From Variovorax paradoxus (GTDB lineage Bacteria; Pseudomonadota; Gammaproteobacteria; Burkholderiales; Burkholderiaceae_C), in NCBI RefSeq assembly GCF_024734665.1, contig NZ_CP102931.1, positions 5,640,001 through 5,704,000 of the forward strand: 64,000 bases of DNA, in the 5' to 3' direction. Under the pieces are notes generated by a model. The model was not told the origin of the DNA. It saw only the letters and a program-made list of their open reading frames with translations, and did not search any database. The position numbers were made by a program, and so were the translations under genes. Each line of letters begins with the position of its first letter. The stretch's first letter is position 1. This document shows, one piece after another, positions 1-64,000 of the stretch.

Positions 1-640
1 TCGAGGTCGTGGTCAGCTTGGCCTTGGTCTTCAGCGGGATGTACGACACCGAGAACGAGACGCCCCAGTGCTTGTCGAACTGGTAGGCCGCACCCACGTT
101 GATCACCGGCGCGAACGAGCTGTCGAGCTTGGCCGTGGTGTTGACGGCAAGCGGCGACTGGTGGAACTGGCTGGCCAGCGCGCCCTGCAGGTTCGAGGTC
201 AGCTTGACGTCGCTGTACCAGACGTAGGTGGCGCCCAGGCCCACGAACGGACGGAAGGCGTCGGTGCCCTCGTTGAAGAAGTACTTGCCCAGGATCGTCG
301 GGCTCCACTGGCGCGCCTCGCCGAGTTGGCCCACGCGGCCGAGCGTGCCGGTGCCGTTGAGCTTGAACTTCGGCGGCACGCCGAACACGCCTTCCACCGC
401 CCAGTGGCTGTCGAGGAAATAGGTGGCGTTGAGGCCCAGGGTGTCGGAATCGCTCACGCTGGCGCCCGAACCGGCCAGAACGGCCGGGATCGGCGAGGTC
501 ACGGTCAGCGGCTTGCTGGAATCCTGTGGTGACAGATGGAACCAGCCCGCGCCGACGACCCAGTCGCCCGCCTGCTGCGCCATCGCGCTTCCGGATGCCA
601 AGGCACCCAGAGCCGCCAGCGCAAACATTGTTTTCTTCAT
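1..640 (-). CDS. ompW: OmpW-family outer membrane beta-barrel protein (3' end beyond window)
   Basis: The start is ATG at 640, and 213 codons are visible before the window edge cuts the gene. The N-terminus is a signal peptide (MKKTMFALAALGALASGSAMA) with likely cleavage after AMA, followed by mature QQAGDWVVGAGW. The opening resembles OmpW-family eight-stranded barrels, and later strands carry the usual small and aromatic alternation, for example FRPFVGLGATYVWYSDVKL and HWGVSFSVSYIPL. OmpW proteins sit in the outer membrane and form narrow hydrophobic channels. A good ribosome site (AAAGGAGC) lies about 11 nt before the start. The gene is divergent from cca across about 165 bp. Family assignment is by eye. 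Confidence 0.88.
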   Translation of the reverse strand, partial: MKKTMFALAALGALASGSAMAQQAGDWVVGAGWFHLSPQDSSKPLTVTSPIPAVLAGSGASVSDSDTLGLNATYFLDSHWAVEGVFGVPPKFKLNGTGTLGRVGQLGEARQWSPTILGKYFFNEGTDAFRPFVGLGATYVWYSDVKLTSNLQGALASQFHQSPLAVNTTAKLDSSFAPVINVGAAYQFDKHWGVSFSVSYIPLKTKAKLTTTS

Positions 641-757
641 GATGTGAATTGCTCCTTTGGTTGACATATCCCTCTGCGGATGCGGGCGTCGACTTGTGAC
701 TGCCGCTGAATTTCGTCCGATGAACGAACGATTTCCCGGTCCGCTCCGAGGATTATC

Positions 758-769
758 GAACGACCGTTC
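758..769. promoter_or_regulatory. small palindrome in the ompW-cca intergenic region
   Basis: GAACG-AC-CGTTC is a perfect 5-bp inverted repeat in the divergent spacer. It could be half of an operator for a dimeric repressor, but it is short and no matching regulator is nearby. Confidence 0.2.
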
Positions 770-794
770 TATTTTTTGGTACCGGGAGTATCCC

Positions 795-800
795 TACACT
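795..800 (+). promoter_or_regulatory. -10-like hexamer immediately before cca
   Basis: TACACT ends 6 nt before the ATG at 807, so transcription would begin at or next to the start codon. No clear -35 element is visible. See the finding on leaderless starts. Confidence 0.4.
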
Positions 801-806
801 GCACTT

Positions 807-1973
807 ATGAAAATTTTTCTCGTTGGAGGTGCACTTCGCGACCGCCTGCTGCAGCGGCCGGTGTCCGACCATGACTGGCTGGTGGTCGGGGCCACGCCCG
901 AAGAAATGGTGGCCCGCGGCTACCTGCCCGTGGGACGCGACTTTCCGGTGTTCCTGCACCCCGAGACGCGCGAGGAATACGCGCTGGCCCGCACCGAGCG
1001 CAAGAGCGCGCCTGGCTACCGCGGCTTCACGGTGCATGCCGCGCCCGACGTCACGCTGGAGCAAGACCTCGCGCGCCGCGACCTGACTGTCAACGCCATT
1101 GCGCTGCCGGCCGAACTGGTGAGCGCCGACGGCCGCTTCGACCCCACGCCCGCCACGCTGGCCGACCCCTTCCATGGCCAGCGCGACCTGCGCGACAAGG
1201 TGCTGCGCCACGTGACCGAGGCCTTCCGCGAAGACCCGGTGCGCATCCTGCGCGTGGCGCGCTTCGCCGCCCGCTTCGACGACTTCAGCGTCGCCCCCGA
1301 AACCATGGCGCTGATGCGCGAGATGGTCGCCGCCGGCGAGGTCGATGCGCTGGTGGCCGAGCGCGTGTGGCAGGAGCTGTCGCGCGGCCTGATGGAAACA
1401 CGCCCCTCGCGCATGTTCGAGGTGCTGCGCGAATGCGGTGCGCTGGCCGTGCTGCTGCCCGAGCTCGATGGCGGCACGCAAGCGACGATGGCTGTCATCG
1501 ATGCCAGCGCCCGCCTGCAGGCCTCGCTGGCGGTGCGCTTCGCCTGCCTCATGCGCAACGAGAGCGTCAAGCAGCTGCAGCAGGTGTGCGACCGCTGGCG
1601 CGTGCCGCTGGACATCCGCGAACTGGCCGAGGTGGTGGCGCGCGAGCACGGCCACATCGACGGCAGCGACGCACTCGACGCCACGGGGCTGGTGCGCCTG
1701 CTGGAGCGCTGCGACGCCTTCCGCAAGCCCGCGCGCTTCGCCGAGGTGCTGCTGGCCTGCGAATGTGACTCGCGCGGCCGGCCCGGCTCCGGCGATGCGC
1801 CCTACCCGCAGCGTGAGCGCCTGCTCGCCGTGCTGGCGACGGCAGCGGCCGTGGCCACCGACGTGGTGGCCAAAGCCGCCCAGCAGTCCGGCGCCACCGG
1901 CCCGAAGATCGGCGACGCGATCCATCGGGCCCGGGTCGAAGCCGTCGCCGCATCGCTACCCGCCAGGGCATGA
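807..1973 (+). CDS. cca: CCA-adding enzyme (tRNA nucleotidyltransferase), HD domain degenerate
   Basis: The enzyme adds or repairs the 3' CCA end of tRNAs. The ATG at 807 is preferred over an upstream in-frame ATG at 657 because the family N-terminus starts here: MKIFLVGGALRD, then the metal-binding DxD within SDHDWLVVGATPEEM, RRDLTVNAIA, and EDPVRILRVARFAARF. The protein has 388 residues, shorter than the roughly 410 of multifunctional bacterial Cca. The C-terminal part that normally holds an HD phosphohydrolase site is contracted: after LPELD the usual histidine-rich segment is missing, and the expected HDLGK motif reads LMRNES. Nucleotidyl transfer should be intact; 2',3'-cyclic phosphodiesterase or phosphatase activity is probably lost. 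Confidence 0.93.
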   Translation: MKIFLVGGALRDRLLQRPVSDHDWLVVGATPEEMVARGYLPVGRDFPVFLHPETREEYALARTERKSAPGYRGFTVHAAPDVTLEQDLARRDLTVNAIALPAELVSADGRFDPTPATLADPFHGQRDLRDKVLRHVTEAFREDPVRILRVARFAARFDDFSVAPETMALMREMVAAGEVDALVAERVWQELSRGLMETRPSRMFEVLRECGALAVLLPELDGGTQATMAVIDASARLQASLAVRFACLMRNESVKQLQQVCDRWRVPLDIRELAEVVAREHGHIDGSDALDATGLVRLLERCDAFRKPARFAEVLLACECDSRGRPGSGDAPYPQRERLLAVLATAAAVATDVVAKAAQQSGATGPKIGDAIHRARVEAVAASLPARA

Positions 1974-2005
1974 CTTCTGGCACTTCCCGGAGCAGACCCG
2001 GCCGA

Positions 2006-2011
2006 TAGCAT
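2006..2011 (+). promoter_or_regulatory. -10-like hexamer before the hybrid histidine kinase
   Basis: TAGCAT lies 7 nt upstream of the GTG at 2019, and no Shine-Dalgarno sequence is seen. This suggests a leaderless transcript. Confidence 0.35.
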
Positions 2012-2018
2012 CGACCGG

Positions 2019-3842
2019 GTGAATGCCACCGCGCCGAAGCCCGCACTCGAATCCGACGCTTCCCCGCCTCTGTCCGCCGGGCCGGACGACCTGTCGCTGC
2101 GCGTGCTGCGCGAGCACGTGGCCTCGGTGTACGCGGCTTACAACGCGTCGGTGTTCGTGCACTTCGGCCTCGGCGCGGCGCTCGGCGCGGCCATGTACGT
2201 GCACCAGCCGCGCCTGTGGATCCTGGGCTGGATGGCGGCCCACCTGTCGTTCGGCCTCGTCCTCTTCTTCATGCCGCGCTGGCACGACGGCGTGCCGCTC
2301 GCGGACACCACGCGCTGGGCGCGCTGGCATTCGCGCACCGTCACGGCCGTGAGCATGGCCACGGCCACCGCACCGCTGCTCTTCATCTCGGCCGGCGACC
2401 TGCCCGTGACTTCGGTGGTAACGGTGGTCATCATCGGCAGTTGCGCCCGGGCCATGCAGTTGCTGTGGCCGCTCAAGCCGGCGCTGTACGGCTACACCCT
2501 GCCGATGATGCTCAGCCTGATCGCCGCGCTGGCCTGGCAGGGCGATGCCCTGCACTTCTTCCTCGCAGTGTTCAGCCTGGGCTACCTGCTGTTCACGCTG
2601 CGCGTGGGCGACCAGCAGCACAAGCTGCTGACCGACTCGCTGGTGCTGCGCTTCGAGAACGAGGCGCTGGCCGCGCAGCTCGGCAAGCAGATTGCCGTCG
2701 CCGAACGCGCCAGCGCCGAGAAGACGCGCTTTCTCGCCACCGCCAGCCATGACCTGCGCCAGCCGCTGCATGCCATCGCCCTGTTCGGCGCCGCGCTCGA
2801 AAACGAGCTGCGCGAGCACCACGGCGGGCGCAACGCGCAGCGGCTGATGCGTGCGGTGAACGCGCTGGGCAGTTCGCTCGACACCATGCTCGACGTTTCG
2901 CGCCTCGACGCTGGCGTGGTCATGCCGGCCGTCGGGCCCGTGTCACTGGATGCGCTGTTCCGCTCGCTCAACCACATGTTCGCAGCGCAGGCTGAGCAAC
3001 GGCAGCTTCAGCTGCGGGTGCGCGCCAGCGGCCTGTGGGTGCGCAGCGATCCGCAGTTGCTGTACCGCATGCTCTCGAACCTCGTCGACAACGCGCTGAA
3101 GTACACGGCACGCGGCGGCGTTGCCGTGCGGGCCCGTTCGCGCGGAAACATGGTGTGGATCGAAGTGCTCGACACCGGCATCGGCATCGCGCCCGAGCAG
3201 CACGAGCGCGTGTTCGAGGAGTACTACCAGGTGCAGAACCCGGGCCGCGACCGCGCGCAGGGCCTGGGCATCGGCCTGTCGATCGTGCAGCGGCTCTCGC
3301 GCCTGCTGCAGCATCCGGTGCAGGTGAAGTCGCGCCTGGGCGGTGGCTCGCGCTTCCGCATCCAGCTGCCGGCCGCCGCGCCCCTGGTGGCCGACGTCGA
3401 GCCGGCCGCAGCTTTCCGCAGCACCGCTGCTTCGCCCGAGGCGATGATCCATGCGACACGCGCACGCATCCTGCTGATAGACGACGAAGCCGAGATCCGC
3501 GAGGCCATGACCGGCCTCTTCCACGCCCACGACCTGGCCGTGGACGCGGTGGCCGACGAAACCGAAGCCGTCGAGGTGCTGGGCCGGCCCGATGTGCAGG
3601 AGCGGCCCTTCGCACTGCTGATGTGCGACTACCGCCTTTCCAACGGCGACAACGGCCTCGACGTCGGCCTGAGGCTGCAGCGCCGCTTCGGGCTGCAGGC
3701 GCCGCTGATGCTGGTGACCGGCGAGACCTCGCCCGAGCGGCTGCAGCACGTGCGCGCCTCCGGGGTACCGGTGCTGTTCAAGCCGGTGAACGCCGCGGCG
3801 CTGCTGCGTGCGCTTGCCGATGTGGTGCCCAGGGCCGCCTGA
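2019..3842 (+). CDS. membrane hybrid sensor histidine kinase with C-terminal receiver domain
   Basis: The protein has 607 residues and starts at GTG. Residues about 35-195 form a bundle of roughly six hydrophobic segments. A dimerisation/phosphoacceptor region follows with ATASHDLRQPLHAIALFG (His244), then an ATPase domain with N-box LVDNALKY, G1 DTGIGI and G2 GLGIGLS. A receiver domain starts near residue 484 with acidic residues LLIDDE, phosphoacceptor Asp537 (CDYRLS), Thr567 and Lys588 (FKPVN). The HDLRQPLHA box is typical of the hybrid kinases that end in a single receiver. The input signal is unknown, and no cognate regulator sits next to it. It begins 45 nt after cca ends. Confidence 0.87.
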   Translation: MNATAPKPALESDASPPLSAGPDDLSLRVLREHVASVYAAYNASVFVHFGLGAALGAAMYVHQPRLWILGWMAAHLSFGLVLFFMPRWHDGVPLADTTRWARWHSRTVTAVSMATATAPLLFISAGDLPVTSVVTVVIIGSCARAMQLLWPLKPALYGYTLPMMLSLIAALAWQGDALHFFLAVFSLGYLLFTLRVGDQQHKLLTDSLVLRFENEALAAQLGKQIAVAERASAEKTRFLATASHDLRQPLHAIALFGAALENELREHHGGRNAQRLMRAVNALGSSLDTMLDVSRLDAGVVMPAVGPVSLDALFRSLNHMFAAQAEQRQLQLRVRASGLWVRSDPQLLYRMLSNLVDNALKYTARGGVAVRARSRGNMVWIEVLDTGIGIAPEQHERVFEEYYQVQNPGRDRAQGLGIGLSIVQRLSRLLQHPVQVKSRLGGGSRFRIQLPAAAPLVADVEPAAAFRSTAASPEAMIHATRARILLIDDEAEIREAMTGLFHAHDLAVDAVADETEAVEVLGRPDVQERPFALLMCDYRLSNGDNGLDVGLRLQRRFGLQAPLMLVTGETSPERLQHVRASGVPVLFKPVNAAALLRALADVVPRAA

Positions 3843-3919
3843 TTCACGGCCCTGACCCCGACGCACGTCCGGTTTTGGCCGACACGCGCATGCTTCGACG
3901 CGTGTTAAGGTTTTTCCCG

Positions 3920-4714
3920 ATGCCAAAGTCCTCCAGCAACTTGCAGTTGCCTCCTCCGTTGGGCCGGGATGCAGCCCTCTTCCTCGACTTCGACGGTACG
4001 CTGGTCGGGCTTGCGCCCACGCCTGAAGCCATCGAGATTCCGCCTGCCCTCGTGCCCCTGCTGAGCGACCTGCGCGACCAACTCGGCGGCGCGCTTGCCG
4101 TGGTGTCGGGCCGCCAGATCGACTCCATCGACCGTTTTCTTGCGCCGCTGCGGCTGCCCGCGGCCGGCGAGCACGGCGTGCAGCGCCGCAACGCCAGCGG
4201 CCACACGCAGGAGCAGCGCCCGCCCGACCTCATTCCCATCCTGGAAATTGCCAACGAACTCGCGCGCGTGCACGAAGGCCTGCTGGTGGAGCGCAAGCAC
4301 GCCGCCATCGCCCTGCACTACCGGCTCGCACCGCAGCTCGAAGCCGTATGCCGCGACGCCATGTCGCGCGCCATCGAAAACCATCCGCAGCTCGAACTCA
4401 TGCACGGCAAGTTCGTGTTCGAGGTAAAGCCCACGGGCGTCAACAAGGGCATCGCCATCGACGCCTTCATGACCGAGGCGCCGTTCGCGGGCCGCACGCC
4501 GGTCTTTCTGGGCGACGACACCACCGACGAGAGCGGCTTTGCCGTGGTGCAGCCGCGCGGCGGCATCGCCATCAAGGTCGGCCCGGGGCCGAGCCTGGCG
4601 CTGCACCGGCTCGAATCGCCGCGCGCGGTCTACGAATGGCTGGTGCAGGCACGCGACATGCTGGGCGCACAACGCCCGACGAAAACTGAAGAATCTCCGA
4701 GGAGCCCCCGATGA
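3920..4714 (+). CDS. otsB: trehalose-6-phosphate phosphatase
   Basis: It dephosphorylates trehalose 6-phosphate to trehalose, the second step of the OtsAB pathway. This HAD-family enzyme shows motif I LFLDFDGTLVG (nucleophile Asp23, acid/base Asp25), the substrate-loop segment GVNKGIAI, and motif IV FLGDDTTDESGF. Length is 264 residues from ATG 3920, which has TAAGG about 9 nt upstream; an in-frame ATG at 3890 is the alternative. Its stop overlaps the start of the GH15 gene by 4 bp (ATGA), so the two are translationally coupled. Confidence 0.93.
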   Translation: MPKSSSNLQLPPPLGRDAALFLDFDGTLVGLAPTPEAIEIPPALVPLLSDLRDQLGGALAVVSGRQIDSIDRFLAPLRLPAAGEHGVQRRNASGHTQEQRPPDLIPILEIANELARVHEGLLVERKHAAIALHYRLAPQLEAVCRDAMSRAIENHPQLELMHGKFVFEVKPTGVNKGIAIDAFMTEAPFAGRTPVFLGDDTTDESGFAVVQPRGGIAIKVGPGPSLALHRLESPRAVYEWLVQARDMLGAQRPTKTEESPRSPR

Positions 4715-6633
4715 GCGAACAACAACTGCCGGTGGCGCCCGAGGATCGCGCCGGCCAGGCGCTGGCAGGCGCGGCCGGCCCGGACGACCGCGCGCCGGCC
4801 GACATGCAGGCAGCCGCAGCCCCCGGCCCGCGCGGCTTTGCCCCGCCGGCCGAGCCTTCGCTCAACGTCGGCGTGATCGGCAACTGCGCCTACAGCGCGC
4901 TCATCGACGCGCGCGGCCGTGCCGTGTGGTGTTGCCTGCCGCGCTTCGACGGCGACCCGGTGTTCAACGCCCTGCTGCACCCTGGCGAGGATGCGGGCGC
5001 GTGGAGCATCGACATCGAAGACTTCGCCGAAGCCAAGCAGTGGTACGAGCCGAACACGGCCGTGCTGCGCACGCAGCTGTTCGACAGCGCGGGCCAGGGC
5101 GTGGAGATCACCGACTTCGCGCCGCGCTTCTACAGCCGCTCGCGCTACTTCCGCCCGCTGATGATGGTGCGCCGCGTGCGGCCGATTGCCGGCGCGCCGC
5201 GCATCCGCGTGTCGCTCGACCCGCGCTTCCAATGGGGCGCCTCGGCACCGGTGGAGGTTACGCGCGGCAGCAACCACATTCGCTACGTGGGCCCCGACGT
5301 GACGCTGCGGCTGAACACCGACGCATCGATCTCGCACATCCTCTCGCGCCAGCCCTTCGTGCTCTCGCGCGAATACAACTTCATGTTCGGCGTGGACGAG
5401 ACGCTGCTCGACGGCATTGCCGACACCGCGCGCAAGTTCGAGCAGGAGACCATCTCCTACTGGCGCACCTGGAGCAAGCGCCTGGCCATTCCCTTCGAGT
5501 ACCAGGAAGCGGTGATCCGCGCGGCCATCACGCTGAAGCTCTCGCTGTACGAGGACACCGGCGCCATCGTCGCCGCCATGACCACCAGCATTCCCGAGGC
5601 GCCGGGCAGCCAGCGCAACTGGGACTACCGCTACTGCTGGCTGCGCGACGCGTTCTTCGTGGTGCGCGCGCTCAATTCGCTGAGCGAAGTGGGCACCATG
5701 GAAGACTACCTGCGCTGGCTCGGCAACGTGGTGATCGGCTCGCACGGCGAGCACATCCAGCCGCTGTACGGCATCGGGCTGGAGCGTGAGCTGCCCGAGT
5801 CCTTTGTCGAGAACCTGGCGGGCTACCGCGGCATGGGCCCGGTGCGCGTGGGCAACCAGGCGCAGGAGCACTTCCAGCACGACGTGTACGGCAACATCGT
5901 GCTCGGCGCGGCACAGGCCTTTCACGACCACCGGCTGCTCAGCCGCGCGGGGCTGGCGGAGTTTCCGCACCTCGAGGCGGTGGGCGAGCAGGCGGTGCGC
6001 GTCTACGGCACGCCCGACGCCGGCATGTGGGAGCTGCGCACCCGCGCCCGCGTGCACACCAGCTCGGCGCTGATGAGCTGGGCCGCCTGCGACCGGCTCA
6101 GCAAGATCGCCCGCGCGCTGCACCTGCCCGAGCGCGCCGCCTACTGGCACGGCCATGCCGCGCGCATGAAGGAAGAGATCCTCGCCAAGTCGTGGTGCGA
6201 AGAGCGCCAGGCTTTTGCCGAGAGCTTCGGCGGGCACGAACTCGACGCGAGCATCCTGCTGATGGTGGAGGTGGGCCTGATCGACGCGCGCGACCCGCGC
6301 TTCATCTCCACCGTCGACGCAATGGAAAAGTCGCTGTGCGACGGCCCCTACATGCGCCGCTACGAAGCGGCCGACGATTTCGGCAAGCCCGAGACCGCCT
6401 TCAACATCTGCACCTTCTGGCGCATCGACGCGCTCGCCAAGATCGGCCGCAAGGCCGAGGCGCGCCAGATCTTCGAGACCATGCTCGCCGCGCGCAACCC
6501 GCTGGGCCTGCTGTCGGAAGACACGCACCCGGTCACGGGCGAGATGTGGGGCAACTTTCCGCAGACCTATTCGATGGTCGGCATCATCAACGCGGCCGTG
6601 CGCCTGTCCGCTCCCTGGGATTCGTGCATATGA
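4711..6633 (+). CDS. glycoside hydrolase family 15 protein (glucoamylase/trehalase type)
   Basis: The protein has 640 residues. After a low-complexity N-terminus of about 50 residues comes the conserved GH15 opening NVGVIGNCAYSALIDARG and WCCLPRFDGDPVF, then the (alpha/alpha)6 barrel with QRNWDYRYCWLRDAFF, HIQPLYGIGLERELPE and GKPETAFNICTFWRIDAL. Members hydrolyse alpha-glucosides; some bacterial ones are trehalases. It has no signal peptide, so it acts in the cytoplasm. It overlaps otsB and otsA by 4 bp on either side, so a trehalose or related alpha-glucoside substrate is the natural inference, but the activity is not proven by sequence. Confidence 0.88.
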   Translation: MSEQQLPVAPEDRAGQALAGAAGPDDRAPADMQAAAAPGPRGFAPPAEPSLNVGVIGNCAYSALIDARGRAVWCCLPRFDGDPVFNALLHPGEDAGAWSIDIEDFAEAKQWYEPNTAVLRTQLFDSAGQGVEITDFAPRFYSRSRYFRPLMMVRRVRPIAGAPRIRVSLDPRFQWGASAPVEVTRGSNHIRYVGPDVTLRLNTDASISHILSRQPFVLSREYNFMFGVDETLLDGIADTARKFEQETISYWRTWSKRLAIPFEYQEAVIRAAITLKLSLYEDTGAIVAAMTTSIPEAPGSQRNWDYRYCWLRDAFFVVRALNSLSEVGTMEDYLRWLGNVVIGSHGEHIQPLYGIGLERELPESFVENLAGYRGMGPVRVGNQAQEHFQHDVYGNIVLGAAQAFHDHRLLSRAGLAEFPHLEAVGEQAVRVYGTPDAGMWELRTRARVHTSSALMSWAACDRLSKIARALHLPERAAYWHGHAARMKEEILAKSWCEERQAFAESFGGHELDASILLMVEVGLIDARDPRFISTVDAMEKSLCDGPYMRRYEAADDFGKPETAFNICTFWRIDALAKIGRKAEARQIFETMLAARNPLGLLSEDTHPVTGEMWGNFPQTYSMVGIINAAVRLSAPWDSCI

Positions 6634-8015
6634 GTCGTCTAGTCGTCGTTTCCAACCGCGTGGCAGACCCACGCAAGCCGGCAGCCGGAGGCTTGGCCGT
6701 GGCGCTCGGCGAAAGCCTGCAGCAAAGCGGCGGCATGTGGTTCGGCTGGAGCGGACAGGTCATCGAAGGCGGCCCCACGGGCGAAGGCGAACTGCACCGG
6801 CAGCAGGCCGGCAAGGTCACGCTGGCCACCATCGACCTGAGCCGCGAAGACCACGACAGCTACTACCTCGGCTACAGCAACGACGTGCTCTGGCCTGTGT
6901 TCCACAATCGGCTCGACCTGGCGCACTTCGACGCCGGCTTCATCGGCGGCTACCGGCGCGTGAACCAGTTGTTCGCTCGCAAGCTGCTGCCGCTGCTGAA
7001 GGAAGACGACATCATCTGGGTGCATGACTACCACCTGATCCCGCTGGCAGCCGAGCTGCGCGCCATGGGCTGCAGGCAGCGCATCGGCTTCTTCCTGCAC
7101 ATTCCGCTGCCGCCGCAGATCATTACCGCGGCCATTCCGCAGCACGAGTGGCTGATGCGCTCGCTGTTCTCGTACGACCTGATCGGCTTCCAGGCGCAGC
7201 AGGACGTGCAGCACTTCGAGCACTACGTGCGCAACGAGGCCCACGGCGAGTACCTGGGCAACGACATGTACCGAGCCTACGGGCAGACGGTGCGAAGCAG
7301 CGCCTTTCCCATCGGCATCGACGTCGACGAATTCGCGGCGCTCACGCATGCGAAGGAGTCGCGCGACATGTACGAGACCATGAAGCGCGAGTATTCGAGC
7401 CGCCGGCTGCTGCTGGGCATCGACCGGCTCGACTATTCCAAGGGCATTCCGCAGCGCGTACGTTCGTTCCGCGAGCTGCTGGCCAACTACCCCGAGAACC
7501 GGCGCAGCGCCACGCTGATCCAGATCGCCTCGCCCACGCGAGAGACGGTCGACGCGTATGGCGACATCCGGCGCGAGCTCGAATCGCTGTGCGGCGCGAT
7601 CAACGGCGACTACGGCGAGCTCGACTGGATGCCGGTGCGCTACATCCACCGCATGGTGGCGCGCAAGCGGGTGCCAGGGCTGTGCCGCGCGGCGGCAGTG
7701 GGCCTGGTAACGCCACTGCGCGACGGCATGAACCTCGTCGCCAAGGAATACATCGCGGCGCAGGACCCGGCGGACCCGGGCGTGCTGGTGCTGTCACGCT
7801 TTGCGGGGGCGGCCGAGCAGCTGAAAGAAGCGCTGCTGGTGAATCCGTACGACACACACGGCACGGCGGAGACGGTACAGCAGGCGCTGCAGATGCCGCT
7901 GGAAGAGCGGCGCGAACGGCACCAGAAGCTGCTGTCTCGCATTCGTGAGCAGGACATTCACTGGTGGCGGAATAGCTTTCTCGAGGCGCTGCGGGAGGCG
8001 GCTAGCGAACGTTGA
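6630..8015 (+). CDS. otsA: alpha,alpha-trehalose-phosphate synthase (UDP-forming)
   Basis: This GT20 enzyme makes trehalose 6-phosphate from UDP-glucose and glucose 6-phosphate. The 461-residue protein starts [14 protein letters not shown] and shows [45 protein letters not shown] and the C-terminal [14 protein letters not shown] signature. The start overlaps the GH15 stop (ATGA), making a three-gene operon otsB-GH15-otsA in which synthesis and a likely hydrolase are expressed together. Trehalose is an osmotic and desiccation protectant, so stress control would be expected, but no promoter was identified. Confidence 0.95.
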
Positions 8016-8048
8016 TTGCTCGGGGGCGATCACGCCGACTGTGCCTAT

Positions 8049-8144
8049 GTGCGAATGGCATCGGGTGCTCCCCGCAGCGAAATAAAGGAGGAGGCCGCAG
8101 GCCGGGGGACATTCGCGCAGGGGAGTACCCGGTGTCATTCGCAC
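8049..8144. repeat. intergenic inverted-repeat element
   Basis: Two 25-bp arms, 8049-8073 and 8120-8144, are inverted copies with 3 mismatches; the left arm begins GTGCGAATGGCATCGGG. The 46-bp core contains a purine run (AATAAAGGAGGAGG) and a small hairpin GGCC-GCA-GGCC. It sits between convergent genes after otsA, so it may act as a terminator. It also has the look of a dispersed intergenic repeat. Confidence 0.65.
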
Positions 8145-8160
8145 GCCCCCCGAATGCAGG

Positions 8161-8490
8161 TCACCAGCCAGTAAGCAGACGCACAAAGCGCATCACAGGC
8201 CGCGCCTCCACAGGCGAAACCTGCGCAACCAGCGGCATGTGCACCCGCAAATGCACCGGCGTCAGCGCAGACACTTCGATCCAGCCGCCGTGCGGCAGCC
8301 GATGCACGTCGCCTTCCTCGAGCAGCGTCTCCGCCATGAACACGGTCTCGCCGAACCAGCCCGGCGGCGACACCACACGGGCACGCCCCTCGGCCAACTG
8401 AAGCCAGGCCCCGGCATCGACCGAGGTGCGCAGGGATTGGCCGGGCTCCAGAACAATGGAATCGGGCGCTTGGGAGAGGGTGGTGATCAT
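8161..8490 (-). CDS. small DUF2917-like beta-rich protein
   Basis: A 109-residue cytoplasmic protein without signal peptide or membrane segment. The pattern of short strands ending in Gly, such as LEPGQSLRTSVDAGAWLQLA and LEEGDVHRLPHGGWIEV, resembles DUF2917/cupin-like small proteins. Function is unknown. Its start at 8490 is divergent from the MocR-type regulator gene at 8664, and the 173-bp spacer holds a direct repeat, so it may be a target of that regulator. The family assignment is tentative. Confidence 0.6.
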   Translation of the reverse strand: MITTLSQAPDSIVLEPGQSLRTSVDAGAWLQLAEGRARVVSPPGWFGETVFMAETLLEEGDVHRLPHGGWIEVSALTPVHLRVHMPLVAQVSPVEARPVMRFVRLLTGW

Positions 8491-8591
8491 GGCGAAACCT
8501 CAGGTGGATGAGGGTTCATCGTAGGAATTTGACCGCCCAAAAAACAGGCACACAACATGGCTATCGGAACCGGAACAGCCGGGTCGCCAAC

Positions 8592-8631
8592 GCATCTGTT
8601 ATGGTCGTTTTCCCTAGCAACTGCATCTGTT
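8592..8631. promoter_or_regulatory. direct repeat, candidate MocR-type operator
   Basis: GCATCTGTT occurs at 8592-8600 and again at 8623-8631, in the same orientation and 31 bp apart (about three helical turns), just before the MocR-type gene. MocR/PdxR regulators are known to bind direct repeats near their own promoters. This site would suit autoregulation and control of the divergent gene. Confidence 0.45.
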
Positions 8632-8663
8632 TTCGGATGCCCGATACGGGGAACATCGACCCC

Positions 8664-10109
8664 ATGGACTCGCTACCGCTCTACCGCCAGCTCTCCGCGC
8701 ACTACGTGGACGCGATCCACACCGGCTCTCTCAAGCAGGGCGACAAACTGCCCTCGCTGCGCAGCCTCATGCGGCTGCACGACATCAGCCTGTCGACCGC
8801 GCTGCAGGTCTGCCGCGCCATGGAAAGCGACGGCTGGGTCGAGGCCCGCGACCGTTCGGGGTACTTCGTGCGGCGGCCGCAGCGGATGGCCATCGCGCCG
8901 ATGGAAGAGCCGATTGCCGACGTGCCGCCCGACCCCGCACAGTTCGTCAGCATGCGCACGCGCATGGCCAACTTCATGGCGCGTGGCCGGCACACAGGCG
9001 TGAAGCTCAACTTCGCCATCGCCCGCGCGGCCCCCGAGCTGTACCCCGCCGAGGCCCTGCGCAACTCCATGACGCGCGCACTGCGCCAGCGGCCCGAGCT
9101 GCTGACCACCGCCTCGTCGCAGAAAGGCCACGAGCAGTTCCGCGAAGCGCTGGCACAGCGCAGCCTGCGCGTGGGCATGACGGTGCCGCCCGACGAAGTG
9201 CTCGTTACCAACGGCTGCATCGAGGCGCTTAACCTTGCGCTGCGCGCCATCGCCAAGCCCGGCGACACGGTGGCCGTGGAGTCGCCCACCTTCTACGGCC
9301 TGCTGCAGGTGCTCGAAAGCCTGGGGCTGCGCGCGCTGGAGATTCCGACCAGCCCGCAGACCGGCATCTCCCTGGAAGCGCTCGACCTCGCCATCCACAC
9401 CTACGACGACATCAAGGCCGTGGTGGTGGTGCCGCACCTGCAGAACCCCATCGGCAGCGTGATGCCCGACACCCACAAGCAGCGGCTGGTGCACCTGTGC
9501 GAGAGCCACGGCATCGCGCTGGTCGAAGACGACACCTACAGCGACCTCGTGGAGAGCGACGCGCCGCTGCGCGCGGTGAAGTCGTGGGACCGCACGGGCA
9601 ACGTGATCTATTGCGCCTCGCTGCACAAGGTGCTGGCGCCGGGGCTGCGGCTGGGCTGGATCACCGCCGGGCGCTGGCACGCGCAGGTGGAAATGCTCAA
9701 GTACGCGCAGACCCGCAACAACGAGGCGCTGGCGCAGATCGCCGCGGGCGAGTTCGTCGCGAGCGGCGGCTACGACCGCCACCTGCGCCGGCTGCGCGAG
9801 CGGCTGCACGTTCAGCGCGACCAGACGGCGGACGCCATCGCCAAGTACTTTCCGGCGGGCACGCGGCTGAACCTGCCGCGCGGCGGGCTGCAGCTGTGGG
9901 TCGAGCTACCCGGGCAACGCTCGTCGGTGGACGTGTTCGACGCGGCGCTGCGCGAACACATGCTGGTGGCGCCGGGCGCGCAGTTCTCGAACTCGGGGCG
10001 CTTCGACAACTACCTGCGCATCAACTGCGGCTGGCCGTATTCGAAGGCGGTGGATGCGGGGCTGCGGCGGCTGGGCGAGATCGTGTCGGCCGTGCGGCCG
10101 CCGCACTAG
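8664..10109 (+). CDS. MocR/PdxR-type transcriptional regulator (GntR winged helix plus aminotransferase fold)
   Basis: The protein has 481 residues from ATG 8664; an in-frame ATG at 8637 would add nine. Residues 1-75 are a GntR winged helix (PLYRQLSAHYVDAI, GDKLPSLRSLM, ALQVCRAMESDGWVEARDRSGYFV). Residues about 110-475 have the fold type I aminotransferase pattern, with NPIGSVMP, EDDTYSDLV and the PLP lysine region YCASLHKVLAPGLRLGWI. Such proteins use PLP or an aldimine as effector. The regulated pathway is not evident from the neighbours, which are a divergent DUF2917-like gene and a convergent DUF1877 gene. Confidence 0.9.
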   Translation: MDSLPLYRQLSAHYVDAIHTGSLKQGDKLPSLRSLMRLHDISLSTALQVCRAMESDGWVEARDRSGYFVRRPQRMAIAPMEEPIADVPPDPAQFVSMRTRMANFMARGRHTGVKLNFAIARAAPELYPAEALRNSMTRALRQRPELLTTASSQKGHEQFREALAQRSLRVGMTVPPDEVLVTNGCIEALNLALRAIAKPGDTVAVESPTFYGLLQVLESLGLRALEIPTSPQTGISLEALDLAIHTYDDIKAVVVVPHLQNPIGSVMPDTHKQRLVHLCESHGIALVEDDTYSDLVESDAPLRAVKSWDRTGNVIYCASLHKVLAPGLRLGWITAGRWHAQVEMLKYAQTRNNEALAQIAAGEFVASGGYDRHLRRLRERLHVQRDQTADAIAKYFPAGTRLNLPRGGLQLWVELPGQRSSVDVFDAALREHMLVAPGAQFSNSGRFDNYLRINCGWPYSKAVDAGLRRLGEIVSAVRPPH

Positions 10110-10124
10110 CAGCCAGCCGGCGAT

Positions 10125-10571
10125 TCAGACGATGTAGAACACGACGGCGTCGCGCCTTGCGGCCGCGCCGGCGAAGAAGCGCTTCACACCTTCCATGAAG
10201 CCCGCGAGGTCCCGCGCGCCGTCCTGCCAGACCTTGGCCCAGTAGAGCTCGCCGAACTTCGCCGGCTCGCCCGTGAAGCGGCCCACCAGTTCCGCCACGT
10301 CGCGCTGCGCGAGCCGGGCCGCCGTGCGCTCGACATGGGCGGCCGTGAGGTAGATGCAGCCCAGCCCGTCGGTGCCGTCGAGCTCTTCGCCGTCAACCGC
10401 CTCGGGCAGCAGCGTGCGCACCACGTCCCAGGCCTGCTCCACCGTCTGGCTGTCGTGGGGGCCGCCCTGCGCGGCCGGTGAATGCAGGAAGCCCGACACG
10501 GTGGAAGGATCGATCACCAGCGCGCGCAGCCGGTAGCGATCGAGGGCGTAGAAAGCCGCGCCGATGCTCAT
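10125..10571 (-). CDS. DUF1877 (YfbM-like) family protein
   Basis: A 148-residue cytoplasmic protein. DUF1877 features are a DxxWxxxxxLL-like segment (EQAWDVVRTLLPEA), an interior IYLTAAHVERTAARL helix, and a C-terminal YxxLxxFxxxAAxxxDAVVFYI stretch. Function is unknown. Its start codon overlaps the stop of the upstream TM2-TPR gene by 4 bp, so the two are co-translated. Confidence 0.75.
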   Translation of the reverse strand: MSIGAAFYALDRYRLRALVIDPSTVSGFLHSPAAQGGPHDSQTVEQAWDVVRTLLPEAVDGEELDGTDGLGCIYLTAAHVERTAARLAQRDVAELVGRFTGEPAKFGELYWAKVWQDGARDLAGFMEGVKRFFAGAAARRDAVVFYIV

Positions 10572-12094
10572 GTGCTGGGTTCCATGCGTGCGGCACGCGC
10601 CACCGTGGCGAGCACCATGCTCACGCTGTCGATGTTGCGCTGCGCGTTGTCTATGTTCCTGAAGTGGTCGGGCGCGCAGATCTGGTTGAGCAGCAGCGTG
10701 CGCTTGAAGTGCATCAGCGCCTGGCGCAAGTCGCCCTCTTCCTGCGCGATCAGGCCCAAGTCGTTGTGGGCGGTTGCGGCCGCCTGCGAGATGCCTCGGC
10801 AGCTGCCCTGCTGGATGTCGAGCGAACGCTCGAACAGCGGCCTGGCCTTGTCGAATTCGCGGCGCGCCATGAACAGGCTGGCGAAGTTGTTGAGCATGTC
10901 GGAGTGCAGTTCGGCGTCGCCCTCGCCCGGCGGGAGCTTGTCGAGGTGCACGAGGGCACGCGCGTAGCAAAGCTCGGCTTTGGCGTCCTGGCCGGACTCG
11001 GCATAGAGAAACGCCAGATTGTTGAAGGCGCGCACCACGCCATCGCTGGAGCCGCCCCGGGCTTCGGCCACCGCCATGGCGATGGTTTTCTTGTAGAGCG
11101 CTTCAGCCTCTTCGGCTCGCCCGGCCGCGGCATGCAGCAGCGCCAGGGTGTTGGTGGGCCCGCGCCGCCAGCTGTCGTCGAGGCCGAGCAGCCCGATCAT
11201 GGCCAGGGCTTCATCCGCGGAGGCCTGTGCCTTGTCGTACCACTGCAGGCGGCGGCACAGTTCGGCGTAGCTGGCCAGCTGGAGTACCACGGCCCTGTCC
11301 GCGCCGCCGTACAGCCGGCGACTGGCGGTGACGGCCTCGGCACAGAACTTCTCGGCACGGGGCAAGTCGCCCTGGGCCAGTGCGTCGCGGTAGCGCGCGT
11401 CGCGGTCTTCGAGCAGGTTCAGCAGCGCACCTTCTTCGTCGGATGCAGCGCCGTGGGCCTTGCGTTCGGCGATGCCGGTCAGGGTCAGGTCGAGGGCCTT
11501 GCGGGCGATGTCCATGTCTTCCGCCGGCATGCCGATCTTGCGGCCGATGGAGAGGCTTTCCTCCAGGCTGGCCCGGGCCCTGTCGAAGGCCTTGAACTGG
11601 TAGCAGGCCTGGCCGAGCATGCACAGCGTCATCGCGAGGTTCTGGTGCGGGCCCTTGAACACGCGGCGCGCGGTGGCGACGATCTGCTCGGCGATGGCAA
11701 CGGCTCCGGCCCAGTCTTCGGCCTCGGCGGCGGCCACGAAGCGCTCCTGCAGCTTGTTGACTTCGGCGAGGGCGGCGAGGTCGTATTCCTTGGCCTCCCG
11801 TGTCCCAGCGCGGCGAGTGCGCTGGCGGATCGGAGCTTCATCACCATCTTCGACAGCGGCCCCGTCCTGCTGCTTCATCCGCCGGTAGATCCAGTAGACG
11901 TCGAACAGCATCCACGGCAGCACAAGCGCCAGGCCGAAGCGCGATCCCGGCAGGCCGGCAACGCCATACAGCAGCAGCGCCAGTTGCGCCGCGCCGCCCA
12001 GGTAGCTCCCGAGATAGAAGCGATGCGCCCCGATGAAGCCGCCCACCAGCCACAACAAGTAGGCATACGAGCGACGGCGAGGCGGCAGGGTCAT
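10568..12094 (-). CDS. TM2-domain and tetratricopeptide-repeat membrane protein
   Basis: The protein has 508 residues. Residues about 1-75 form a TM2 domain, two hydrophobic segments around a GAHRFYLGSYLGGAAQL motif with FDVYWIYRRM at the end. An acidic linker follows, then about 400 residues of alpha-helical TPR-like repeats such as NLAMTLCMLGQACYQFKAFD and AFNNLAFLYAESGQDAKAEL. The soluble TPR part is likely an interaction platform; topology suggests a cytoplasmic location. Co-translated with the DUF1877 gene. The role is unknown. Confidence 0.8.
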   Translation of the reverse strand: MTLPPRRRSYAYLLWLVGGFIGAHRFYLGSYLGGAAQLALLLYGVAGLPGSRFGLALVLPWMLFDVYWIYRRMKQQDGAAVEDGDEAPIRQRTRRAGTREAKEYDLAALAEVNKLQERFVAAAEAEDWAGAVAIAEQIVATARRVFKGPHQNLAMTLCMLGQACYQFKAFDRARASLEESLSIGRKIGMPAEDMDIARKALDLTLTGIAERKAHGAASDEEGALLNLLEDRDARYRDALAQGDLPRAEKFCAEAVTASRRLYGGADRAVVLQLASYAELCRRLQWYDKAQASADEALAMIGLLGLDDSWRRGPTNTLALLHAAAGRAEEAEALYKKTIAMAVAEARGGSSDGVVRAFNNLAFLYAESGQDAKAELCYARALVHLDKLPPGEGDAELHSDMLNNFASLFMARREFDKARPLFERSLDIQQGSCRGISQAAATAHNDLGLIAQEEGDLRQALMHFKRTLLLNQICAPDHFRNIDNAQRNIDSVSMVLATVARAARMEPST

Positions 12095-12122
12095 GGTGTT
12101 CGCCGGATGGTACGGTGGCCGT

Positions 12123-13049
12123 TCAGTCGAGCAGCGCCAGCGCAGCGTAGTCGCCGACTTTGTCGCCCAGGCCGGCGGGCACGAGGCGCACGCCTTGCGT
12201 GAGCGGCGGCAACTTGCCGTCTACATGCGCCTGCAGCCGGGGCAGCAGAAAGTCGCGGTGGTGCCAGAACACACTGCCGCCCAGGCTGATGCGCTGCAGG
12301 TCGAGCGTGGCGATCAGGTTGTAGAGCATGCGGCCCATCACCCGGCACAGCGCATCGACGATTTCCAGCGAATGCCGCTCGCCGGCCACCGCCGAGCTGA
12401 AAAGATCGGCCGCGGGCTGGCCGAAGCGCCGGGCGATGGAGTTGCCGGCAATCAGCCCTTCGACGTCGCCGACGTTGCCGCAGCCGCACAGCGCGCCGCT
12501 GGCGTCGTCCACCACGAAACTGTGGCCCGCATGGCCGGCGTTGCCGTTCTTGCCGCGCAGCGCTCGGCCGTCCACGCACAGGCCGACGCCGACGCCGGTA
12601 CTCCACGTGACGTAGGCGCAATCGTCCAGGCCCTTGAGCGCGCCCCAGTGGCGCTCGGCCTCCAACGCGGCCACCGCATCGTTCTCGACCCGCACGCGGG
12701 CGAAGCGCTTTGCCAGCGGCGCCTCGACCAGTGCGGTCATCCATGTGTTGGGCAGGCCGCGCGCCGGGCCGGCAATGCCGCCGCAGATGTTGGGCGTGGC
12801 CAACTCGACCTTGCCCTCGCGCAGTTCGAACGGCCCGGCCGACGACACGCCCACGCGGTCGATGGTGGCGGCATCGATGCCTTGCTCCGCGCAGACCTCG
12901 TCGATCATCCGCATGATCTGCACCGCCACCGCGTCGTTGTCGCCGGTCTTGGCCGTGGGCTCGCTGCGGCGGCCGATCAGCGGCGCGTCGCTCGAGGCGG
13001 AAAGGCTTACGGCCACCTTGGTGCCGCCGATGTCTACGCAAGCTCTCAT
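12123..13049 (-). CDS. ROK-family sugar kinase or related protein
   Basis: The 308-residue protein starts MRACVDIGGTKVAVSLS, the ROK phosphate-binding loop; the upstream in-frame extension lacks family features and is left out. RVENDAVAALEAE carries the catalytic Asp region and GHAGHSFV the zinc histidine. The zinc loop reads LCGCGNVGDVEG, where the family consensus is CxCGxxGCxE, so the third cysteine is replaced by Asp. The substrate could be glucose, N-acetylglucosamine or another hexose. No sugar-uptake genes are adjacent, so specificity cannot be set. It is followed 28 nt downstream by the TM2-TPR gene in the same direction. Confidence 0.85.
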   Translation of the reverse strand: MRACVDIGGTKVAVSLSASSDAPLIGRRSEPTAKTGDNDAVAVQIMRMIDEVCAEQGIDAATIDRVGVSSAGPFELREGKVELATPNICGGIAGPARGLPNTWMTALVEAPLAKRFARVRVENDAVAALEAERHWGALKGLDDCAYVTWSTGVGVGLCVDGRALRGKNGNAGHAGHSFVVDDASGALCGCGNVGDVEGLIAGNSIARRFGQPAADLFSSAVAGERHSLEIVDALCRVMGRMLYNLIATLDLQRISLGGSVFWHHRDFLLPRLQAHVDGKLPPLTQGVRLVPAGLGDKVGDYAALALLD

Positions 13050-13066
13050 TGCTGTTTGTCTTTTCT

Positions 13067-13261
13067 CTACAGAAGACGAGCGACCAGCGCCGCGATCATG
13101 CTGAGCACCACGGTGCTGGCAATCGGCAGCTGCCACTCGCGGCCGAAGGCGCGGAACTCGAAATCGCCGGGCAGCCGTCCGAAGCCGAAGCGGCGCAGCC
13201 AGGCGGTCAGGCCGCTCATGAGCACCAGTGCGAGGACGACGACGATCAGCCAGCGGAACAT
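13067..13261 (-). CDS. DUF2905 small membrane protein
   Basis: A 64-residue protein with two hydrophobic helices separated by an RLPGDFEF turn, the hallmark of DUF2905. Its stop is 17 nt from the ROK gene start and its start is 10 nt from the stop of the HisN-like gene, so it lies inside an operon reading leftwards. Function is unknown. Confidence 0.85.
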   Translation of the reverse strand: MFRWLIVVVLALVLMSGLTAWLRRFGFGRLPGDFEFRAFGREWQLPIASTVVLSMIAALVARLL

Positions 13262-13271
13262 GTTCGACAGT

Positions 13272-14048
13272 CTAGGCCGAGAGGATGGCCATGGCTTGCC
13301 GGTGGAGTTCGGGTGTTGCCGCCGCGATCACCCGCCCGTCCGACTTGAGCCCCAGCGGCTGGCCCTGCCAGTCGGTGATGATGCCGCCCGCGGCCTCGAT
13401 CAGACCGGCGGGGCCGAGGTAGTCGTAAGGCTGCAAGCCGGTCTCGACCACGAGGTCGATGGTGCCGCCCGCCAGCTGGGCGTAGCCGTAGCAGTCGCCG
13501 CCGAAGCGGCGCATGGCGCACTGGCGGCTGAGCCGGTCGAAGGCAGTCCAGTCGGCCGGCGCGAAGATGTCGGGCGAGGTGGTGACGATGCGGGCCTTGG
13601 CCACCTCGGTGCAACTGCTGACGCGCACGGGCTGGCCGTCGCGCGTGGCGCCCTTGCCAGCCTCACCGATCCAGCGCTCCTTGAGCACCGGCATGTCGAC
13701 CACGCCCAGCACGATGCGGCCGCCCTGCAGCACACCGATCAGCGTGCCCCACAGCGGTGAGCCGGTGATGAAGCTGCGCGTGCCGTCGATGGGGTCGAGC
13801 ACCCAGACGCGCTCTGCGTCGAGCCGCTCGGGGCCGTGCTCCTCGCCGTAGATGCCGTCGGCCGGCACGCGCGCACCAAGAATTTCGCGCATGGCCGTCT
13901 CCGCAGCGCGGTCGGCCAGCGTGACCGGGCTTTCGTCGGCCTTGGTGATGATGTCCAGCGGCGTACGGAAGTAGTGCATCGACTGCGCTGCGGCGGCATC
14001 GGCCAGCGCCTGGGCAATCGACGAAAGATCGGGGGTCGAGGAGCTCAT
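13272..14048 (-). CDS. hisN: histidinol-phosphatase of the inositol monophosphatase family
   Basis: A 258-residue Mg-dependent phosphomonoesterase. Metal-site motifs are IYGEEHG (Glu), DPIDGTRSFITGSPLWGT, and the C-terminal GLQPYDYLGPAGLIEAAGG, where HisN-type proteins have YDYLxxxxLIEAAGG. HisN converts histidinol phosphate to histidinol. Inositol-1-phosphatase or PAP phosphatase activity is the alternative. No other his genes are in the window. Start chosen at MSSSTPDLSS; an upstream Met eight residues earlier lacks conservation. Confidence 0.75.
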   Translation of the reverse strand: MSSSTPDLSSIAQALADAAAAQSMHYFRTPLDIITKADESPVTLADRAAETAMREILGARVPADGIYGEEHGPERLDAERVWVLDPIDGTRSFITGSPLWGTLIGVLQGGRIVLGVVDMPVLKERWIGEAGKGATRDGQPVRVSSCTEVAKARIVTTSPDIFAPADWTAFDRLSRQCAMRRFGGDCYGYAQLAGGTIDLVVETGLQPYDYLGPAGLIEAAGGIITDWQGQPLGLKSDGRVIAAATPELHRQAMAILSA

Positions 14049-14103
14049 GGGAGAGTGGTTAACACATGCCAAAACCTGCGATTAGACCCGAGCCGGGCCG
14101 GGT

Positions 14104-14133
14104 TTGACACGGCGGGGGCGCCAGTCCTAGCAT
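14104..14133 (+). promoter_or_regulatory. sigma-70-type promoter for the DUF5329 gene
   Basis: TTGACA at 14104-14109 and TAGCAT at 14128-14133 are separated by 18 bp. A ribosome site (CCAGGAG) and the ATG at 14163 follow. Confidence 0.6.
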
Positions 14134-14162
14134 GGCCCGGAAATTGCCAGGAGACAAAACAA

Positions 14163-14555
14163 ATGGCCTCGCTCAAATTCCTGCGCACCACGCTGCTCGC
14201 CCTCCTGCTCGGCGCCTCGGCCTTGCTGGCGCACGCCACCCCTTCCGACGCCGAGGACAAGCTGATCGACACGCTGATCCAGCGCGTCTCGAAGATGTCG
14301 GCCATGGTCTTCCTGCGCAACGGCAACGAATACACCGCCGCCGACGCCGCCAAGCACATGCAAGCCAAGTACGACTACTTCAAAAAGGAGCTGGTGACGG
14401 CCGAAGACTTCATCGAGCGCTGCGCATCGCGCTCGGAGATGACGGGGCAGGCCTACAAGGTGAAGCTCAACAACGGCACGGTGCGCGACGCCAACGAGTT
14501 CCTCAACAGCGAGCTGCGCGCCATGCGACAGGCCTCGAAGAAGACCAGCGGCTAG
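14163..14555 (+). CDS. DUF5329 periplasmic protein
   Basis: A 130-residue protein with a Sec signal peptide (hydrophobic core LLALLLGASALLAHA, cleavage likely before TPSDAEDK). The mature part is alpha-helical and carries features of DUF5329: KMSAMVFLRNGNEYTA, AAKHMQAKYDYFK, and a late SEMTGQAYKVKLNNG. Function is unknown. Its stop codon directly abuts that of the convergent ABC permease gene (GCTAGCTAGC), with no spacer or terminator between them. Confidence 0.8.
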   Translation: MASLKFLRTTLLALLLGASALLAHATPSDAEDKLIDTLIQRVSKMSAMVFLRNGNEYTAADAAKHMQAKYDYFKKELVTAEDFIERCASRSEMTGQAYKVKLNNGTVRDANEFLNSELRAMRQASKKTSG

Positions 14556-15425
14556 CTAGCGCTGCTGGCCCCAGCGGCGCACCGTGAGCCGCTCCAGCGT
14601 CTTGAAGCCCAGGCTCTCCACCAGCAGGCCGATCAGTACCACCATCGCAAGGCCCGCGAACACGCGGTCGGTGTACAGCTCGTTGCGGTTCTGGAAGATG
14701 TACCAGCCCAGGCCGCCCTTGCCCGATGACGCGCCGAACACCAGCTCGGCCGCGATCAGCGTGCGCCACGCAAAGGCCCAGCCGATCTTCAGGCCCGACA
14801 GGATCGACGGCAGCGCAGCCGGCACCAGGATCTGCAGCACGTAGCGCAGGCCCTTCAGCCCGTAGTTGCGCCCCGCCATGCGGAGCGTCTCGGGTACACC
14901 CTGGAAGCCCGCATAGGTGTTGAGCGCCAGCGGCCACAGCACCGAATGGATCAGCACGAACACGAGGCTGCCGCGCCCCAGCCCGAACCACAGCAGCGCC
15001 AGCGGCAGCAGTGCGATGGCGGGCAGCGGATTGAACATGGACGTGAGCGTGTCCAGCAGGTCACGGCCGATCTGTGTCGACACCGCGAGCGTGGTGAGCG
15101 CAAAGGCCAGCAGCACGCCCGCGAGGTAGCCCTGCAGCAGCACGGCCAGCGAAATGCGCACCTTCTCGATCAGCTCGCCGCTGGCAAGCCCTTCGAACAG
15201 CGCGCTCGCCGTGGCGGTGAAGGTGGGCAGCAGCAGGTCGTTGTTCTGCCAGCGGGCCGCGAGCTCCCACAGCACAGCGATGACGGCGAGGATCAGCCCC
15301 TTGCGCAGCCAGGCCTGCGACCAGATGCGTGCACCCAGGGGCAGCGTGCGTTCGACCGGTAGTTCGGTGAAGGGCTCGAGCGTGCGTTCGTACTCGGGGC
15401 GGATGGGAGGAACGATGGCGCTCAT
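14556..15425 (-). CDS. ABC transporter permease, sulfonate/taurine/nitrate type
   Basis: A 289-residue inner-membrane permease with about six hydrophobic helices and the ABC-contact EAA loop region near ETLRMAGRNYGLKGLRYV. ALLPLALLWFGLG is characteristic of the SsuC/TauC group. The start overlaps the ATPase stop by 4 bp. It works with the downstream-encoded ATPase and the binding protein to import a small oxyanion-type organic compound; the adjacent TauD-like enzyme favours a sulfonate. Confidence 0.87.
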   Translation of the reverse strand: MSAIVPPIRPEYERTLEPFTELPVERTLPLGARIWSQAWLRKGLILAVIAVLWELAARWQNNDLLLPTFTATASALFEGLASGELIEKVRISLAVLLQGYLAGVLLAFALTTLAVSTQIGRDLLDTLTSMFNPLPAIALLPLALLWFGLGRGSLVFVLIHSVLWPLALNTYAGFQGVPETLRMAGRNYGLKGLRYVLQILVPAALPSILSGLKIGWAFAWRTLIAAELVFGASSGKGGLGWYIFQNRNELYTDRVFAGLAMVVLIGLLVESLGFKTLERLTVRRWGQQR

Positions 15426-16336
15426 GCCGCAGCCTCCTCGTGCTCTTCCTCGAAAAGCATGTCATGGATACGCTGCGCCGTGCCCTGGAATTCCGCACCG
15501 CCCAAGCTGGCAAGCGAAAAGCCGTGGCTGTTGATCTCGGCGCGCATGCGCCCCGGGTGCGGCGAAAGCAGCGCGATGCGGTTGCCCACCACCAGCGCTT
15601 CTTCGATCGAGTGCGTGACGAACAGCAGCGTGAAGCGCACCTCGTCCCACAGCTCGAGCAGTTCCTGCTGCATCTTGCGGCGCGTGAGCGCGTCGAGTGC
15701 GGCGAAGGGCTCGTCCATCAGCAGCACGCGCGGCTGCATCGCAAGCGCACGGGCAATGGCCACGCGCTGCTTCATGCCGCCCGAGAGCTGGTGCGGATGC
15801 ACGTCGGCAAACTTTGCAAGGCCGACCTTGTCGAGGTAGTGCAGCGCGCGTTCGGCGGCTTCCTTCTTGCCGAGCGTGCGCGAGGCCAGCAGCGGGAACA
15901 TCACGTTCTGCTTCACGGTCTTCCACGGCGGCAACTGGTCGAACTCCTGGAACACGACGATGCGGTCGGGGCCGGGCTGCGTCACGCGTCGGCCTTCGAG
16001 GCGGATCTCGCCTTCGACCGGCGGGATGAAGCCCGCCACGGCCTTCAGCAGCGTGGACTTGCCGCAGCCCGAGGGGCCGAGCAGCACGAAGCGGTCGGCG
16101 GCGTGGACGTCGAAGCTCACGCGGTGCGTGGCGCGGACGACTCGCTCGGGGGTGCGGTATTCGAGGCTGACACCGTCCACCTGTAGCAGCGGTGCGCTTT
16201 CTTGCCCCCTCTCCCGCTCGCGGGAGAGGGTTGGGGTGAGGGCGGGTGGCGATGCCAGAGGCTCCCCCCTCACCCCCGCCCTCTCCCGATGGGAGAGGGA
16301 TTCACCCCGGGAAGGCAAAGCCGCTGCCGTGCTCAT
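15422..16336 (-). CDS. ABC transporter ATPase, sulfonate/taurine type, with repeat-derived N-terminus
   Basis: A 304-residue ATPase. Walker A LGPSGCGKST, Q-loop VFQEFDQLPPWKT, signature LSGGMKQRVAIARAL, Walker B VLLMDEPFAALD and H-loop VTHS are all present. Family homology begins only near residue 49 (PLLQVDGVSLEYRT). Residues about 12-44 are encoded by a pair of REP-like palindromes (HRERAGVRGEP, PALTPTLSRERERG) that stay in frame. No ATG exists between the repeat and the conserved domain; a GTG in LQVDG is the only internal option. The ATG at 16336 is 3 nt after the stop of the binding-protein gene. Confidence 0.88.
   Translation of the reverse strand: MSTAAALPSRGESLSHRERAGVRGEPLASPPALTPTLSRERERGQESAPLLQVDGVSLEYRTPERVVRATHRVSFDVHAADRFVLLGPSGCGKSTLLKAVAGFIPPVEGEIRLEGRRVTQPGPDRIVVFQEFDQLPPWKTVKQNVMFPLLASRTLGKKEAAERALHYLDKVGLAKFADVHPHQLSGGMKQRVAIARALAMQPRVLLMDEPFAALDALTRRKMQQELLELWDEVRFTLLFVTHSIEEALVVGNRIALLSPHPGRMRAEINSHGFSLASLGGAEFQGTAQRIHDMLFEEEHEEAAA
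16206..16300. repeat. inverted pair of REP-like palindromic repeats inside a coding sequence
   Basis: Unit A at 16206-16242 has stem CCCTCTCCCGCTCGCGGGAG and tail TTGGGGTGAGGG. Unit B at 16265-16300 is the same design in the opposite orientation, with stem CCTCTCCCGATGGGAGAGG. Together they form a REPIN-like doublet. Such units are usually intergenic; here they lie within the 5' end of the ABC ATPase reading frame. Confidence 0.85.
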
Positions 16337-16339
16337 CGA

Positions 16340-17350
16340 TCAATTCCCCGACGAATTCTGCGCATCGTCGAAGAAGTAATCCTTCACCGAAGCCGGCTTG
16401 TTCTTGATCGCGCCCACACGGTGCATGAACTCCGCCAGCGGGTACGTGTTCTGCGGCGTGGTCTTGAACTGCACCTCGGGGTTCTTGATGATCTTCAGCA
16501 GCAGATCGCGGTCGAGCTTCGCGTTGCTCACCTTCAGGTAGATGTCGGCAGCCTTCTCGGGGTTGGCCGTGACGAACTTCGCCGCCTCGTCGAGCGCATC
16601 GACAAACGCCTTGTACGTCTTCGGGTTCTCGCTGCGGAATTTTTCCGTCGCATAGAGCACCGTCGCCGACGACGGACCGCCCAGCACCTGGTACGAGTTG
16701 AGCACGATGTGCGCATTCGGATTGCCCGCCAGCTCCTGCTCCTGGAACGGCGGATTGCCGAAGTGCCCCGTGATCTCCGTGCCGCCCTTGATGATGGCTG
16801 CCGCCGCATCGGGGTGCGGCAGCGCCACGCTGATCTTGTCGAGCCGGTTGAACTCCTTGTCGCCCCACAGCTTGGCCGAGGCGAACTGCAGCACGCGCGA
16901 CTGCACCGACACGCCCACGGCGGGCAGCGCGATGCGGTCCTTGTCGGTGAAGTCGGCAATCGTCTTCACATTCGGGTTGTTGCTCACCAGGTAGTACGGG
17001 AAGTTGCCCAGCGAGGCCACACCCTTCACGTTCTGCTTGCCCTTGGTGCGATCCCACAGCGTGAGCAGCGGGCCCACGCCGGCGCCCGCGATCTCGATGT
17101 TGCCGGACAGCAGCGCGTCGTTGACGGCCGAGCCGCCCGAGAGCTTGACCCATTCGACCTTGGCGTCGACGCCCGCGGCCTTGGCGTGCTTCTCGATGAG
17201 CTTCTGGTCTTGCGCAACGTTGAGCAGCAGATAGACGATGCCGAACTGCTCGGCGATGCGGATCTGGCCTTCGGCGTGTGCAGCGAGGCTGCCGGCGAGA
17301 AGGCCGAGGCCGGTGACGAGCGCGGCGGCTTTGCGGGTGAAGCGGTTCAT
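16340..17350 (-). CDS. ABC transporter periplasmic substrate-binding protein (SsuA/TauA/NMT1-like)
   Basis: A 336-residue protein with a Sec signal peptide (LVTGLGLLAGSLAAHA, cleavage before EGQIRI). The mature domain has the type 2 periplasmic binding fold of the sulfonate/nitrate/thiamine-precursor group: VEWVKLSGGSAVNDALLSG, IEIAGAGVGPLLTLWD, and FVTANPEKAADIYLKVS. It delivers substrate to the permease encoded two genes downstream. The ligand is not readable from sequence; TauD context suggests an organosulfonate. Confidence 0.87.
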   Translation of the reverse strand: MNRFTRKAAALVTGLGLLAGSLAAHAEGQIRIAEQFGIVYLLLNVAQDQKLIEKHAKAAGVDAKVEWVKLSGGSAVNDALLSGNIEIAGAGVGPLLTLWDRTKGKQNVKGVASLGNFPYYLVSNNPNVKTIADFTDKDRIALPAVGVSVQSRVLQFASAKLWGDKEFNRLDKISVALPHPDAAAAIIKGGTEITGHFGNPPFQEQELAGNPNAHIVLNSYQVLGGPSSATVLYATEKFRSENPKTYKAFVDALDEAAKFVTANPEKAADIYLKVSNAKLDRDLLLKIIKNPEVQFKTTPQNTYPLAEFMHRVGAIKNKPASVKDYFFDDAQNSSGN

Positions 17351-17372
17351 TGACTGTGGTTCGGAAGAGAAA

Positions 17373-18266
17373 TCAGAAAGGCGTGTCGCCGACGATGGTG
17401 GTGCGGTTGAGGCGGCGGCGCAGGTGGTCTGGCGTACCCGCTGCGAGGTGCATCAGCGAGCGGTTGTCCCAGAACACCAGATCGTGCGGCGCCCACTGGT
17501 GGCGGTACACGAACTCGGGCTTCACGCTGTGTGCGAACAGCTCGGCGAGCAAGGCGTCGCTTTCGCCCTGCGGCATGCCGACGATGCGCGTCGTGAAATG
17601 TTCGCTGACGAACAGCGCCTTGCGGCCCGTCTCCGGGTGCGTGCGCACGACAGGCTGGACGGCGGGCGCGACCTGGTCGATCTGCGCTTGCGAGAGCTTG
17701 GGGCGCCACGGGTTCTTCGCGCGCAGCTCTTCGTATTTGGCGAGGTAGCTGTGCTCGGCCTTCAGCGGCAGGATGCGCTGCTGCAGCTCGGGGCTCAGCG
17801 ACTCCCAGGCGAGGTGCTGGTCGGCGAACAGCGTGTCGCCGCCTTCGCTCGGCAGCTCCTGTGCATGCAGCAGGGAGCCCAGGCTGGGATTGGGCTTGTA
17901 CGAAATGTCGGAGTGCCAGTAGACGCCCGCATCGCCGAGGCCGATGGGCTCGCCGTTCTCCTTGATGTTGGAGACGATGAGGATCTCGGGGTGGTTCTTC
18001 AGCTGGAACTGGTGCAAGACGTGGATTTCGAGCGGGCCGAAGCGGCGGCTGAAGTCGATGTGCTCTTGCGGGGTGATCCGCTGGTTGCGGAAGACCAGGA
18101 CGTGGTGGTCGAGGTGGGCTTTGTGTATTCGGGCGAAGTCTTCGGCGCTGATTGGCTTCGAGATGTCTAGGCCGATGATTTCGGCGCCTACGGGGGCGTC
18201 GAAGGGGCGCACTTCGAAGTGCTGTGCGGCGGGCTCGGGCCTGCTGCTGGAAAGAACGGCTGTCAT
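17373..18266 (-). CDS. TauD/TfdA-family Fe(II)/2-oxoglutarate dioxygenase
   Basis: A 297-residue cytoplasmic oxygenase, first gene of the four-gene transport operon. Iron ligands are His118 and Asp120 in YWHSDISY and His273 in DNRSLMHLAAG; Arg284 or Arg288 near the end (RRRLNRTTIVG) should bind 2-oxoglutarate. TauD releases sulfite from taurine; relatives attack alkylsulfonates, sulfate esters or chlorophenoxyacids. Pairing with an SsuA/TauA-type importer supports sulfur scavenging, but the exact substrate is open. Sulfur-starvation control would be expected; no site was recognised. Confidence 0.87.
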   Translation of the reverse strand: MTAVLSSSRPEPAAQHFEVRPFDAPVGAEIIGLDISKPISAEDFARIHKAHLDHHVLVFRNQRITPQEHIDFSRRFGPLEIHVLHQFQLKNHPEILIVSNIKENGEPIGLGDAGVYWHSDISYKPNPSLGSLLHAQELPSEGGDTLFADQHLAWESLSPELQQRILPLKAEHSYLAKYEELRAKNPWRPKLSQAQIDQVAPAVQPVVRTHPETGRKALFVSEHFTTRIVGMPQGESDALLAELFAHSVKPEFVYRHQWAPHDLVFWDNRSLMHLAAGTPDHLRRRLNRTTIVGDTPF

Positions 18267-18344
18267 GCCGGGAATGTAGGGGTCGAGGGGGGCTTCTCCA
18301 ACGAACTCTTCGTTGATAGCTTATGACTTTGGATGTTTGGGTTC

Positions 18345-18889
18345 CGGGGCCGGGTCTCGCCCCGGCGGGCGAGCTACTTTCTTTTGCTTCGCCAAAAGAA
18401 AGTAGCCAAAGAAAAGGCGACCCTACTGTCTGCGTCCCTACGCTTCGCTTCGGGCAACCTGCGGTGCTCGACTCCGGAGGGGGTCCGCAGAACTCGCTCC
18501 ACTGCGTTGCGCTCAGACAGCTGCGGCCCTGATCCCTCCTACGTCTGCGCTCCTCGGCGCAGCCAGAAGGGATTGGGGAGCCCAGCAGGCCATCGCTGCG
18601 CTCGGCCTTCGAACTTCCAACAGCCAATACCAAGCCGAGCGAAGCAAAGGCCCGTTCCGTCTCCCCTCCCCTCTGGCTGCGCCGAGGAGCGCAGCGTTTC
18701 GCGGATAAGGGCTCGCCCTTGTCTGAGCGAAGCGAGTTTGGGCGAGACCCCGCGAAACGCGAGCACCGCAGGTTGCCCCTTCGCACAGCGAAGGGGTCGC
18801 AGACAGTGGGGTCGCCTTTCTTTTGCCTACTTTTCTTTGGCGAAGCAAAGAAAAGTAGGTCGCCCGCCGGGGCGAGTCCCGGCCCCGGG
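18345..18889. repeat. large inverted-repeat intergenic element
   Basis: Left arm 18345-18470 and right arm 18761-18889 are inverted, closely similar copies. Both begin with CCGGGGCCGGG-type ends, then CGCCCCGGCGGGCGA, a hairpin, GGCGACCC(T/C)ACTGTCTGCG, and GGGCAACCTGCGGTGCTCG. Each arm has its own stem: 14 bp at 18373-18386 / 18393-18406 and 13 bp at 18827-18839 / 18846-18858. The core (about 18471-18760) has further GC-rich inverted segments around GCTCCTCGGCGCAGCC. Open reading frames cross it on both strands, but their Arg/Ser/Pro-rich translations do not look like proteins. Confidence 0.8.
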
Positions 18890-18909
18890 AAAACAAACAG
18901 CCACAACAC

Positions 18910-20025
18910 TCAAAGCGTATGACTGCGATCCCCCTCAACAAACCCCATCGCATCCCAAGGCTCCCCAACAGCAAACCCGACAACCTTGAACAGTTCCCCC
19001 ATCTCATGCTCATGGATCAACCGCGCAGCCATCGCCCGCTCGGCGACAGACCCGGCTTCCATCCGAGCCAACAACCCGCAATTCAGCAGAAACCGCGCCT
19101 GACTCGTATAGCCCAGCACCACGAGCCCCGCGTCCTGCCCGGCCAACGCGATCCCAGTGAAGTCGACATGCGCAGTGATGTCCTTGTAGCCCACGTCGGA
19201 CAGCGGATCACCATCAGCCTGATGCGCCCGGTGGCACATCACCGTACCCATGTGCCGCTGCGGGTGGTAGTACTCGGCCTCGGGAAATCCGTAGTCGATG
19301 AGAAAAGACGCCCCCTTCCGGAGCCGGTCCGCCAGCGTCGCGATAAAAGCCCGAGCCTGCGGATGAACCTCCGTCAGATAGTCATGCTCGCCAGCCACAT
19401 CGAGCGGCGGGCGAAGTTCGGTAGGGCGGTCCGCCCAGGTCCAACCGTCGCCCTGCGCATTGCGCACCACCCCACGCTCAAACCACTGCCCCCCCACCCG
19501 CGCCAGCAATTGCACAGGCATCGCATCGAGCACTTCGTTTCCGACCACCACGCCTTCCATCGACTCGGGCAGCTCGTTCAGCCACTCGACACGATCCGCA
19601 TACCGCACCAGCGCCTGCTGCTGCCGCTCCCGCAACGTGCCGGAGAGATCGACGATGCGATAGCGCACATCGGTGCGCCCCATCTCGTCGAGCGCATGCA
19701 GCAGCTGAACCGCCAATGCACCAGAGCCAGCACCGAATTCCCACACCGTGTCGGTCCCCGTCTTCTCCAGCGCCTCGGCCACCTGCGCTGCCAGGGTCTG
19801 CCCGAACATCGGTGTGAGTTCCGGCGCCGTCACGAAGTCGCTGCCCGAAGAAGGCATGTGCCCGAACTTGGCGGAAGTGTTGGCGTAGTAGCCCAGGCCG
19901 GGCGCATACAACGCGAGCGCCATGAAGCGGTCAAACCCGATCCATCCGCCCGCGCGCTCGACGGAACGCGCGATGAGGTGGTCGAGGGCGGTAGGTAAAC
20001 TGCTGGGGGTCGTCTTTGTCGTCAC
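18910..20025 (-). CDS. MidA/NDUFAF7-like SAM-dependent methyltransferase
   Basis: A 371-residue protein starting at GTG 20025, with AGGGAG upstream. The SAM-binding loop is WEFGAGSGALAVQLL, preceded by DFVTAPELTPMFGQTLA and followed by NEVLDAMPVQLL, LIDYGFPEAEYYHPQR and DITAHVDFTGIA, all characteristic of the DUF185/MidA family. The mitochondrial member NDUFAF7 methylates an arginine of a complex I subunit. Bacterial members are less well understood. It is divergent from the pteridine-reductase gene with a 23-bp spacer. Confidence 0.88.
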   Translation of the reverse strand: MTTKTTPSSLPTALDHLIARSVERAGGWIGFDRFMALALYAPGLGYYANTSAKFGHMPSSGSDFVTAPELTPMFGQTLAAQVAEALEKTGTDTVWEFGAGSGALAVQLLHALDEMGRTDVRYRIVDLSGTLRERQQQALVRYADRVEWLNELPESMEGVVVGNEVLDAMPVQLLARVGGQWFERGVVRNAQGDGWTWADRPTELRPPLDVAGEHDYLTEVHPQARAFIATLADRLRKGASFLIDYGFPEAEYYHPQRHMGTVMCHRAHQADGDPLSDVGYKDITAHVDFTGIALAGQDAGLVVLGYTSQARFLLNCGLLARMEAGSVAERAMAARLIHEHEMGELFKVVGFAVGEPWDAMGFVEGDRSHTL

Positions 20026-20048
20026 AGCGCCATTCTCCCTCTCCCCGC

Positions 20049-20828
20049 ATGAGCCCCGTTTCCCAAGCCCCTGCCTCCCGCCGCACCGTTCTCGTCACGG
20101 GCGCAGGCCGCAGGCTGGGCCGCGAGATCGCGCTGGGGCTTGCCGCAGGCGGCTGGCAAGTGGCGGTGCACTACCGGAGTTCGCTGGCGGAGGCCGAGCA
20201 GACAGTGGCCGACTGCGCCGCGCTCTCGGGCGACTCGGCCCTGTTCGCCGCCGACCTCGAAGACGAACAGGCCACGCGCGCCCTGCTGCCCCGCGTGGTC
20301 GCGCGCTTTCGCAGTGTCGACGCCGTGGTGCACAGCGCCGCGCTGTTCGAGCACGACGAAGCCGCCACCTTCGGCTATGCGCTCATGGAACGCCATGCGC
20401 GCAGCAACACCGGCGCGGCCATCCTCTTGGCGCAGGCGCTGCACGAACATCTGGCGGCGCGCGACGCGCAAGGTGCGGTCGTCCATCTGCTCGACCAGAA
20501 GCTCTGGAACCCGAACCCCGACTTCCTGAGCTACACGCTGTCGAAGGCCGCGCTCGAAGCCGCCACGCCGATGCTGGCCCTGGCCCTCGCGCCGCGCGTG
20601 CGCGTGGTGGGTGTGGCGCCCGGCCTCACGCTGGCGAGCCACATGCTGGACGACGACAAGTTCGCGCAACTGCACAAGCTGTCGCCGCTGGGCCGCTCCT
20701 CCACGCCAGACGACGTGGTCGCCACGGTGAAGTTCGCGCTGGAGAACCGCTCGATCACCGGCACCACCCTGCTGGTGGACGGCGGCCAGCACCTGATGAA
20801 ATTCGAGCGCGATTTCTCGCTCATGTGA
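20049..20828 (+). CDS. SDR oxidoreductase, probable pteridine (dihydromonapterin) reductase
   Basis: A 259-residue short-chain dehydrogenase. The nucleotide-binding turn reads TGAGRRLGRE, the Arg-containing form typical of FolM/PTR1 pteridine reductases and indicating NADPH. The active site has SYTLSKAALE (Tyr and Lys), and the C-terminal segment is GTTLLVDGGQHL. The next gene encodes dihydroneopterin aldolase, which strengthens a folate or monapterin role. No Shine-Dalgarno is visible before ATG 20049. Confidence 0.83.
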   Translation: MSPVSQAPASRRTVLVTGAGRRLGREIALGLAAGGWQVAVHYRSSLAEAEQTVADCAALSGDSALFAADLEDEQATRALLPRVVARFRSVDAVVHSAALFEHDEAATFGYALMERHARSNTGAAILLAQALHEHLAARDAQGAVVHLLDQKLWNPNPDFLSYTLSKAALEAATPMLALALAPRVRVVGVAPGLTLASHMLDDDKFAQLHKLSPLGRSSTPDDVVATVKFALENRSITGTTLLVDGGQHLMKFERDFSLM

Positions 20829-20839
20829 GCACCACCACC

Positions 20840-21214
20840 ATGTCCACTCCCTCGCAAGGCCACCAGACACTCACCCTCCAGGGCCTGCGCTTCGACGCCA
20901 ACCTGGGCATCCTCGAACAGGAGAAGACGGCGCCGCAACCGATCCTGGTCGATGCCGAACTCAACCTCGGCCCGCAGCCGCTGCTGCCGCAGGACGACGA
21001 CATCTTCCACGTGCTCGACTACCGCAAGGTGCGCCGCATCATCATCGACGAGTGCACGGCCGAGCACGTCAACCTGCTCGAAAGCCTGATCGGCAAACTG
21101 GTGCAGCGCCTGCTGCAACTGCCCGGCGTGCTGGGCGTGCGCGTGAAGATCGCCAAGCTCGAAATCTTCGACGACTGCGAAGTGGCGATCCGCATGGAAG
21201 CCGGCGAGTGGTGA
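20840..21214 (+). CDS. folB: dihydroneopterin aldolase-type protein
   Basis: A 124-residue protein of the FolB tunnelling fold: LRFDANLGILEQEKTAPQPI, the active-site region HVLDYRKVRRII, and the late Glu region HVNLLESLIGKL. FolB splits dihydroneopterin to 6-hydroxymethyl-dihydropterin in folate synthesis. The upstream GTG at 20825 overlaps the reductase stop and would give five more residues; ATG 20840 is the conservative start. It is co-transcribed with the SDR gene and ends 11 bp from the convergent MFS gene. Confidence 0.85.
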   Translation: MSTPSQGHQTLTLQGLRFDANLGILEQEKTAPQPILVDAELNLGPQPLLPQDDDIFHVLDYRKVRRIIIDECTAEHVNLLESLIGKLVQRLLQLPGVLGVRVKIAKLEIFDDCEVAIRMEAGEW

Positions 21215-21225
21215 GCAACAGCCCC

Positions 21226-22449
21226 TCAGGCTGCTGAACCACAAGCCACGGCGGGCTTGACGGCCACGGGCCACATCCGCACGGCAAGCGCGCCCAGCCC
21301 CGACACCGCTCCCAGCAAGGCCACGGCCGACCAGCCCCACTGCGCCAGCACCAGGGCGCCGAGCGCGGAACCCGTGGCCATGCCGATGAACACGCCGGTG
21401 AAGAACACCGCATTGAGCCGGCTGCGCGCACCGGGGTCGATGCCGTAGACCACGGTCTGGTGCGCAATCAGCGCGGCCTGCAGCCCGAAGTCGAAGCCGA
21501 TGGCACTGGCCACGATCAACCCCAGCCGCGTGGCGGGCGCCATCAGCGGCGCGAACAGCATGGCCGCGAACGACACCACGACAAGCACGGCGCCCATGCG
21601 GATCACCAGCTCGGGGCCGCGGCGGTCCGCCAGGCGACCGGCCAGCGGCGCGGCCAGCGCACCCGCCGCACCAGCCAGGCCGAAGGCGCCGGCAGCCGCG
21701 CTGCCAAGATGGAAGGGTGCGCCGTGCAGCATCACGGCCAGCGTCGACCAGAAGGCGCTGAAACCCACCGACAGCAGGGCCTGCGCAAAGGCGGCGCGGC
21801 GCAGCGCGCTATGGCGTTTCCACAGATCCGCCAGCGAGCCCAGCAATGCGCCGTAGCCCAGCTGCGTGGTCGGGCGCAGGTGCGGCAGGCCGCGCGCCGC
21901 GGCAACTCCGATGAACGCGATGCTGGCCGCCGCGACCACGAACATCGTGCGCCAGCCGAAGTGCTCGGCCACGAAGCCGCTGAGCACGCGCGACAGCAGG
22001 ATGCCCAGCAGCAGCCCCGTCATCACCGTGCCGACGATCTTGCCGCGGTGCGCCTCGGGCGCCAGCGTGGCGGCGGCCGGCACCACGTCCTGCGCCATGG
22101 TGGCCGCAAGGCCGATGACGAGGCTGGCCGCCAGCAGCGGGCCGACCGAGGGCGAAAAAGCCGCGCCGAGCAACGCCAGCACCAGCACCGAGGCCTTGAC
22201 GAGGATGATGCGGCGGCGGTCGAAGCGGTCGCCCAGCGGCGCGAGCAGCAGGATGCCGAGCGCGTAGCCCAGCTGCGTGAGCGTGGGGACGAAACCCACG
22301 GAGCGGGCCGAGGCGCCGATGTCGGGCCCGAGCACGCCCAGCATTGGCTGGCTGTAATAAAGCGCTGCGACACCGAAGCCGGCGCTGGCGGCCAGCAGCA
22401 GGATCAGCGAGCCGGGCAGTCGCTCATGCGTTGATTGAATGGAAGACAT
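21226..22449 (-). CDS. MFS transporter, 12-TM drug/metabolite exporter type
   Basis: A 407-residue inner-membrane protein with about 12 hydrophobic helices. The cytoplasmic loop signature GDRFDRRRIILVKA and its C-terminal echo GRLADRRGPELVIR mark the major facilitator fold; YSQPMLGVLGPDIG near the N-terminus suggests a YnfM/AraJ-like exporter group. It is divergently transcribed from a LysR regulator gene, whose probable operator sits between them, so that regulator likely controls it. Substrate unknown. Confidence 0.88.
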   Translation of the reverse strand: MSSIQSTHERLPGSLILLLAASAGFGVAALYYSQPMLGVLGPDIGASARSVGFVPTLTQLGYALGILLLAPLGDRFDRRRIILVKASVLVLALLGAAFSPSVGPLLAASLVIGLAATMAQDVVPAAATLAPEAHRGKIVGTVMTGLLLGILLSRVLSGFVAEHFGWRTMFVVAAASIAFIGVAAARGLPHLRPTTQLGYGALLGSLADLWKRHSALRRAAFAQALLSVGFSAFWSTLAVMLHGAPFHLGSAAAGAFGLAGAAGALAAPLAGRLADRRGPELVIRMGAVLVVVSFAAMLFAPLMAPATRLGLIVASAIGFDFGLQAALIAHQTVVYGIDPGARSRLNAVFFTGVFIGMATGSALGALVLAQWGWSAVALLGAVSGLGALAVRMWPVAVKPAVACGSAA

Positions 22450-22536
22450 GGTATTAACCCTAATAACCAGGAAACAAGGGCTGGAGTTTGCAGGGCTGCA
22501 GCAGCCAAAGGTAGCCTCCCGGGTCGAACAATTGAT

Positions 22537-22551
22537 ATACGCTTGGCGTAT
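22537..22551. promoter_or_regulatory. LysR-type operator between the MFS and lysR genes
   Basis: ATACGC-TTG-GCGTAT is a perfect 6-bp inverted repeat containing the T-N11-A signature of LysR-family boxes. It runs into the ATG of the regulator gene (22550), so binding would also block transcription or translation of the regulator itself. Confidence 0.6.
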
Positions 22552-23473
22552 GGAAAAGCCCGCTCCCGCCGACCGCATCGAGCTGATGCAGACCTTCGTG
22601 CGCATCGTCGAGGCCGGCAGCCTGTCAGCCGCGGCCACGCAGATGGGCACCACCCAGCCCACCGTGAGCCGCCGCCTGCAGGCGCTCGAGCGCTCGCTGG
22701 GCGTGCGGCTGCTGCAGCGCTCCACGCATGCGATGAAGCTCACGGAGGACGGTGAGCGCTGCTTCGATCGCGCCAAGGAGCTGATCCAGAGCTGGGGCGC
22801 CTTCGAGGCCGAGCTGCGCGGCGTCGGCGACCAGCCCGAGGGCCGGCTGCGCGTGGTGGCGCCGCATGCCTTCGGGCAGCAGTTGCTGGTCGGCCCGCTG
22901 GCCGAGTACCTGCAGCGCCACCCGCAGGTGACGGTCGAATGGCTGCTGCACGACAGCCCGCACGACCAGACGCCCGACTTCATCGCCGAGGGCGTTGACT
23001 GTGCGATTCGCGTCGGCGAAGTGACTGACCCGGCCGTGGTGGCGATCCGGCTGTCCGAGGTGCCGCGCATCGCGATTGCCGCGCCTTCTCTTTTCGAGGG
23101 CGCGGCCGCGGTGCCCACCCACCCCCGCGAACTGGAAGCCCTGCCCTGGCTGGCCGCGCGCAACTTCTACCGCACCGAGGTCGTGCTGACGCATGAGGCC
23201 ACCGGCGAGGTGTGCCGCGTGCCGATCCGCCCGCGCATGACTACCGACAGCCTCTACGCCCTGCGCAGCGCCGCCGTACTGGGCCTGGGCGCGGGCGTGT
23301 CGTCGACATGGATGCTGACCGAGGAGATCGCCGCGGGCCGGCTGCTGCACTTGGTGCCGCAGTGGCGCGGGACGCCCGCGCCGGTGTACCTGGCGTACCC
23401 GTACGCGCGCTTCTATCCGGCGAAGCTGCGGCTCTTCGTGGAGGCGATGCGCACCGCCTTTCCCGCCGCGTAG
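22550..23473 (+). CDS. LysR-family transcriptional regulator
   Basis: A 307-residue protein. Residues about 5-65 form the winged helix-turn-helix ([49 protein letters not shown]). The rest is the type 2 periplasmic-binding-like effector domain ([27 protein letters not shown]). ATG 22550 is chosen because upstream in-frame codons precede the operator and lack family features. It is probably the regulator of the divergent MFS exporter. Confidence 0.9.
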
Positions 23474-23535
23474 CGTGCGGAATGGGGATCGGGGACAATC
23501 ACCCCCTTCCCCCGACTCCCCGAAGTAGCCTGCCC

Positions 23536-24468
23536 ATGAACGCCGTCTGGATCGACGAGGCGCCCGCCGCCGCCGACGCCACTGCCAATTCCCTGAAGAT
23601 CGAGCGCGAAACGCACAAGCTCGAAAAGCGCCTGTGCCGCCAGGTCGGACAGGCCATCGTCGACTACAACATGATCGAAGAGGGCGACAAGGTCATGGTG
23701 TGCGTCTCGGGCGGCAAAGACAGCTACGCGCTGCTCGACATCCTGCTCAAGCTGAAGGCGCGCGCGCCGATTCACTTCGACATCGTCGCGGTCAACCTCG
23801 ACCAGAAGCAGCCCGGCTTTCCCGAAGAGGTGCTGCCCAAGTACCTGAGCGACCTGGGCGTGGACTTCCACATCGAGAACCAGGACACCTACAGCATCGT
23901 CAAGCGCGTGATCCCCGAGGGCAAGACCACCTGCGGCCTGTGCAGCCGGCTGCGCCGCGGCATCCTGTACCGCGTGGCCGACGAACTGGGCGCCACCAAG
24001 GTCGCGCTGGGCCACCACCGCGACGACATGCTGCAGACCTTCTTCCTCAACATGTTCTTCGCCGGCAAGCTCAAGAGCATGCCGCCCAAGCTGGTGAGCG
24101 ACGATGGCAAGCACATCGTGATCCGCCCGCTGGCCTACGTGGCCGAAAAAGACACGGTGCGCTGGGCCCAGCACCGCGAGTTCCCGATCATTCCGTGCAC
24201 GCTGTGCGGCAGCCAGGAAAACCTGCAGCGCAAGCAGGTCGGAGAAATGCTGCGCGAGTGGGACAAGAAGTACCCCGGCCGCGTGGAGAACATGTTCACC
24301 GCGCTGCAGAACGTGGTGCCTTCGCACCTGCTCGACGGAACACGGCACGACTTCAAGGGTCTGAAGGCGACGGGCGTGGCGGATGACGATGGCGACAAGG
24401 CCTTCGACACCCCCTCCTTCGATCTGCTCTCCCAGGCACCTGCCGCCCTGCGCATCGTCCAGGGCTGA
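23536..24468 (+). CDS. ttcA: tRNA 2-thiocytidine(32) synthetase
   Basis: This 310-residue enzyme adds the thiol at cytidine 32 of certain tRNAs. The PP-loop is SGGKDS (58-63). An iron-sulfur cluster is held by cysteines of the pairs CGLC (133, 136) and CTLC (221, 224); the TtcA family uses cysteines from both pairs. [18 protein letters not shown] is also a family signature. It is a cytoplasmic, ATP-dependent enzyme. It starts 62 nt after the lysR stop and may have its own promoter. Confidence 0.95.
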
Positions 24469-24513
24469 CCGGGCAACCCAGGGGAATTTTGGGCTTTGCG
24501 CCCGGAGACCCTC

Positions 24514-25131
24514 ATGAAACTTGCGTTCTCTGCTCTTCTTCTTGCAGCAAGCCTGACGGGTTGCGCCACCTCCTGGGTGGTCGACAGCGACGTCAAGAGC
24601 TTTGCCTCCCCCGGCACCGTGGCGCCCGGAGCCACCTATCGCTTCGACCGCCTGCCCTCGCAGCAGGCCGACGGCGCGCGGCAGGAATCGCTCGAAGCCA
24701 TGGCCGCCGCGGCGCTCGACAAGGCCGGCCTGCGCCGCGACGACGCCAAGCCCCAGTACACCGCGCAGATCGGCGCACGCGTGACGGCCGGCCTCTCGCC
24801 CTGGGCCGATCCGTGGCTCTACAACGGCCCCTGGGGTTATGGCTACGGCGGCTATGGCTACTACGGCCGGCGCTGGTACGGCGGCGGCTGGTATGGCGGC
24901 CCGGCGTTCGCGCCGCCAGCCAACCCCTGGTACGAGCGCGAAGTGAGCGTGGTGCTGCGCGAGGTGGGCTCCAACCGCGTGGTCTACGAGACCCGCGCCC
25001 GCAACGACGGCCCCTACACCTCGAGCGCGGCGATCCTGCCGGTGATGTTCCAGGCAGCGCTGCAGGGCTTTCCGAACCCGCCGCAGGGCGAGCGCCGGGT
25101 CAACATCGAGTTGCCCGCGGCCCAAAAGTAG
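24514..25131 (+). CDS. DUF4136-type lipoprotein
   Basis: A 205-residue protein from ATG 24514 with GGAG upstream. The lipobox is AASLTGCATS, lipidated Cys17. The middle is rich in Gly, Tyr and Trp (WGYGYGGYGYYGRRWYGGG), a feature of DUF4136 lipoproteins, flanked by the conserved FDRLPSQQAD and YEREVSVVLREVGSNRVVYET regions. Residue 18 is Ala rather than Asp, so outer-membrane sorting is likely. Function is unknown. Confidence 0.82.
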   Translation: MKLAFSALLLAASLTGCATSWVVDSDVKSFASPGTVAPGATYRFDRLPSQQADGARQESLEAMAAAALDKAGLRRDDAKPQYTAQIGARVTAGLSPWADPWLYNGPWGYGYGGYGYYGRRWYGGGWYGGPAFAPPANPWYEREVSVVLREVGSNRVVYETRARNDGPYTSSAAILPVMFQAALQGFPNPPQGERRVNIELPAAQK

Positions 25132-25137
25132 CGCTTC

Positions 25138-25143
25138 TAGAAT
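25138..25143 (+). promoter_or_regulatory. -10-like hexamer before the histidine phosphatase gene
   Basis: TAGAAT lies 7 nt before ATG 25151, predicting a transcript that starts at the start codon. No strong -35 is visible. Confidence 0.4.
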
Positions 25144-25150
25144 CCCGCGA

Positions 25151-25795
25151 ATGGAAGAAGCCACCCGCCTGATCGCCGTTCGCCACGGCGAAACCGCCTG
25201 GAACGTCGACACCCGCATCCAGGGCCAGCTCGACATCGGGCTCAACGAGACCGGGCTCTGGCAGGCACGGCGCGCCGGCGGTGCGCTGGCCGACGAGCCG
25301 ATTGGTGTCGTCTACGCCAGCGACCTCTCTCGCGCATGGCAGACCGCCGAGGAAATCGCCAAGCCCCATGGCCTGGCCGTGCAGCCCGAGCCGCGCCTGC
25401 GCGAGCGGGCCTTTGGACATTTCGAGGGCCTGAGCTTCGCCGAGATCGAAGCCACGCTGCCGGTGCAGGCCAAGCTCTGGCGCGAGCGCGACCCCGAATT
25501 CGAACCCGACGGCGGCGAAAGCCTGCTGACATTCCGCGACCGCGTGACGGGCGTGGCTACCGAACTGGCGGCGCGCCATCCGGGCGAACTGGTCGTGCTG
25601 GTCGCGCACGGCGGCGTGATGGACGTGCTGTACCGCGCCGCCACCCGGCAGGAGCTGCAGGCGCCGCGCACCTGGCAACTGGGCAACGCGGCCATCAACC
25701 GCATGCTGTGGACGCCCGAGGGCTTCAGCCTCGTGGGCTGGAGCGACATCGCCCACCTGGCGGCGGACACGCCGCTCGATGAGCCCACGACCTAG
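25151..25795 (+). CDS. histidine phosphatase family protein (GpmB/CobC-like)
   Basis: A 214-residue cytoplasmic protein. The catalytic phosphohistidine motif is AVRHGETAWN, with SDLSRAWQTAEEI, LRERAFGHFEG and the second histidine in VLVAHGGVMDVL. Family members include phosphoglycerate mutases and many broad-range phosphatases; sequence does not decide, so the substrate is left open. It has no visible Shine-Dalgarno, in line with the nearby -10-like box. Confidence 0.85.
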   Translation: MEEATRLIAVRHGETAWNVDTRIQGQLDIGLNETGLWQARRAGGALADEPIGVVYASDLSRAWQTAEEIAKPHGLAVQPEPRLRERAFGHFEGLSFAEIEATLPVQAKLWRERDPEFEPDGGESLLTFRDRVTGVATELAARHPGELVVLVAHGGVMDVLYRAATRQELQAPRTWQLGNAAINRMLWTPEGFSLVGWSDIAHLAADTPLDEPTT

Positions 25796-25848
25796 CGCGA
25801 CGGCACGATGGGCCGCTTGCCTTTCTCCGACCCGGGCAAGACGCTCCC

Positions 25849-26541
25849 ATGAAAAGAACAAATTCGCCCCCCTCGGCGTACGCCAGTTGGGATGCATCCC
25901 AGACGCTGTCTGCGCCGTGGACCGACGCCACGCATCTGGGAAGCTTCGTCACCCTGGAGGCCGGCGACACCATTGCGCGCGAAGGCGAACGGCACGACTA
26001 CTTCTATCTTTTGCGATCGGGGTTCGTTCACTCCACGATCCAGCGAAGCAACGGCTCGGAGTTCCTGCTCGAGATCTTCGGACCGGGTGCGATTTTTGGC
26101 GAAGGCCCGGCGTTTGCCGACAGTCCTCGGCCCACGACGACCCGGGCGGTCGCGCCGGCCATTCTCAGCCGCTATCGCCCGGCGGATGTCGCGGAGCAAT
26201 TTTCGGAGCTTCCCGAGCTCGCGACCTCGTTGATCCAGCTGCTCGGCTTCAAGAATCACATGATCGTCGCCAAGCTTGCCGGGGTGGCCTCGGCGGCGCC
26301 CAAGGAGCGGGTCATCGATTTGCTGCTGCGTGTGGCACGCCTGCCATCGGCGCAGGCATCGAAACAACTCACCGTCGATCTGACGCATGAGCAGATTGGC
26401 GCCATGACGGCATTGAGCCGCGTCACCGTCACCCGCACGTTGAATGCGCTGGCGGGACACGGGCTCATTGAAACGCGGGCCCGGCAGGTCAGCATCCCGA
26501 ATGCGCCGGCCTTGCGGCGTTTCCGCGATGCATCACCGTAA
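25849..26541 (+). CDS. Crp/Fnr-family transcriptional regulator
   Basis: A 230-residue protein. Residues about 30-125 form a cyclic-nucleotide-binding-like jelly roll (LEAGDTIAREGERHDYFYLL, EIFGPGAIFGEGPAF). Residues about 155-225 carry the winged helix (LTHEQIGAMTALSRVTVTRTLNAL). No N-terminal cysteine cluster is present, so it is not an oxygen-sensing FNR. The usual cAMP-contact residues of CRP are not obvious. Targets are unknown; it stands alone between a phosphatase gene and the end of the RND operon. Confidence 0.88.
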   Translation: MKRTNSPPSAYASWDASQTLSAPWTDATHLGSFVTLEAGDTIAREGERHDYFYLLRSGFVHSTIQRSNGSEFLLEIFGPGAIFGEGPAFADSPRPTTTRAVAPAILSRYRPADVAEQFSELPELATSLIQLLGFKNHMIVAKLAGVASAAPKERVIDLLLRVARLPSAQASKQLTVDLTHEQIGAMTALSRVTVTRTLNALAGHGLIETRARQVSIPNAPALRRFRDASP

Positions 26542-26776
26542 GAAAAAGGCCCACTTCCTGTATCGCTGGATACCGTCGAGACCTTCCCCCATCGCCATCA
26601 TTCACCCCGTCACACACATGGATGGGAAGAGCGGAGGAGGGAACGGGAAGAGCCGTTGGAGAAGAGGCCCGCCTTCAATTGGCGATGGCCCGGGTGTGAC
26701 GTTTCGCAGGACTGCCAAAGTCCTTTCTGGCCGGGTGGCTCACGCTCATGACCATCCGGCATCTTTTGGATCGCCG
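26542..26776. other. intergenic stretch between convergent genes
   Basis: No credible gene, strong hairpin with T-tract, or repeat was seen in these 235 bp. It separates the Crp/Fnr-type gene from the convergent RND operon and contains a purine-rich run (GGAAGAGCGGAGGAGGGAA). Confidence 0.5.
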
Positions 26777-29700
26777 TCAGGCGTGCGAGGCGGCGCGACC
26801 GCCCGCTGCAGCTTCGGCCTTGGCCTCTCCCGGCAGATCGACCATCGGCCCCGTGCCGCTGTAGCGGTCCAGCGCCAGGTAGATGGCCGGCGTGATGTAC
26901 AGCGTGATCACCTGCGAGAAGATCAGCCCGCCCACCACGGCCACGCCCAGCGGCTGACGCAACTCGGCGCCGGCGCCCAGGCCCAATGCCAGCGGCAGCG
27001 CGCCCATCAGCGCGGCCAGCGTGGTCATCAGAATGGGGCGGAAACGCAGGCGGCAGGCCTCGCGGATCGCGTCCACCGGCTGCATGCCCTCGGTGCGCTG
27101 CGCGTCGAGCGCGAAGTCGATCATCATGATCGCGTTCTTCTTCACGATGCCGATCAGCAGCAGGATGCCGATGGTCGCGATCAGCGTCAGGTCGAAGCCG
27201 AAGAGCTTCAGCGAGATCAGCGCGCCCACCGCCGCCGAAGGCAGCCCCGCCAGAATCGTCAGCGGGTGGATGTAGCTCTCGTACAGCACGCCCAGCAGCA
27301 CGTAGATGACCAGCACCGCCAGCACCAGCAACACGGCCTGGCTCGACTGTGAACTCTGGAACACCGCCGCATCGCCGCCGTAGGTGGTGATGATCGACTG
27401 CGGCATCTTCAGCTCGTCCTTGAACTGGTCGATCTTCGCGGTCGCGTTGCCCAGCGGCACGTCGGGCGCGAGATTGAACGACACCGTCACCGCCTGCAAC
27501 TGGCCCTGGTGGTTGACCGAAGTCGGCCCCACGGTGCGCTTGACGGTCGAGAAGGCCGACAGCGGCACCAGCCTGCCCGTGGTGCTGCGCACCGACAGGC
27601 GCGAGACGTCTTCCTCGAACTGGCGGTCGTTGTCGGCGGCCGAGAGGATCACTTGATAGGTGTTGCTCGAACCGTAGATGCTGCCGATCTGGCGGTCGCC
27701 GTAGGCGTTGTAGAGCGCGGTGCGCAGGTCGCCAACGGCCACGCCGAGCACGCCGGCCTTGTCGCGATCGATGTCGAGCGTGGCCTGCAGGCCGCGGTTC
27801 TGCGAGTCGCTGGTCACGTCGCGGAAAGCCGGGTCGGCGCGCATGCGCTCCATGAGCCTGGTAGACCAGGGCACCATCTCGCCCGCGTTCACGCTCTGCA
27901 GCGTGTACTGGAAGCGCGCCTTGCTCTGGCGGCCGCCCAGGCGCAGGTTCTGCACCGGCTGCATGTAGACGGCGATGCCTGGGATCTCGCGGAAGCGCTG
28001 GCGCAGCGACTCGAGCACCTTCGCCATCTGCGGGCGCTCGCTGCGCGGCTTGAGCACCGCGAACAGCCGGCCGGAATTCTGCGTGGCCGTGGGTCCGCCG
28101 ACGCCGACGAAGGAGCTCACGTAGTCGACGCTCGGGTCGTCCTTGAGCGTGGCGGCCACGCGGTCCTGCAGCGCCTTCATGGCGGTGAATGAAATGTCTT
28201 CGGCCGCTTCAGTGGTGATCTGGATCTGGCCGATGTCTTCCTCGGGGAAGAAGCCCTTCGGGATGGTCGCGAACAGCCAGCCCGTGATGACGAAGGTGAG
28301 CGCCGCCATCATCAGCATCACCTTGCGATGCCCCAGCGTCCAGTCGAGGGTGCGCATGTAGCCGCCGTGCACCGCGCGGTAGCCGCGCTCGAAGGCGCGG
28401 CCGATGGCCGTGCCCGGCTCGGGGTGTTCTTCTTCGTGGTCGAGCGCGCCCTCCTTGCGCGGCACCTGCTTGAGCAGGCGGCTCGCGAGCATCGGCACCA
28501 GCGTGAGCGACACCACGGCAGACACCAGCACCGCCAGCGCCACCACCACCGCGAACTCGTGGAACAGCAGGCCGATCACGCCCGGCATGAAGAAGATCGG
28601 GATGAACACGGCCACCAGCGAGATAGAGATCGACACGATGGTGAAGCCCACCTCGCGCGCGCCGCGCAGCGCTGCCGCGAACGGGTCCATGCCCTTCTCG
28701 ACGTAGCGCATGATGTTCTCGAGCACCACGATGGCATCGTCCACCACCAGGCCCACAGCCAGCGTGATGCCGAGCAGCGAGATGTTGTCGAGGCTGTAGC
28801 CGAAGGCGTAGAGCAGCGCCACCGCACCGATCAGCGAAATCGGAATGGTCGCCGCCGGAATCAGCGTGGCCACCAGCCGGTGCAGGAACAGGAAGATCAC
28901 CAGCACCACCAGCGCGATGGTGCCCAGCAGCGTGAGCTGCACGTCGTGCACGGCCTCGCGGATCGACAGCGAGCGGTCGTTCACCATCTGGATTTCCACC
29001 GACTGCGGCAGCTCGGCCTTGAAGCGCGGGATGAGCGCGCGCACCGCGTCCACCACCTGCACGGTGTTGGCGTTGGGCTGGCGCTGCACGGCGAGCGAAA
29101 TCGAGTCCTGCCCGTTGAAGCTGCTGGCGGTCTTGACCGACTCGAAGCTGTCCTCGATGGTCGCCACTTCGTCGAGCCGCACCGGAGCGCCATTGCGCTG
29201 GCCGACGATCAGCTTGGCGAAGTCGGCCGCCTTCATGAGCTGGCGGTTGGCCTGGATGGTGAGCGTCTGGCGCGGGCCGTCGAGCACGCCGACCGGTGTG
29301 TTGGCGTTGGCCGAGTTCACCGCCTTGGCGAGTTCGTCGAGCGTGATGTTGCGCGCGTTGAGCAGGTCGGCGTTGGCCTTGATGCGCACCGCAAAAGCCT
29401 TGCGGCCATACACGCCCACCTGCGCCACGCCGTCGATGGTCGAGAGCGTGGGCGAGATCAGGTTCTCGGCGTAGTCGTTGAGTTCCGCCGGGTTCATCGA
29501 CGGCGAGATCAGCGCGATGAACAGCACCGGCGCATCGGCCGGGTTCACCTTGCGGTACGAGGGCAGCTGCGTGAGCTCTTGCGGCAGCTGGCGCTGGGCG
29601 CGCAGCAGCGCGGCCTGCACGTCGACGGCGGCGGCGTCGATGTCGCGGCTGCTCACGAACTCGAGCGTGAGCGAGGTCACGCCCTGCGTGTTCACCGAGC

Positions 29701-29941
29701 TGATGGTCTGCAGGCCCGGGATGGTCGAGAACTGCTTTTCGAGCGGCAGCGCCACCGACGACGCCATGGTGTCCGGACTCGCGCCCGGCAGCTGCGCGTT
29801 GACGTTGATGACCGGCGTGTTGTAGCTGGGCAGCGCGGCAACGGGGATGCTGAAGTACGCAAAGATGCCGATGACCACCACGGCCGCAGACAGCAGCACC
29901 GTCATCGCAGGACGACGGATGCAGAGCTCCGAAATGTTCAT
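26777..29941 (-). CDS. RND-family multidrug efflux inner-membrane transporter (HAE1 type)
   Basis: A 1054-residue proton-driven pump, similar in length and pattern to MdtB/MdtC/MuxB. It starts MNISELCIRRPAMTVLLSAA, has the usual 12-TM plan with two large periplasmic loops, and shows the TM4 acidic pair in GLVVDDAIVVLENIMRY and the late LLLIGIVKKNAIMMIDFAL. It forms a tripartite system with the upstream adaptor. No outer-membrane channel gene is adjacent, so it must borrow a TolC/OprM-type partner. MdtBC-type pumps need two RND proteins; only one is here. Confidence 0.93.
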   Translation of the reverse strand: MNISELCIRRPAMTVLLSAAVVVIGIFAYFSIPVAALPSYNTPVINVNAQLPGASPDTMASSVALPLEKQFSTIPGLQTISSVNTQGVTSLTLEFVSSRDIDAAAVDVQAALLRAQRQLPQELTQLPSYRKVNPADAPVLFIALISPSMNPAELNDYAENLISPTLSTIDGVAQVGVYGRKAFAVRIKANADLLNARNITLDELAKAVNSANANTPVGVLDGPRQTLTIQANRQLMKAADFAKLIVGQRNGAPVRLDEVATIEDSFESVKTASSFNGQDSISLAVQRQPNANTVQVVDAVRALIPRFKAELPQSVEIQMVNDRSLSIREAVHDVQLTLLGTIALVVLVIFLFLHRLVATLIPAATIPISLIGAVALLYAFGYSLDNISLLGITLAVGLVVDDAIVVLENIMRYVEKGMDPFAAALRGAREVGFTIVSISISLVAVFIPIFFMPGVIGLLFHEFAVVVALAVLVSAVVSLTLVPMLASRLLKQVPRKEGALDHEEEHPEPGTAIGRAFERGYRAVHGGYMRTLDWTLGHRKVMLMMAALTFVITGWLFATIPKGFFPEEDIGQIQITTEAAEDISFTAMKALQDRVAATLKDDPSVDYVSSFVGVGGPTATQNSGRLFAVLKPRSERPQMAKVLESLRQRFREIPGIAVYMQPVQNLRLGGRQSKARFQYTLQSVNAGEMVPWSTRLMERMRADPAFRDVTSDSQNRGLQATLDIDRDKAGVLGVAVGDLRTALYNAYGDRQIGSIYGSSNTYQVILSAADNDRQFEEDVSRLSVRSTTGRLVPLSAFSTVKRTVGPTSVNHQGQLQAVTVSFNLAPDVPLGNATAKIDQFKDELKMPQSIITTYGGDAAVFQSSQSSQAVLLVLAVLVIYVLLGVLYESYIHPLTILAGLPSAAVGALISLKLFGFDLTLIATIGILLLIGIVKKNAIMMIDFALDAQRTEGMQPVDAIREACRLRFRPILMTTLAALMGALPLALGLGAGAELRQPLGVAVVGGLIFSQVITLYITPAIYLALDRYSGTGPMVDLPGEAKAEAAAGGRAASHA

Positions 29942-31179
29942 GCGCGTTCCTGCTTCGGCGGCTTGATGTCGGCGCCGTCCGAAGAGGCCGCGCTGCCCGG
30001 CGTGACGCCGGTGGTGCCGTTGGCGGGCGCTGCAGGCTCGGCGGGCGTACCCGGCGCCTTGACGTCAACGCGGACCTTGCCGCCCGGGCGCACGTTCTGG
30101 CTGCCCTCGATCACCACCTGCTCGCCCGGCTCCACGCCGCTGACCGCGACCTTGGTGCCGAAGGTGTGCAGCGTCTTCACCTTGCGGCGCGTGGCGGTCT
30201 TGCCCTCGTCGACCACATAGAGCGAAGTTCCCTCGGACAGCATCATCAGCGCCGCGGCCGGCACCACGGTGACGCCGTTGAGCGTGCGCACCGTGATGCG
30301 CGTGCCGACGAACTGGCCCGGCCACAGGCTCTGGTCGGCGTTGGCGAACACGGCCTTGGCGCGCACCGTGCCGATCTGCGGATCGACGGTGTTGTCGACG
30401 AAGTCGAGCGTGCCGCTCAGCGGCGCCTTGCCGCCGGTGACGACGGCCTCGACCTTCGAACGCGAGCGCGCGGCCTCCAGCAGGTCTTGCAGGTTGCCTT
30501 CCGGCACCGGGAAGCTCACGGCAATCGGGTCGAGCTGCGTGATGGTGACCAGCGACAGCGTTGGCTGCACCAGCGTGCCCGGGTAGATGTTGACGGCGCC
30601 GATACGCCCCGCAATGGGCGCGCGCAGCGTGGCGTAGCCCAGCGCCACCTGCGCCGACTGCACGGCCGCGCGGTCGGCGGCCACGGCGGCGCGCTGTGCT
30701 TCTAGCTGGGAGAGCGTGGCGTCGGCCGCGCTCTTGGCGATGAAGTTCTGCGCCACCAGGTCCTGGCTGCGCTTGTACTGGCGCTCGAGGTCGGCCATGG
30801 TGGCCTCGTCTTTTTGCTGCTGTGCACGGGCGCGGGCGAGGTTGGCCTGGTCGTTGCGGTCGTCGAGCGTGAAGAGCAGTTGGCCGGACTTGACGAACTG
30901 GCCCTCCTTCACGTGCACCCCGCTCACCGTGTTCGTCACCTGCGGGCGCAGGTCGACGCTGTTGAGGGACACCACGCTGCCGTTGACCTGCACGGTCACC
31001 GGCACATCCTGCTTCTGCGCCGTGGCCAGCGTCACGAGCGCGGGCGCGCCGCCGCCGCCATTGGCTGTCGGGGCCTTGGCACTCTTTGTGGCGGACTTGT
31101 CGCCGGACATGCTCCACCACCCGCCTGCGACGGCTACGATCAACACGCCCGCAAGGGCGACCGCGACATTTTTCTTCAT
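29938..31179 (-). CDS. RND efflux periplasmic adaptor (membrane fusion protein)
   Basis: A 413-residue protein anchored by an N-terminal hydrophobic segment (VAVALAGVLIVAVAGGWW). Lipoyl halves (VSGVHVKEGQFVKSGQLLF and LRAPIAGRIGAVNIYPG) flank an alpha-hairpin rich in Ala, Gln and Lys; beta-barrel and membrane-proximal domains follow, for example SLWPGQFVGTRITV. It links the RND pump to an outer-membrane channel. Its stop overlaps the pump start by 4 bp. An alternative ATG at 31194 would add five residues. Confidence 0.92.
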   Translation of the reverse strand: MKKNVAVALAGVLIVAVAGGWWSMSGDKSATKSAKAPTANGGGGAPALVTLATAQKQDVPVTVQVNGSVVSLNSVDLRPQVTNTVSGVHVKEGQFVKSGQLLFTLDDRNDQANLARARAQQQKDEATMADLERQYKRSQDLVAQNFIAKSAADATLSQLEAQRAAVAADRAAVQSAQVALGYATLRAPIAGRIGAVNIYPGTLVQPTLSLVTITQLDPIAVSFPVPEGNLQDLLEAARSRSKVEAVVTGGKAPLSGTLDFVDNTVDPQIGTVRAKAVFANADQSLWPGQFVGTRITVRTLNGVTVVPAAALMMLSEGTSLYVVDEGKTATRRKVKTLHTFGTKVAVSGVEPGEQVVIEGSQNVRPGGKVRVDVKAPGTPAEPAAPANGTTGVTPGSAASSDGADIKPPKQERA

Positions 31180-31249
31180 GGGTTCTTTGTGCACTTTGGG
31201 CTGACAGCGACTATTGGATCAGCGGCTGACTCTCAGTGTTCACGGGGCC

Positions 31250-31266
31250 TGTAAAGAAATGTAAAG
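31250..31266. promoter_or_regulatory. direct repeat upstream of the RND operon, candidate OmpR-family site
   Basis: TGTAAAG at 31250-31256 and 31260-31266 are direct copies one helical turn (10 bp) apart, about 70 bp upstream of the adaptor start. OmpR/PhoB-family regulators bind such tandem heptamers. No response-regulator gene of that class is adjacent. Confidence 0.4.
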
Positions 31267-31364
31267 CAGGTCAACCCAAAGCTCCGCATAACTGACTGTG
31301 GCCGGCGCGAGAGAACCACACCCCCTCGCTAAAATCGCCGCTCCACAGCCTCTGGATAAACCCC

Positions 31365-31823
31365 ATGAACCGCTGCAAGACAATCACGAATGCTCTCACT
31401 TTCATAGCAGTTTGCACAGCAGCCATTGCTGCTGCAGGCCTTTTCCCGCTCACCGCCAGCGCCCAGGACGAAGTGCCCCGGCCGCAGACCCAGAACGAAT
31501 CGCTCGTTGGCGGTCGCACTTTCCCTATCGGCACTTTGCGCGGCAAATTCATGGTCACCAACGCGCCTGATGTCGAACTCGACGGCAAGGCCGATCGCCT
31601 GGGCGCCGGCGCGCGCATCCGCAGCGGCCAGAACATGCTGGTGATGCCCGGTGCCATCGTCGGCCAGAAGTACCTCGTCAACTACACGCGCGACGCCGCC
31701 GGACTGCTGCGCGAGGTGTGGATCCTCACGCCAGACGAAGCCATGGCCAGCCGCGAGTCGCTGGACAAGCCGCTCCTGAACATCTGGCCGTTCACCTCGA
31801 ACGACACCGTCAACACGCAATAA
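31365..31823 (+). CDS. exported protein of unknown function
   Basis: A 152-residue protein with a long Sec signal peptide and predicted cleavage after ASA near residue 33 (mature start QDEVPRP). The mature part is small and probably beta-rich ([52 protein letters not shown]). I do not recognise the family. It lies 61 nt upstream of miaB in the same direction and may share its transcript. A TAAAAT-like -10 is seen about 30 nt before the start. Confidence 0.7.
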
Positions 31824-31884
31824 CGCAGCGGCGCGCCGCGCGCACCTGCAGCCCTCCACCCACGGAGGGCAGAGAGAGTTCCCC

Positions 31885-33234
31885 ATGAAAAAAGTATTCA
31901 TCAAGACCTTCGGCTGCCAGATGAACGAGTACGACTCGGACAAGATGGCCGACGTGCTCAACGCAGCCCAGGGCTACGAGCCCACGCAGAACGTGGACGA
32001 GGCCGACCTCATCCTGTTCAACACCTGCTCGGTGCGCGAGAAGGCCCAGGAGAAGGTGTTCTCCGACCTCGGCCGCGTGAAGCACCTGAAGGCCAAGGGC
32101 GTGAAGATCGGCGTGGGCGGCTGTGTGGCGAGCCAGGAGGGCGAGGCCATCATCGCGCGCGCTCCCTACGTCGACATCGTGTTCGGACCGCAGACGCTGC
32201 ACCGCCTGCCCGAGATGCTGAACGACCGCGAGCGCCTGAACCGCCCGCAGGTGGACATCAGCTTCCCCGAGATCGAGAAGTTCGACCACCTTCCGCCCGC
32301 GCGCGTCGAGGGCGCGACGGCCTTCGTGTCGATCATGGAAGGCTGCTCCAAGTACTGCAGCTACTGCGTGGTGCCCTACACCCGCGGCGAGGAAGTGAAC
32401 CGCCCCCTCGACGACGTGCTGGTCGAGATCGCCGGCCTGGCCGACCAGGGCGTGCGCGAGATCACGCTGCTGGGCCAGAACGTGAATGCCTACCGCGGCA
32501 AGATGGGCGACACCGCCGAAATTGCCGACTTCGCGCTGCTGATCGAATACGTCGCCGAGATCCCCGGCATCGAGCGCATCCGCTACACCACGAGCCACCC
32601 GAACGAGTTCACGCCGCGGCTGATCGAGGCCTACGCGAAGGTGCCGCAACTCGTGAGCCACCTGCACCTGCCGGTACAGCACGGCAGCGACCGCATCCTG
32701 ATGGCGATGAAACGCGGCTACACCGCCATGGAATACAAGAGCACGGTGCGCAAGCTGCGCGCCATCCGCCCCGAACTTGCACTCTCCAGCGACTTCATCG
32801 TCGGCTTCCCCGGCGAGACCGACGACGACTTCAACAAGATGATGAAGCTGATCGACGACTGCCAGTTCGACGCCAGCTTCAGCTTCATCTTCAGCCCGCG
32901 CCCCGGCACACCTGCAGCCGCGCTGCACGACGACACGCCGCACGAGGTGAAGCTCGCGCGACTGCACACGCTGCAGGCCGTGATCGACATCAACGTGAAG
33001 CGCTTCGGCCAGGCGCTGGTCGGCACGACGCAGCGCGTGCTGGTGGAAGGCGCCTCGCGCAAGGACGCGAACGAGCTCATGGGCCGCACTGCCTGCAACC
33101 GCGTCGTCAACTTCGAAGGCGACGCAAGGCTCGTTGGCCAGATGACCGATCTGCGCATCACCCGCTCGCTGGCCTACACGCTGCGCGGCGAGGTCGTCAC
33201 GAGCGAATCGTCGATGCCGGCGCTCGCCCACTGA
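31885..33234 (+). CDS. miaB: tRNA-2-methylthio-N6-isopentenyladenosine(37) methylthiotransferase
   Basis: A 449-residue radical-SAM enzyme that methylthiolates A37 of tRNAs. The N-terminal domain has the auxiliary-cluster cysteines ([33 protein letters not shown]). The radical-SAM CX3CX2C is GCSKYCSYC (154, 158, 161). A C-terminal TRAM domain covers about 380-440. The stop overlaps the histidine kinase start by one base, so glrK may be co-expressed. Confidence 0.96.
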
Positions 33235-34661
33235 TGGCGAAGCGACCTTCCATACGGGGCTCTTTCCAGCAGCTCCTGCTGTTTGCCTTCTTGCTGATCA
33301 CCGCGCTGCTGGTTGGCGTGGCGCTGCGCTCGGTGCTGCAGTACGACGTGCTGATGACGCAAAGCCGCGACGCGGCCGCGCGCGCGCTGCGCCTGTCGGG
33401 CGCGTCCCAGTCGCTGGCCGAACGCAGCGCGGCCATGGAGCGCGCGGGGCGCCAGTCGCTGGTGCTCAACGACGCAGTGCTGCGCCGCCGCTTCGACGAC
33501 GCGGCGCGCGAGGCGCACCAGGTGCTGGAGCGGCTGGAAAAGAACGGCCTCGCGCCCGCCGGCATCGAGATGTGGCGCACCCAGCTCGGCGTGATCGAGG
33601 GCCTGATGAGCGGCAACGCCGACAGCGCCCTCGCCCGCGAAAGCACGATGGCCATGCAGTTCCGCGAGCTCGACGCGCTCAACACCAACCTCGCGCAGCA
33701 GGCGCAGTTTTTGATCGAAACGCAGAACGACGCGCTGGCCAAGCGCATCGAGAACGCGCGCCGCCGGCTGATGCGCGAAGTGGTCGCCGCCAGTGTGCTC
33801 GCGGTGGTGCTGGCGCTGGCCTTCGGCATCTGGCTCGCACGGCCTTTCAAGCGGCTGGAAAACGCCATCGTCGGCCTGGGCCAGAACCGGCTCGACGAGC
33901 CCATCGACATCCGCGGCCCGGCCGACGTGCGGCGCGTGTCGCAGCAGCTCGAATGGCTGCGCCTGCGCCTGACCGAGCTCGACGCCGACAAGGCGCGCTT
34001 CCTGCGTCACGTGTCGCACGAGCTGAAGACACCGCTGGCCGCGCTGCGCGAGGGCGTGTCGCTGCTCGAAGACGGCGTGACCGGCCCGCTGAACCCGGCG
34101 CAGCTCGAAGTGGCGCAGATCCTGCAGCAGAACACCGTGGCGCTGCAGGGCCAGATCGAGGCGCTGCTGCGCTTCAACGCCGCCGCCTTCGAAGCGCGCG
34201 AACTGCGCCGCGAACGCACCGAGCTGCTGCCGCTGATCGAGGAACAGATCGAGGCGCAGCGCCTGCAGTGGCAGTCGCACGGCCTGCGCGTGCGCGCCGA
34301 GGGCGAGCCCATCGCAATGACGGTCGACCGCACCAAGCTCGGCACCGCAATCGCCAATCTGTTGAGCAACGCCATTCGCTTTTCGGTAACGGGCGGTGTC
34401 ATCACCCTGGCGGTGTCGGGGACGCCCGAGGCGGTGCACATCGACGTGAACGACGCCGGGCCCGGCATTGCCGAGGGCGACCGCGACCGGATCTTCGAAC
34501 CCTTCTTCCGCGGCGAACGCCAGCCCGAGCACACGGTGAAAGGCACAGGCATCGGACTTTCCATCGTGCAGGAGTACATTGCAGCCCACGGGGGCCGCAT
34601 CACTCTGCAGCCCGGCGGTCCCGGTGCTCGCTTTCGCATCGAACTGCCGCGCACGGCCTGA
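33234..34661 (+). CDS. glrK: GlrK/QseE-like sensor histidine kinase
   Basis: The protein has 475 residues. A first membrane helix (residues about 13-33), a periplasmic region of about 150 residues rich in Ala, Arg and Glu, and a second helix (about 183-203) lead to a HAMP-like segment. The H-box follows as FLRHVSHELKTPLAALREG (His262), and the ATPase domain has DAGPGIAEGD and GTGIGLSIVQEYI. The H-box and the order kinase / lipoprotein / sigma-54 regulator match GlrK-QseG-GlrR of enterobacteria, an envelope-stress-linked system. The signal is unknown. Confidence 0.83.
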   Translation: MAKRPSIRGSFQQLLLFAFLLITALLVGVALRSVLQYDVLMTQSRDAAARALRLSGASQSLAERSAAMERAGRQSLVLNDAVLRRRFDDAAREAHQVLERLEKNGLAPAGIEMWRTQLGVIEGLMSGNADSALARESTMAMQFRELDALNTNLAQQAQFLIETQNDALAKRIENARRRLMREVVAASVLAVVLALAFGIWLARPFKRLENAIVGLGQNRLDEPIDIRGPADVRRVSQQLEWLRLRLTELDADKARFLRHVSHELKTPLAALREGVSLLEDGVTGPLNPAQLEVAQILQQNTVALQGQIEALLRFNAAAFEARELRRERTELLPLIEEQIEAQRLQWQSHGLRVRAEGEPIAMTVDRTKLGTAIANLLSNAIRFSVTGGVITLAVSGTPEAVHIDVNDAGPGIAEGDRDRIFEPFFRGERQPEHTVKGTGIGLSIVQEYIAAHGGRITLQPGGPGARFRIELPRTA

Positions 34662-34719
34662 CCACCCCGGCTTCCCCTCTCCAACACTGCCTGACCGCCT
34701 CGCGTCCTTTCTTCGACCC

Positions 34720-35384
34720 ATGCCTTTTTCGTTCGTCCGCCGTTCCTCCTTCGCCGGGGCGATGACCGTGCCTTTCGTCCTGCTGCTGGCCGCCTGCGCC
34801 ACGCAGCCCAAGCCGCCCGCGGAAGCCGATGCGCTGCCGCCGCCCCCGGTCGTGCCGCGCGTGATGCCGGTCGAGGCCGAGCCCAAGGCCCCGGCCACGC
34901 AGCCTGCCTCTTCGCTCTTCACATTGATGACGCAGGGGCCGCAGGCGGCCATGCTGTCGTATGCCGACAGGGTGCGCCCGCTGAACGGCGCCGACCTGAG
35001 CACGGAAATCGCGCGCATCGGCGACCCCGGCGATTCGCCCACGGTGCAGATGCAGCTGGCGCTGCTGCTCTCGCAGACCCGCGTGCCGGCCGACCTGGCG
35101 CGCGCGCTGGGCCTGCTGCAACGCGTGATCGCCAACCCCGCGCCCGAGGCGCAGGCCCTGCAGCCGCTGGCGCGCGCCCTGGCTGCGCGCTACATCGAGC
35201 AGCGCCGCGTGGAGGACGACCGCGACAAGCAGGTGCAGCAGCTGCGCGACAGCCAGCGCCGCATCGACCAGCTGAACGACCGCATCGAAGCCCTGCGCGC
35301 CATCGAGCGCAGCTTTGCGCGGCCCAACACCACCCCGGCCGCAGCCACACCTGCGGCGCCGCCTACCGGAAGCAAACCGAACCA

Positions 35385-35388
<4 letters not shown>
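34720..35388 (+). CDS. lipoprotein encoded between glrK and glrR (QseG position)
   Basis: A 222-residue lipoprotein from ATG 34720 with lipobox LLLAACATQ (Cys26). A Pro-rich linker is followed by a helical region and a C-terminal coiled coil rich in Arg, Asp and Gln (RDKQVQQLRDSQRRIDQLND). It occupies the place of QseG, which modulates the GlrK kinase in E. coli; sequence similarity to QseG was not shown. Its stop overlaps the regulator start by 4 bp. Confidence 0.75.
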
Positions 35389-36773
<1,385 letters not shown>

Positions 36774-36782
36774 CGACGCACC

Positions 36783-36795
36783 TAAGTCGTTGATT
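36783..36795 (-). promoter_or_regulatory. IHF-like site upstream of the GlrR box
   Basis: On the minus strand AATCAA-CGAC-TTA fits the IHF consensus WATCAR-N4-TTR exactly. A second near-match (GATCAA-CAGC-TTG, one mismatch) lies at 36908-36920, between the enhancer and the promoter. Confidence 0.4.
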
Positions 36796-36827
36796 TATAT
36801 GACCTATCCCCACCAGCCCAGAAGGCT

Positions 36828-36845
36828 TGTCGGGATTCGGCGACA
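36828..36845. promoter_or_regulatory. GlrR-type enhancer site (TGTC-N10-GACA)
   Basis: TGTC at 36828-36831 and GACA at 36842-36845 are 10 bp apart, inside the longer palindrome TTGTCG-N8-CGACAA. This is the binding pattern described for E. coli GlrR at the glmY promoter. It stands about 95 bp upstream of a sigma-54 promoter and just after the glrR stop. Confidence 0.65.
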
Positions 36846-36895
36846 AAAACAGGGGTTTTGAGGCCTTCCAGCAGCCTCTCCCCGCGAAAAACACC

Positions 36896-36924
36896 TTCAG
36901 ATCGCTCCAAGCTGTTGATCTGAA
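36896..36924. repeat. inverted repeat between the enhancer and the sigma-54 promoter
   Basis: TTCAGATC (36896-36903) and GATCTGAA (36917-36924) are perfect inverted copies with a 13-nt loop, followed by AGCGTTTTTT. It may be the glrR transcription terminator, a regulator site, or both. Confidence 0.5.
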
Positions 36925-36939
36925 AGCGTTTTTTCAGCC

Positions 36940-36954
36940 TGGCACAGGGTTTGC
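36940..36954 (+). promoter_or_regulatory. sigma-54 promoter (-24/-12)
   Basis: TGGCAC-AGGGT-TTGC has the invariant GG (36941-36942) and GC (36953-36954) separated by exactly 10 bp, as required. The predicted start is near 36965, at the small ORF and about 210 nt before opgH. Confidence 0.75.
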
Positions 36955-36966
36955 CCCTGTACAGGC

Positions 36967-37170
36967 ATGACAGCACTCACCAGCCCATCTTTCGCACTGC
37001 GCCAGCAGCGCGACGGCCTGCGTCAAAAGCAGTTTTCCCCCTCGCGGCCCCGTGCCGCGGGTCATTCGCTGGCCGCGCTCGCAAGCGCTGGCGGCGCTGA
37101 GCCGGATTGCGTGATCAAGCGCTTTCCTGCCATTGGCGACACCCCTTCCCTCGACAAGCAACGTTGGTAA
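36967..37170 (+). CDS. possible small protein (or untranslated leader/sRNA) before opgH
   Basis: A 67-codon frame starting about 2 nt after the predicted sigma-54 transcription start and ending 5 nt before opgH. No signal peptide or membrane segment; the product is basic (RQQRDGLRQKQFSPSRPRAA). Third-position GC is lower than in neighbouring genes, and there is no room for a Shine-Dalgarno. It may be a real leaderless gene, but the same stretch could be the opgH 5' leader or a small RNA. I do not recognise it. Confidence 0.4.
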   Translation: MTALTSPSFALRQQRDGLRQKQFSPSRPRAAGHSLAALASAGGAEPDCVIKRFPAIGDTPSLDKQRW

Positions 37171-37175
37171 ATCAC

Positions 37176-39185
37176 ATGAAGCCGAACGACTTCTCCCAAC
37201 TGAATGTGCTGGCCGATACCGATTTTTCGCACCGCAGCCCGGTCCGCGAAGAACGCCATCCCAACTCGGTCACCGCTCCCCCCGTCAACCGCGGTTCCAT
37301 GGCACCCCGCCCCTGGCGCGGTTTCTGGAACAGCCTCGGCACCGCCGCGCTGGTCAAGCTCGGCGCGGGCCGTGACACCGAAGCCGGCGTCCACGACGCC
37401 CGGCAGGCCAAGCAACCCTGGCAGCGCGCAGCCGCACAGCGCCGCTTCGCCTTCATGATGCTCACGCTGCTGAGCACCGTGATCGCGTCGTCGCTGTTCG
37501 CCAGCGTGCAACCCGACTACGACAACCTCTGGCTCGAATACGGCCAGATCGGTCTCTACGGCCTGCTTTCGGGCTGGGTCGTGACCGGCTTCGTGACCGC
37601 GCTCATGGGCTTCTACGTCTCCGTGCGCGGTGACAAGCACGCCCTCTCGGCGAAACAGGTGGTCAACCACCCGATGAACCCCGAGGCACGCACCGCGATC
37701 ATCATGCCGATCTGCAACGAAGACGTGGCCACCGTGTTCGCCGGCCTGCGCGCCACCTGCGAATCAGTCGCGGCCACCGGCCACGCCAAGCAGTTCGACG
37801 TGTTCGTGCTGTCCGACAGCTACAACCCCGAGACCGCCGCCGCCGAGCGCGCCGCCTGGGAAGACCTGCGCGCCGCCCTGGCCGAGAGCCCGAACCAGCC
37901 GCAAGTCGAGGTGTACTACCGCCTGCGCACCCGCCGCACGCACCGCAAGGCCGGCAACGTGGCCGACTTCTGCCGCCGCTGGGGCAAGGACTACCGCTAC
38001 ATGGTCGTGCTCGACGCCGACTCGGTGATGAGCGGCGACTGCCTGACCTCGATGGTCAAGCTGATGGAAGCCAACCCCACCGCCGGCATCATCCAGACCG
38101 CGACGCAGGCCATCGGCCACGTCACGCTGCACGCCCGCGCACAGCAATTCGCTTCCCGCGTGACGGGCCGCCTGTTCACGCTGGGCATGCAGTTCTGGCA
38201 ACTGGGCGAATCGCACTACTGGGGCCACAACGCCATCATCCGCGTCGAACCCTTCATGAAGCATTGCGCGCTGGCCCCGATCAAGGGCACCGGCGGCATG
38301 TCGGGCGGCATCATGTCGCACGACTTCGTCGAAGCTGCGCTGATGCGCCGCGCCGGCTACAACGTGTGGCTGGTGTCCGACCTGGTCGGCAGCTACGAAC
38401 AGCAACCGCCGGACCTGCTGGCCGAACTGCAGCGCGACCGCCGCTGGTGCCAGGGCAACCTGCAGAACGCCCGCCTGATGGCCGAGCCCGGCATCCACCC
38501 GGTGCACCGCGCGATGTTCGTGACCGGCACCATGGCGTATGTCTCGGCTCCGCTGTGGCTCGCATTCCTGACGCTGGGCACGGCCCTGTGGCTGAGCGGC
38601 TCGAGCCTCGTGTCGAGCTGGAGCGTGCTGCCCTCCGAACTGGCCGGCCTGTGGATCTGGACCCTGTGCCTGCTGTTCCTGCCGCGCGTGCTGGGCATCG
38701 CCGCCGTGCTGATGCGCGGCGAGCAACGCCAGTACGGCGGTGTGTGGGGCCTGGTGAAGAGCTCGGTGATGGAAAGCGGCCTTGCCATCGTGCAAGCCCC
38801 GGTCCGCATGCTGGCCCACTCGCTGTTCGTGCTGGTCGCCCTCACCGGCATCAAGCTCGACTGGAAGTCGCCCCCGCGTGAAGCCGCTGCCGTGCCGTGG
38901 AAGGTCGCTGCCTCGCAGCTGGCCCCCATGACGCTGGTAATCGCCATGCTGGCCGTCGGCGTCGCAATGATCGACCCGAGCGCGCTGATCTGGCTCATGC
39001 CCGTTGGCCTGCCGCTGCTGCTGGCGATCCCGCTGACCGTGCTGACCAGCCAGATCGCGCTGGGTACCACGCTGCGCGACCGCGGCTATCTGCTGATTCC
39101 CGAGGAATCGCGTTCGCCGGCCGTGCTGCGCCGCGCATGGATGCATGCGGTGCGCCTGGCGCGCCCGGCACTGGCAACCGCCTGA
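37176..39185 (+). CDS. opgH: glucans biosynthesis glucosyltransferase H
   Basis: A 669-residue inner-membrane GT2 enzyme that polymerises the beta-glucan backbone of osmoregulated periplasmic glucans and exports it. Conserved segments are RTAIIMPICNEDVATVFAGL, FVLSDSYNPE, VLDADSVMSGDCL, LGESHYWGHNAIIRV, SHDFVEAALMRRAG and the QxxRW-type RDRRWCQGNLQN. Several TM helices flank the catalytic part. It is shorter than the E. coli enzyme (about 850 residues) mainly at the N-terminus. The usual partner opgG is not adjacent. It is probably read from the upstream sigma-54 promoter. Confidence 0.92.
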   Translation: MKPNDFSQLNVLADTDFSHRSPVREERHPNSVTAPPVNRGSMAPRPWRGFWNSLGTAALVKLGAGRDTEAGVHDARQAKQPWQRAAAQRRFAFMMLTLLSTVIASSLFASVQPDYDNLWLEYGQIGLYGLLSGWVVTGFVTALMGFYVSVRGDKHALSAKQVVNHPMNPEARTAIIMPICNEDVATVFAGLRATCESVAATGHAKQFDVFVLSDSYNPETAAAERAAWEDLRAALAESPNQPQVEVYYRLRTRRTHRKAGNVADFCRRWGKDYRYMVVLDADSVMSGDCLTSMVKLMEANPTAGIIQTATQAIGHVTLHARAQQFASRVTGRLFTLGMQFWQLGESHYWGHNAIIRVEPFMKHCALAPIKGTGGMSGGIMSHDFVEAALMRRAGYNVWLVSDLVGSYEQQPPDLLAELQRDRRWCQGNLQNARLMAEPGIHPVHRAMFVTGTMAYVSAPLWLAFLTLGTALWLSGSSLVSSWSVLPSELAGLWIWTLCLLFLPRVLGIAAVLMRGEQRQYGGVWGLVKSSVMESGLAIVQAPVRMLAHSLFVLVALTGIKLDWKSPPREAAAVPWKVAASQLAPMTLVIAMLAVGVAMIDPSALIWLMPVGLPLLLAIPLTVLTSQIALGTTLRDRGYLLIPEESRSPAVLRRAWMHAVRLARPALATA

Positions 39186-39208
39186 TGCGCTGAAGACACA
39201 GCACCTCG

Positions 39209-39236
39209 AAAAGCCGGCCTCAGGGTCGGCTTTTTT
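39209..39236 (+). terminator. Rho-independent terminator after opgH
   Basis: An 11-bp stem AAAAGCCGGCC / GGTCGGCTTTT with loop TCAG and one G-T pair is followed by further T residues. Confidence 0.85.
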
Positions 39237-39463
39237 CATAGCGCGTGGCTAGAATCGCGCCTTCCTTTTTTTCAACCCACGGATCCCTCGATCCCCTGGA
39301 GCGCCAAGTGCCCCGATTCGCCGTCATCACCCTCTGACGCCGACAACGCCACTTCATTGCTGGTCAAGTCGGGCGCCTGGCTGCGCTTTCCGCTGACCGC
39401 ACTCTTTCCCAGCTTCGCTCCCGCACGTTGTCGGTTCTTCCTGATTTCCATCTGGAGAACAAC
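39237..39463. other. leader region upstream of the RNA-repair genes
   Basis: These 227 bp hold a TAGAAT -10-like box at 39250-39255, a pyrimidine run (CTTCCTTTTTTTC), and a nine-codon frame from GTG 39308 ending TGA. No sigma-54 promoter with correct spacing was found, unlike RtcR-controlled repair operons. Confidence 0.45.
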
Positions 39464-40363
39464 GTGTTCCCTCTCTCTTCTTCTCTTTCATCGATTCCGC
39501 TGCTCAAGTACCCGCGTACTGCGCATCTGGAAGGCTCGCGCCTGCAGGCGGGCGATACCGACGACGGCCAGACGCCGTTGTCGGCGCTGCATGGCCAGCA
39601 CGTGGTCATCGAGGAAAAACTCGATGGCGCCAATGCGGCCGTGTCGTTCACTTCGGCGGGCGAACTGCTGCTGCAATCGCGCGGCCACTACCTCGCAGGC
39701 GGTGCGGGCGAGCGACAGTTCAACCTGTTCAAGCACTGGGCCGCCGCCCATGAGGCGGCGCTGCTGGAGCGCCTCGAAGACCGCTACGTGATGTACGGCG
39801 AATGGTGCTTTGCCAAGCACAGCTGCTGGTACGACCGGCTGCCGGCCTTCTTCCTGGAGTTCGACATCTACGACCGGCAGGCGCAGCGCTTTCTCTCCAC
39901 GCCAGCGCGGCATGCGCTGCTCGCTGGCAGCCCTGTGCTGCCGGTGCCCGTGCTCTACGAAGGCGAGATGCCGCGCCATGCCAAAGCACTGCGTGCCCTT
40001 GTGCGGCCTTCGCTGGCACGCAGCGCGGACTGGAAGACGGCCTTCGAGGACGCGGTGGCGCACGAAGGCCAGCCGCTCGATCTCGTGCGCCAGCAGACCG
40101 ACTTGTCCGATCTGGCCGAGGGCCTGTACCTCAAGACCGAATCGAACGGGCAGGTGACGGGCCGCTACAAGTGGGTGCGCCCGGACTTCGTCCAGACCAT
40201 CCTCGACTCGGGCTCGCACCACAGCCGTCGGCCGGTGCTGCCCAACCGGCTCGCGCCGGGCGCCGATCTCTATGCACCGACACCGCTGGTCACCTGGCAA
40301 GACCTGGGGCTGGGCACCTTGCGCGACCCCGCCGAACTCGCAACCCAAGGGAGGCCGCGATGA
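39464..40363 (+). CDS. RNA ligase family protein
   Basis: A 299-residue nucleotidyltransferase-fold ligase. GTG 39464 is chosen because TGGAG lies 7 nt upstream; a TTG at 39428 is less likely. Motif I is EEKLDGANAAVSF (Lys adenylated by ATP), motif III YVMYGEWCFAKHS, motif IV EGLYLKTE and motif V GRYKWVRPDFV. It should seal 3'-OH and 5'-phosphate RNA ends. The next gene, overlapping by 4 bp, encodes an end-healing HD-kinase, so the pair looks like a complete RNA repair cassette. Confidence 0.87.
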   Translation: MFPLSSSLSSIPLLKYPRTAHLEGSRLQAGDTDDGQTPLSALHGQHVVIEEKLDGANAAVSFTSAGELLLQSRGHYLAGGAGERQFNLFKHWAAAHEAALLERLEDRYVMYGEWCFAKHSCWYDRLPAFFLEFDIYDRQAQRFLSTPARHALLAGSPVLPVPVLYEGEMPRHAKALRALVRPSLARSADWKTAFEDAVAHEGQPLDLVRQQTDLSDLAEGLYLKTESNGQVTGRYKWVRPDFVQTILDSGSHHSRRPVLPNRLAPGADLYAPTPLVTWQDLGLGTLRDPAELATQGRPR

Positions 40364-41499
40364 CATACGACAATCTGCGCGCCCTGGTGCCCACGCTCGA
40401 CAAAGGCACCGACTGGGCGCAGTGCTGCGACCTGCTGCCGGCCTTGCTGCGCCTCGAAGAGACGCCGCAAGATCCTTACTACCACGCCGAAGGCAACGTC
40501 GGCATCCATACGCGCATGGTGCTCGACGCGCTGATGCAGGACGCGCACTACCGGCGCGCCGATGCCGACGGCCGCTTCGTGCTGTTCATGGCCTGCCTGC
40601 TGCACGACATCGCCAAGCCCGACACCACGGTGATCGACGAAGCCAGCGGCCGCATCGGCCAGCCCGGCCACTCGCGCCGCGGTGCGGTCGACGTGCGGGT
40701 GCTGATGTGGAAGGCCCGCGTGCCTTTCGCGCTGCGCGAAGCCGTCTGCCGAATCATCGCCGTGCACCAGGTGCCGTTCCACGCCTTCGCCTCGCGCAAG
40801 GGCGTGCGGCCGGAGTGGCTGGTGCACAAGCTCTCATGGGAGCTGAGCCTGCCCGACCTGTGCTGTGTGGCGCGCTGCGACATGCTCGGCCGCCACTACG
40901 AGAAGCGCGCGGACAGCATGGCCGACATCGCGCTCTTCGAAGAGCTGGCACAGGAAGAAGGCTGCTGGGAAGGCCCGCGAAAAATGGTCGACGCCCACAC
41001 GCGCCTGGCCTACTTCCGCGGCGCCGACACCAGCCCCGACTACCCGCTGTTCCAGACGCCGGGCTCACGGGTGACGGTGATGTGCGGCCTGCCGGCCAGC
41101 GGCAAGAACCACTGGGTGGCACAGCACCGCAAGGGCTGGCCGGTGGTGTCCTTCGACGATGCGCGCGGCGAGCTGGGCCTGAAGCACGGCGAGAACGACG
41201 GGCTCGCGGCACATCACGCGGTCGACCAGGCGAAGGCGTTGCTGCGCAAGCAGGAGCGCTTCGTCTGGAACGCGACGCACCTGAGCCAGCAGATGCGTAC
41301 CAAGACGCTCGACCTGCTGTGGGCCTACCACGCGCAGATCGAACTGGTGTACCTGGAAGCGCCGCACGCCGAGCTGATGCGCCGCAACCGCGAGCGCGAC
41401 ACGACGCTGTCGAACGCGGGCATCGAACGGATGCTGCATCGCTGGGAGTTGCCCGCACCCGTTGAAGCGCACGAGACGGTCTACGAAGTGCAGACCTGA
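40360..41499 (+). CDS. HD-Pnk: HD phosphoesterase fused to polynucleotide 5'-kinase
   Basis: The protein has 379 residues. Residues about 1-200 form an HD domain (GIHTRMVLDAL, ACLLHDIAKPDT, PGHSRRGAVDV). Residues about 240-375 form a P-loop kinase of the T4 Pnk type: MCGLPASGKNHW, VVSFDDARGELG (base Asp and Arg), FVWNATHLSQQMR, and lid RRNRERD. The same architecture is known from the HD-Pnk of Runella slithyformis, which removes 2',3'-cyclic or 3'-phosphates and phosphorylates 5'-OH ends. The P-loop ends GKN rather than GKS/T. Start overlaps the ligase stop. Confidence 0.85.
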   Translation: MTYDNLRALVPTLDKGTDWAQCCDLLPALLRLEETPQDPYYHAEGNVGIHTRMVLDALMQDAHYRRADADGRFVLFMACLLHDIAKPDTTVIDEASGRIGQPGHSRRGAVDVRVLMWKARVPFALREAVCRIIAVHQVPFHAFASRKGVRPEWLVHKLSWELSLPDLCCVARCDMLGRHYEKRADSMADIALFEELAQEEGCWEGPRKMVDAHTRLAYFRGADTSPDYPLFQTPGSRVTVMCGLPASGKNHWVAQHRKGWPVVSFDDARGELGLKHGENDGLAAHHAVDQAKALLRKQERFVWNATHLSQQMRTKTLDLLWAYHAQIELVYLEAPHAELMRRNRERDTTLSNAGIERMLHRWELPAPVEAHETVYEVQT

Positions 41500-41504
41500 A
41501 GGCA

Positions 41505-41536
41505 GAAGGCCCGCCGATGCGAACCGGCGGGCCTTC
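41505..41536. terminator. strong hairpin between convergent hd-pnk and ffh
   Basis: A perfect 12-bp stem, GAAGGCCCGCCG / CGGCGGGCCTTC, with an 8-nt loop lies between the two convergent stops. The T-tract is poor on both sides, but the position suits a shared bidirectional terminator. Confidence 0.7.
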
Positions 41537-41563
41537 TTATATATGGAGGGGCGAAGCGTTCGC

Positions 41564-42952
41564 CTAGAACGGCAGCTTCGGGCCGCCGGGCCCACCCATT
41601 CCGCCCATGCCCTTCATGCCGCCCATCTTCTTCATCATCTTCATGAGGCCGGCACCCTTCATCTTCTTCATCATCCCCTGCATCTGCTCGAACTCGTTGA
41701 GCAGGCGGTTCACTTCCTGGACCTGCACGCCGGCGCCGGCCGCGATGCGGCGCTTGCGCGTGGCCTTCAGCAGCTCGGGCTTGCGGCGCTCCAGCGGCGT
41801 CATGCTCTGGATGATCCCTTCCTTGCGGCGGATGTCGCGCTCGGCACGGGTCATGTCGGCCTCGGTGGCCTTGGCGGCCATCTGCTGCGGCAGCTTGTCC
41901 ATCAAGCTCGAGAGGCCGCCCATCTGCTTCATCTGCTGCAGCTGGCCGAGGAAGTCGTTGAGGTCGAAGCCCGCGCCGCTCTTGACCTTGGCGGCGAGCT
42001 TCTGCGCCGCCGCCACGTCAACGCCTGCCGTGACCTGCTCGACCAGCGCGACGATGTCGCCCATGCCCAGAATGCGGCCGGCATGGCGCTCGGCGTCGAA
42101 CACTTCCAGGCCGTCGATCTTCTCGCTGGTGCCCGCGAACTTGATCGGCACGCCAGTGACCTGGCGCACCGACAGCGCCGCGCCGCCGCGCGAATCGCCA
42201 TCGGTCTTGGTCAGGATGATGCCGGTGAGCGGCAGCGCTTCCTTGAAGGCCTTGGCGGTGTTGATCGCGTCCTGGCCCTGCATGGCATCGACCACGAACA
42301 GGGTTTCGACCGGGTCGAGCGCCGCATGCAGCTGCTTGATTTCGGTCATCAGCACTTCGTCGATGGCGAGGCGGCCGGCGGTGTCGACCAGCAGCACGTC
42401 GAAGTAGTGGCGCTTGGCGTGGTCGAGCGCGGCGCGCGCGATGTCCAGCGGCTTCTGGTCGGGCGTGCTCGGGAACCACTCGGCGCCGGCCTGCTTGGTT
42501 ACGGTCTTGAGCTGCTCGATGGCGGCGGGGCGATACACGTCGCCCGACACCGTGAGCACCTTCTTCTTGCGCTTCTCGATCAGGTGCTTGGCGAGCTTGG
42601 CGGTGGTGGTGGTCTTGCCCGCGCCCTGCAGGCCGGCCATCAGGATCACCGCTGGCGGCTGGGCTGCGAGGTTGATGTCAGACACGCCCTCGCCCATGGT
42701 CGCGGCGAGTTCGCGGTTGACGATGCCGACCAGCGCCTGGCCCGGCTTGAGCGAGCCCAGCACTTCCTGGCCGAGCGACTTCTCTTTCACGCGGGCGACG
42801 AAGTCGCGCACCACGGGCAGCGCCACGTCGGCCTCCAGCAGCGCCATGCGCACTTCGCGCAGCATGTCCTGCACATTGCTTTCGGTGATGCGGGCCTGGC
42901 CGCTCATCGTCTTGACGAGGCGGGAGAACTTTTCTGTGAGGGCGGTGGCCAT
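41564..42952 (-). CDS. ffh: signal recognition particle protein Ffh
   Basis: A 462-residue GTPase that binds 4.5S RNA and targets nascent membrane proteins to FtsY. The N domain is followed by the G domain (GLQGAGKTTTTAKLAKHL, DVYRPAAIEQL, VDTAGRLAIDE, TKTDGDSRGG). A Met-rich M domain ends in a Gly/Met tail (GGMKGMGGMGGPGG). Start chosen at MATALTEKFS, since the upstream extension is not conserved. It is divergent from the ypjD-like gene, an arrangement widely kept in proteobacteria. Confidence 0.97.
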   Translation of the reverse strand: MATALTEKFSRLVKTMSGQARITESNVQDMLREVRMALLEADVALPVVRDFVARVKEKSLGQEVLGSLKPGQALVGIVNRELAATMGEGVSDINLAAQPPAVILMAGLQGAGKTTTTAKLAKHLIEKRKKKVLTVSGDVYRPAAIEQLKTVTKQAGAEWFPSTPDQKPLDIARAALDHAKRHYFDVLLVDTAGRLAIDEVLMTEIKQLHAALDPVETLFVVDAMQGQDAINTAKAFKEALPLTGIILTKTDGDSRGGAALSVRQVTGVPIKFAGTSEKIDGLEVFDAERHAGRILGMGDIVALVEQVTAGVDVAAAQKLAAKVKSGAGFDLNDFLGQLQQMKQMGGLSSLMDKLPQQMAAKATEADMTRAERDIRRKEGIIQSMTPLERRKPELLKATRKRRIAAGAGVQVQEVNRLLNEFEQMQGMMKKMKGAGLMKMMKKMGGMKGMGGMGGPGGPKLPF

Positions 42953-43053
42953 GAGCGGAATGCCTTGCTGCCCGCTGCGGCGGGCCGGATGGAAAGTCTT
43001 GGAGACGAGGAGAGAACTTGAAGTCGGGCGCGGGGAACGCAAGGGCGAGCCGG

Positions 43054-43059
43054 TACACT
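43054..43059 (+). promoter_or_regulatory. -10-like hexamer before the ypjD-like gene
   Basis: TACACT lies 7 nt upstream of ATG 43067; no Shine-Dalgarno is seen, so a leaderless mRNA is suggested. Confidence 0.4.
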
Positions 43060-43066
43060 CCGGCCG

Positions 43067-43879
43067 ATGATTTTAGCGATCCCCTCCCCGCTCGGCGTGG
43101 CGCTGGGCATCGCCACCGCGGTTGCCTACGGTTTCGTTGCCGGTGCCGGTGCCAAACTGAGCCGGCAATCGACCCAGTGGGCCCTCGGAATTGCGTGGAT
43201 TCTGCATGCCGCCGTGCTGGCCCACGGCCTCATCGGCAGCGAGCCGCGCTTCGGTTTCGCACCCGCCCTGTCGGTCACCGCGTGGCTGGTACTCACCGTC
43301 TACGCGGTCGAAAGCCGCATGTATCCCCAATTGAAGGTGCGGCGTGCGCTCGCCTGGCTGGGCGCGGCCGCGGTGCTGCTGGCCATTCTGTTTCCCGGTA
43401 CGCCGCTGCACGTCACGGCCTCGCCGTGGCTGCCGCTGCATCTGGCGCTGGGCATTGCGTCGTACGGCCTGTTCGGCGCCGCCGTCGTGCACGCCTGGCT
43501 GATCACCCGTGCCGAAAAGCAGATCCGCCTGGCCACCGCCGAGCCGCAAGGCGGCGTGCCGCTGCTCACGCTCGAACGGCTCACTTTCCGTTTCGTCACC
43601 GCTGGTTTCGTGCTGCTGTCGGCCACGCTGCTGGCCGGCCTGCTGTTCAGCGAGCAGCTGTACGGTGCCGCCGGCCGTGTCTGGAAGTGGGACCACAAGA
43701 CCATCTTCTCGGTGCTTGCCTGGATCACCTTCGCGATCCTTTTGATCGGCCGGGCCCGTTTCGGCTGGCGCGGCCGCACTGCGCGCCGCGTGCTGTACGC
43801 CGGCTCGGCCCTGTTGCTGCTGGCCTACGTGGGTTCACGCTTCGTGCTCGAAGTGGTGCTTGCGCGTCCTCCCGTCTGA
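43067..43879 (+). CDS. CcsA/YpjD-type inner-membrane protein (cytochrome c assembly family)
   Basis: A 270-residue protein with about eight hydrophobic helices. Conserved features of the CcsA/HemX/YpjD group are PLHLALGIASYGLFGAAVVHAW, AERLTF-like LERLTFRFVTAGF, and KWDHKTIFSVLAWITFAILL; the His residues may contact haem. The YpjD branch, often beside ffh, is not proven to assemble cytochromes. The gene starts a run of same-strand genes leading to pilS-pilR. Confidence 0.87.
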   Translation: MILAIPSPLGVALGIATAVAYGFVAGAGAKLSRQSTQWALGIAWILHAAVLAHGLIGSEPRFGFAPALSVTAWLVLTVYAVESRMYPQLKVRRALAWLGAAAVLLAILFPGTPLHVTASPWLPLHLALGIASYGLFGAAVVHAWLITRAEKQIRLATAEPQGGVPLLTLERLTFRFVTAGFVLLSATLLAGLLFSEQLYGAAGRVWKWDHKTIFSVLAWITFAILLIGRARFGWRGRTARRVLYAGSALLLLAYVGSRFVLEVVLARPPV

Positions 43880-43880
43880 A

Positions 43881-44141
43881 ATGAAATACCTCCTCGTCCT
43901 CGCGGTGCTCTGGGTCGCGATCTGGCTCTGGCGCAAGAATCGCCGCGAAGAAATGCGCGACGCCATGCGCGAGCGCGCGGCCAAGGCGCAGCAGCGCCCC
44001 CCCGCACCAGCCGGCCCGCCGCAGGCCATGGTGCGCTGCGCCCATTGCGGCTTGCACCTGCCGGCGACCGACGCCATCGCCGGCCCCGGCGGCTCGGTCT
44101 ATTGCAGCACCGCGCACCGCGAAGCCGCAACGCCCCAATGA
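43881..44141 (+). CDS. PP0621-family small membrane-anchored zinc-ribbon protein
   Basis: An 86-residue protein with one N-terminal membrane helix (YLLVLAVLWVAIWLW), a basic linker, and a C-terminal ribbon MVRCAHCGLHLPATDAI ... SVYCSTAHREA, in which two Cys pairs or a Cys/His set could bind zinc. This fits the PP0621 family found just before pilS. Function is unknown. It overlaps pilS by 4 bp. Confidence 0.85.
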   Translation: MKYLLVLAVLWVAIWLWRKNRREEMRDAMRERAAKAQQRPPAPAGPPQAMVRCAHCGLHLPATDAIAGPGGSVYCSTAHREAATPQ

Positions 44142-45835
44142 GCGCCCCCCTCTGGTCGCGCGGCGAGCCGGTCACCGACTGGGACGTGCTCGACCAAGGC
44201 ACGGGCGAAAGCTCGGCGCTGATCCGGCTCTGGCGTGGCTTCATGGCCGCGCGCTGCTTCATCGCGCTGGTGCTGATGCTGCTGCAGGGCGTGGCCTTTG
44301 TCATCGGGCAGACGATGCAGCCGGTGGCCATCACCATCTCGGGCCTCTACCTTGCAGCGACCTGGCTGGGCATGCGCTACACACACGTGCAGCCGCCGAT
44401 CCGCGGTTTTGCCGCGCTCTGGCTGCTGACCATCGGCATCGATCTGGCCGCCTTCACCGCCTTGCAGGTGCTGCAGGGTGGCAACGTCAACTACACGCCG
44501 CTGTTCGCGCTGCCGGTGCTCATGAGCGCAGTGCTGGGCACCATGATCGTGAGCCTGGGCACCACCGCCACCGTCACGCTACTGCTGCTGGCTGACGCGG
44601 GCTGGCACTGGCTGCAGCAGCCGGGCGATTCTTCGCCGCGCTTCGTGCAGGCGGCGCTCACCGGCACGGGTCTCTTCGTGGTGGCGCTGCTCGCGCACGA
44701 AATGGCCCGCCGGCTGGCGCGCGAGGAAGCCGTGGCGCAGCGCAGCCGCAGCAGCGCGCAGATGCAGGCGCAGGTCAACGACCTGGTGATCGAGACGCTG
44801 AGCGAAGGCGTGCTGGTGATCGACGCCGAAGGCCTGGTGCATGCGGCCAACCCGGCAGCCGACGCCATCCTCGGCCAGGGCCTGGCAAAGCTGACGCTGC
44901 CGTTCCCGCTGCATGCCCAACCCGCCTGGCATGCGCTGGCCGCGCTGGCGCGCCAGACCTTCGCGCGGCGGGCGCCGCAGACGGAAGAAATCCCGGTGGC
45001 GCAGGTGCGCGGCGCGGCGCGCGAGGTGCGCGTGCGCACGCGGCTCACGCCCACCAGCGAGAAGCGCATCGACAGCCTGTGCGTGATGTTCCTGCAGGAC
45101 CTGCGCGAGCTCGAAGCCCGCATCCGCACCGAGAAGCTGGCCGCAATGGGCCGCATGTCGGCGGCCGTGGCGCATGAAATCCGCAACCCGCTGGCCGCCA
45201 TCACCCAGGCCAGCGCGCTGCTCAACGAAGACCTGACCGACCCGGCGCACCGCAAGCTCACAAGCATGGTGCAGCACAACGCGCAGCGGCTCGCGCGCAT
45301 CGTGGACGACGTGCTCGACGTCTCGCGCGCCCGCCAGCAACGCGTGTTGTCGCTCGGCGAGCAGGTCGTGCTCGACCCCGCGGTGCAGGTGCTGGCCGAG
45401 GAATGGGTGCGCCAGACCCAGCGCAAGGGCGTGCTGGTGTCGCTCGATGCACCCAGCAGTGAAGTGCGCTTCGACGCCGAGCACCTGCGCCGCCTGATCG
45501 TCAACCTGCTGGACAACGCCTCGCGCTACGCCGGCAAGCGCGAAGACTCGATCCAGGTGCTGACCGCGCTGCAGCGCAGCGGCACCAACCGCCCCAGCCT
45601 GATGGTGTGGAGCGACGGCGCGCCGCTGGAGCCGGCGGTGCAGCGGCACCTGTTCGAGCCTTTCTTCTCTTCCGAAAGCCGCTCCAGCGGGCTCGGCCTC
45701 TTCCTGTGCCGCGAGCTGTGCCGGCGGCATGGCGCCACCATCGGCTACGAGCGGCGCGCGCTGGTGCCGGGCGGGCCCGAGGGCAACGAATTCTTCGTCA
45801 GCTTTGCCCCCAGCGAAAACCGGCTGACACAATAG
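44138..45835 (+). CDS. pilS: PilS-like sensor histidine kinase for type IV pili
   Basis: A 565-residue kinase. Residues about 30-190 contain about six membrane helices, as in PilS. A PAS-like domain (about 220-330, VIETLSEGVLVIDAEG) precedes the H-box VAHEIRNPLAAITQA (His346). The ATPase domain has LLDNASRYAG and the late GLGLFLCRELCRRHG. PilS monitors pilin in the inner membrane and controls PilR. It is followed after 4 bp by pilR. Confidence 0.9.
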   Translation: MSAPLWSRGEPVTDWDVLDQGTGESSALIRLWRGFMAARCFIALVLMLLQGVAFVIGQTMQPVAITISGLYLAATWLGMRYTHVQPPIRGFAALWLLTIGIDLAAFTALQVLQGGNVNYTPLFALPVLMSAVLGTMIVSLGTTATVTLLLLADAGWHWLQQPGDSSPRFVQAALTGTGLFVVALLAHEMARRLAREEAVAQRSRSSAQMQAQVNDLVIETLSEGVLVIDAEGLVHAANPAADAILGQGLAKLTLPFPLHAQPAWHALAALARQTFARRAPQTEEIPVAQVRGAAREVRVRTRLTPTSEKRIDSLCVMFLQDLRELEARIRTEKLAAMGRMSAAVAHEIRNPLAAITQASALLNEDLTDPAHRKLTSMVQHNAQRLARIVDDVLDVSRARQQRVLSLGEQVVLDPAVQVLAEEWVRQTQRKGVLVSLDAPSSEVRFDAEHLRRLIVNLLDNASRYAGKREDSIQVLTALQRSGTNRPSLMVWSDGAPLEPAVQRHLFEPFFSSESRSSGLGLFLCRELCRRHGATIGYERRALVPGGPEGNEFFVSFAPSENRLTQ

Positions 45836-45839
45836 CGCC

Positions 45840-47396
45840 GTGAGCACTCCCCCCCCTTCCGCCCAACGACCGGCGCAGATCCTGGTCATCGACGATGAAC
45901 CCGACCTGCGCACGCTCTATGAATTGACGCTGCTGCGCGAGGGCTATCGCGTCGAGGCCGCGGGCAGCGTGTCGGAAGCCTGGCAGCACCTGGAGGCCGG
46001 CCGCTTCGACGCCGTGATCACCGACATGCGGCTGCCCGACGGACAGGGCATGGAGATCATCCACCGCATCCAGAAGGCCCAGCGCAGCGAGCGCTGCGTG
46101 GTGATGACGGCCTACGGCTCGGCCGAGAACGCGGTGGAAGCACTGAAAGCCGGCGCCTTCGACTACCTCACGAAGCCGGTCGACCTGAAGCAGTTCCGCG
46201 CCGTCGTGGCTTCCGCCGTGCAGGCGCGGCTAGTGCCGCAGCCGGTGGTCAAGCCTGTTCAGGCGGCACCCGCAAGCAACAACAACGCCGACGCAACGGT
46301 GGTCACCTCCGGCACCGGCATCGCCGCGCTCGACCGTCTCGTGGGCGAATCGGAACCCATGCGCCTCGTCAAGTCGCGCATCGCCAAGGTGGCGCGCGGC
46401 ATGGCGCCGGTGCTGGTGCGCGGCGAATCGGGCACCGGCAAGGAACTGGTTGCGCGCGCCGTGCATGCCTGCAGCCAGCGCAACGAAGGCCCATTCGTCG
46501 CGGTGAACTGCGGCGCGATTCCCGAGAACCTGCTCGAGGCCGAATTCTTCGGCGCGCGCAAGGGCTCATACACCGGCTCCTCGCAAGACCGCGACGGCTA
46601 CTTCCAGGCCGCGCGCGGCGGCACGCTGTTTCTCGACGAAATCGGCGATCTGCCGCTGGCGATGCAGTCGAAGCTGCTGCGCGCGATCCAGGAGCGCAGC
46701 GTGCGCTCGATCGGCTCGACGCAGGAAGAAACTGTCGACGTGCGCATCGTCAGCGCCACCCATAAAGACTTGCACGCCGAAGTGCAGGCTGGCCGCTTCC
46801 GCCAGGATCTTTTCTACCGCCTCAACGTGATCGAGATCGCCGTGCCCGCGCTGCGCGACCGTCGTGAGGACCTGCCCGCGCTGTGCACCGCGCTGCTCTC
46901 GCGCATCGCACAAGACGGCGGGCTGCCCGTGCCGCATCTGTCGGACGAACTGCTGCGCCGCCTCGCGCAGCATCCGTTGAACGGCAACGTGCGCGAGCTC
47001 GAAAACCTGCTGCACCGCGCGGTGGCACTGAACGACGGCGACGAACTTCATCTCGACCTGATGGGCGGTTTCACTGCTGCGGCCGAAGCCGCGGCGTCCG
47101 CGCCAGCGCCGCTGTCGCCCGTCACCGACGCGCCTGTCGCGCTGGCTCCACTTCCGAGCGCGCCGGTCGCGCCGCCCAAGGCCGCACCGCCGCCGCTGCC
47201 CTCCGACCTGCAGGCCTATCTCGATCAGCAGGAGCGCGAGATCCTCGTGCGCGCGCTGCACGAGAGCGGCTTCAACCGCACCGCGGCCGCCGCGCGGCTC
47301 GGCATGAGCCTGCGCCAGATCCGCTACCGTATCGCGCGACTGGGCATCACCACGCCCAACGGCGATGACGGCGCGAGCAGCCATGTCGACGACTGA
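45840..47396 (+). CDS. pilR: PilR-like sigma-54-dependent response regulator
   Basis: A 518-residue regulator starting at GTG. Receiver Asp62 is in VITDMRLPDG. The AAA+ domain has Walker A RGESGTGKELVAR, Walker B GGTLFLDEIGDL and the sigma-54 contact loop GSYTGS (242-247), the variant family form of GAFTGA. A Pro/Ala linker precedes the Fis-type helix-turn-helix (FNRTAAAARLGMSLRQIRYRI). PilR activates pilA; no pilin gene is in the window. A CACAAT box 6 nt before the GTG may be its promoter. Confidence 0.92.
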   Translation: MSTPPPSAQRPAQILVIDDEPDLRTLYELTLLREGYRVEAAGSVSEAWQHLEAGRFDAVITDMRLPDGQGMEIIHRIQKAQRSERCVVMTAYGSAENAVEALKAGAFDYLTKPVDLKQFRAVVASAVQARLVPQPVVKPVQAAPASNNNADATVVTSGTGIAALDRLVGESEPMRLVKSRIAKVARGMAPVLVRGESGTGKELVARAVHACSQRNEGPFVAVNCGAIPENLLEAEFFGARKGSYTGSSQDRDGYFQAARGGTLFLDEIGDLPLAMQSKLLRAIQERSVRSIGSTQEETVDVRIVSATHKDLHAEVQAGRFRQDLFYRLNVIEIAVPALRDRREDLPALCTALLSRIAQDGGLPVPHLSDELLRRLAQHPLNGNVRELENLLHRAVALNDGDELHLDLMGGFTAAAEAAASAPAPLSPVTDAPVALAPLPSAPVAPPKAAPPPLPSDLQAYLDQQEREILVRALHESGFNRTAAAARLGMSLRQIRYRIARLGITTPNGDDGASSHVDD

Positions 47397-47982
47397 AGCC
47401 AACGACGGCGGACTCTGGCAAGCCGGCTGGTACCGCTTCGCGAAGGCGCTGCACTCGCCGAACTTCGGGCCCCGCCCCGCGGGCGCGCAGACCGACCTCA
47501 TCGTGCTGCACTCGATCAGCCTGCCGCCCGGTGAATACGGCGGCGACGCGGTGCAGCAGCTGTTCACCAATCAGCTCGACTGGGACGCGCACCCCTACTT
47601 CCAGTCGATCCGCGGCCTCGAGGTGTCCTCGCATTTCTACGTGCGCCGCAACGGCGAACTCTGGCAGTTCGTGAGCTGCGACGACCGCGCCTGGCATGCC
47701 GGCGTGTCGTCGTGGCGCGGCCGCGGCAACTGCAACGACGACTCCGTCGGCATCGAACTCGAAGGCCTCGAAGGCCAGCCCTTCGAAGAGCCGCAATACG
47801 AGACGCTCGCGAGCCTGTGCGCCGCCATCGCGCAGCACTACGCGATCGCGCACATCGCCGGCCACGAGCACATCGCGCCGGGCCGCAAACAGGATCCGGG
47901 CGCGGGATTCGACTGGCGCCTGCTGCGCGAACAACTCGGCTGGAATCCACAGATGTTTCCGCCACAGGTGGAGCAGCGCTAA
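47383..47982 (+). CDS. ampD: 1,6-anhydro-N-acetylmuramyl-L-alanine amidase
   Basis: A 199-residue cytoplasmic zinc amidase of peptidoglycan recycling. Zinc ligands are His43 (IVLHSISLPPG), His161 and Asp171 (AGHEHIAPGRKQDPG); HFYVRRNGELWQFV and SVGIELEG are family segments. Loss of AmpD raises anhydro-muropeptides and can induce AmpC beta-lactamase in bacteria with AmpR. ATG 47383 lies 14 nt inside pilR; an in-frame start further upstream at 47365 is less conserved. Confidence 0.94.
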   Translation: MSTTEANDGGLWQAGWYRFAKALHSPNFGPRPAGAQTDLIVLHSISLPPGEYGGDAVQQLFTNQLDWDAHPYFQSIRGLEVSSHFYVRRNGELWQFVSCDDRAWHAGVSSWRGRGNCNDDSVGIELEGLEGQPFEEPQYETLASLCAAIAQHYAIAHIAGHEHIAPGRKQDPGAGFDWRLLREQLGWNPQMFPPQVEQR

Positions 47983-48202
47983 TTTTTTCAATCGTGCGGC
48001 GCCTCGCGATGCGTCGCTCTTGCGGCGCAGCAATGCGAAAATAGCAGTCGCGCGATTCAGCAACCATGCGGCCTGCAGGCCCAAATCGGCTTGCAAGCCA
48101 AGCCCCATGCGGGTTGAGAGACCATAGGCCAGTATTCAAGCGGCATCGCTGACCGTGTCCTATGGCGGAAGTAATACCGGCAATCCTTGTATCCATAGGA
48201 AA
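47983..48202. other. upstream region of nrdA
   Basis: No gene was seen. A CCATAGG word occurs at 48122-48128 and 48193-48199, and its complement at 48159-48165. TCCTATGG (48158-48165) and CCATAGGA (48193-48200) form an 8-bp inverted repeat with a 27-nt loop. T-rich sequence follows ampD (ATTTTTTCAATC), but no clear terminator stem was found. Confidence 0.5.
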
Positions 48203-48250
48203 ACGCTACATCTAGTGGGTTGTACACCCCCCGCACCCTAGATATAGTGT
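48203..48250. promoter_or_regulatory. tandem NrdR boxes upstream of nrdA
   Basis: ACGCTACATCTAGTGG (48203-48218) and ACCCTAGATATAGTGT (48235-48250) match the NrdR consensus ACACWATATWTWGTGT closely, the second better than the first. They are 32 bp apart with a 16-bp linker, the helical phasing NrdR needs. NrdR represses ribonucleotide reductase genes when dATP is plentiful. A TATAGT-like -10 lies within the second box. Confidence 0.75.
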
Positions 48251-48332
48251 CCCCTGTCCGGTCATCTACACCGGCGCAGCGCCCGGCCCAGGCGCCGCCA
48301 TCCAACAAGAATTGCCAACCGAGAGGAAGCGA

Positions 48333-51248
48333 ATGCAAACTGCCCTGAACCCCCAATCGACCCCGCGTGCCGTTCCCTCGACGCCACCGCAACAGCAGCG
48401 AGACACTGCTGGCTCCCCCACCGGCCAGAACCTGGCCCACTACCAGATCATCCGCCGCAATGGCGCTGTCGTGCCCTTCGAGCCGAACAAGATCGCCATC
48501 GCGATGATGAAAGCCTTCCTGGCCGTGCACGGCACCCAGGGCGCGGCTTCGGCCAGCGTGCGCGAAACGGTCGACGTGCTCACGCAGGGCGTGATCCGCG
48601 CGCTGGTGCGTTCGCGTCCGGGCGGCGGCACCTTCCACATCGAAGACGTGCAAGACCAGGTCGAGCTCGGCCTGATGCGCGGCGGCCACCACGAAATTGC
48701 CCGCGCCTACGTGCTGTACCGCGAACGCCGCACGCAGGAGCGCTCGAAGCAGGGCGAGCAAGACGTGCCGGCCACGCCCGCGCTGCACGTGCTGGACAAC
48801 GGCGAGCTCGTCACCCTTGACCTGAACGAACTCAAGGGCCTGATCGAGTCGGCCTGCGAAAACCTGGGCGACAGCATCACGTCCGCACCGATCGTCGCCG
48901 AGACGATGCGCAACCTGTACGACGGCGTGCCGCTCGACGAGGTCTACAAGGCCTCGATCCTGGCGGCCCGCACGCTGATCGAGAAAGACCCCGACTACAC
49001 CTTCGCCACCGCGCGCCTGCTGCTGCACACGATCTTCAAGGAGATCATCGGCCGCGAAGTGATGCCGGCCGAGCGTGCCACCGCCTACGCCGACTACTTC
49101 CCGCAGTTCATCAAGAAGGGCGTGGACAACGACCTGCTCGACGAGAAGCTGCTGCAGTACGACCTGCCCCGCCTGGGCGCGGCGCTGAAGGCCGAGCGCG
49201 ACAACCAGTTCGACTACCTCGGCCTGCAGACCCTGTATGACCGCTACTTCCTGCACGTGCGCAAGACCCGCATCGAGCTGCCGCAGGCCTTCTTCATGCG
49301 CGTGGCCATGGGCCTGTCGCTGAATGAAATCGACCGCGAAGCCCGTGCCATCGAGTTCTACGAAGTGCTGTCGTCGTTCGACTTCATGTCGAGCACGCCC
49401 ACGCTGTTCAACGCCGGCACGCTGCGCTCGCAGCTGTCGAGCTGCTACCTGACCACCGTGCCCGACGACCTCGACGGCATCTACGAGTCGATCAAGGAAA
49501 ACGCGCTGCTGTCGAAGTTCGCCGGCGGCCTGGGCAACGACTGGACCCGCGTGCGCGCGCTCGGCAGCCACATCAAGGGCACGAACGGCGAATCGCAGGG
49601 CGTGGTGCCGTTCCTGAAGGTGGTGAACGACACGGCCGTGGCCGTGAACCAGGGCGGCAAGCGCAAGGGCGCTGTCTGCACGTACCTCGAAACCTGGCAC
49701 CTCGACATCGAGGAGTTCCTGGAACTGCGCAAGAACACCGGCGACGACCGCCGCCGCACGCACGACATGAACACCGCCAACTGGATCCCCGACCTGTTCA
49801 TGCGCCGCGTGATGGAAAAGGGCACCTGGACGCTTTTCTCGCCCTCCAACGTGCCCGACCTGCACGACCTGTTCGGCGCCGACTTCGAGAAGGCCTACGT
49901 GGCCTACGAAGAGAAGGCTGCCCGCGGCGACATCAAGCCCGCGCGCACCATCCAGGCGACCGACCTGTGGCGCAAGATGCTCACGATGCTGTTCGAGACC
50001 GGCCACCCCTGGATCACGTTCAAGGACGCCTGCAACGTGCGCTCGCCGCAGCAGCACGCCGGCGTGGTGCACTCGTCGAACCTCTGCACCGAGATCACGC
50101 TGAACACCAGCGACACCGAAACCGCCGTCTGCAACCTGGGTTCCGTGAACCTGCTGCAGCACCTGAAGGACGGCAAGGTCGACCAGGAAAAGCTGAAGAA
50201 GACGATCTCCACGGCGATGCGCATGCTCGACAACGTGATCGACATCAACTACTACGCCGTGAAGAAGGCGCGCGACTCGAACCTGCGCCACCGTCCGGTC
50301 GGCCTGGGCCTGATGGGCTTCCAGGACGCGCTGTACGAACTGCGCATTCCGTACGCCTCACAAGAGGCCGTGCAGTTCGCCGACGAGTCGATGGAAGCCA
50401 TCTGCTACCACGCCTACTGGGCCTCGACCGACCTGGCGCGCGAACGCGGCAAGTACTCGAGCTACAAGGGCTCGCTGTGGGACAAGGGCATCCTGCCGAT
50501 CGACTCGCTCGACCTGCTGGAAAAGGCACGCGGCGGCTACGTCGAGGTCGACCGCTCGGCCACCCTCGACTGGGACGCGCTGCGCTCGAAGATCAAGGCC
50601 GACGGCATGCGCAATTCGAACTGCGTGGCCATCGCACCGACCGCGACCATCTCGAACATCATCGGCGTGGACGCTTCGATCGAACCCTGCTTCGGCAACC
50701 TGTCGGTCAAGTCGAACCTGTCGGGCGAATTCACCGTGATCAACCACTACCTGGTGCGCGACCTGAAGCGCCTGGGCCTGTGGGACGACGTGATGGTGAT
50801 GGACCTGAAGCACTTCGACGGTTCGCTGCGTCCTATCGACCGCGTGCCGCAGGATGTGAAGGCGCTCTACGCCACCGCGTTCGAAGTCGAAACCACGTGG
50901 CTGGTCGAAGCCGCTGCGCGTCGCCAGAAGTGGATCGACCAGGCGCAGTCGCTGAACATCTACATGGCCGGCGCATCGGGCAAGAAGCTCGACGACACCT
51001 ACAAGCTGGCATGGCTGCGCGGCCTGAAGACCACGTACTACCTGCGTACGCAGAGCGCGACGCACGCCGAGAAGTCGACGGTGCAATCGGGCCGTCTCAA
51101 CGCGGTGTCGTCGGGCAACGACGCACCTTCGGGCATGAGCGCACTCGAAGCCGCCGCTGCTGCAGCGAAGGCACAGATGAGCGCAATGCCCGCCACCGAC
51201 ATCGCGTTCTGCGGTGTGGACGATCCGACCTGTGAAGCGTGCCAATAA
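48333..51248 (+). CDS. nrdA: ribonucleoside-diphosphate reductase class Ia, alpha subunit
   Basis: A 971-residue protein that reduces ribonucleoside diphosphates to deoxy forms. An ATP-cone regulatory domain occupies residues about 36-125 (YQIIRRNGAVVPFEPNKI). The barrel includes TPTLFNAGTLRSQLSSCYL, NLCTEITLNTSDTETAVCNLG and PTATISNIIGVDASIEP. The C-terminal redox pair is in DPTCEACQ. ATG 48333 follows GAGAGGAAG. Residues 1-30 are a low-complexity extension. It acts with NrdB and is likely repressed by NrdR at the upstream boxes. Confidence 0.96.
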   Translation: MQTALNPQSTPRAVPSTPPQQQRDTAGSPTGQNLAHYQIIRRNGAVVPFEPNKIAIAMMKAFLAVHGTQGAASASVRETVDVLTQGVIRALVRSRPGGGTFHIEDVQDQVELGLMRGGHHEIARAYVLYRERRTQERSKQGEQDVPATPALHVLDNGELVTLDLNELKGLIESACENLGDSITSAPIVAETMRNLYDGVPLDEVYKASILAARTLIEKDPDYTFATARLLLHTIFKEIIGREVMPAERATAYADYFPQFIKKGVDNDLLDEKLLQYDLPRLGAALKAERDNQFDYLGLQTLYDRYFLHVRKTRIELPQAFFMRVAMGLSLNEIDREARAIEFYEVLSSFDFMSSTPTLFNAGTLRSQLSSCYLTTVPDDLDGIYESIKENALLSKFAGGLGNDWTRVRALGSHIKGTNGESQGVVPFLKVVNDTAVAVNQGGKRKGAVCTYLETWHLDIEEFLELRKNTGDDRRRTHDMNTANWIPDLFMRRVMEKGTWTLFSPSNVPDLHDLFGADFEKAYVAYEEKAARGDIKPARTIQATDLWRKMLTMLFETGHPWITFKDACNVRSPQQHAGVVHSSNLCTEITLNTSDTETAVCNLGSVNLLQHLKDGKVDQEKLKKTISTAMRMLDNVIDINYYAVKKARDSNLRHRPVGLGLMGFQDALYELRIPYASQEAVQFADESMEAICYHAYWASTDLARERGKYSSYKGSLWDKGILPIDSLDLLEKARGGYVEVDRSATLDWDALRSKIKADGMRNSNCVAIAPTATISNIIGVDASIEPCFGNLSVKSNLSGEFTVINHYLVRDLKRLGLWDDVMVMDLKHFDGSLRPIDRVPQDVKALYATAFEVETTWLVEAAARRQKWIDQAQSLNIYMAGASGKKLDDTYKLAWLRGLKTTYYLRTQSATHAEKSTVQSGRLNAVSSGNDAPSGMSALEAAAAAAKAQMSAMPATDIAFCGVDDPTCEACQ

Positions 51249-51376
51249 CGCGTCGATGCTCGCGACAGTGAGTCAGTGAGGTGCATGCAAAAAATCGCGC
51301 GACGTTCACTCAATGAAGGCATTGACTGACATCGCGCGATGCATGCGAGCAACATAACAACCACATAAATGGCGTG

Positions 51377-51408
51377 CGATGTGAACGAGCACTTTGCAAC
51401 TCACATCG
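51377..51408. repeat. hairpin in the nrdA-nrdB spacer
   Basis: CGATGTGA (51377-51384) and TCACATCG (51401-51408) are perfect inverted copies with a 16-nt loop. The rest of the 192-bp spacer has repeated words (ATCGCGCGA twice, TGCATGC twice). The structure may tune nrdB expression or stabilise the mRNA. Confidence 0.5.
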
Positions 51409-51440
51409 TTACTCCGATAATTTGAGCATTGGATTTTTCT

Positions 51441-52667
51441 ATGTTGACCTGGGACGAAGAAGTCAAGCCCTCCTTACCAAAGGATATGCAACAAGGATTG
51501 CAGCACCACAACGCATCGACCAGCGGCTTGCCCGCAGGCCGTTCGGTGGACGCTCCGACTTCGTCGATTGCGCAACCCGCGCTCCGCGCGCTCGATGACG
51601 GCGCAGTCGTGCGTCCGGTTGCCGCCGCAGCAGCAACGCCCGCTGTCACCCAACGCGTCAAGGCTTCCGACAAGCGCATCATCAACGGCCAGACCGACGT
51701 CAACCAGCTGGTGCCGTTCAAGTACAAGTGGGCGTGGGAAAAATACCTCGCCACCTGCGCCAACCACTGGATGCCGCAGGAAGTGAACATGACGCGCGAC
51801 ATCGCGCTCTGGAAAGACCCGAACGGCCTGACCGAAGACGAACGCCGCATCGTCAAGCGCAACCTCGGCTTCTTCGTGACCGCCGACTCGCTGGCTGCCA
51901 ACAACATCGTGCTGGGCACCTATCGCCACATCACGGCCCCCGAATGCCGCCAGTTCCTGCTGCGCCAGGCTTTTGAAGAAGCGATCCACACGCACGCGTA
52001 CCAGTACATCGTCGAGTCGCTCGGCCTGGACGAGAGCGAGATCTTCAACGCCTACAACGAAGTGCAATCGATCCGTGAGAAGGACCAGTTCCTGCTCCCG
52101 TTCATCGACGCCATCAGCGACCCGCACTTCAAGACCGGCACTCACGAAACCGACCAGACGCTGCTCAAGTCGCTCATCGTGTTCGCCTGCCTGATGGAAG
52201 GCCTGTTCTTCTACGTCGGCTTCACGCAGATTCTTGCGCTGGGCCGCCAGAACAAGATGACCGGCGCCGCCGAGCAGTACCAGTACATCCTGCGCGACGA
52301 GTCGATGCACTGCAACTTCGGCATCGACCTGATCAACCAGCTCAAGCTCGAGAACCCCGGCCTCTGGACCTCCGAGTTCAAGGCCGAGATCAAGGCGCTC
52401 TTCATGCGCGCCGTCGAGCTCGAATACAAATACGCCGAAGACACCATGCCACGTGGCGTGCTCGGCATGAACGCCTCCATGTTCAAGGGCTACCTGCGCT
52501 ACATCGCCAACCGGCGTGCACAGCAGATTGGCCTCGAAACGCTCTTCCCGAACGAAGAAAATCCGTTCCCCTGGATGAGCGAAATGATTGACCTGAAGAA
52601 AGAGCGCAACTTTTTCGAAACCCGCGTGATCGAGTACCAGTCGGGTGGTGCGCTCTCCTGGGATTGA
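51441..52667 (+). CDS. nrdB: ribonucleoside-diphosphate reductase class Ia, beta subunit
   Basis: A 408-residue protein that houses the diiron-tyrosyl radical cofactor. Metal ligands Asp149 ([11 protein letters not shown]), Glu180 and His183 ([13 protein letters not shown]) precede radical Tyr187, matching E. coli Asp84/Glu115/His118/Tyr122. The later helix [12 protein letters not shown] supplies more ligands. The first 75 or so residues are a low-complexity extension. ATG 51441 is used; a TTG at 51429 is less likely. The C-terminal tail contacts NrdA. Confidence 0.95.
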
Positions 52668-52863
52668 ATCTTTCGACAAGAATTAATGAATTCAAGAATT
52701 GCCCTTGCCACCGATCGCGCCAAAGAGCGCGGCATGGACTAGGGCTCAGGTGTTCATGGTGCTGGGGCTCAGATCTCAACGCCATGAATCGCTTCACGCT
52801 ACCCAACGTGCGTGGAGTGCTTCAATAGGTTGATTTTTTCAACTTGATCAAGGAGAAATAGAA

Positions 52864-53373
52864 ATGGCAACTGCAAAGAAAGCGCCGGCTAAGAAAGCCG
52901 CTGCAAAGAAGGCTCCGGCAAAGAAGGCTGTGGCCGCTAAGAAGGCTCCGGCAAAGAAGGTAGCCGCCAAGAAGGCTCCGGCCAAGAAGGTCGCTGCGAA
53001 GAAGGCTCCGGCGAAGAAGGTAGCCGCCAAGAAGGCAGCTCCGGCCAAGAAGGCCGCTGCGAAGAAGGCTCCGGCGAAGAAGGCCGTAGCCAAGAAGGCG
53101 CCTGCGAAGAAGGCTGCTGCCAAGAAGGCGCCTGCAAAGAAGGCCGCCGCCAAGAAGGCGCCTGCGAAGAAGGCTGCTGCCAAGAAGGCGCCTGCGAAAA
53201 AGGCTGCGGCCAAGAAAGCCGCGAAAAAGCCTGCTGCCAAAAAGCCTGCTGCGAAGAAGGCTCCCAAGGCTGCTGCGCCCGCCAAGGCTGCAGCCGTAGC
53301 GCCTGCCCCTGCGGCGCAAACGACGCTGAATCCCCAGGCAGCTTGGCCGTTCCCCACGGCCAGCAAGCCCTGA
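52864..53373 (+). CDS. histone H1-like Lys/Ala/Pro-rich DNA-binding protein
   Basis: A 169-residue protein made mostly of [13 protein letters not shown] units (about residues 3-135), like eukaryotic H1 tails and bacterial AlgP/Hc-type proteins. It ends in a conserved-looking non-repetitive tail ([14 protein letters not shown]). A clear ribosome site (AAGGAGAAATAG) precedes the ATG. It should bind DNA or RNA through charge. The repetitive DNA makes the length prone to change. The large open frames on the other strand are artefacts of this repeat. Confidence 0.9.
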
Positions 53374-53397
53374 GCTTCTCAGCGGCCTTGAAGGCGC

Positions 53398-53430
53398 AAA
53401 GCCCGGCACCTCGCGGTGTCGGGCTTTTTT
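53398..53430 (+). terminator. Rho-independent terminator after the H1-like gene
   Basis: Stem AAAGCCCGGCACC / GGTGTCGGGCTTT (one G-T pair), loop TCGC, then T residues. Confidence 0.88.
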
Positions 53431-53466
53431 ATTGGCGCTTCTTCAGGAAGAAGATCGAGGACCGAA

Positions 53467-54369
53467 TCAGAGGCCCAGGGCCTTGCGGTCGATCTCGTAG
53501 TTCTGCGGGCCACGCTGCGCGATCTTGATCGCGCCGACCTTGTTGCCCAGCGCTGCGCACTGCGCCAGCGGCCAGCCCTTTTCCAGGCCGAACAGCAGCG
53601 CACCACGCCACGCGTCGCCGCAGCCCGTGGGCTCGACCACTTCGGTGGCCACCACGCCTGGCACGTGCTCGCGCTCGCCGTCAGTCCAGATCTCGCAGCC
53701 CTCGGACGCCAGCGTGACCACCAGGCCGCGCACGCGCTTCGAGATCTCCGCCAGGCTCCAGCCGGTGCGCTGCGACAGCATCTTGCCTTCGTAGTCGTTC
53801 ACCACCACCCAGCTCGCGAGATCAACGAAATGGCGCAGCGCCTCGCCGTCGAACATCGGCAAACCCTGGCCCGGATCGAACACGAACGGAATGCCTGCGG
53901 CGGCGAATTGCTCGGCGTGCTGCAGCATCGCGTCACGGCCATCGGGCGCGATGATGCCGAGCTTGATGTCGTCGCGCGCGGCCACCTTCGTGATGTGCGC
54001 CTGCTGCATCGCGCCGGGGTGGAAGGCGGTGATCTGGTTGTTGTCGACGTCGCTCATGATCATCGCCTGCGCGGTGAAGGTGTCGTCGAGCTGGCGCACG
54101 AACTCGGTGTCGATACCAAGCGAGCGCATGCGCTCGAGGTACGAAGCGCCGTCGTTGCCGAGCGTGGCCATCGGTAGCGCAGTGCCGCCCAGTGCGTTGA
54201 GGCTGTAGGCGATGTTGCCGGCACAGCCGCCGAAGTCACGCCGTAGCGTCGGCACCAGGAACGACACATTGAGGATGTGCAGCTGGTCCGGAAGAATCTG
54301 GTCGGCGAACCGGCCCTCGAAAGTCATGATGGTGTCGAACGCGAGGGACCCGCAAATCACTGCTGCCAT
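53467..54369 (-). CDS. PfkB-family carbohydrate/nucleoside kinase
   Basis: A 300-residue ribokinase-fold kinase. The N-terminal signature region is FGGCAGNIAYSLNALGG, and the C-terminal one is VVEPTGCGDAWRGALLFG with the catalytic Asp. Adenosine-kinase-like features (NVSFLVPTLRRDFGG) suggest a nucleoside or small sugar substrate, which cannot be fixed from sequence. It lies 58 nt downstream of the DUF3426 gene in the same direction and ends close to the terminator of the convergent H1-like gene. Confidence 0.88.
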   Translation of the reverse strand: MAAVICGSLAFDTIMTFEGRFADQILPDQLHILNVSFLVPTLRRDFGGCAGNIAYSLNALGGTALPMATLGNDGASYLERMRSLGIDTEFVRQLDDTFTAQAMIMSDVDNNQITAFHPGAMQQAHITKVAARDDIKLGIIAPDGRDAMLQHAEQFAAAGIPFVFDPGQGLPMFDGEALRHFVDLASWVVVNDYEGKMLSQRTGWSLAEISKRVRGLVVTLASEGCEIWTDGEREHVPGVVATEVVEPTGCGDAWRGALLFGLEKGWPLAQCAALGNKVGAIKIAQRGPQNYEIDRKALGL

Positions 54370-54427
54370 GGTTGAGCCGTTGGTTGAATGGTGGATGGAA
54401 AAGGACGCGTGCAGGCAGGCGCCCCGC

Positions 54428-55780
54428 TCAGGGATAGAAAGCTTCGACGCGGTAGCCTGCGATCGGCGGTAGCGCTGCGGCTTCCGAAGCGGACAAGGTC
54501 AGTGGCAGCGAGGCCGCGCGGTCGGCTCGGGCCTGCAGCACCGTCGGTGCACCGTAGTCCGCCGGCAACAGCACGCGGCGCACCACGGCGCGCTCCTGCG
54601 TGTCGAGCAGCGAGAGTTCGACGGCGGGCATTGCGAGCGGCACGGTGGCGCCATTGCGCAGGGTGAAGCTCAGACGGTAGTCGTTGCCGCCGCTCTTCTC
54701 GCGCGCGAAGGCCGCGCCTTCGATCACGATGTCGCCGATCTGGCGCAGGGCCGCGAGTTCGCAGCCTGTGTACTGGCACAGTGCCGCCAAGGCGGGCCGC
54801 AGATTGGGCTGGCGCGCGGCAATGCCGTCGCGCTCGTGGCGGATGACCTGCAGGATGAGCAGCAGCACAGCAATCACCGCCAGCAGGACCAGCACGATGC
54901 GCACGCCCTTGCGCTGCCAGAAGCCGGTCGCCTTCTCGGAGGGCTCGTCGTCGTCCGCGAAGGGATGCCCTATTGGCAGTTCGAAATCCGGGGAGAGCGC
55001 AAGGTCGGACTCGCTTTCGGCCTGCACCACCACAGGCGAAGCCTTCGCGGCCGCGCGCTCCTCACGCGCCTTGGCGCTCGCGATCTTGGCCGACTTGATG
55101 CGGGCACGGCGCAGCGCCTTCTGCATCTGCACCTGGTCGTGGTCTTTTTCTTCCTGCTCGCGCTCCCCTTCTGCGCCGTCGTCGCTCGCGCGCTCGATCA
55201 TCAGCCCACGCGTTGCCTTGATGCGCGGGGCGACGGGCAGCGGCGGCGCCGGGGGTGGTGGCGCGGGCGGCGGCGACGCGAGGTTCAGGTCGATGTTCGG
55301 GAACGGCGGCAGCGTGCTCGGTGGAGGCTTCCACGCGGGTTCGCTGACGTCGAGGTCGGACCATGGCTCGTCGGCGACGATGCCGTGTTCGGGCAATGAC
55401 AGCGAGAACTCAAGCGCTGCTGGAGGCGGTGGTGGCGACGCCGGTGTCGGTGCAGGCGCCTCCGGGGGCAGCGCATGCCGAGGCTGCTGCTCGGGCTCAT
55501 CGTCGAAGAAGTCCGCATCCTCGGCCGGCGAAGAAGACTCCAACTCGGGCGCGCCCTTGGGCTCCGAGGCTGCCTCGACCAGCCCTGGCATATAGCCAGC
55601 ACCCTGCACCGGCGCCGCCGCATTCGCCGCCGCACCATCGGGTGCCTCGTGCAGATCGAGCGTGGCGTCGAACACATGGCTGCACCGGCCGCAACGCACC
55701 CAGCCATCAGAGATGCGAAGCTGGTCGCGCACCACCTTGAAGGTGGTGGTGCAGGCGGGGCAGCGCGTGACGAGACTCAT
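54428..55780 (-). CDS. zinc-ribbon and DUF3426 membrane protein
   Basis: A 450-residue protein. It begins with an MJ0042-type zinc ribbon (RCPACTTTFKV ... VRCGRCSHVFDA, four cysteines). A long Pro/Glu/Asp-rich disordered region and a basic stretch (RRARIKSAKIASAKAREERA) follow, then one membrane helix near 305-325 (VRIVLVLLAVIAVLLLILQV) and a C-terminal DUF3426 beta domain of about 130 residues. Start at MSLVTRCP; the upstream extension is not conserved. It is downstream of prmA in the same operon. Function is unknown. Confidence 0.87.
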   Translation of the reverse strand: MSLVTRCPACTTTFKVVRDQLRISDGWVRCGRCSHVFDATLDLHEAPDGAAANAAAPVQGAGYMPGLVEAASEPKGAPELESSSPAEDADFFDDEPEQQPRHALPPEAPAPTPASPPPPPAALEFSLSLPEHGIVADEPWSDLDVSEPAWKPPPSTLPPFPNIDLNLASPPPAPPPPAPPLPVAPRIKATRGLMIERASDDGAEGEREQEEKDHDQVQMQKALRRARIKSAKIASAKAREERAAAKASPVVVQAESESDLALSPDFELPIGHPFADDDEPSEKATGFWQRKGVRIVLVLLAVIAVLLLILQVIRHERDGIAARQPNLRPALAALCQYTGCELAALRQIGDIVIEGAAFAREKSGGNDYRLSFTLRNGATVPLAMPAVELSLLDTQERAVVRRVLLPADYGAPTVLQARADRAASLPLTLSASEAAALPPIAGYRVEAFYP

Positions 55781-55832
55781 GACCGGGCGATTGTAGGGTC
55801 GAGCCCTCGCCACGGGAGGGGCGCAAGGCGGC

Positions 55833-56723
55833 TCAGCAGCGCGCGGTCATGAGGATCCAGCCGTCCTCGGTGTCGCTGACTTCGAGCTTCGCGTACGGCG
55901 CGTAGGCCTCTTTCAATTCATCGGCCTGGCGCTCGAGGATGCCGGCCATCACCAGCGATCCGCCCGCCTTCACATGGCTGCGCAGCAACGGCGCGAGCAC
56001 CTTGAGCGGCGTGGCCAGGATGTTGGCGAGCACAGTGTCGTAGAGGCCCTTCGCCGCTTCGGGCAGGCCCGCGTTCAGCCGGACGCCGTTGGCCTCGGCA
56101 TTGAGCCGGGTCGACGAAACCGCGGCTTCGTCGATGTCGACGGCGTCGATGTCGGTGGCGCCGAACTTCGCCGCACCGATCGCAAGAATGCCGGAGCCGC
56201 AGCCGTAGTCGAGCACGCGCTGGTTAGCCAGCACACCGTCGCCCCGCGTCGCGATCCACCGCAGGCACATGCGCGTGGTGGGATGCGTGCCAGTGCCGAA
56301 GGCCAGACCTGGATCGAGCCGGATCACCTGCTTTGCCTGCTCGGGTGGCTCATGCCACGTCGGCACGATCCAGAACTCGGGCGTGATCTCGACGGGCGCA
56401 AACTGCGATTGCGTCAGGCGCACCCAGTCCTGCTCGGGCACCGGCGCAATGCCGAGCACCTCGCAGCCTTCGAAGAAATCCTGCAGCGCGAGCACCGACG
56501 CGGCCTCTTTGGCGAGCGCCTCGTCGGGGAACAGCGCGATCACGCGCGAACGCTGCCAGCCTTCCTTCGGCGGCGGCATGCCCGGCTCGCCGAACAGCGC
56601 CTGCTCTGCGTCGGTCTGCGCGTCGGCGTCTTCCACCGACACGCTCAATGCATCGAGTGCATCGAGCGCTTCGCCGAGCGTTTCGACCCGGTCTTCCGGC
56701 GCCATCAGGCGGAGTTCGAACAT
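55833..56723 (-). CDS. prmA: ribosomal protein L11 methyltransferase
   Basis: A 296-residue enzyme that trimethylates ribosomal protein L11. An N-terminal substrate-recognition domain is followed by the SAM-binding domain, with GLAFGTGTHPTTRMCLRW, VLDYGCGSGILAIGAAKFG and VLANILATPLKVLAP, all family signatures. It follows accC by 15 nt, a usual arrangement in this order. Confidence 0.94.
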   Translation of the reverse strand: MFELRLMAPEDRVETLGEALDALDALSVSVEDADAQTDAEQALFGEPGMPPPKEGWQRSRVIALFPDEALAKEAASVLALQDFFEGCEVLGIAPVPEQDWVRLTQSQFAPVEITPEFWIVPTWHEPPEQAKQVIRLDPGLAFGTGTHPTTRMCLRWIATRGDGVLANQRVLDYGCGSGILAIGAAKFGATDIDAVDIDEAAVSSTRLNAEANGVRLNAGLPEAAKGLYDTVLANILATPLKVLAPLLRSHVKAGGSLVMAGILERQADELKEAYAPYAKLEVSDTEDGWILMTARC

Positions 56724-56738
56724 CGCGGCGTTCCCCGG

Positions 56739-58088
56739 TCAGCGCTTGTGCGCCGCCAGCCACTCTTCCAAGTAGTGGATGTTGGTGCCGCCGGTCATGA
56801 ACTTGGAATCAACCATCAACTCGCGGTGCAGCGGGATGTTGGTCTGGATGCCTTCGATCACGGTTTCGTTGAGCGCCGTGCGCATGCGGGCCATGGCCTG
56901 CTCGCGCGTGTCGCCGTAGACGATGATCTTGCCGATCATGGAGTCGTAGTTCGGTGGCACGAAGTAGTTGGTGTACGCGTGCGAGTCGACGCGAACGCCC
57001 GGACCACCCGGCGGGTGCCACATCGTGATGCGGCCCGGCGACGGCGTGAACTTCCACGCGTCTTCGGCATTGATGCGGCACTCGATGGCGTGGCCGTGCA
57101 TCTGGATCTGGCGCTGCGTGAACGGCAGCTTTTCGCCGGCGGCCACCATGATCTGCGTCTTGACGATGTCGATGCCGGTGGTGAACTCGGTCACCGGGTG
57201 CTCCACCTGCACGCGCGTGTTCATTTCAATGAAATAGAACTCGCCGTTCTCGTAGAGAAACTCGAAGGTGCCGGCACCGCGGTAGTTGATCTTCTTGCAG
57301 GCGGCCGCACAGCGCTCGCCGATCTTCTCGATCAGCTTGCGCGGAATGCCCGGCGCGGGCGATTCCTCGATCACCTTCTGGTGGCGGCGCTGCATGGAGC
57401 AGTCGCGCTCGCCCAGGTAGACCGCGTTCTTGTGCTTGTCCGCGAGGATCTGGATTTCGATGTGGCGCGGGTTCTGGAGAAACTTCTCCATGTACACGGC
57501 CGGATTGTTGAAGGCCGCGCCGGCTTCCGCCTTGGTCATCTGGATCGCGTTGACCAGAGCCGCCTCGGTGTGCACCACGCGCATGCCGCGACCACCGCCG
57601 CCGCCCGCCGCCTTGATGATGACCGGGTAGCCGATGGCACGCGCAATGCGCTTGTTGGTGGCGGCGTCGTCCGAGAGCTCACCCTCGGAGCCGGGCACGC
57701 AAGGCACGCCGGCCTTGATCATGGCCTGCTTGGCCGACACCTTGTCGCCCATCGTGCGGATGTTGTCGGGCGTCGGGCCGATGAACTGGAAACCGCTCTG
57801 CTCCACGCGTTCGGCAAAGTTCGCGTTCTCGCTCAGGAAGCCGTAGCCGGGGTGAATCGCTTCGGCATCGGTCACTTCGGCCGCCGAAATGATCGCCGGC
57901 ATGTTGAGATAGCTCTGCGCCGAGGGGGCCGGGCCGATGCATACGGCTTCTTCGGCCAGCTTGATGTACTTCGCGTCGCGGTCGGCTTCGGAATACACCA
58001 TCACGGCCTTGATGCCGAGCTCGCTGCAGGCACGCTGAATCCGGAGGGCAATCTCCCCCCGGTTTGCAACCAGGATCTTCTTGAACAT
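56739..58088 (-). CDS. accC: acetyl-CoA carboxylase, biotin carboxylase subunit
   Basis: A 449-residue ATP-grasp enzyme that carboxylates biotin on AccB, the first step of fatty acid synthesis. It starts [20 protein letters not shown] and shows the Gly-rich loop [30 protein letters not shown], and [16 protein letters not shown]. The start is 2 nt from the accB stop, so the two are coupled. Confidence 0.97.
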
Positions 58089-58090
58089 GG

Positions 58091-58555
58091 TCACTCGATG
58101 ATGAACAGCGGCTGTCCGTATTCGACCGCCTGGCCGTTTTCGCCGAGGATCTGGGTGATCGTGCCGGACTTGTCGGCCTCGATTTCGTTGAGGATCTTCA
58201 TCGCTTCGATGATGCAGATGGTGTCGCCTTCGTTGACTTTGCTGCCAACCTCGACGAACGCAGCAGCGCCCGGGCTGGACGAACGGTAGAAGGTGCCGAC
58301 CATTGGCGACTTCACGGCATGGCCGGCCGGCGCGGCTTCGGCCGCCGGTGCGCTGGCCACGGGTGCCGCGGGAGCACCGGCTGCGGCCGGTGCGGCAGCC
58401 GCCTGAGGCGCCGCCAGGGTTTGCACATACTGCACCGGAGCGGCACCGCCGCCCTTCACGATGCGAACCTTGCCTTCGGTTTCGGTGATTTCCAGCTCGG
58501 AAATATTCGATTCGGACACCAGATCGATCAGTGTCTTCAGTTTGCGCAGATCCAT
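58091..58555 (-). CDS. accB: acetyl-CoA carboxylase, biotin carboxyl carrier protein
   Basis: A 154-residue carrier. The N-terminal helical region ([20 protein letters not shown]) and an Ala/Pro-rich linker (about 45-80) lead to the biotinyl domain. The biotin lysine is Lys120 in [14 protein letters not shown]; the residue after it is Ile rather than the more usual Met. The ATG has GGAG upstream. A TAGAAT box at 58653-58658 and a palindrome at 58601-58619 lie in the upstream region. Confidence 0.96.
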
Positions 58556-58600
58556 GGGACTCCAGTGCCGGCTGAGCCGGTCTTCAGGACATAACTTGTT

Positions 58601-58619
58601 CGAAAATCGGTGATTTTCG
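58601..58619. promoter_or_regulatory. palindrome upstream of accB
   Basis: CGAAAATC-GGT-GATTTTCG is a perfect 8-bp inverted repeat about 45 bp before the accB start. It may be an operator or a hairpin in the accB leader. Confidence 0.5.
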
Positions 58620-58652
58620 GCGTTCGGCGTCTAACGCCAGCGTAAGGAACTG

Positions 58653-58658
58653 ATTCTA
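58653..58658 (-). promoter_or_regulatory. -10-like box for accBC
   Basis: On the minus strand TAGAAT overlaps the stop codon of the tlpA-like gene. It would give an accB leader of about 90 nt that includes the palindrome. The -35 match is weak. Confidence 0.35.
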
Positions 58659-59207
58659 ACCATGAACCAGTTCGCGTCGCCAAGTGTCCAGGTCGGTGGT
58701 CTCAAGCTTGCCCATTTTACGGGCGGCCACGGAGCCGTTCGCATTCAGGACCAGCGTGAAGGGCAAACCGCCACCCGTATTGCCCAGATTCTTCACCAGC
58801 TCCGTGCCCTGAAGGCCGGCCAGGCCGGTTGGGTAGGTGACGGGCGTGCGTTGCAGGAACTTGCGCACAGCGCTCGGCTGATCGATGGCCAATCCGACCA
58901 CTTGCCAGCCGTTGACACCATTTGCACGGAAGAAAGCGTCGATCATCGGCATTTCTTCAACACAGGGCGGGCACCACGTCGCCCAGAAGTTGAGCAGCAG
59001 CGGCTTGCCGCGCAGGCTCGACAGGACGAGGTCACCGCCCTCTGGGCGCTCGAAGCTCTGGGCCCAGAAGGCCGCGTCGAGCATCTCCCCGCCCGCTGCG
59101 CCACTGCTGCTGCGCTCCTTCCACCATGCGCCGCCGAGCCCGGCGGCCGCAGCCGCTGCCGCCACGCCGGCATAGAGCATGCCGCGTCGGGTGGGCGAAG
59201 AAGTCAT
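58656..59207 (-). CDS. TlpA-family thiol-disulfide oxidoreductase
   Basis: A 183-residue thioredoxin-fold protein. The N-terminus has paired arginines and a hydrophobic stretch ([20 protein letters not shown]), so it is exported or anchored, possibly by Tat. The active site is NFWATWCPPCVEEMP, CPPC. The cis-Pro region is GGLPFTLVLN. TlpA proteins reduce disulfides in the periplasm, often for cytochrome assembly. Its start directly abuts the stop of the upstream unknown gene (TGA-ATG). Confidence 0.88.
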   Translation of the reverse strand: MTSSPTRRGMLYAGVAAAAAAAGLGGAWWKERSSSGAAGGEMLDAAFWAQSFERPEGGDLVLSSLRGKPLLLNFWATWCPPCVEEMPMIDAFFRANGVNGWQVVGLAIDQPSAVRKFLQRTPVTYPTGLAGLQGTELVKNLGNTGGGLPFTLVLNANGSVAARKMGKLETTDLDTWRRELVHG

Positions 59208-59804
59208 TCACTTGTCCTTTTCTCGTTCAATCAGTCGGCGCAATGCGGGCAGATCGCCACGTGGCACGCGCCCCTGGGCGTCGGGCTTCAAGGCCCCGCG
59301 CAGGTCGTCGAGGTCGTAGACCAGCAGGTGCACGCCGATTTCCTCGCCGAGCGCGCGGCTCGGGGCGTGCACGCTCAGCGCCTCGACCTGCTCGCCATGA
59401 AAGCCGGTCACCATGCGCGGCTCGTAGTCCACGTGGTGATCGATCAGGGCGATTTCGGCCGATTTGGAATCATCGCAAAACAACTGAATATAAATGTCTG
59501 ACAACCGGGTGGCCGTTCCATGCCACACGGCGCCGCCTACATGGGGTCGGAAGACGGCCATGCGCTCCATCCATTCGAGCGCAAGCAGTCGCAATGCATG
59601 CAATTCCTGCGGCTGGGTGTCGGCACAGAAAAGCTCGATGTACTCGCGCACCTCGGCCTCGACCTCGTCGTTGTTCGGCAGCGCGGTGCGCGCCGAAAGA
59701 CCCAGGTCACGCAGGGCCCGGCGCTTGGCCGGACCATATTCCAGTCCCTCCTCGACGACGAGGCGGGCTGCAGCGGCGGCAATTTCACGCTTGGACGTGT
59801 CCAT
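59208..59804 (-). CDS. conserved-looking protein of unknown function
   Basis: A 198-residue cytoplasmic protein, no signal peptide or membrane segment. The N-terminal third is helical (REIAAAAARLVVEEGLEYGP, AKRRALRDLGL). The middle has LLALEWMERMAVFRPHVGGA and LSDIYIQLFCDDSKSAEIAL with IDHHVDYEP, and the C-terminus is mixed (EEIGVHLLVYDLDDLRGAL). The spacing of Asp and Glu residues after LSDIYIQLF is reminiscent of a nucleotidyltransferase fold, but no GS motif is convincing. I do not recognise the family. It is co-directional and contiguous with the tlpA-like gene and divergent from mpl. Confidence 0.75.
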   Translation of the reverse strand: MDTSKREIAAAAARLVVEEGLEYGPAKRRALRDLGLSARTALPNNDEVEAEVREYIELFCADTQPQELHALRLLALEWMERMAVFRPHVGGAVWHGTATRLSDIYIQLFCDDSKSAEIALIDHHVDYEPRMVTGFHGEQVEALSVHAPSRALGEEIGVHLLVYDLDDLRGALKPDAQGRVPRGDLPALRRLIEREKDK

Positions 59805-59903
59805 CGGGGCATTTTGCCCGCAGTACGCGCCCCACACACCAACATCAGTACGAAGCGCAGGACAAACACGTGGCCCGGGCAAGGGGGCGGCACATCGCTT
59901 CCC

Positions 59904-59909
59904 TAGAAT
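59904..59909 (+). promoter_or_regulatory. -10-like hexamer before mpl
   Basis: TAGAAT lies 6 nt before ATG 59916, again predicting a leaderless mRNA. Confidence 0.4.
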
Positions 59910-59915
59910 CGACCG

Positions 59916-61319
59916 ATGCACATTCATATTCTGGGTATCTGCGGCACGTTCATGGGTGGCGTGGCCGCCCTGGCGCGCGAGGCAGGCCACCGGGTCACGG
60001 GCTGCGACGCCGGCGTGTACCCCCCGATGAGCGACCAGCTGCGCGCCCTCGGCATCGACCTGATCGAAGGCTTCGGCGCTGACCAGCTCTCCCTGGCTCC
60101 CGACATGTTCGTGGTCGGCAACGTGGTGTCCCGCGCGCGACTGCCCGACGGGAGCCCCAAGTTCCCTCTGATGGAAGCCATCCTCGACGCCGGCAAGCCC
60201 TACACCAGCGGCCCGCAATGGCTGGCCGAGCATGTGCTGCTGGGCCGCCATGTGCTGGCCGTGGCCGGCACGCACGGCAAGACGACGACCACCTCGATGC
60301 TGGCCTGGGTGCTGGAAAAGGGCGGCAAGGCGCCCGGCTTCCTGGTGGGCGGCGTGCCGCTGGACTTCGGTGTCTCGGCCCGGCTGGGCGACGGCCCGGC
60401 CTTCGTGATCGAGGCCGACGAGTACGACACGGCCTTCTTCGACAAGCGCAGCAAGTTCGTGCACTACCGGCCGCGCACCGCCGTGCTGAACAACCTCGAG
60501 TTCGATCACGCGGACATCTTCGATGATCTTGCAGCCATCGAGCGCCAGTTTCATCACCTCGTTCGCACCGTGCCGGGCACTGGCCGGCTGGTAGTGAATG
60601 CCACTGAAGAAAGCCTGCAGCGCGTGCTGGGCCAGGGCTGCTGGAGCGAGCTCGCGCGCTTCGGCACAGGTGGTGAATGGCAGGCGCGCGGCGCGCACGA
60701 CGCCTTCGACGTGCTGCAGCGGGGCGAAGTGGTGGGCCGAGTCGAATGGGAACTCTCGGGCCTGCACAACCAGATGAACGCGCTGGCCGCCATCGCCGCG
60801 GCCGAACATGTGGGCGTAGCGCCGGCCGAGGCAGCCCGTGCGCTGGGCAGCTTCCGCAACGTGCGCCGGCGCATGGAGCTGCGCGGCACAGTCGAGCAAG
60901 GCGGCGGCGCAATCACGGTCTACGACGACTTCGCCCACCACCCGACAGCTATCCGCACCACTCTCGACGGCCTGCGCAAGAAGCTGGATGCCGCTGGCAA
61001 GAAAAGTGAGCGCATCCTCGCGGCCTTCGAGCCGCGCAGCAACACGATGAAGCTGGGCGTCATGGCGGCACAGCTGCCCTGGAGCCTGGAATCGGCCGAC
61101 CTGTCGTTCTGCCACACGGCCGGGCTCGACTGGGATGCCGCCGCGGCGCTCGCGCCGATGGGCGACCGCGCGCAGGTGGCTGGGGCCATCGAGCCGCTGG
61201 TGAAGCAGATCGTCGCAGCGGCCCAGCCGGGCGATCACATCGTCTGCATGAGCAACGGCGGCTTCGGCGGCGTGCACGACAAACTGCTTGCGGCGCTGCG
61301 CTCGGCGGCGGCATCATGA
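59916..61319 (+). CDS. mpl: UDP-N-acetylmuramate:L-alanyl-gamma-D-glutamyl-meso-diaminopimelate ligase
   Basis: A 467-residue Mur ligase of peptidoglycan recycling. It joins the recovered tripeptide to UDP-MurNAc, bypassing MurC, D and E. It begins MHIHILGICGTFMGGVAALA, has the P-loop VAGTHGKTTTTSMLAW, VIEADEYDTAFFDKRSKFVHY and VYDDFAHHPTAIRTTL, all Mpl signatures. It shares a pathway with ampD elsewhere in the window. It overlaps the cupin gene by 4 bp. Confidence 0.95.
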   Translation: MHIHILGICGTFMGGVAALAREAGHRVTGCDAGVYPPMSDQLRALGIDLIEGFGADQLSLAPDMFVVGNVVSRARLPDGSPKFPLMEAILDAGKPYTSGPQWLAEHVLLGRHVLAVAGTHGKTTTTSMLAWVLEKGGKAPGFLVGGVPLDFGVSARLGDGPAFVIEADEYDTAFFDKRSKFVHYRPRTAVLNNLEFDHADIFDDLAAIERQFHHLVRTVPGTGRLVVNATEESLQRVLGQGCWSELARFGTGGEWQARGAHDAFDVLQRGEVVGRVEWELSGLHNQMNALAAIAAAEHVGVAPAEAARALGSFRNVRRRMELRGTVEQGGGAITVYDDFAHHPTAIRTTLDGLRKKLDAAGKKSERILAAFEPRSNTMKLGVMAAQLPWSLESADLSFCHTAGLDWDAAAALAPMGDRAQVAGAIEPLVKQIVAAAQPGDHIVCMSNGGFGGVHDKLLAALRSAAAS

Positions 61320-61834
61320 CCGCCATGCCGCTCACACGCGCCCGCGAACTGATCGAGACCCTGAAGCTGCAGCCCCACCCCGAGGGCGGCTGGTACGGCG
61401 AGGTGTTCCGCTCAGCGTCGAGCGTCACGCCCGCCGACGGCCGCGCGCCGCGCAGCGCGCTGACCAGCATCTATTTCCTGCTCGAAGCGAACCAGCATTC
61501 GCGCTGGCACCGAGTGCTGTCCGATGAAGTCTGGGTGCATCTGGAAGGCGTGCCGCTCACGCTGTGGACCGGCGACGCCGCAATGCGCACGGCACCAGCC
61601 CATGTGCGGCTGGGCCCGGTCGATGCACACGGCACGCGTCCCCAGCACGTGGTGCCCGCCGGCCAGTGGCAGGCGGCCCGGCCGATCCAGGGCCACAGCT
61701 CAGGCGACTACACGCTGGTCGCCTGCATGGTCGGGCCGGGCTTCGACTTCGCCGACTTTTCGATGGTGCCGCCCGACAGCGACGAAGCTGCGTCGATGCG
61801 GCACCACTGGCCCGATCTGGCCGGAATGCTCTAG
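61316..61834 (+). CDS. DUF985 cupin-domain protein
   Basis: A 172-residue cupin. Family features are LQPHPEGGWYGEVFRS, ALTSIYFLLEANQHSRWHRV, DEVWVHLEGVPL and YTLVACMVGPGFDFADFSM. Members are of uncertain function, with a barrel that may bind metal or sugar nucleotides. It is translated in an overlap with mpl (ATGA), and its stop is 8 bp from the convergent aroG stop. Confidence 0.88.
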   Translation: MTAMPLTRARELIETLKLQPHPEGGWYGEVFRSASSVTPADGRAPRSALTSIYFLLEANQHSRWHRVLSDEVWVHLEGVPLTLWTGDAAMRTAPAHVRLGPVDAHGTRPQHVVPAGQWQAARPIQGHSSGDYTLVACMVGPGFDFADFSMVPPDSDEAASMRHHWPDLAGML

Positions 61835-61842
61835 CCCGGGCC

Positions 61843-62961
61843 TCAGCCCCGGCGCTGCTTGACCGCCTTCGAGAGCGTGTCGAGCACCTGCACCGAATCG
61901 TCCCACCCCAGGCAGGCGTCGGTAATGCTCTTGCCATATTCGAGGTCCGACAGCTGGTCCTTGCCCGGCGTGAACTTCTGGGCACCCGGCTGCAGGTGGC
62001 TTTCGACCATGACGCCGAACACGCGGTTCGAGCCGCCGGCGATCTGCGCGGCGATGTCCTTCGCCACGTCAATCTGCTTCTGGTGCTGCTTGGAGCTGTT
62101 GGCATGGCTGCAATCGACCATCAGCGTGGGCGGCAGCTTGGCGGCTTCGAGGTCCTTGCAGGCAGCTTCGACGCTGGCGGCGTCGTAGTTCGGCGCCTTG
62201 CCACCGCGCAGGATCACGTGGCAATCGCGGTTGCCGTTGGTCTGCACGATCGCGACCTGGCCGTTCTTGTGCACCGAGAGAAAGTGATGGCCGCGGGCCG
62301 CCGCCTGGATGGCATCGGTGGCGATGCGGATGTTGCCGTCGGTGCCGTTCTTGAAGCCGATGGGCGCCGACAGGCCCGAGGCCAGTTCGCGATGGACCTG
62401 GCTTTCGGTGGTGCGCGCGCCAATGGCGCCCCAGGAGATCAGGTCGCCGATGTATTGCGGCGAGATCACGTCGAGGAACTCGCTGCCCGCCGGCAGGCCG
62501 AGCCGGTTGATGTCGATCAGCAGTTGGCGCGCAATGCGCAGACCTTCGTCGATGCGGAAGCTCTCGTCGAGGTACGGGTCGTTGATAAGCCCCTTCCAGC
62601 CGACCGTCGTGCGCGGCTTCTCGAAGTACACGCGCATCACGATTTCCAGCGTGCCGGCGTATTTCTCGCGTTCGATCTTGAGGCGGCGGGCGTATTCGAG
62701 CGCAGCGGCCGGGTCGTGGATCGAGCAAGGGCCCATGATCACCAGCAGCCGGTCGTCCTTGCCGGCCATGATGTTGTGGATGTTGCGGCGGGTGCCTTCG
62801 ATCAGGGTTTCAACGGGCGTCCCGCGAATCGGGAAAAAGCGGATCAGATGTTCGGGAGGGGGCAGCACGTTGATGTCCTTGATGCGTTCGTCGTCGGTCT
62901 TGCTGGTTTTTTCGACGCTCGCATACCAGCTGTCGCTGGCCGGGGCAGTGTTCGTGCTCAT
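61843..62961 (-). CDS. aroG: 3-deoxy-7-phosphoheptulonate (DAHP) synthase, class I
   Basis: A 372-residue enzyme that condenses phosphoenolpyruvate and erythrose 4-phosphate in the first step of aromatic amino acid synthesis. Class I signatures are LLVIMGPCSIHDPAAALEYA, VYFEKPRTTVGWKGLINDP, GARTTESQVHRE, FKNGTDGNIRIA and LMVDCSHANSSK. The N-terminal extension (IKDINVLPPPEHLIRFFPI) is the regulatory part in AroF/G/H. The isoform cannot be assigned with certainty. The leader upstream carries a complete attenuator. RBS AAGGAAGC precedes ATG 62961. Confidence 0.96.
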   Translation of the reverse strand: MSTNTAPASDSWYASVEKTSKTDDERIKDINVLPPPEHLIRFFPIRGTPVETLIEGTRRNIHNIMAGKDDRLLVIMGPCSIHDPAAALEYARRLKIEREKYAGTLEIVMRVYFEKPRTTVGWKGLINDPYLDESFRIDEGLRIARQLLIDINRLGLPAGSEFLDVISPQYIGDLISWGAIGARTTESQVHRELASGLSAPIGFKNGTDGNIRIATDAIQAAARGHHFLSVHKNGQVAIVQTNGNRDCHVILRGGKAPNYDAASVEAACKDLEAAKLPPTLMVDCSHANSSKQHQKQIDVAKDIAAQIAGGSNRVFGVMVESHLQPGAQKFTPGKDQLSDLEYGKSITDACLGWDDSVQVLDTLSKAVKQRRG

Positions 62962-63005
62962 GGTTGCTTCCTTGTCTGTCGGGTTTGAGTGGATATCGCA
63001 GGGGC

Positions 63006-63043
63006 AAAAAAAAACCGCCGGGGCTCAGGGCACCGGCGGTTTT
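63006..63043 (-). terminator. attenuator terminator before aroG
   Basis: An 11-bp perfect stem, AAAACCGCCGG / CCGGCGGTTTT with an 11-nt loop, ends in nine T residues on the minus strand. It sits between the leader peptide stop and the aroG start, so it can only terminate before the structural gene. Confidence 0.9.
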
Positions 63044-63062
63044 GGGAGGGTGTTCGTTTGCT

Positions 63063-63137
63063 TTACGCGCTCGCCTCTCGTCCGCCGGAAACCGGGAACC
63101 AAAAGTAGGCAAAGAAATAAGCGCGGAGGGCGGACAT
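63063..63137 (-). CDS. aroG leader peptide (aromatic-residue-rich)
   Basis: A 24-codon frame encodes MSALRAYFFAYFWFPVSGG and ends REASA. Codons 7-14 are Tyr-Phe-Phe-Ala-Tyr-Phe-Trp-Phe: four Phe, two Tyr and one Trp in eight codons, the signature of a ribosome-stalling leader sensing charged aromatic tRNAs. The start lies 8 nt after a TACATT box (complement of 63146-63151), so the mRNA may have almost no 5' leader; no Shine-Dalgarno is visible. RNA segments overlapping codons 1-3 and 17-20 pair with each other and with the terminator arm, as attenuation requires. Confidence 0.85.
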   Translation of the reverse strand: MSALRAYFFAYFWFPVSGGREASA

Positions 63138-63145
63138 GTGCGCGA

Positions 63146-63176
63146 AATGTAGCACGGAAAGCAAAAACCCGGTCAA
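63146..63176 (-). promoter_or_regulatory. candidate promoter for the aroG leader
   Basis: On the minus strand TTGACC (63171-63176) and TACATT (63146-63151) are 19 bp apart, slightly wide. The -35 falls within the terminator of the upstream gene. Confidence 0.45.
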
Positions 63177-63186
63177 GCGGCCGGGT
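63162..63186 (-). terminator. terminator of the BamE-like gene
   Basis: On the minus strand ACCCGG-N8-CCGGGT is followed by TTTTT, about 10 nt after the lipoprotein stop. It overlaps the -35 region of the aroG leader promoter. Confidence 0.7.
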
Positions 63187-63196
63187 GCGGCGTTGT

Positions 63197-63730
63197 TTAC
63201 CGGTAGCCCGACTCGTTGGCGTTGTGGATGATCCAGATCAGGTTACCGCTGGTGTATTCGCCCATGCCGCCACCGGCGAAGACCAACCGGCCCTGGCCTT
63301 TGTAGGTCATCTCGAAACGGTGGCGGTCGCTGCCGAAATAGAACGGAATGAAGGCCTTGCCCGTAACGTACGCCCCCTGGTCGGTCGGCGGGCCCGCAAG
63401 GTCGGTGACCTGCTTGGCGCTCATGCCGATCTGCAGGCGTGTGAACTTGCTGTTGCGCGCCGGGTTGCCGGTGATTTCGCCTTCGTAGCCGTTCAGGCCC
63501 TTGACGGTGCGGCCGCTGCCTGCTTCGACCTTCGACGAGTCGACCACGTTGCCCTGGGCATCCATGCCGGCCTTCGCGCCGCCGCGCGCCGGTGCCGCGG
63601 GGGCGGGTGCCGGCGCAGCCGCAGGCTGGCTGCCCCCGGAGCCGCCGCGCGACGCGCAACCCGCGCCCGCCAGCACTACAACGGCAGTCACGGCCCACAG
63701 AGCCGCGGACGAATTGATCCTGATCCTCAT
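63197..63730 (-). CDS. BamE/SmpA-like lipoprotein
   Basis: A 177-residue lipoprotein with lipobox VVVLAGAGCASRG (Cys25), then an Ala/Pro/Gly linker of about 35 residues. The C-terminal domain starts KFTRLQIGMSAKQVTDLAGPPTD, the turn typical of SmpA/OmlA/BamE folds, and continues HRFEMTYKGQGRLVFAGG. True BamE belongs to the outer-membrane assembly complex; this longer, divergent form may be a paralogue. The start has AAGGAGCG upstream. It stands 42 nt downstream of tldD. Confidence 0.75.
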   Translation of the reverse strand: MRIRINSSAALWAVTAVVVLAGAGCASRGGSGGSQPAAAPAPAPAAPARGGAKAGMDAQGNVVDSSKVEAGSGRTVKGLNGYEGEITGNPARNSKFTRLQIGMSAKQVTDLAGPPTDQGAYVTGKAFIPFYFGSDRHRFEMTYKGQGRLVFAGGGMGEYTSGNLIWIIHNANESGYR

Positions 63731-63772
63731 CGAACGCTCCTTGTTGTGAAAGGAGCGCAGCTTAACAAGCCC

Positions 63773-64000
63773 TCAGGCCGTGCCGCCTACGGTCAAACCA
63801 TCGATGCGCAACGTCGGCTGGCCGACGCCCACCGGCACGCTCTGGCCTTCCTTGCCGCATGTGCCGACGCCCGAGTCAAGCGCCATGTCGTTGCCGATCA
63901 TGGTCACGCGGGTGAGTGCGTCGGGGCCATTGCCCACGATGGTCGCGCCCTTCACCGGGTACTGGATCTTGCCGTTCTCGACCCAATAGGCCTCGCTGGC
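63773..64000 (-). CDS. tldD: metalloprotease TldD, C-terminal end (5' part beyond window)
   Basis: The last 75 codons of a gene cut by the right edge. [17 protein letters not shown] and [12 protein letters not shown] at the end, with [19 protein letters not shown] before, match the C-terminus of TldD. TldD and PmbA (TldE) form a zinc protease complex that trims modified peptides and the CcdA antitoxin. Confidence 0.9.

Follow-up and report, generated by a model that had tools for sequence, protein, structure and literature searches.

Our analysis of a 64,000-nucleotide stretch of the Variovorax paradoxus genome (below, the window; the source genome measures 7.29 Mb in a single contig) indicates that aroG, the gene of a type I DAHP synthase, is very probably under ribosome-mediated transcription attenuation, with a leader message predicted to start at or near its own AUG. 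We put the probability of this reading at about 0.9. The initial annotation had placed the leader, the arms and the terminator correctly on the minus strand, and its proposal that Phe, Tyr and perhaps Trp codons attenuate aroG through a switch between an antiterminator (arms 2 and 3, or 2:3) and a terminator (arms 3 and 4, or 3:4) is supported by conservation and by pairing tests. If the reading is true, aromatic amino-acid synthesis would be under RNA control at its first step across a large group of bacteria, by an element that has no match in Rfam 15. The evidence consists of the leader, the two pairings, the spacing between codons and arms, and the fixed distance from a promoter-like box to the AUG, all read from sequences.

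The regulated gene starts with the ATG at 62961 on the minus strand and encodes a product of 372 residues, which matches Pfam DAHP_synth_1, exceeds the cut-off of NCBIfam TIGR00034 and scores just under the cut-off of the NCBIfam model PRK09261 AroG. The same genome holds a second DAHP synthase, 58% identical to AroG, and no comparable leader was found in the 330 bases upstream of it. The gene upstream of the leader stops about 60 nt before it and has a terminator-like hairpin of its own behind it, at 63186-63167. At the other side, aroG converges with a Cupin_5 (DUF985) gene (61316-61834, plus strand), with 8 bases between the ends of the two genes. Table 1 collects the features discussed here.

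Table 1. Features of the aroG attenuator region, and leuA leaders with a similar start.
Feature	Position	Strand	Basis
Weak -35-like TTGACC, spacer 19	63176-63171	-	sequence
Putative extended -10 promoter element TGCTACATT (TG 63154-63153, TACATT 63151-63146)	63146..63154	-	box consensus in relatives
Leader ORF MSALRAYFFAYFWFPVSGGREASA, 24 codons (ATG 63137-63135, TAA 63065-63063), predicted leaderless, 8 nt between -10 box and ATG	63063..63137	-	ORF list, sequence; conserved in relatives
Regulatory codons 7-14, Tyr Phe Phe Ala Tyr Phe Trp Phe	63096..63119	-	sequence; codon positions in 99 leaders
Arm 2 CCGGCGGAC, antiterminator 5' arm, within leader ORF	63080..63088	-	pairs with arm 3; compensatory changes
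GAGG, 5' strand of possible second antiterminator helix	63074..63077	-	sequence; GAGAG mostly kept in alignment A1
CCTC, 3' strand of possible second antiterminator helix	63046..63049	-	sequence; relatives by inspection
Arm 3 AAAACCGCCGG, common to antiterminator and terminator (core CCGCCGG 63039-63033)	63033..63043	-	pairing tests
Arm 4 CCGGCGGTTTT, terminator 3' arm (core CCGGCGG 63021-63015)	63011..63021	-	terminator fold; aligned pairing
U-tract of terminator	63006..63014	-	sequence
Shine-Dalgarno sequence AAGGAAG of aroG, outside the switch	62967..62973	-	sequence
aroG, type I DAHP synthase, regulated gene	61843..62961	-	ORF list; Pfam and NCBIfam matches
Leu-containing leaders before two kinds of leuA (2-isopropylmalate synthase)	G000:C1:3634327-3634460, L241/L262	-	TGTGCTACATT-ATG start and terminator-like sequence

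The leader is short and rich in codons for products of the pathway: its best 10-residue window holds 7 aromatic residues, whereas first-order Markov shuffling of the upstream DNA, repeated 2000 times, gave 6 at most, and that three times. Among relatives the C-terminus of the peptide varies with the reading frame and the position of the stop codon. The Phe-Trp-Phe codons TTTTGGTTC (63096-63104, minus strand) are identical in nucleotides, synonymous sites included, at 30 of 31 Variovorax loci, L011 being the one that differs. In Aquabacterium commune and two relatives (L087, L094, L102), His codons stand among the aromatic codons or replace some of them, as in HFWHFH.

Between leader and aroG lies a Rho-independent terminator with a folding energy of -21.2 kcal/mol (z = -5.0), which none of 200 shuffles equals. 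A simple terminator scan of the window does not list it, probably because its loop of 11 nt exceeds the limit of 8 set in the scan. We compared the arms of each organism with arms swapped between organisms, using 182 loci from which three of odd length (L108, L138 and L186) were removed, the resulting 179 being thinned to 107 leaders at 85% similarity. The own pair is better in 71 of the 107 for 2:3 (p = 2e-6) and in 101 for 3:4 (p = 1.5e-15), and no such effect is seen for 2:4 (p = 0.42) or 1:3 (p = 0.52), which served as controls.

Relatives with the leader should also show compensatory changes, a test that the initial annotation had set in advance; 2:3 passes it, while for 3:4 the pairing is kept and the core CCGCC/GGCGG is nearly invariant. 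At four loci arm 3 reads CCGTC and arm 2 GACGG, with arm 4 retaining a G-U pair. At two, CCGCT in arm 3 goes with AGCGG in arm 2; one CCGCT locus still has GGCGG, with a G-U pair. Arms 2, 3 and 4 have changed together in other families, where they read CTGGCGG, CCGCCAG and CTGGCGG (16 loci, 15 without duplicates). An A in arm 3 is accompanied by a T in arm 2 at 19 of 32 loci, against 12 of 168 where arm 3 has G, or 18 of 30 against 12 of 163 once duplicates are removed (L220 and L232 duplicate L190 and L198), counts that ignore kinship. In alignment A1, 93.4% of the 2:3 cells are paired and five are double-change cells, as many as are reached in only 2 of 500 shuffles; the count of doubly changed pairs (2, equalled in 104 of 500 shuffles) and that of pair types (496 of 500) are unexceptional. 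The 3:4 helix, largely invariant, is paired in 93.6% of cells over 50 aligned sequences.

Arm 2 falls in one reading frame of the leader at 137 loci and in a second at 34, and it is therefore the RNA rather than the peptide that is conserved there. Its exact core is missing at 11 loci, most of which appear, by eye and uncounted, to use a shifted CCGGCG:CGCCGG pairing. In the window GAGG:CCTC may lengthen the antiterminator as a second short helix, whose strands, by inspection, read CAGGA and TCCTG in L073 and some others. The tests on 2:3 and 3:4 support an antiterminator that is mutually exclusive with the terminator.

The initial annotation described four segments, the first of which, GTCCGCC (63135-63129, minus strand), was to pair with arm 2. 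The 7-bp complementarity with GGCGGAC is indeed present in the window, but the helix is absent from the window's predicted fold and is not conserved: 52.6% of its cells are paired against 51.6% in shuffles, and slid versions reach at most 50.5%. The alternative helix CGCGCUU:GAGCGCG, which is predicted for the window, is likewise not conserved when tested as a fixed helix. A duplex-only test of 1:2 in the 107 leaders finds no preference for own over swapped partners (p = 0.69), and disagrees with a comparison against shuffled 5' parts, which gives a modest difference (p = 0.0009). Nevertheless, arm 2 is sequestered more by its own 5' part than by foreign ones (P(2:3) without a ribosome 0.49 against 0.67, p = 2.9e-7) or shuffled ones (0.48 against 0.71, p = 8e-11). 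This gain is distributed over many registers, so that the 5' part is likely to act as an anti-antiterminator at no fixed position. Thus 2:3 and 3:4 stand as described and 1:2 stands only in kind, as a looser pairing between the 5' part and arm 2. The window's own fold ahead of arm 3 is no better than its shuffles (z = +0.20).

How would the position of the ribosome decide between the two structures? We used a static stall model in which RNA has been made as far as arm 3 and the ribosome is positioned by its A site. In the window P(2:3) is 0.73-1.0 with the A site at codons 6-13 and falls to 0.09 at codon 14, the same value as without a ribosome; the model predicts that stalls at codons 7-13 should antiterminate and that a stall at codon 14 should not. 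Over the 107 leaders, mean P(2:3) rises from 0.49 without a ribosome to 0.91 for stalls at aromatic codons, and the switch point lies five codons ahead of arm 2 (P(2:3) 0.95 at -5, 0.31 at -4). The aromatic codons stop where modelled stalling ceases to give antitermination: of the 696 in 99 leaders, 643 are five or more codons upstream of arm 2, 42 are at -4 and 11 beyond. The full-length RNA of the window always prefers the terminator at equilibrium, and antitermination must therefore be kinetic. Moreover, a ribosome halted at the stop codon still leaves arm 2 free in this static model (P(2:3) 0.90 in the window, mean 0.79 over the 107), so that termination under plenty would be a matter of transit timing, or of release and refolding; the refolded, ribosome-free state is weak on average, with P(2:3) at 0.49.

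What we infer for the 5' end, the stalling, the sensing and the direction of control is as follows. RNA polymerase would start at the leader AUG or within about two bases of it, and the leader would therefore be translated from the extreme 5' terminus of the mRNA, with no Shine-Dalgarno sequence. Under a shortage of charged tRNA for Phe, Tyr or, with less certainty, Trp, the ribosome would stall at codons 7-13, leaving arm 2 free ahead of it to pair with newly made arm 3. With arm 3 captured in this way, the 3:4 terminator would not form in time and aroG would be transcribed. When charged tRNA is plentiful, the ribosome would cross arm 2 and reach the stop codon; arm 2 would then be covered, or refolded with upstream RNA, and 3:4 would form and end transcription before aroG.

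The prediction for the 5' end comes from the box TGTGCTACATT, which stands 6-8 nt ahead of the ATG in 157 of 182 loci, compared with 1 of 182 after shuffling. The 182 include five exact duplicates, mostly one genome in two collections, without which the count is 153 of 177; for eight loci in which the best promoter match is followed by no start codon, the earlier start was kept. The start codon itself is ATG in 178 loci. The Shine-Dalgarno match before it is shorter than 3 nt in 139 loci, 3 nt in 39 and 4 nt in 4, so the leader has no clear Shine-Dalgarno sequence, whereas matches of at least 4 nt precede the aroG start chosen by our script in 132 of 182. A C immediately before the A of the ATG, a usual context of a transcription start site, is found in 139 of the 182. 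The box at a fixed distance, together with the missing Shine-Dalgarno sequence, leads us to predict a leaderless leader mRNA, one that would begin directly at the start codon of the peptide. This near-leaderless start, which the initial annotation had called unusual for an attenuator, turns out to be among the most conserved features of the element, and it has precedents in Sinorhizobium meliloti trpL and Corynebacterium glutamicum ilvBNC. Within the same order, leaderless mRNAs are documented in B. cenocepacia (PMC4603805) and make up 4.67% of primary start sites in C. metallidurans (PMC7563307).

It is conceivable, if unlikely, that the attenuator is the same but its promoter lies farther upstream, giving an ordinary 5' untranslated region, with TGTGCTACATT serving as a protein-binding site. 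The -35-like element is weak and poorly conserved (15 of 160 loci have TTGAC with a spacer of 19 nt), and a promoter scan of the window gave no sigma-70 site. Although 165 of the 182 loci match at least 8 of the 11 box positions, 17 fall below that; by inspection, the box is missing in some families with a more diverged leader, and none is found upstream of the leader in the f32 relatives that we opened (L224, L227, L231, L235 and L246). Against this reading speak the constant distance from box to ATG, the lack of a clear Shine-Dalgarno sequence before the leader, unlike before aroG, the C that so often precedes the ATG, and the box itself, which by inspection is retained while the upstream genes vary between relatives. 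A classical four-segment attenuator, in which GTCCGCC:GGCGGAC would be conserved as a protector and pause hairpin, we hold to be less likely again: it would accord with the complementarity in the window and with own 5' parts sequestering arm 2 best, but neither that helix nor CGCGCUU:GAGCGCG is conserved, swapped partners do as well as own ones, and the gains in sequestration are scattered over many registers.

Marginally less probable still is that the leader RNA or peptide acts chiefly in trans after termination, control of aroG being secondary. The layout is that of rnTrpL, likewise a leaderless leader that carries a terminator of its own (PMC7298713), but here the C-terminus of the peptide shifts with frame and stop position, and the element stays beside aroG (30 of 30 and 15 of 17 loci opened). 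Action in trans may be an additional role besides the control of aroG. That the hairpin is a plain terminator of the upstream gene, and the leader a chance ORF, would fit the short distance to that gene; the gene has, however, a separate terminator-like hairpin, and this reading, to which we give next to no credence, is refuted by the conservation of the leader, the swap tests, the compensatory changes and the shuffles.

How widespread is the element? We counted a leader where at least four F/Y/W fall within 10 residues ahead of aroG. Upstream regions were sampled from 30 same-genus loci (the window's own included), from 80 named GTDB contigs and from a family draw of 75 regions, taken as every second of 145 listed rows (143 of the family) plus two from the end of the list, 73 of them belonging to the family; three family genomes with only weak matches were left off that list. 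A further sample held 20 loci, 19 from other families and one from the window's family. By this measure aroG has an aromatic leader at 72 of the 73 family members in the draw, at 74 of the 80 named loci and at 29 of the 30 from the genus. No leader was found at four Polynucleobacter loci or at Cupriavidus L110, a chromosome-2 copy; L056 offers only 7 upstream bases; and L185, the second of two tandem aroG copies, lacks a leader that the first copy (L206) has. L057 has the leader, and no terminator was found in its stretch. Of 22 more loci (L206, and 21 that belong to other families of the order), 8 have both leader and terminator and 14 lack the element. The same-genus exception, L012 (genome G025), carries one additional T within the aromatic codons, which shifts the frame of the leader and could be either an error in sequencing or a natural mutation of the attenuator.

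A covariance model built from 50 leaders (R1) matched 76 of 300 genomes of the order. Where we opened its loci, an aroG homologue adjoins in 30 of 30 (the window and nine family members included) and in 15 of 17, the two misses (L243 and L244) being terminator-only matches with no aroG found nearby. Counting the window's own family, the element occurs in at least 14 families of the order (f1, f3, f4, f8, f10-f13, f20, f23, f30, f32, f40 and f44). Outside the order, R1 matched two other genomes of the class draw, both of family f61 and both beside aroG. R1 missed G055, which has a leader (L199), and absence elsewhere is therefore only a lower bound on the distribution. Judged by these sequences, the element is conserved in a large group of bacteria.

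None of the 4227 families of Rfam 15, T-boxes and riboswitches included, exceeds its gathering score in the window, where the best match (Bp2_287, on the opposite strand) reaches 13 bits against a cut-off of 70; nor did we find an earlier description of the aroG leader element in the openly readable literature. The kind of element is already known. In E. coli, the trp and pheA leaders combine aromatic codons with a mutually exclusive antiterminator and Rho-independent terminator. The aroG element shares with them the short aromatic leader and the mutually exclusive hairpins; it differs in that a clear Shine-Dalgarno sequence and a conserved 1:2 hairpin are missing, arm 2 lies within the ORF, the aromatic codons are of three kinds, and the gene serves the first shikimate step. 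The predicted leaderless start, the three kinds of aromatic codon, the placement of arm 2 within the ORF and the lack of a fixed 1:2 helix are what is new.

Similar in layout is S. meliloti rnTrpL, an attenuator RNA that begins with the start codon (ATG) of the leader ORF trpL and for which, with the peptide peTrpL, a role in trans has been reported (PMC7298713). Like trpL as described there, the aroG leader is predicted to be leaderless and has its own terminator; unlike it, trpL responds to Trp, precedes trpE(G) and belongs to an alphaproteobacterium. In C. glutamicum, a Phe-Tyr-Phe leader has been proposed before the DAHP synthase gene aroF (PMC4046766) and the ilvBNC leader is, going by the title of reference 42 in that paper, formed without a ribosome binding site; the phylum is unrelated. 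Another uORF, uORFC-13-1 upstream of Acholeplasma aroF, codes for Phe, has a terminator and likewise precedes a DAHP synthase gene; unlike the aroG element it has a ribosome binding site, and its 24 representatives come from a single genus and from environmental sequences (PMC8632094). Attenuation of E. coli aroF was hypothesised earlier (cited in PMC8632094 and PMC2659441). The aroG element raises the questions of how attenuation proceeds with a leaderless leader and no fixed pause hairpin, and how signals from three amino acids are combined in one leader, and it predicts that factors of leaderless initiation, a process reported to be resistant to kasugamycin, would influence amino-acid synthesis.

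Weaker matches of R1 suggest that the 5' layout extends beyond aroG. They include a leucine leader, MTKISLLALLALPHGRRR, before the yeast-type leuA of the source genome (E 0.026) and another in G161, MSNFSISLLLDVRHGQVW, which precedes a bacterial-type leuA (E 3.6e-5); Leu-containing leuA leaders with the TGTGCTACATT-ATG start and a terminator-like sequence also lie at L264, L266, L268, L271 and L274. In 16 genomes of the family the exact motif TGTGCTACATT-N4-11-ATG occurs at nine sites in 7 genomes, with none in the reversed control, and the nine are four aroG leaders and five leuA genes with Leu-containing leaders (three bacterial-type, two yeast-type). All sites are thus aroG or leuA leaders, yet only four of the aroG leaders are caught, which makes the motif a strong but strict marker. 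In the source genome the looser motif GTGNTANANTN{5,9}ATG is unspecific (2 matches against 6 in the reversed control), and TGTGCTANANTN{3,14}ATG gives 2 matches against 0, one of them a TetR-like gene. We see an even chance that one family-wide 5' module, TGTGCTACATT followed after 6-8 nt by AUG, opens leaderless attenuators of aroG, for Phe, Tyr and Trp, and of two kinds of leuA, for Leu. If the module is shared, the first ribosome would couple to RNA polymerase from the first nucleotides of the transcript, by leaderless initiation, and there would be no need for a paused 1:2 hairpin plus a Shine-Dalgarno site. The TetR-like regulator gene, named by eye (G000:C1:6820126-6820146, minus strand; L261/L263), was rejected as an attenuator; it has a similar box near its ATG and is apparently leaderless.
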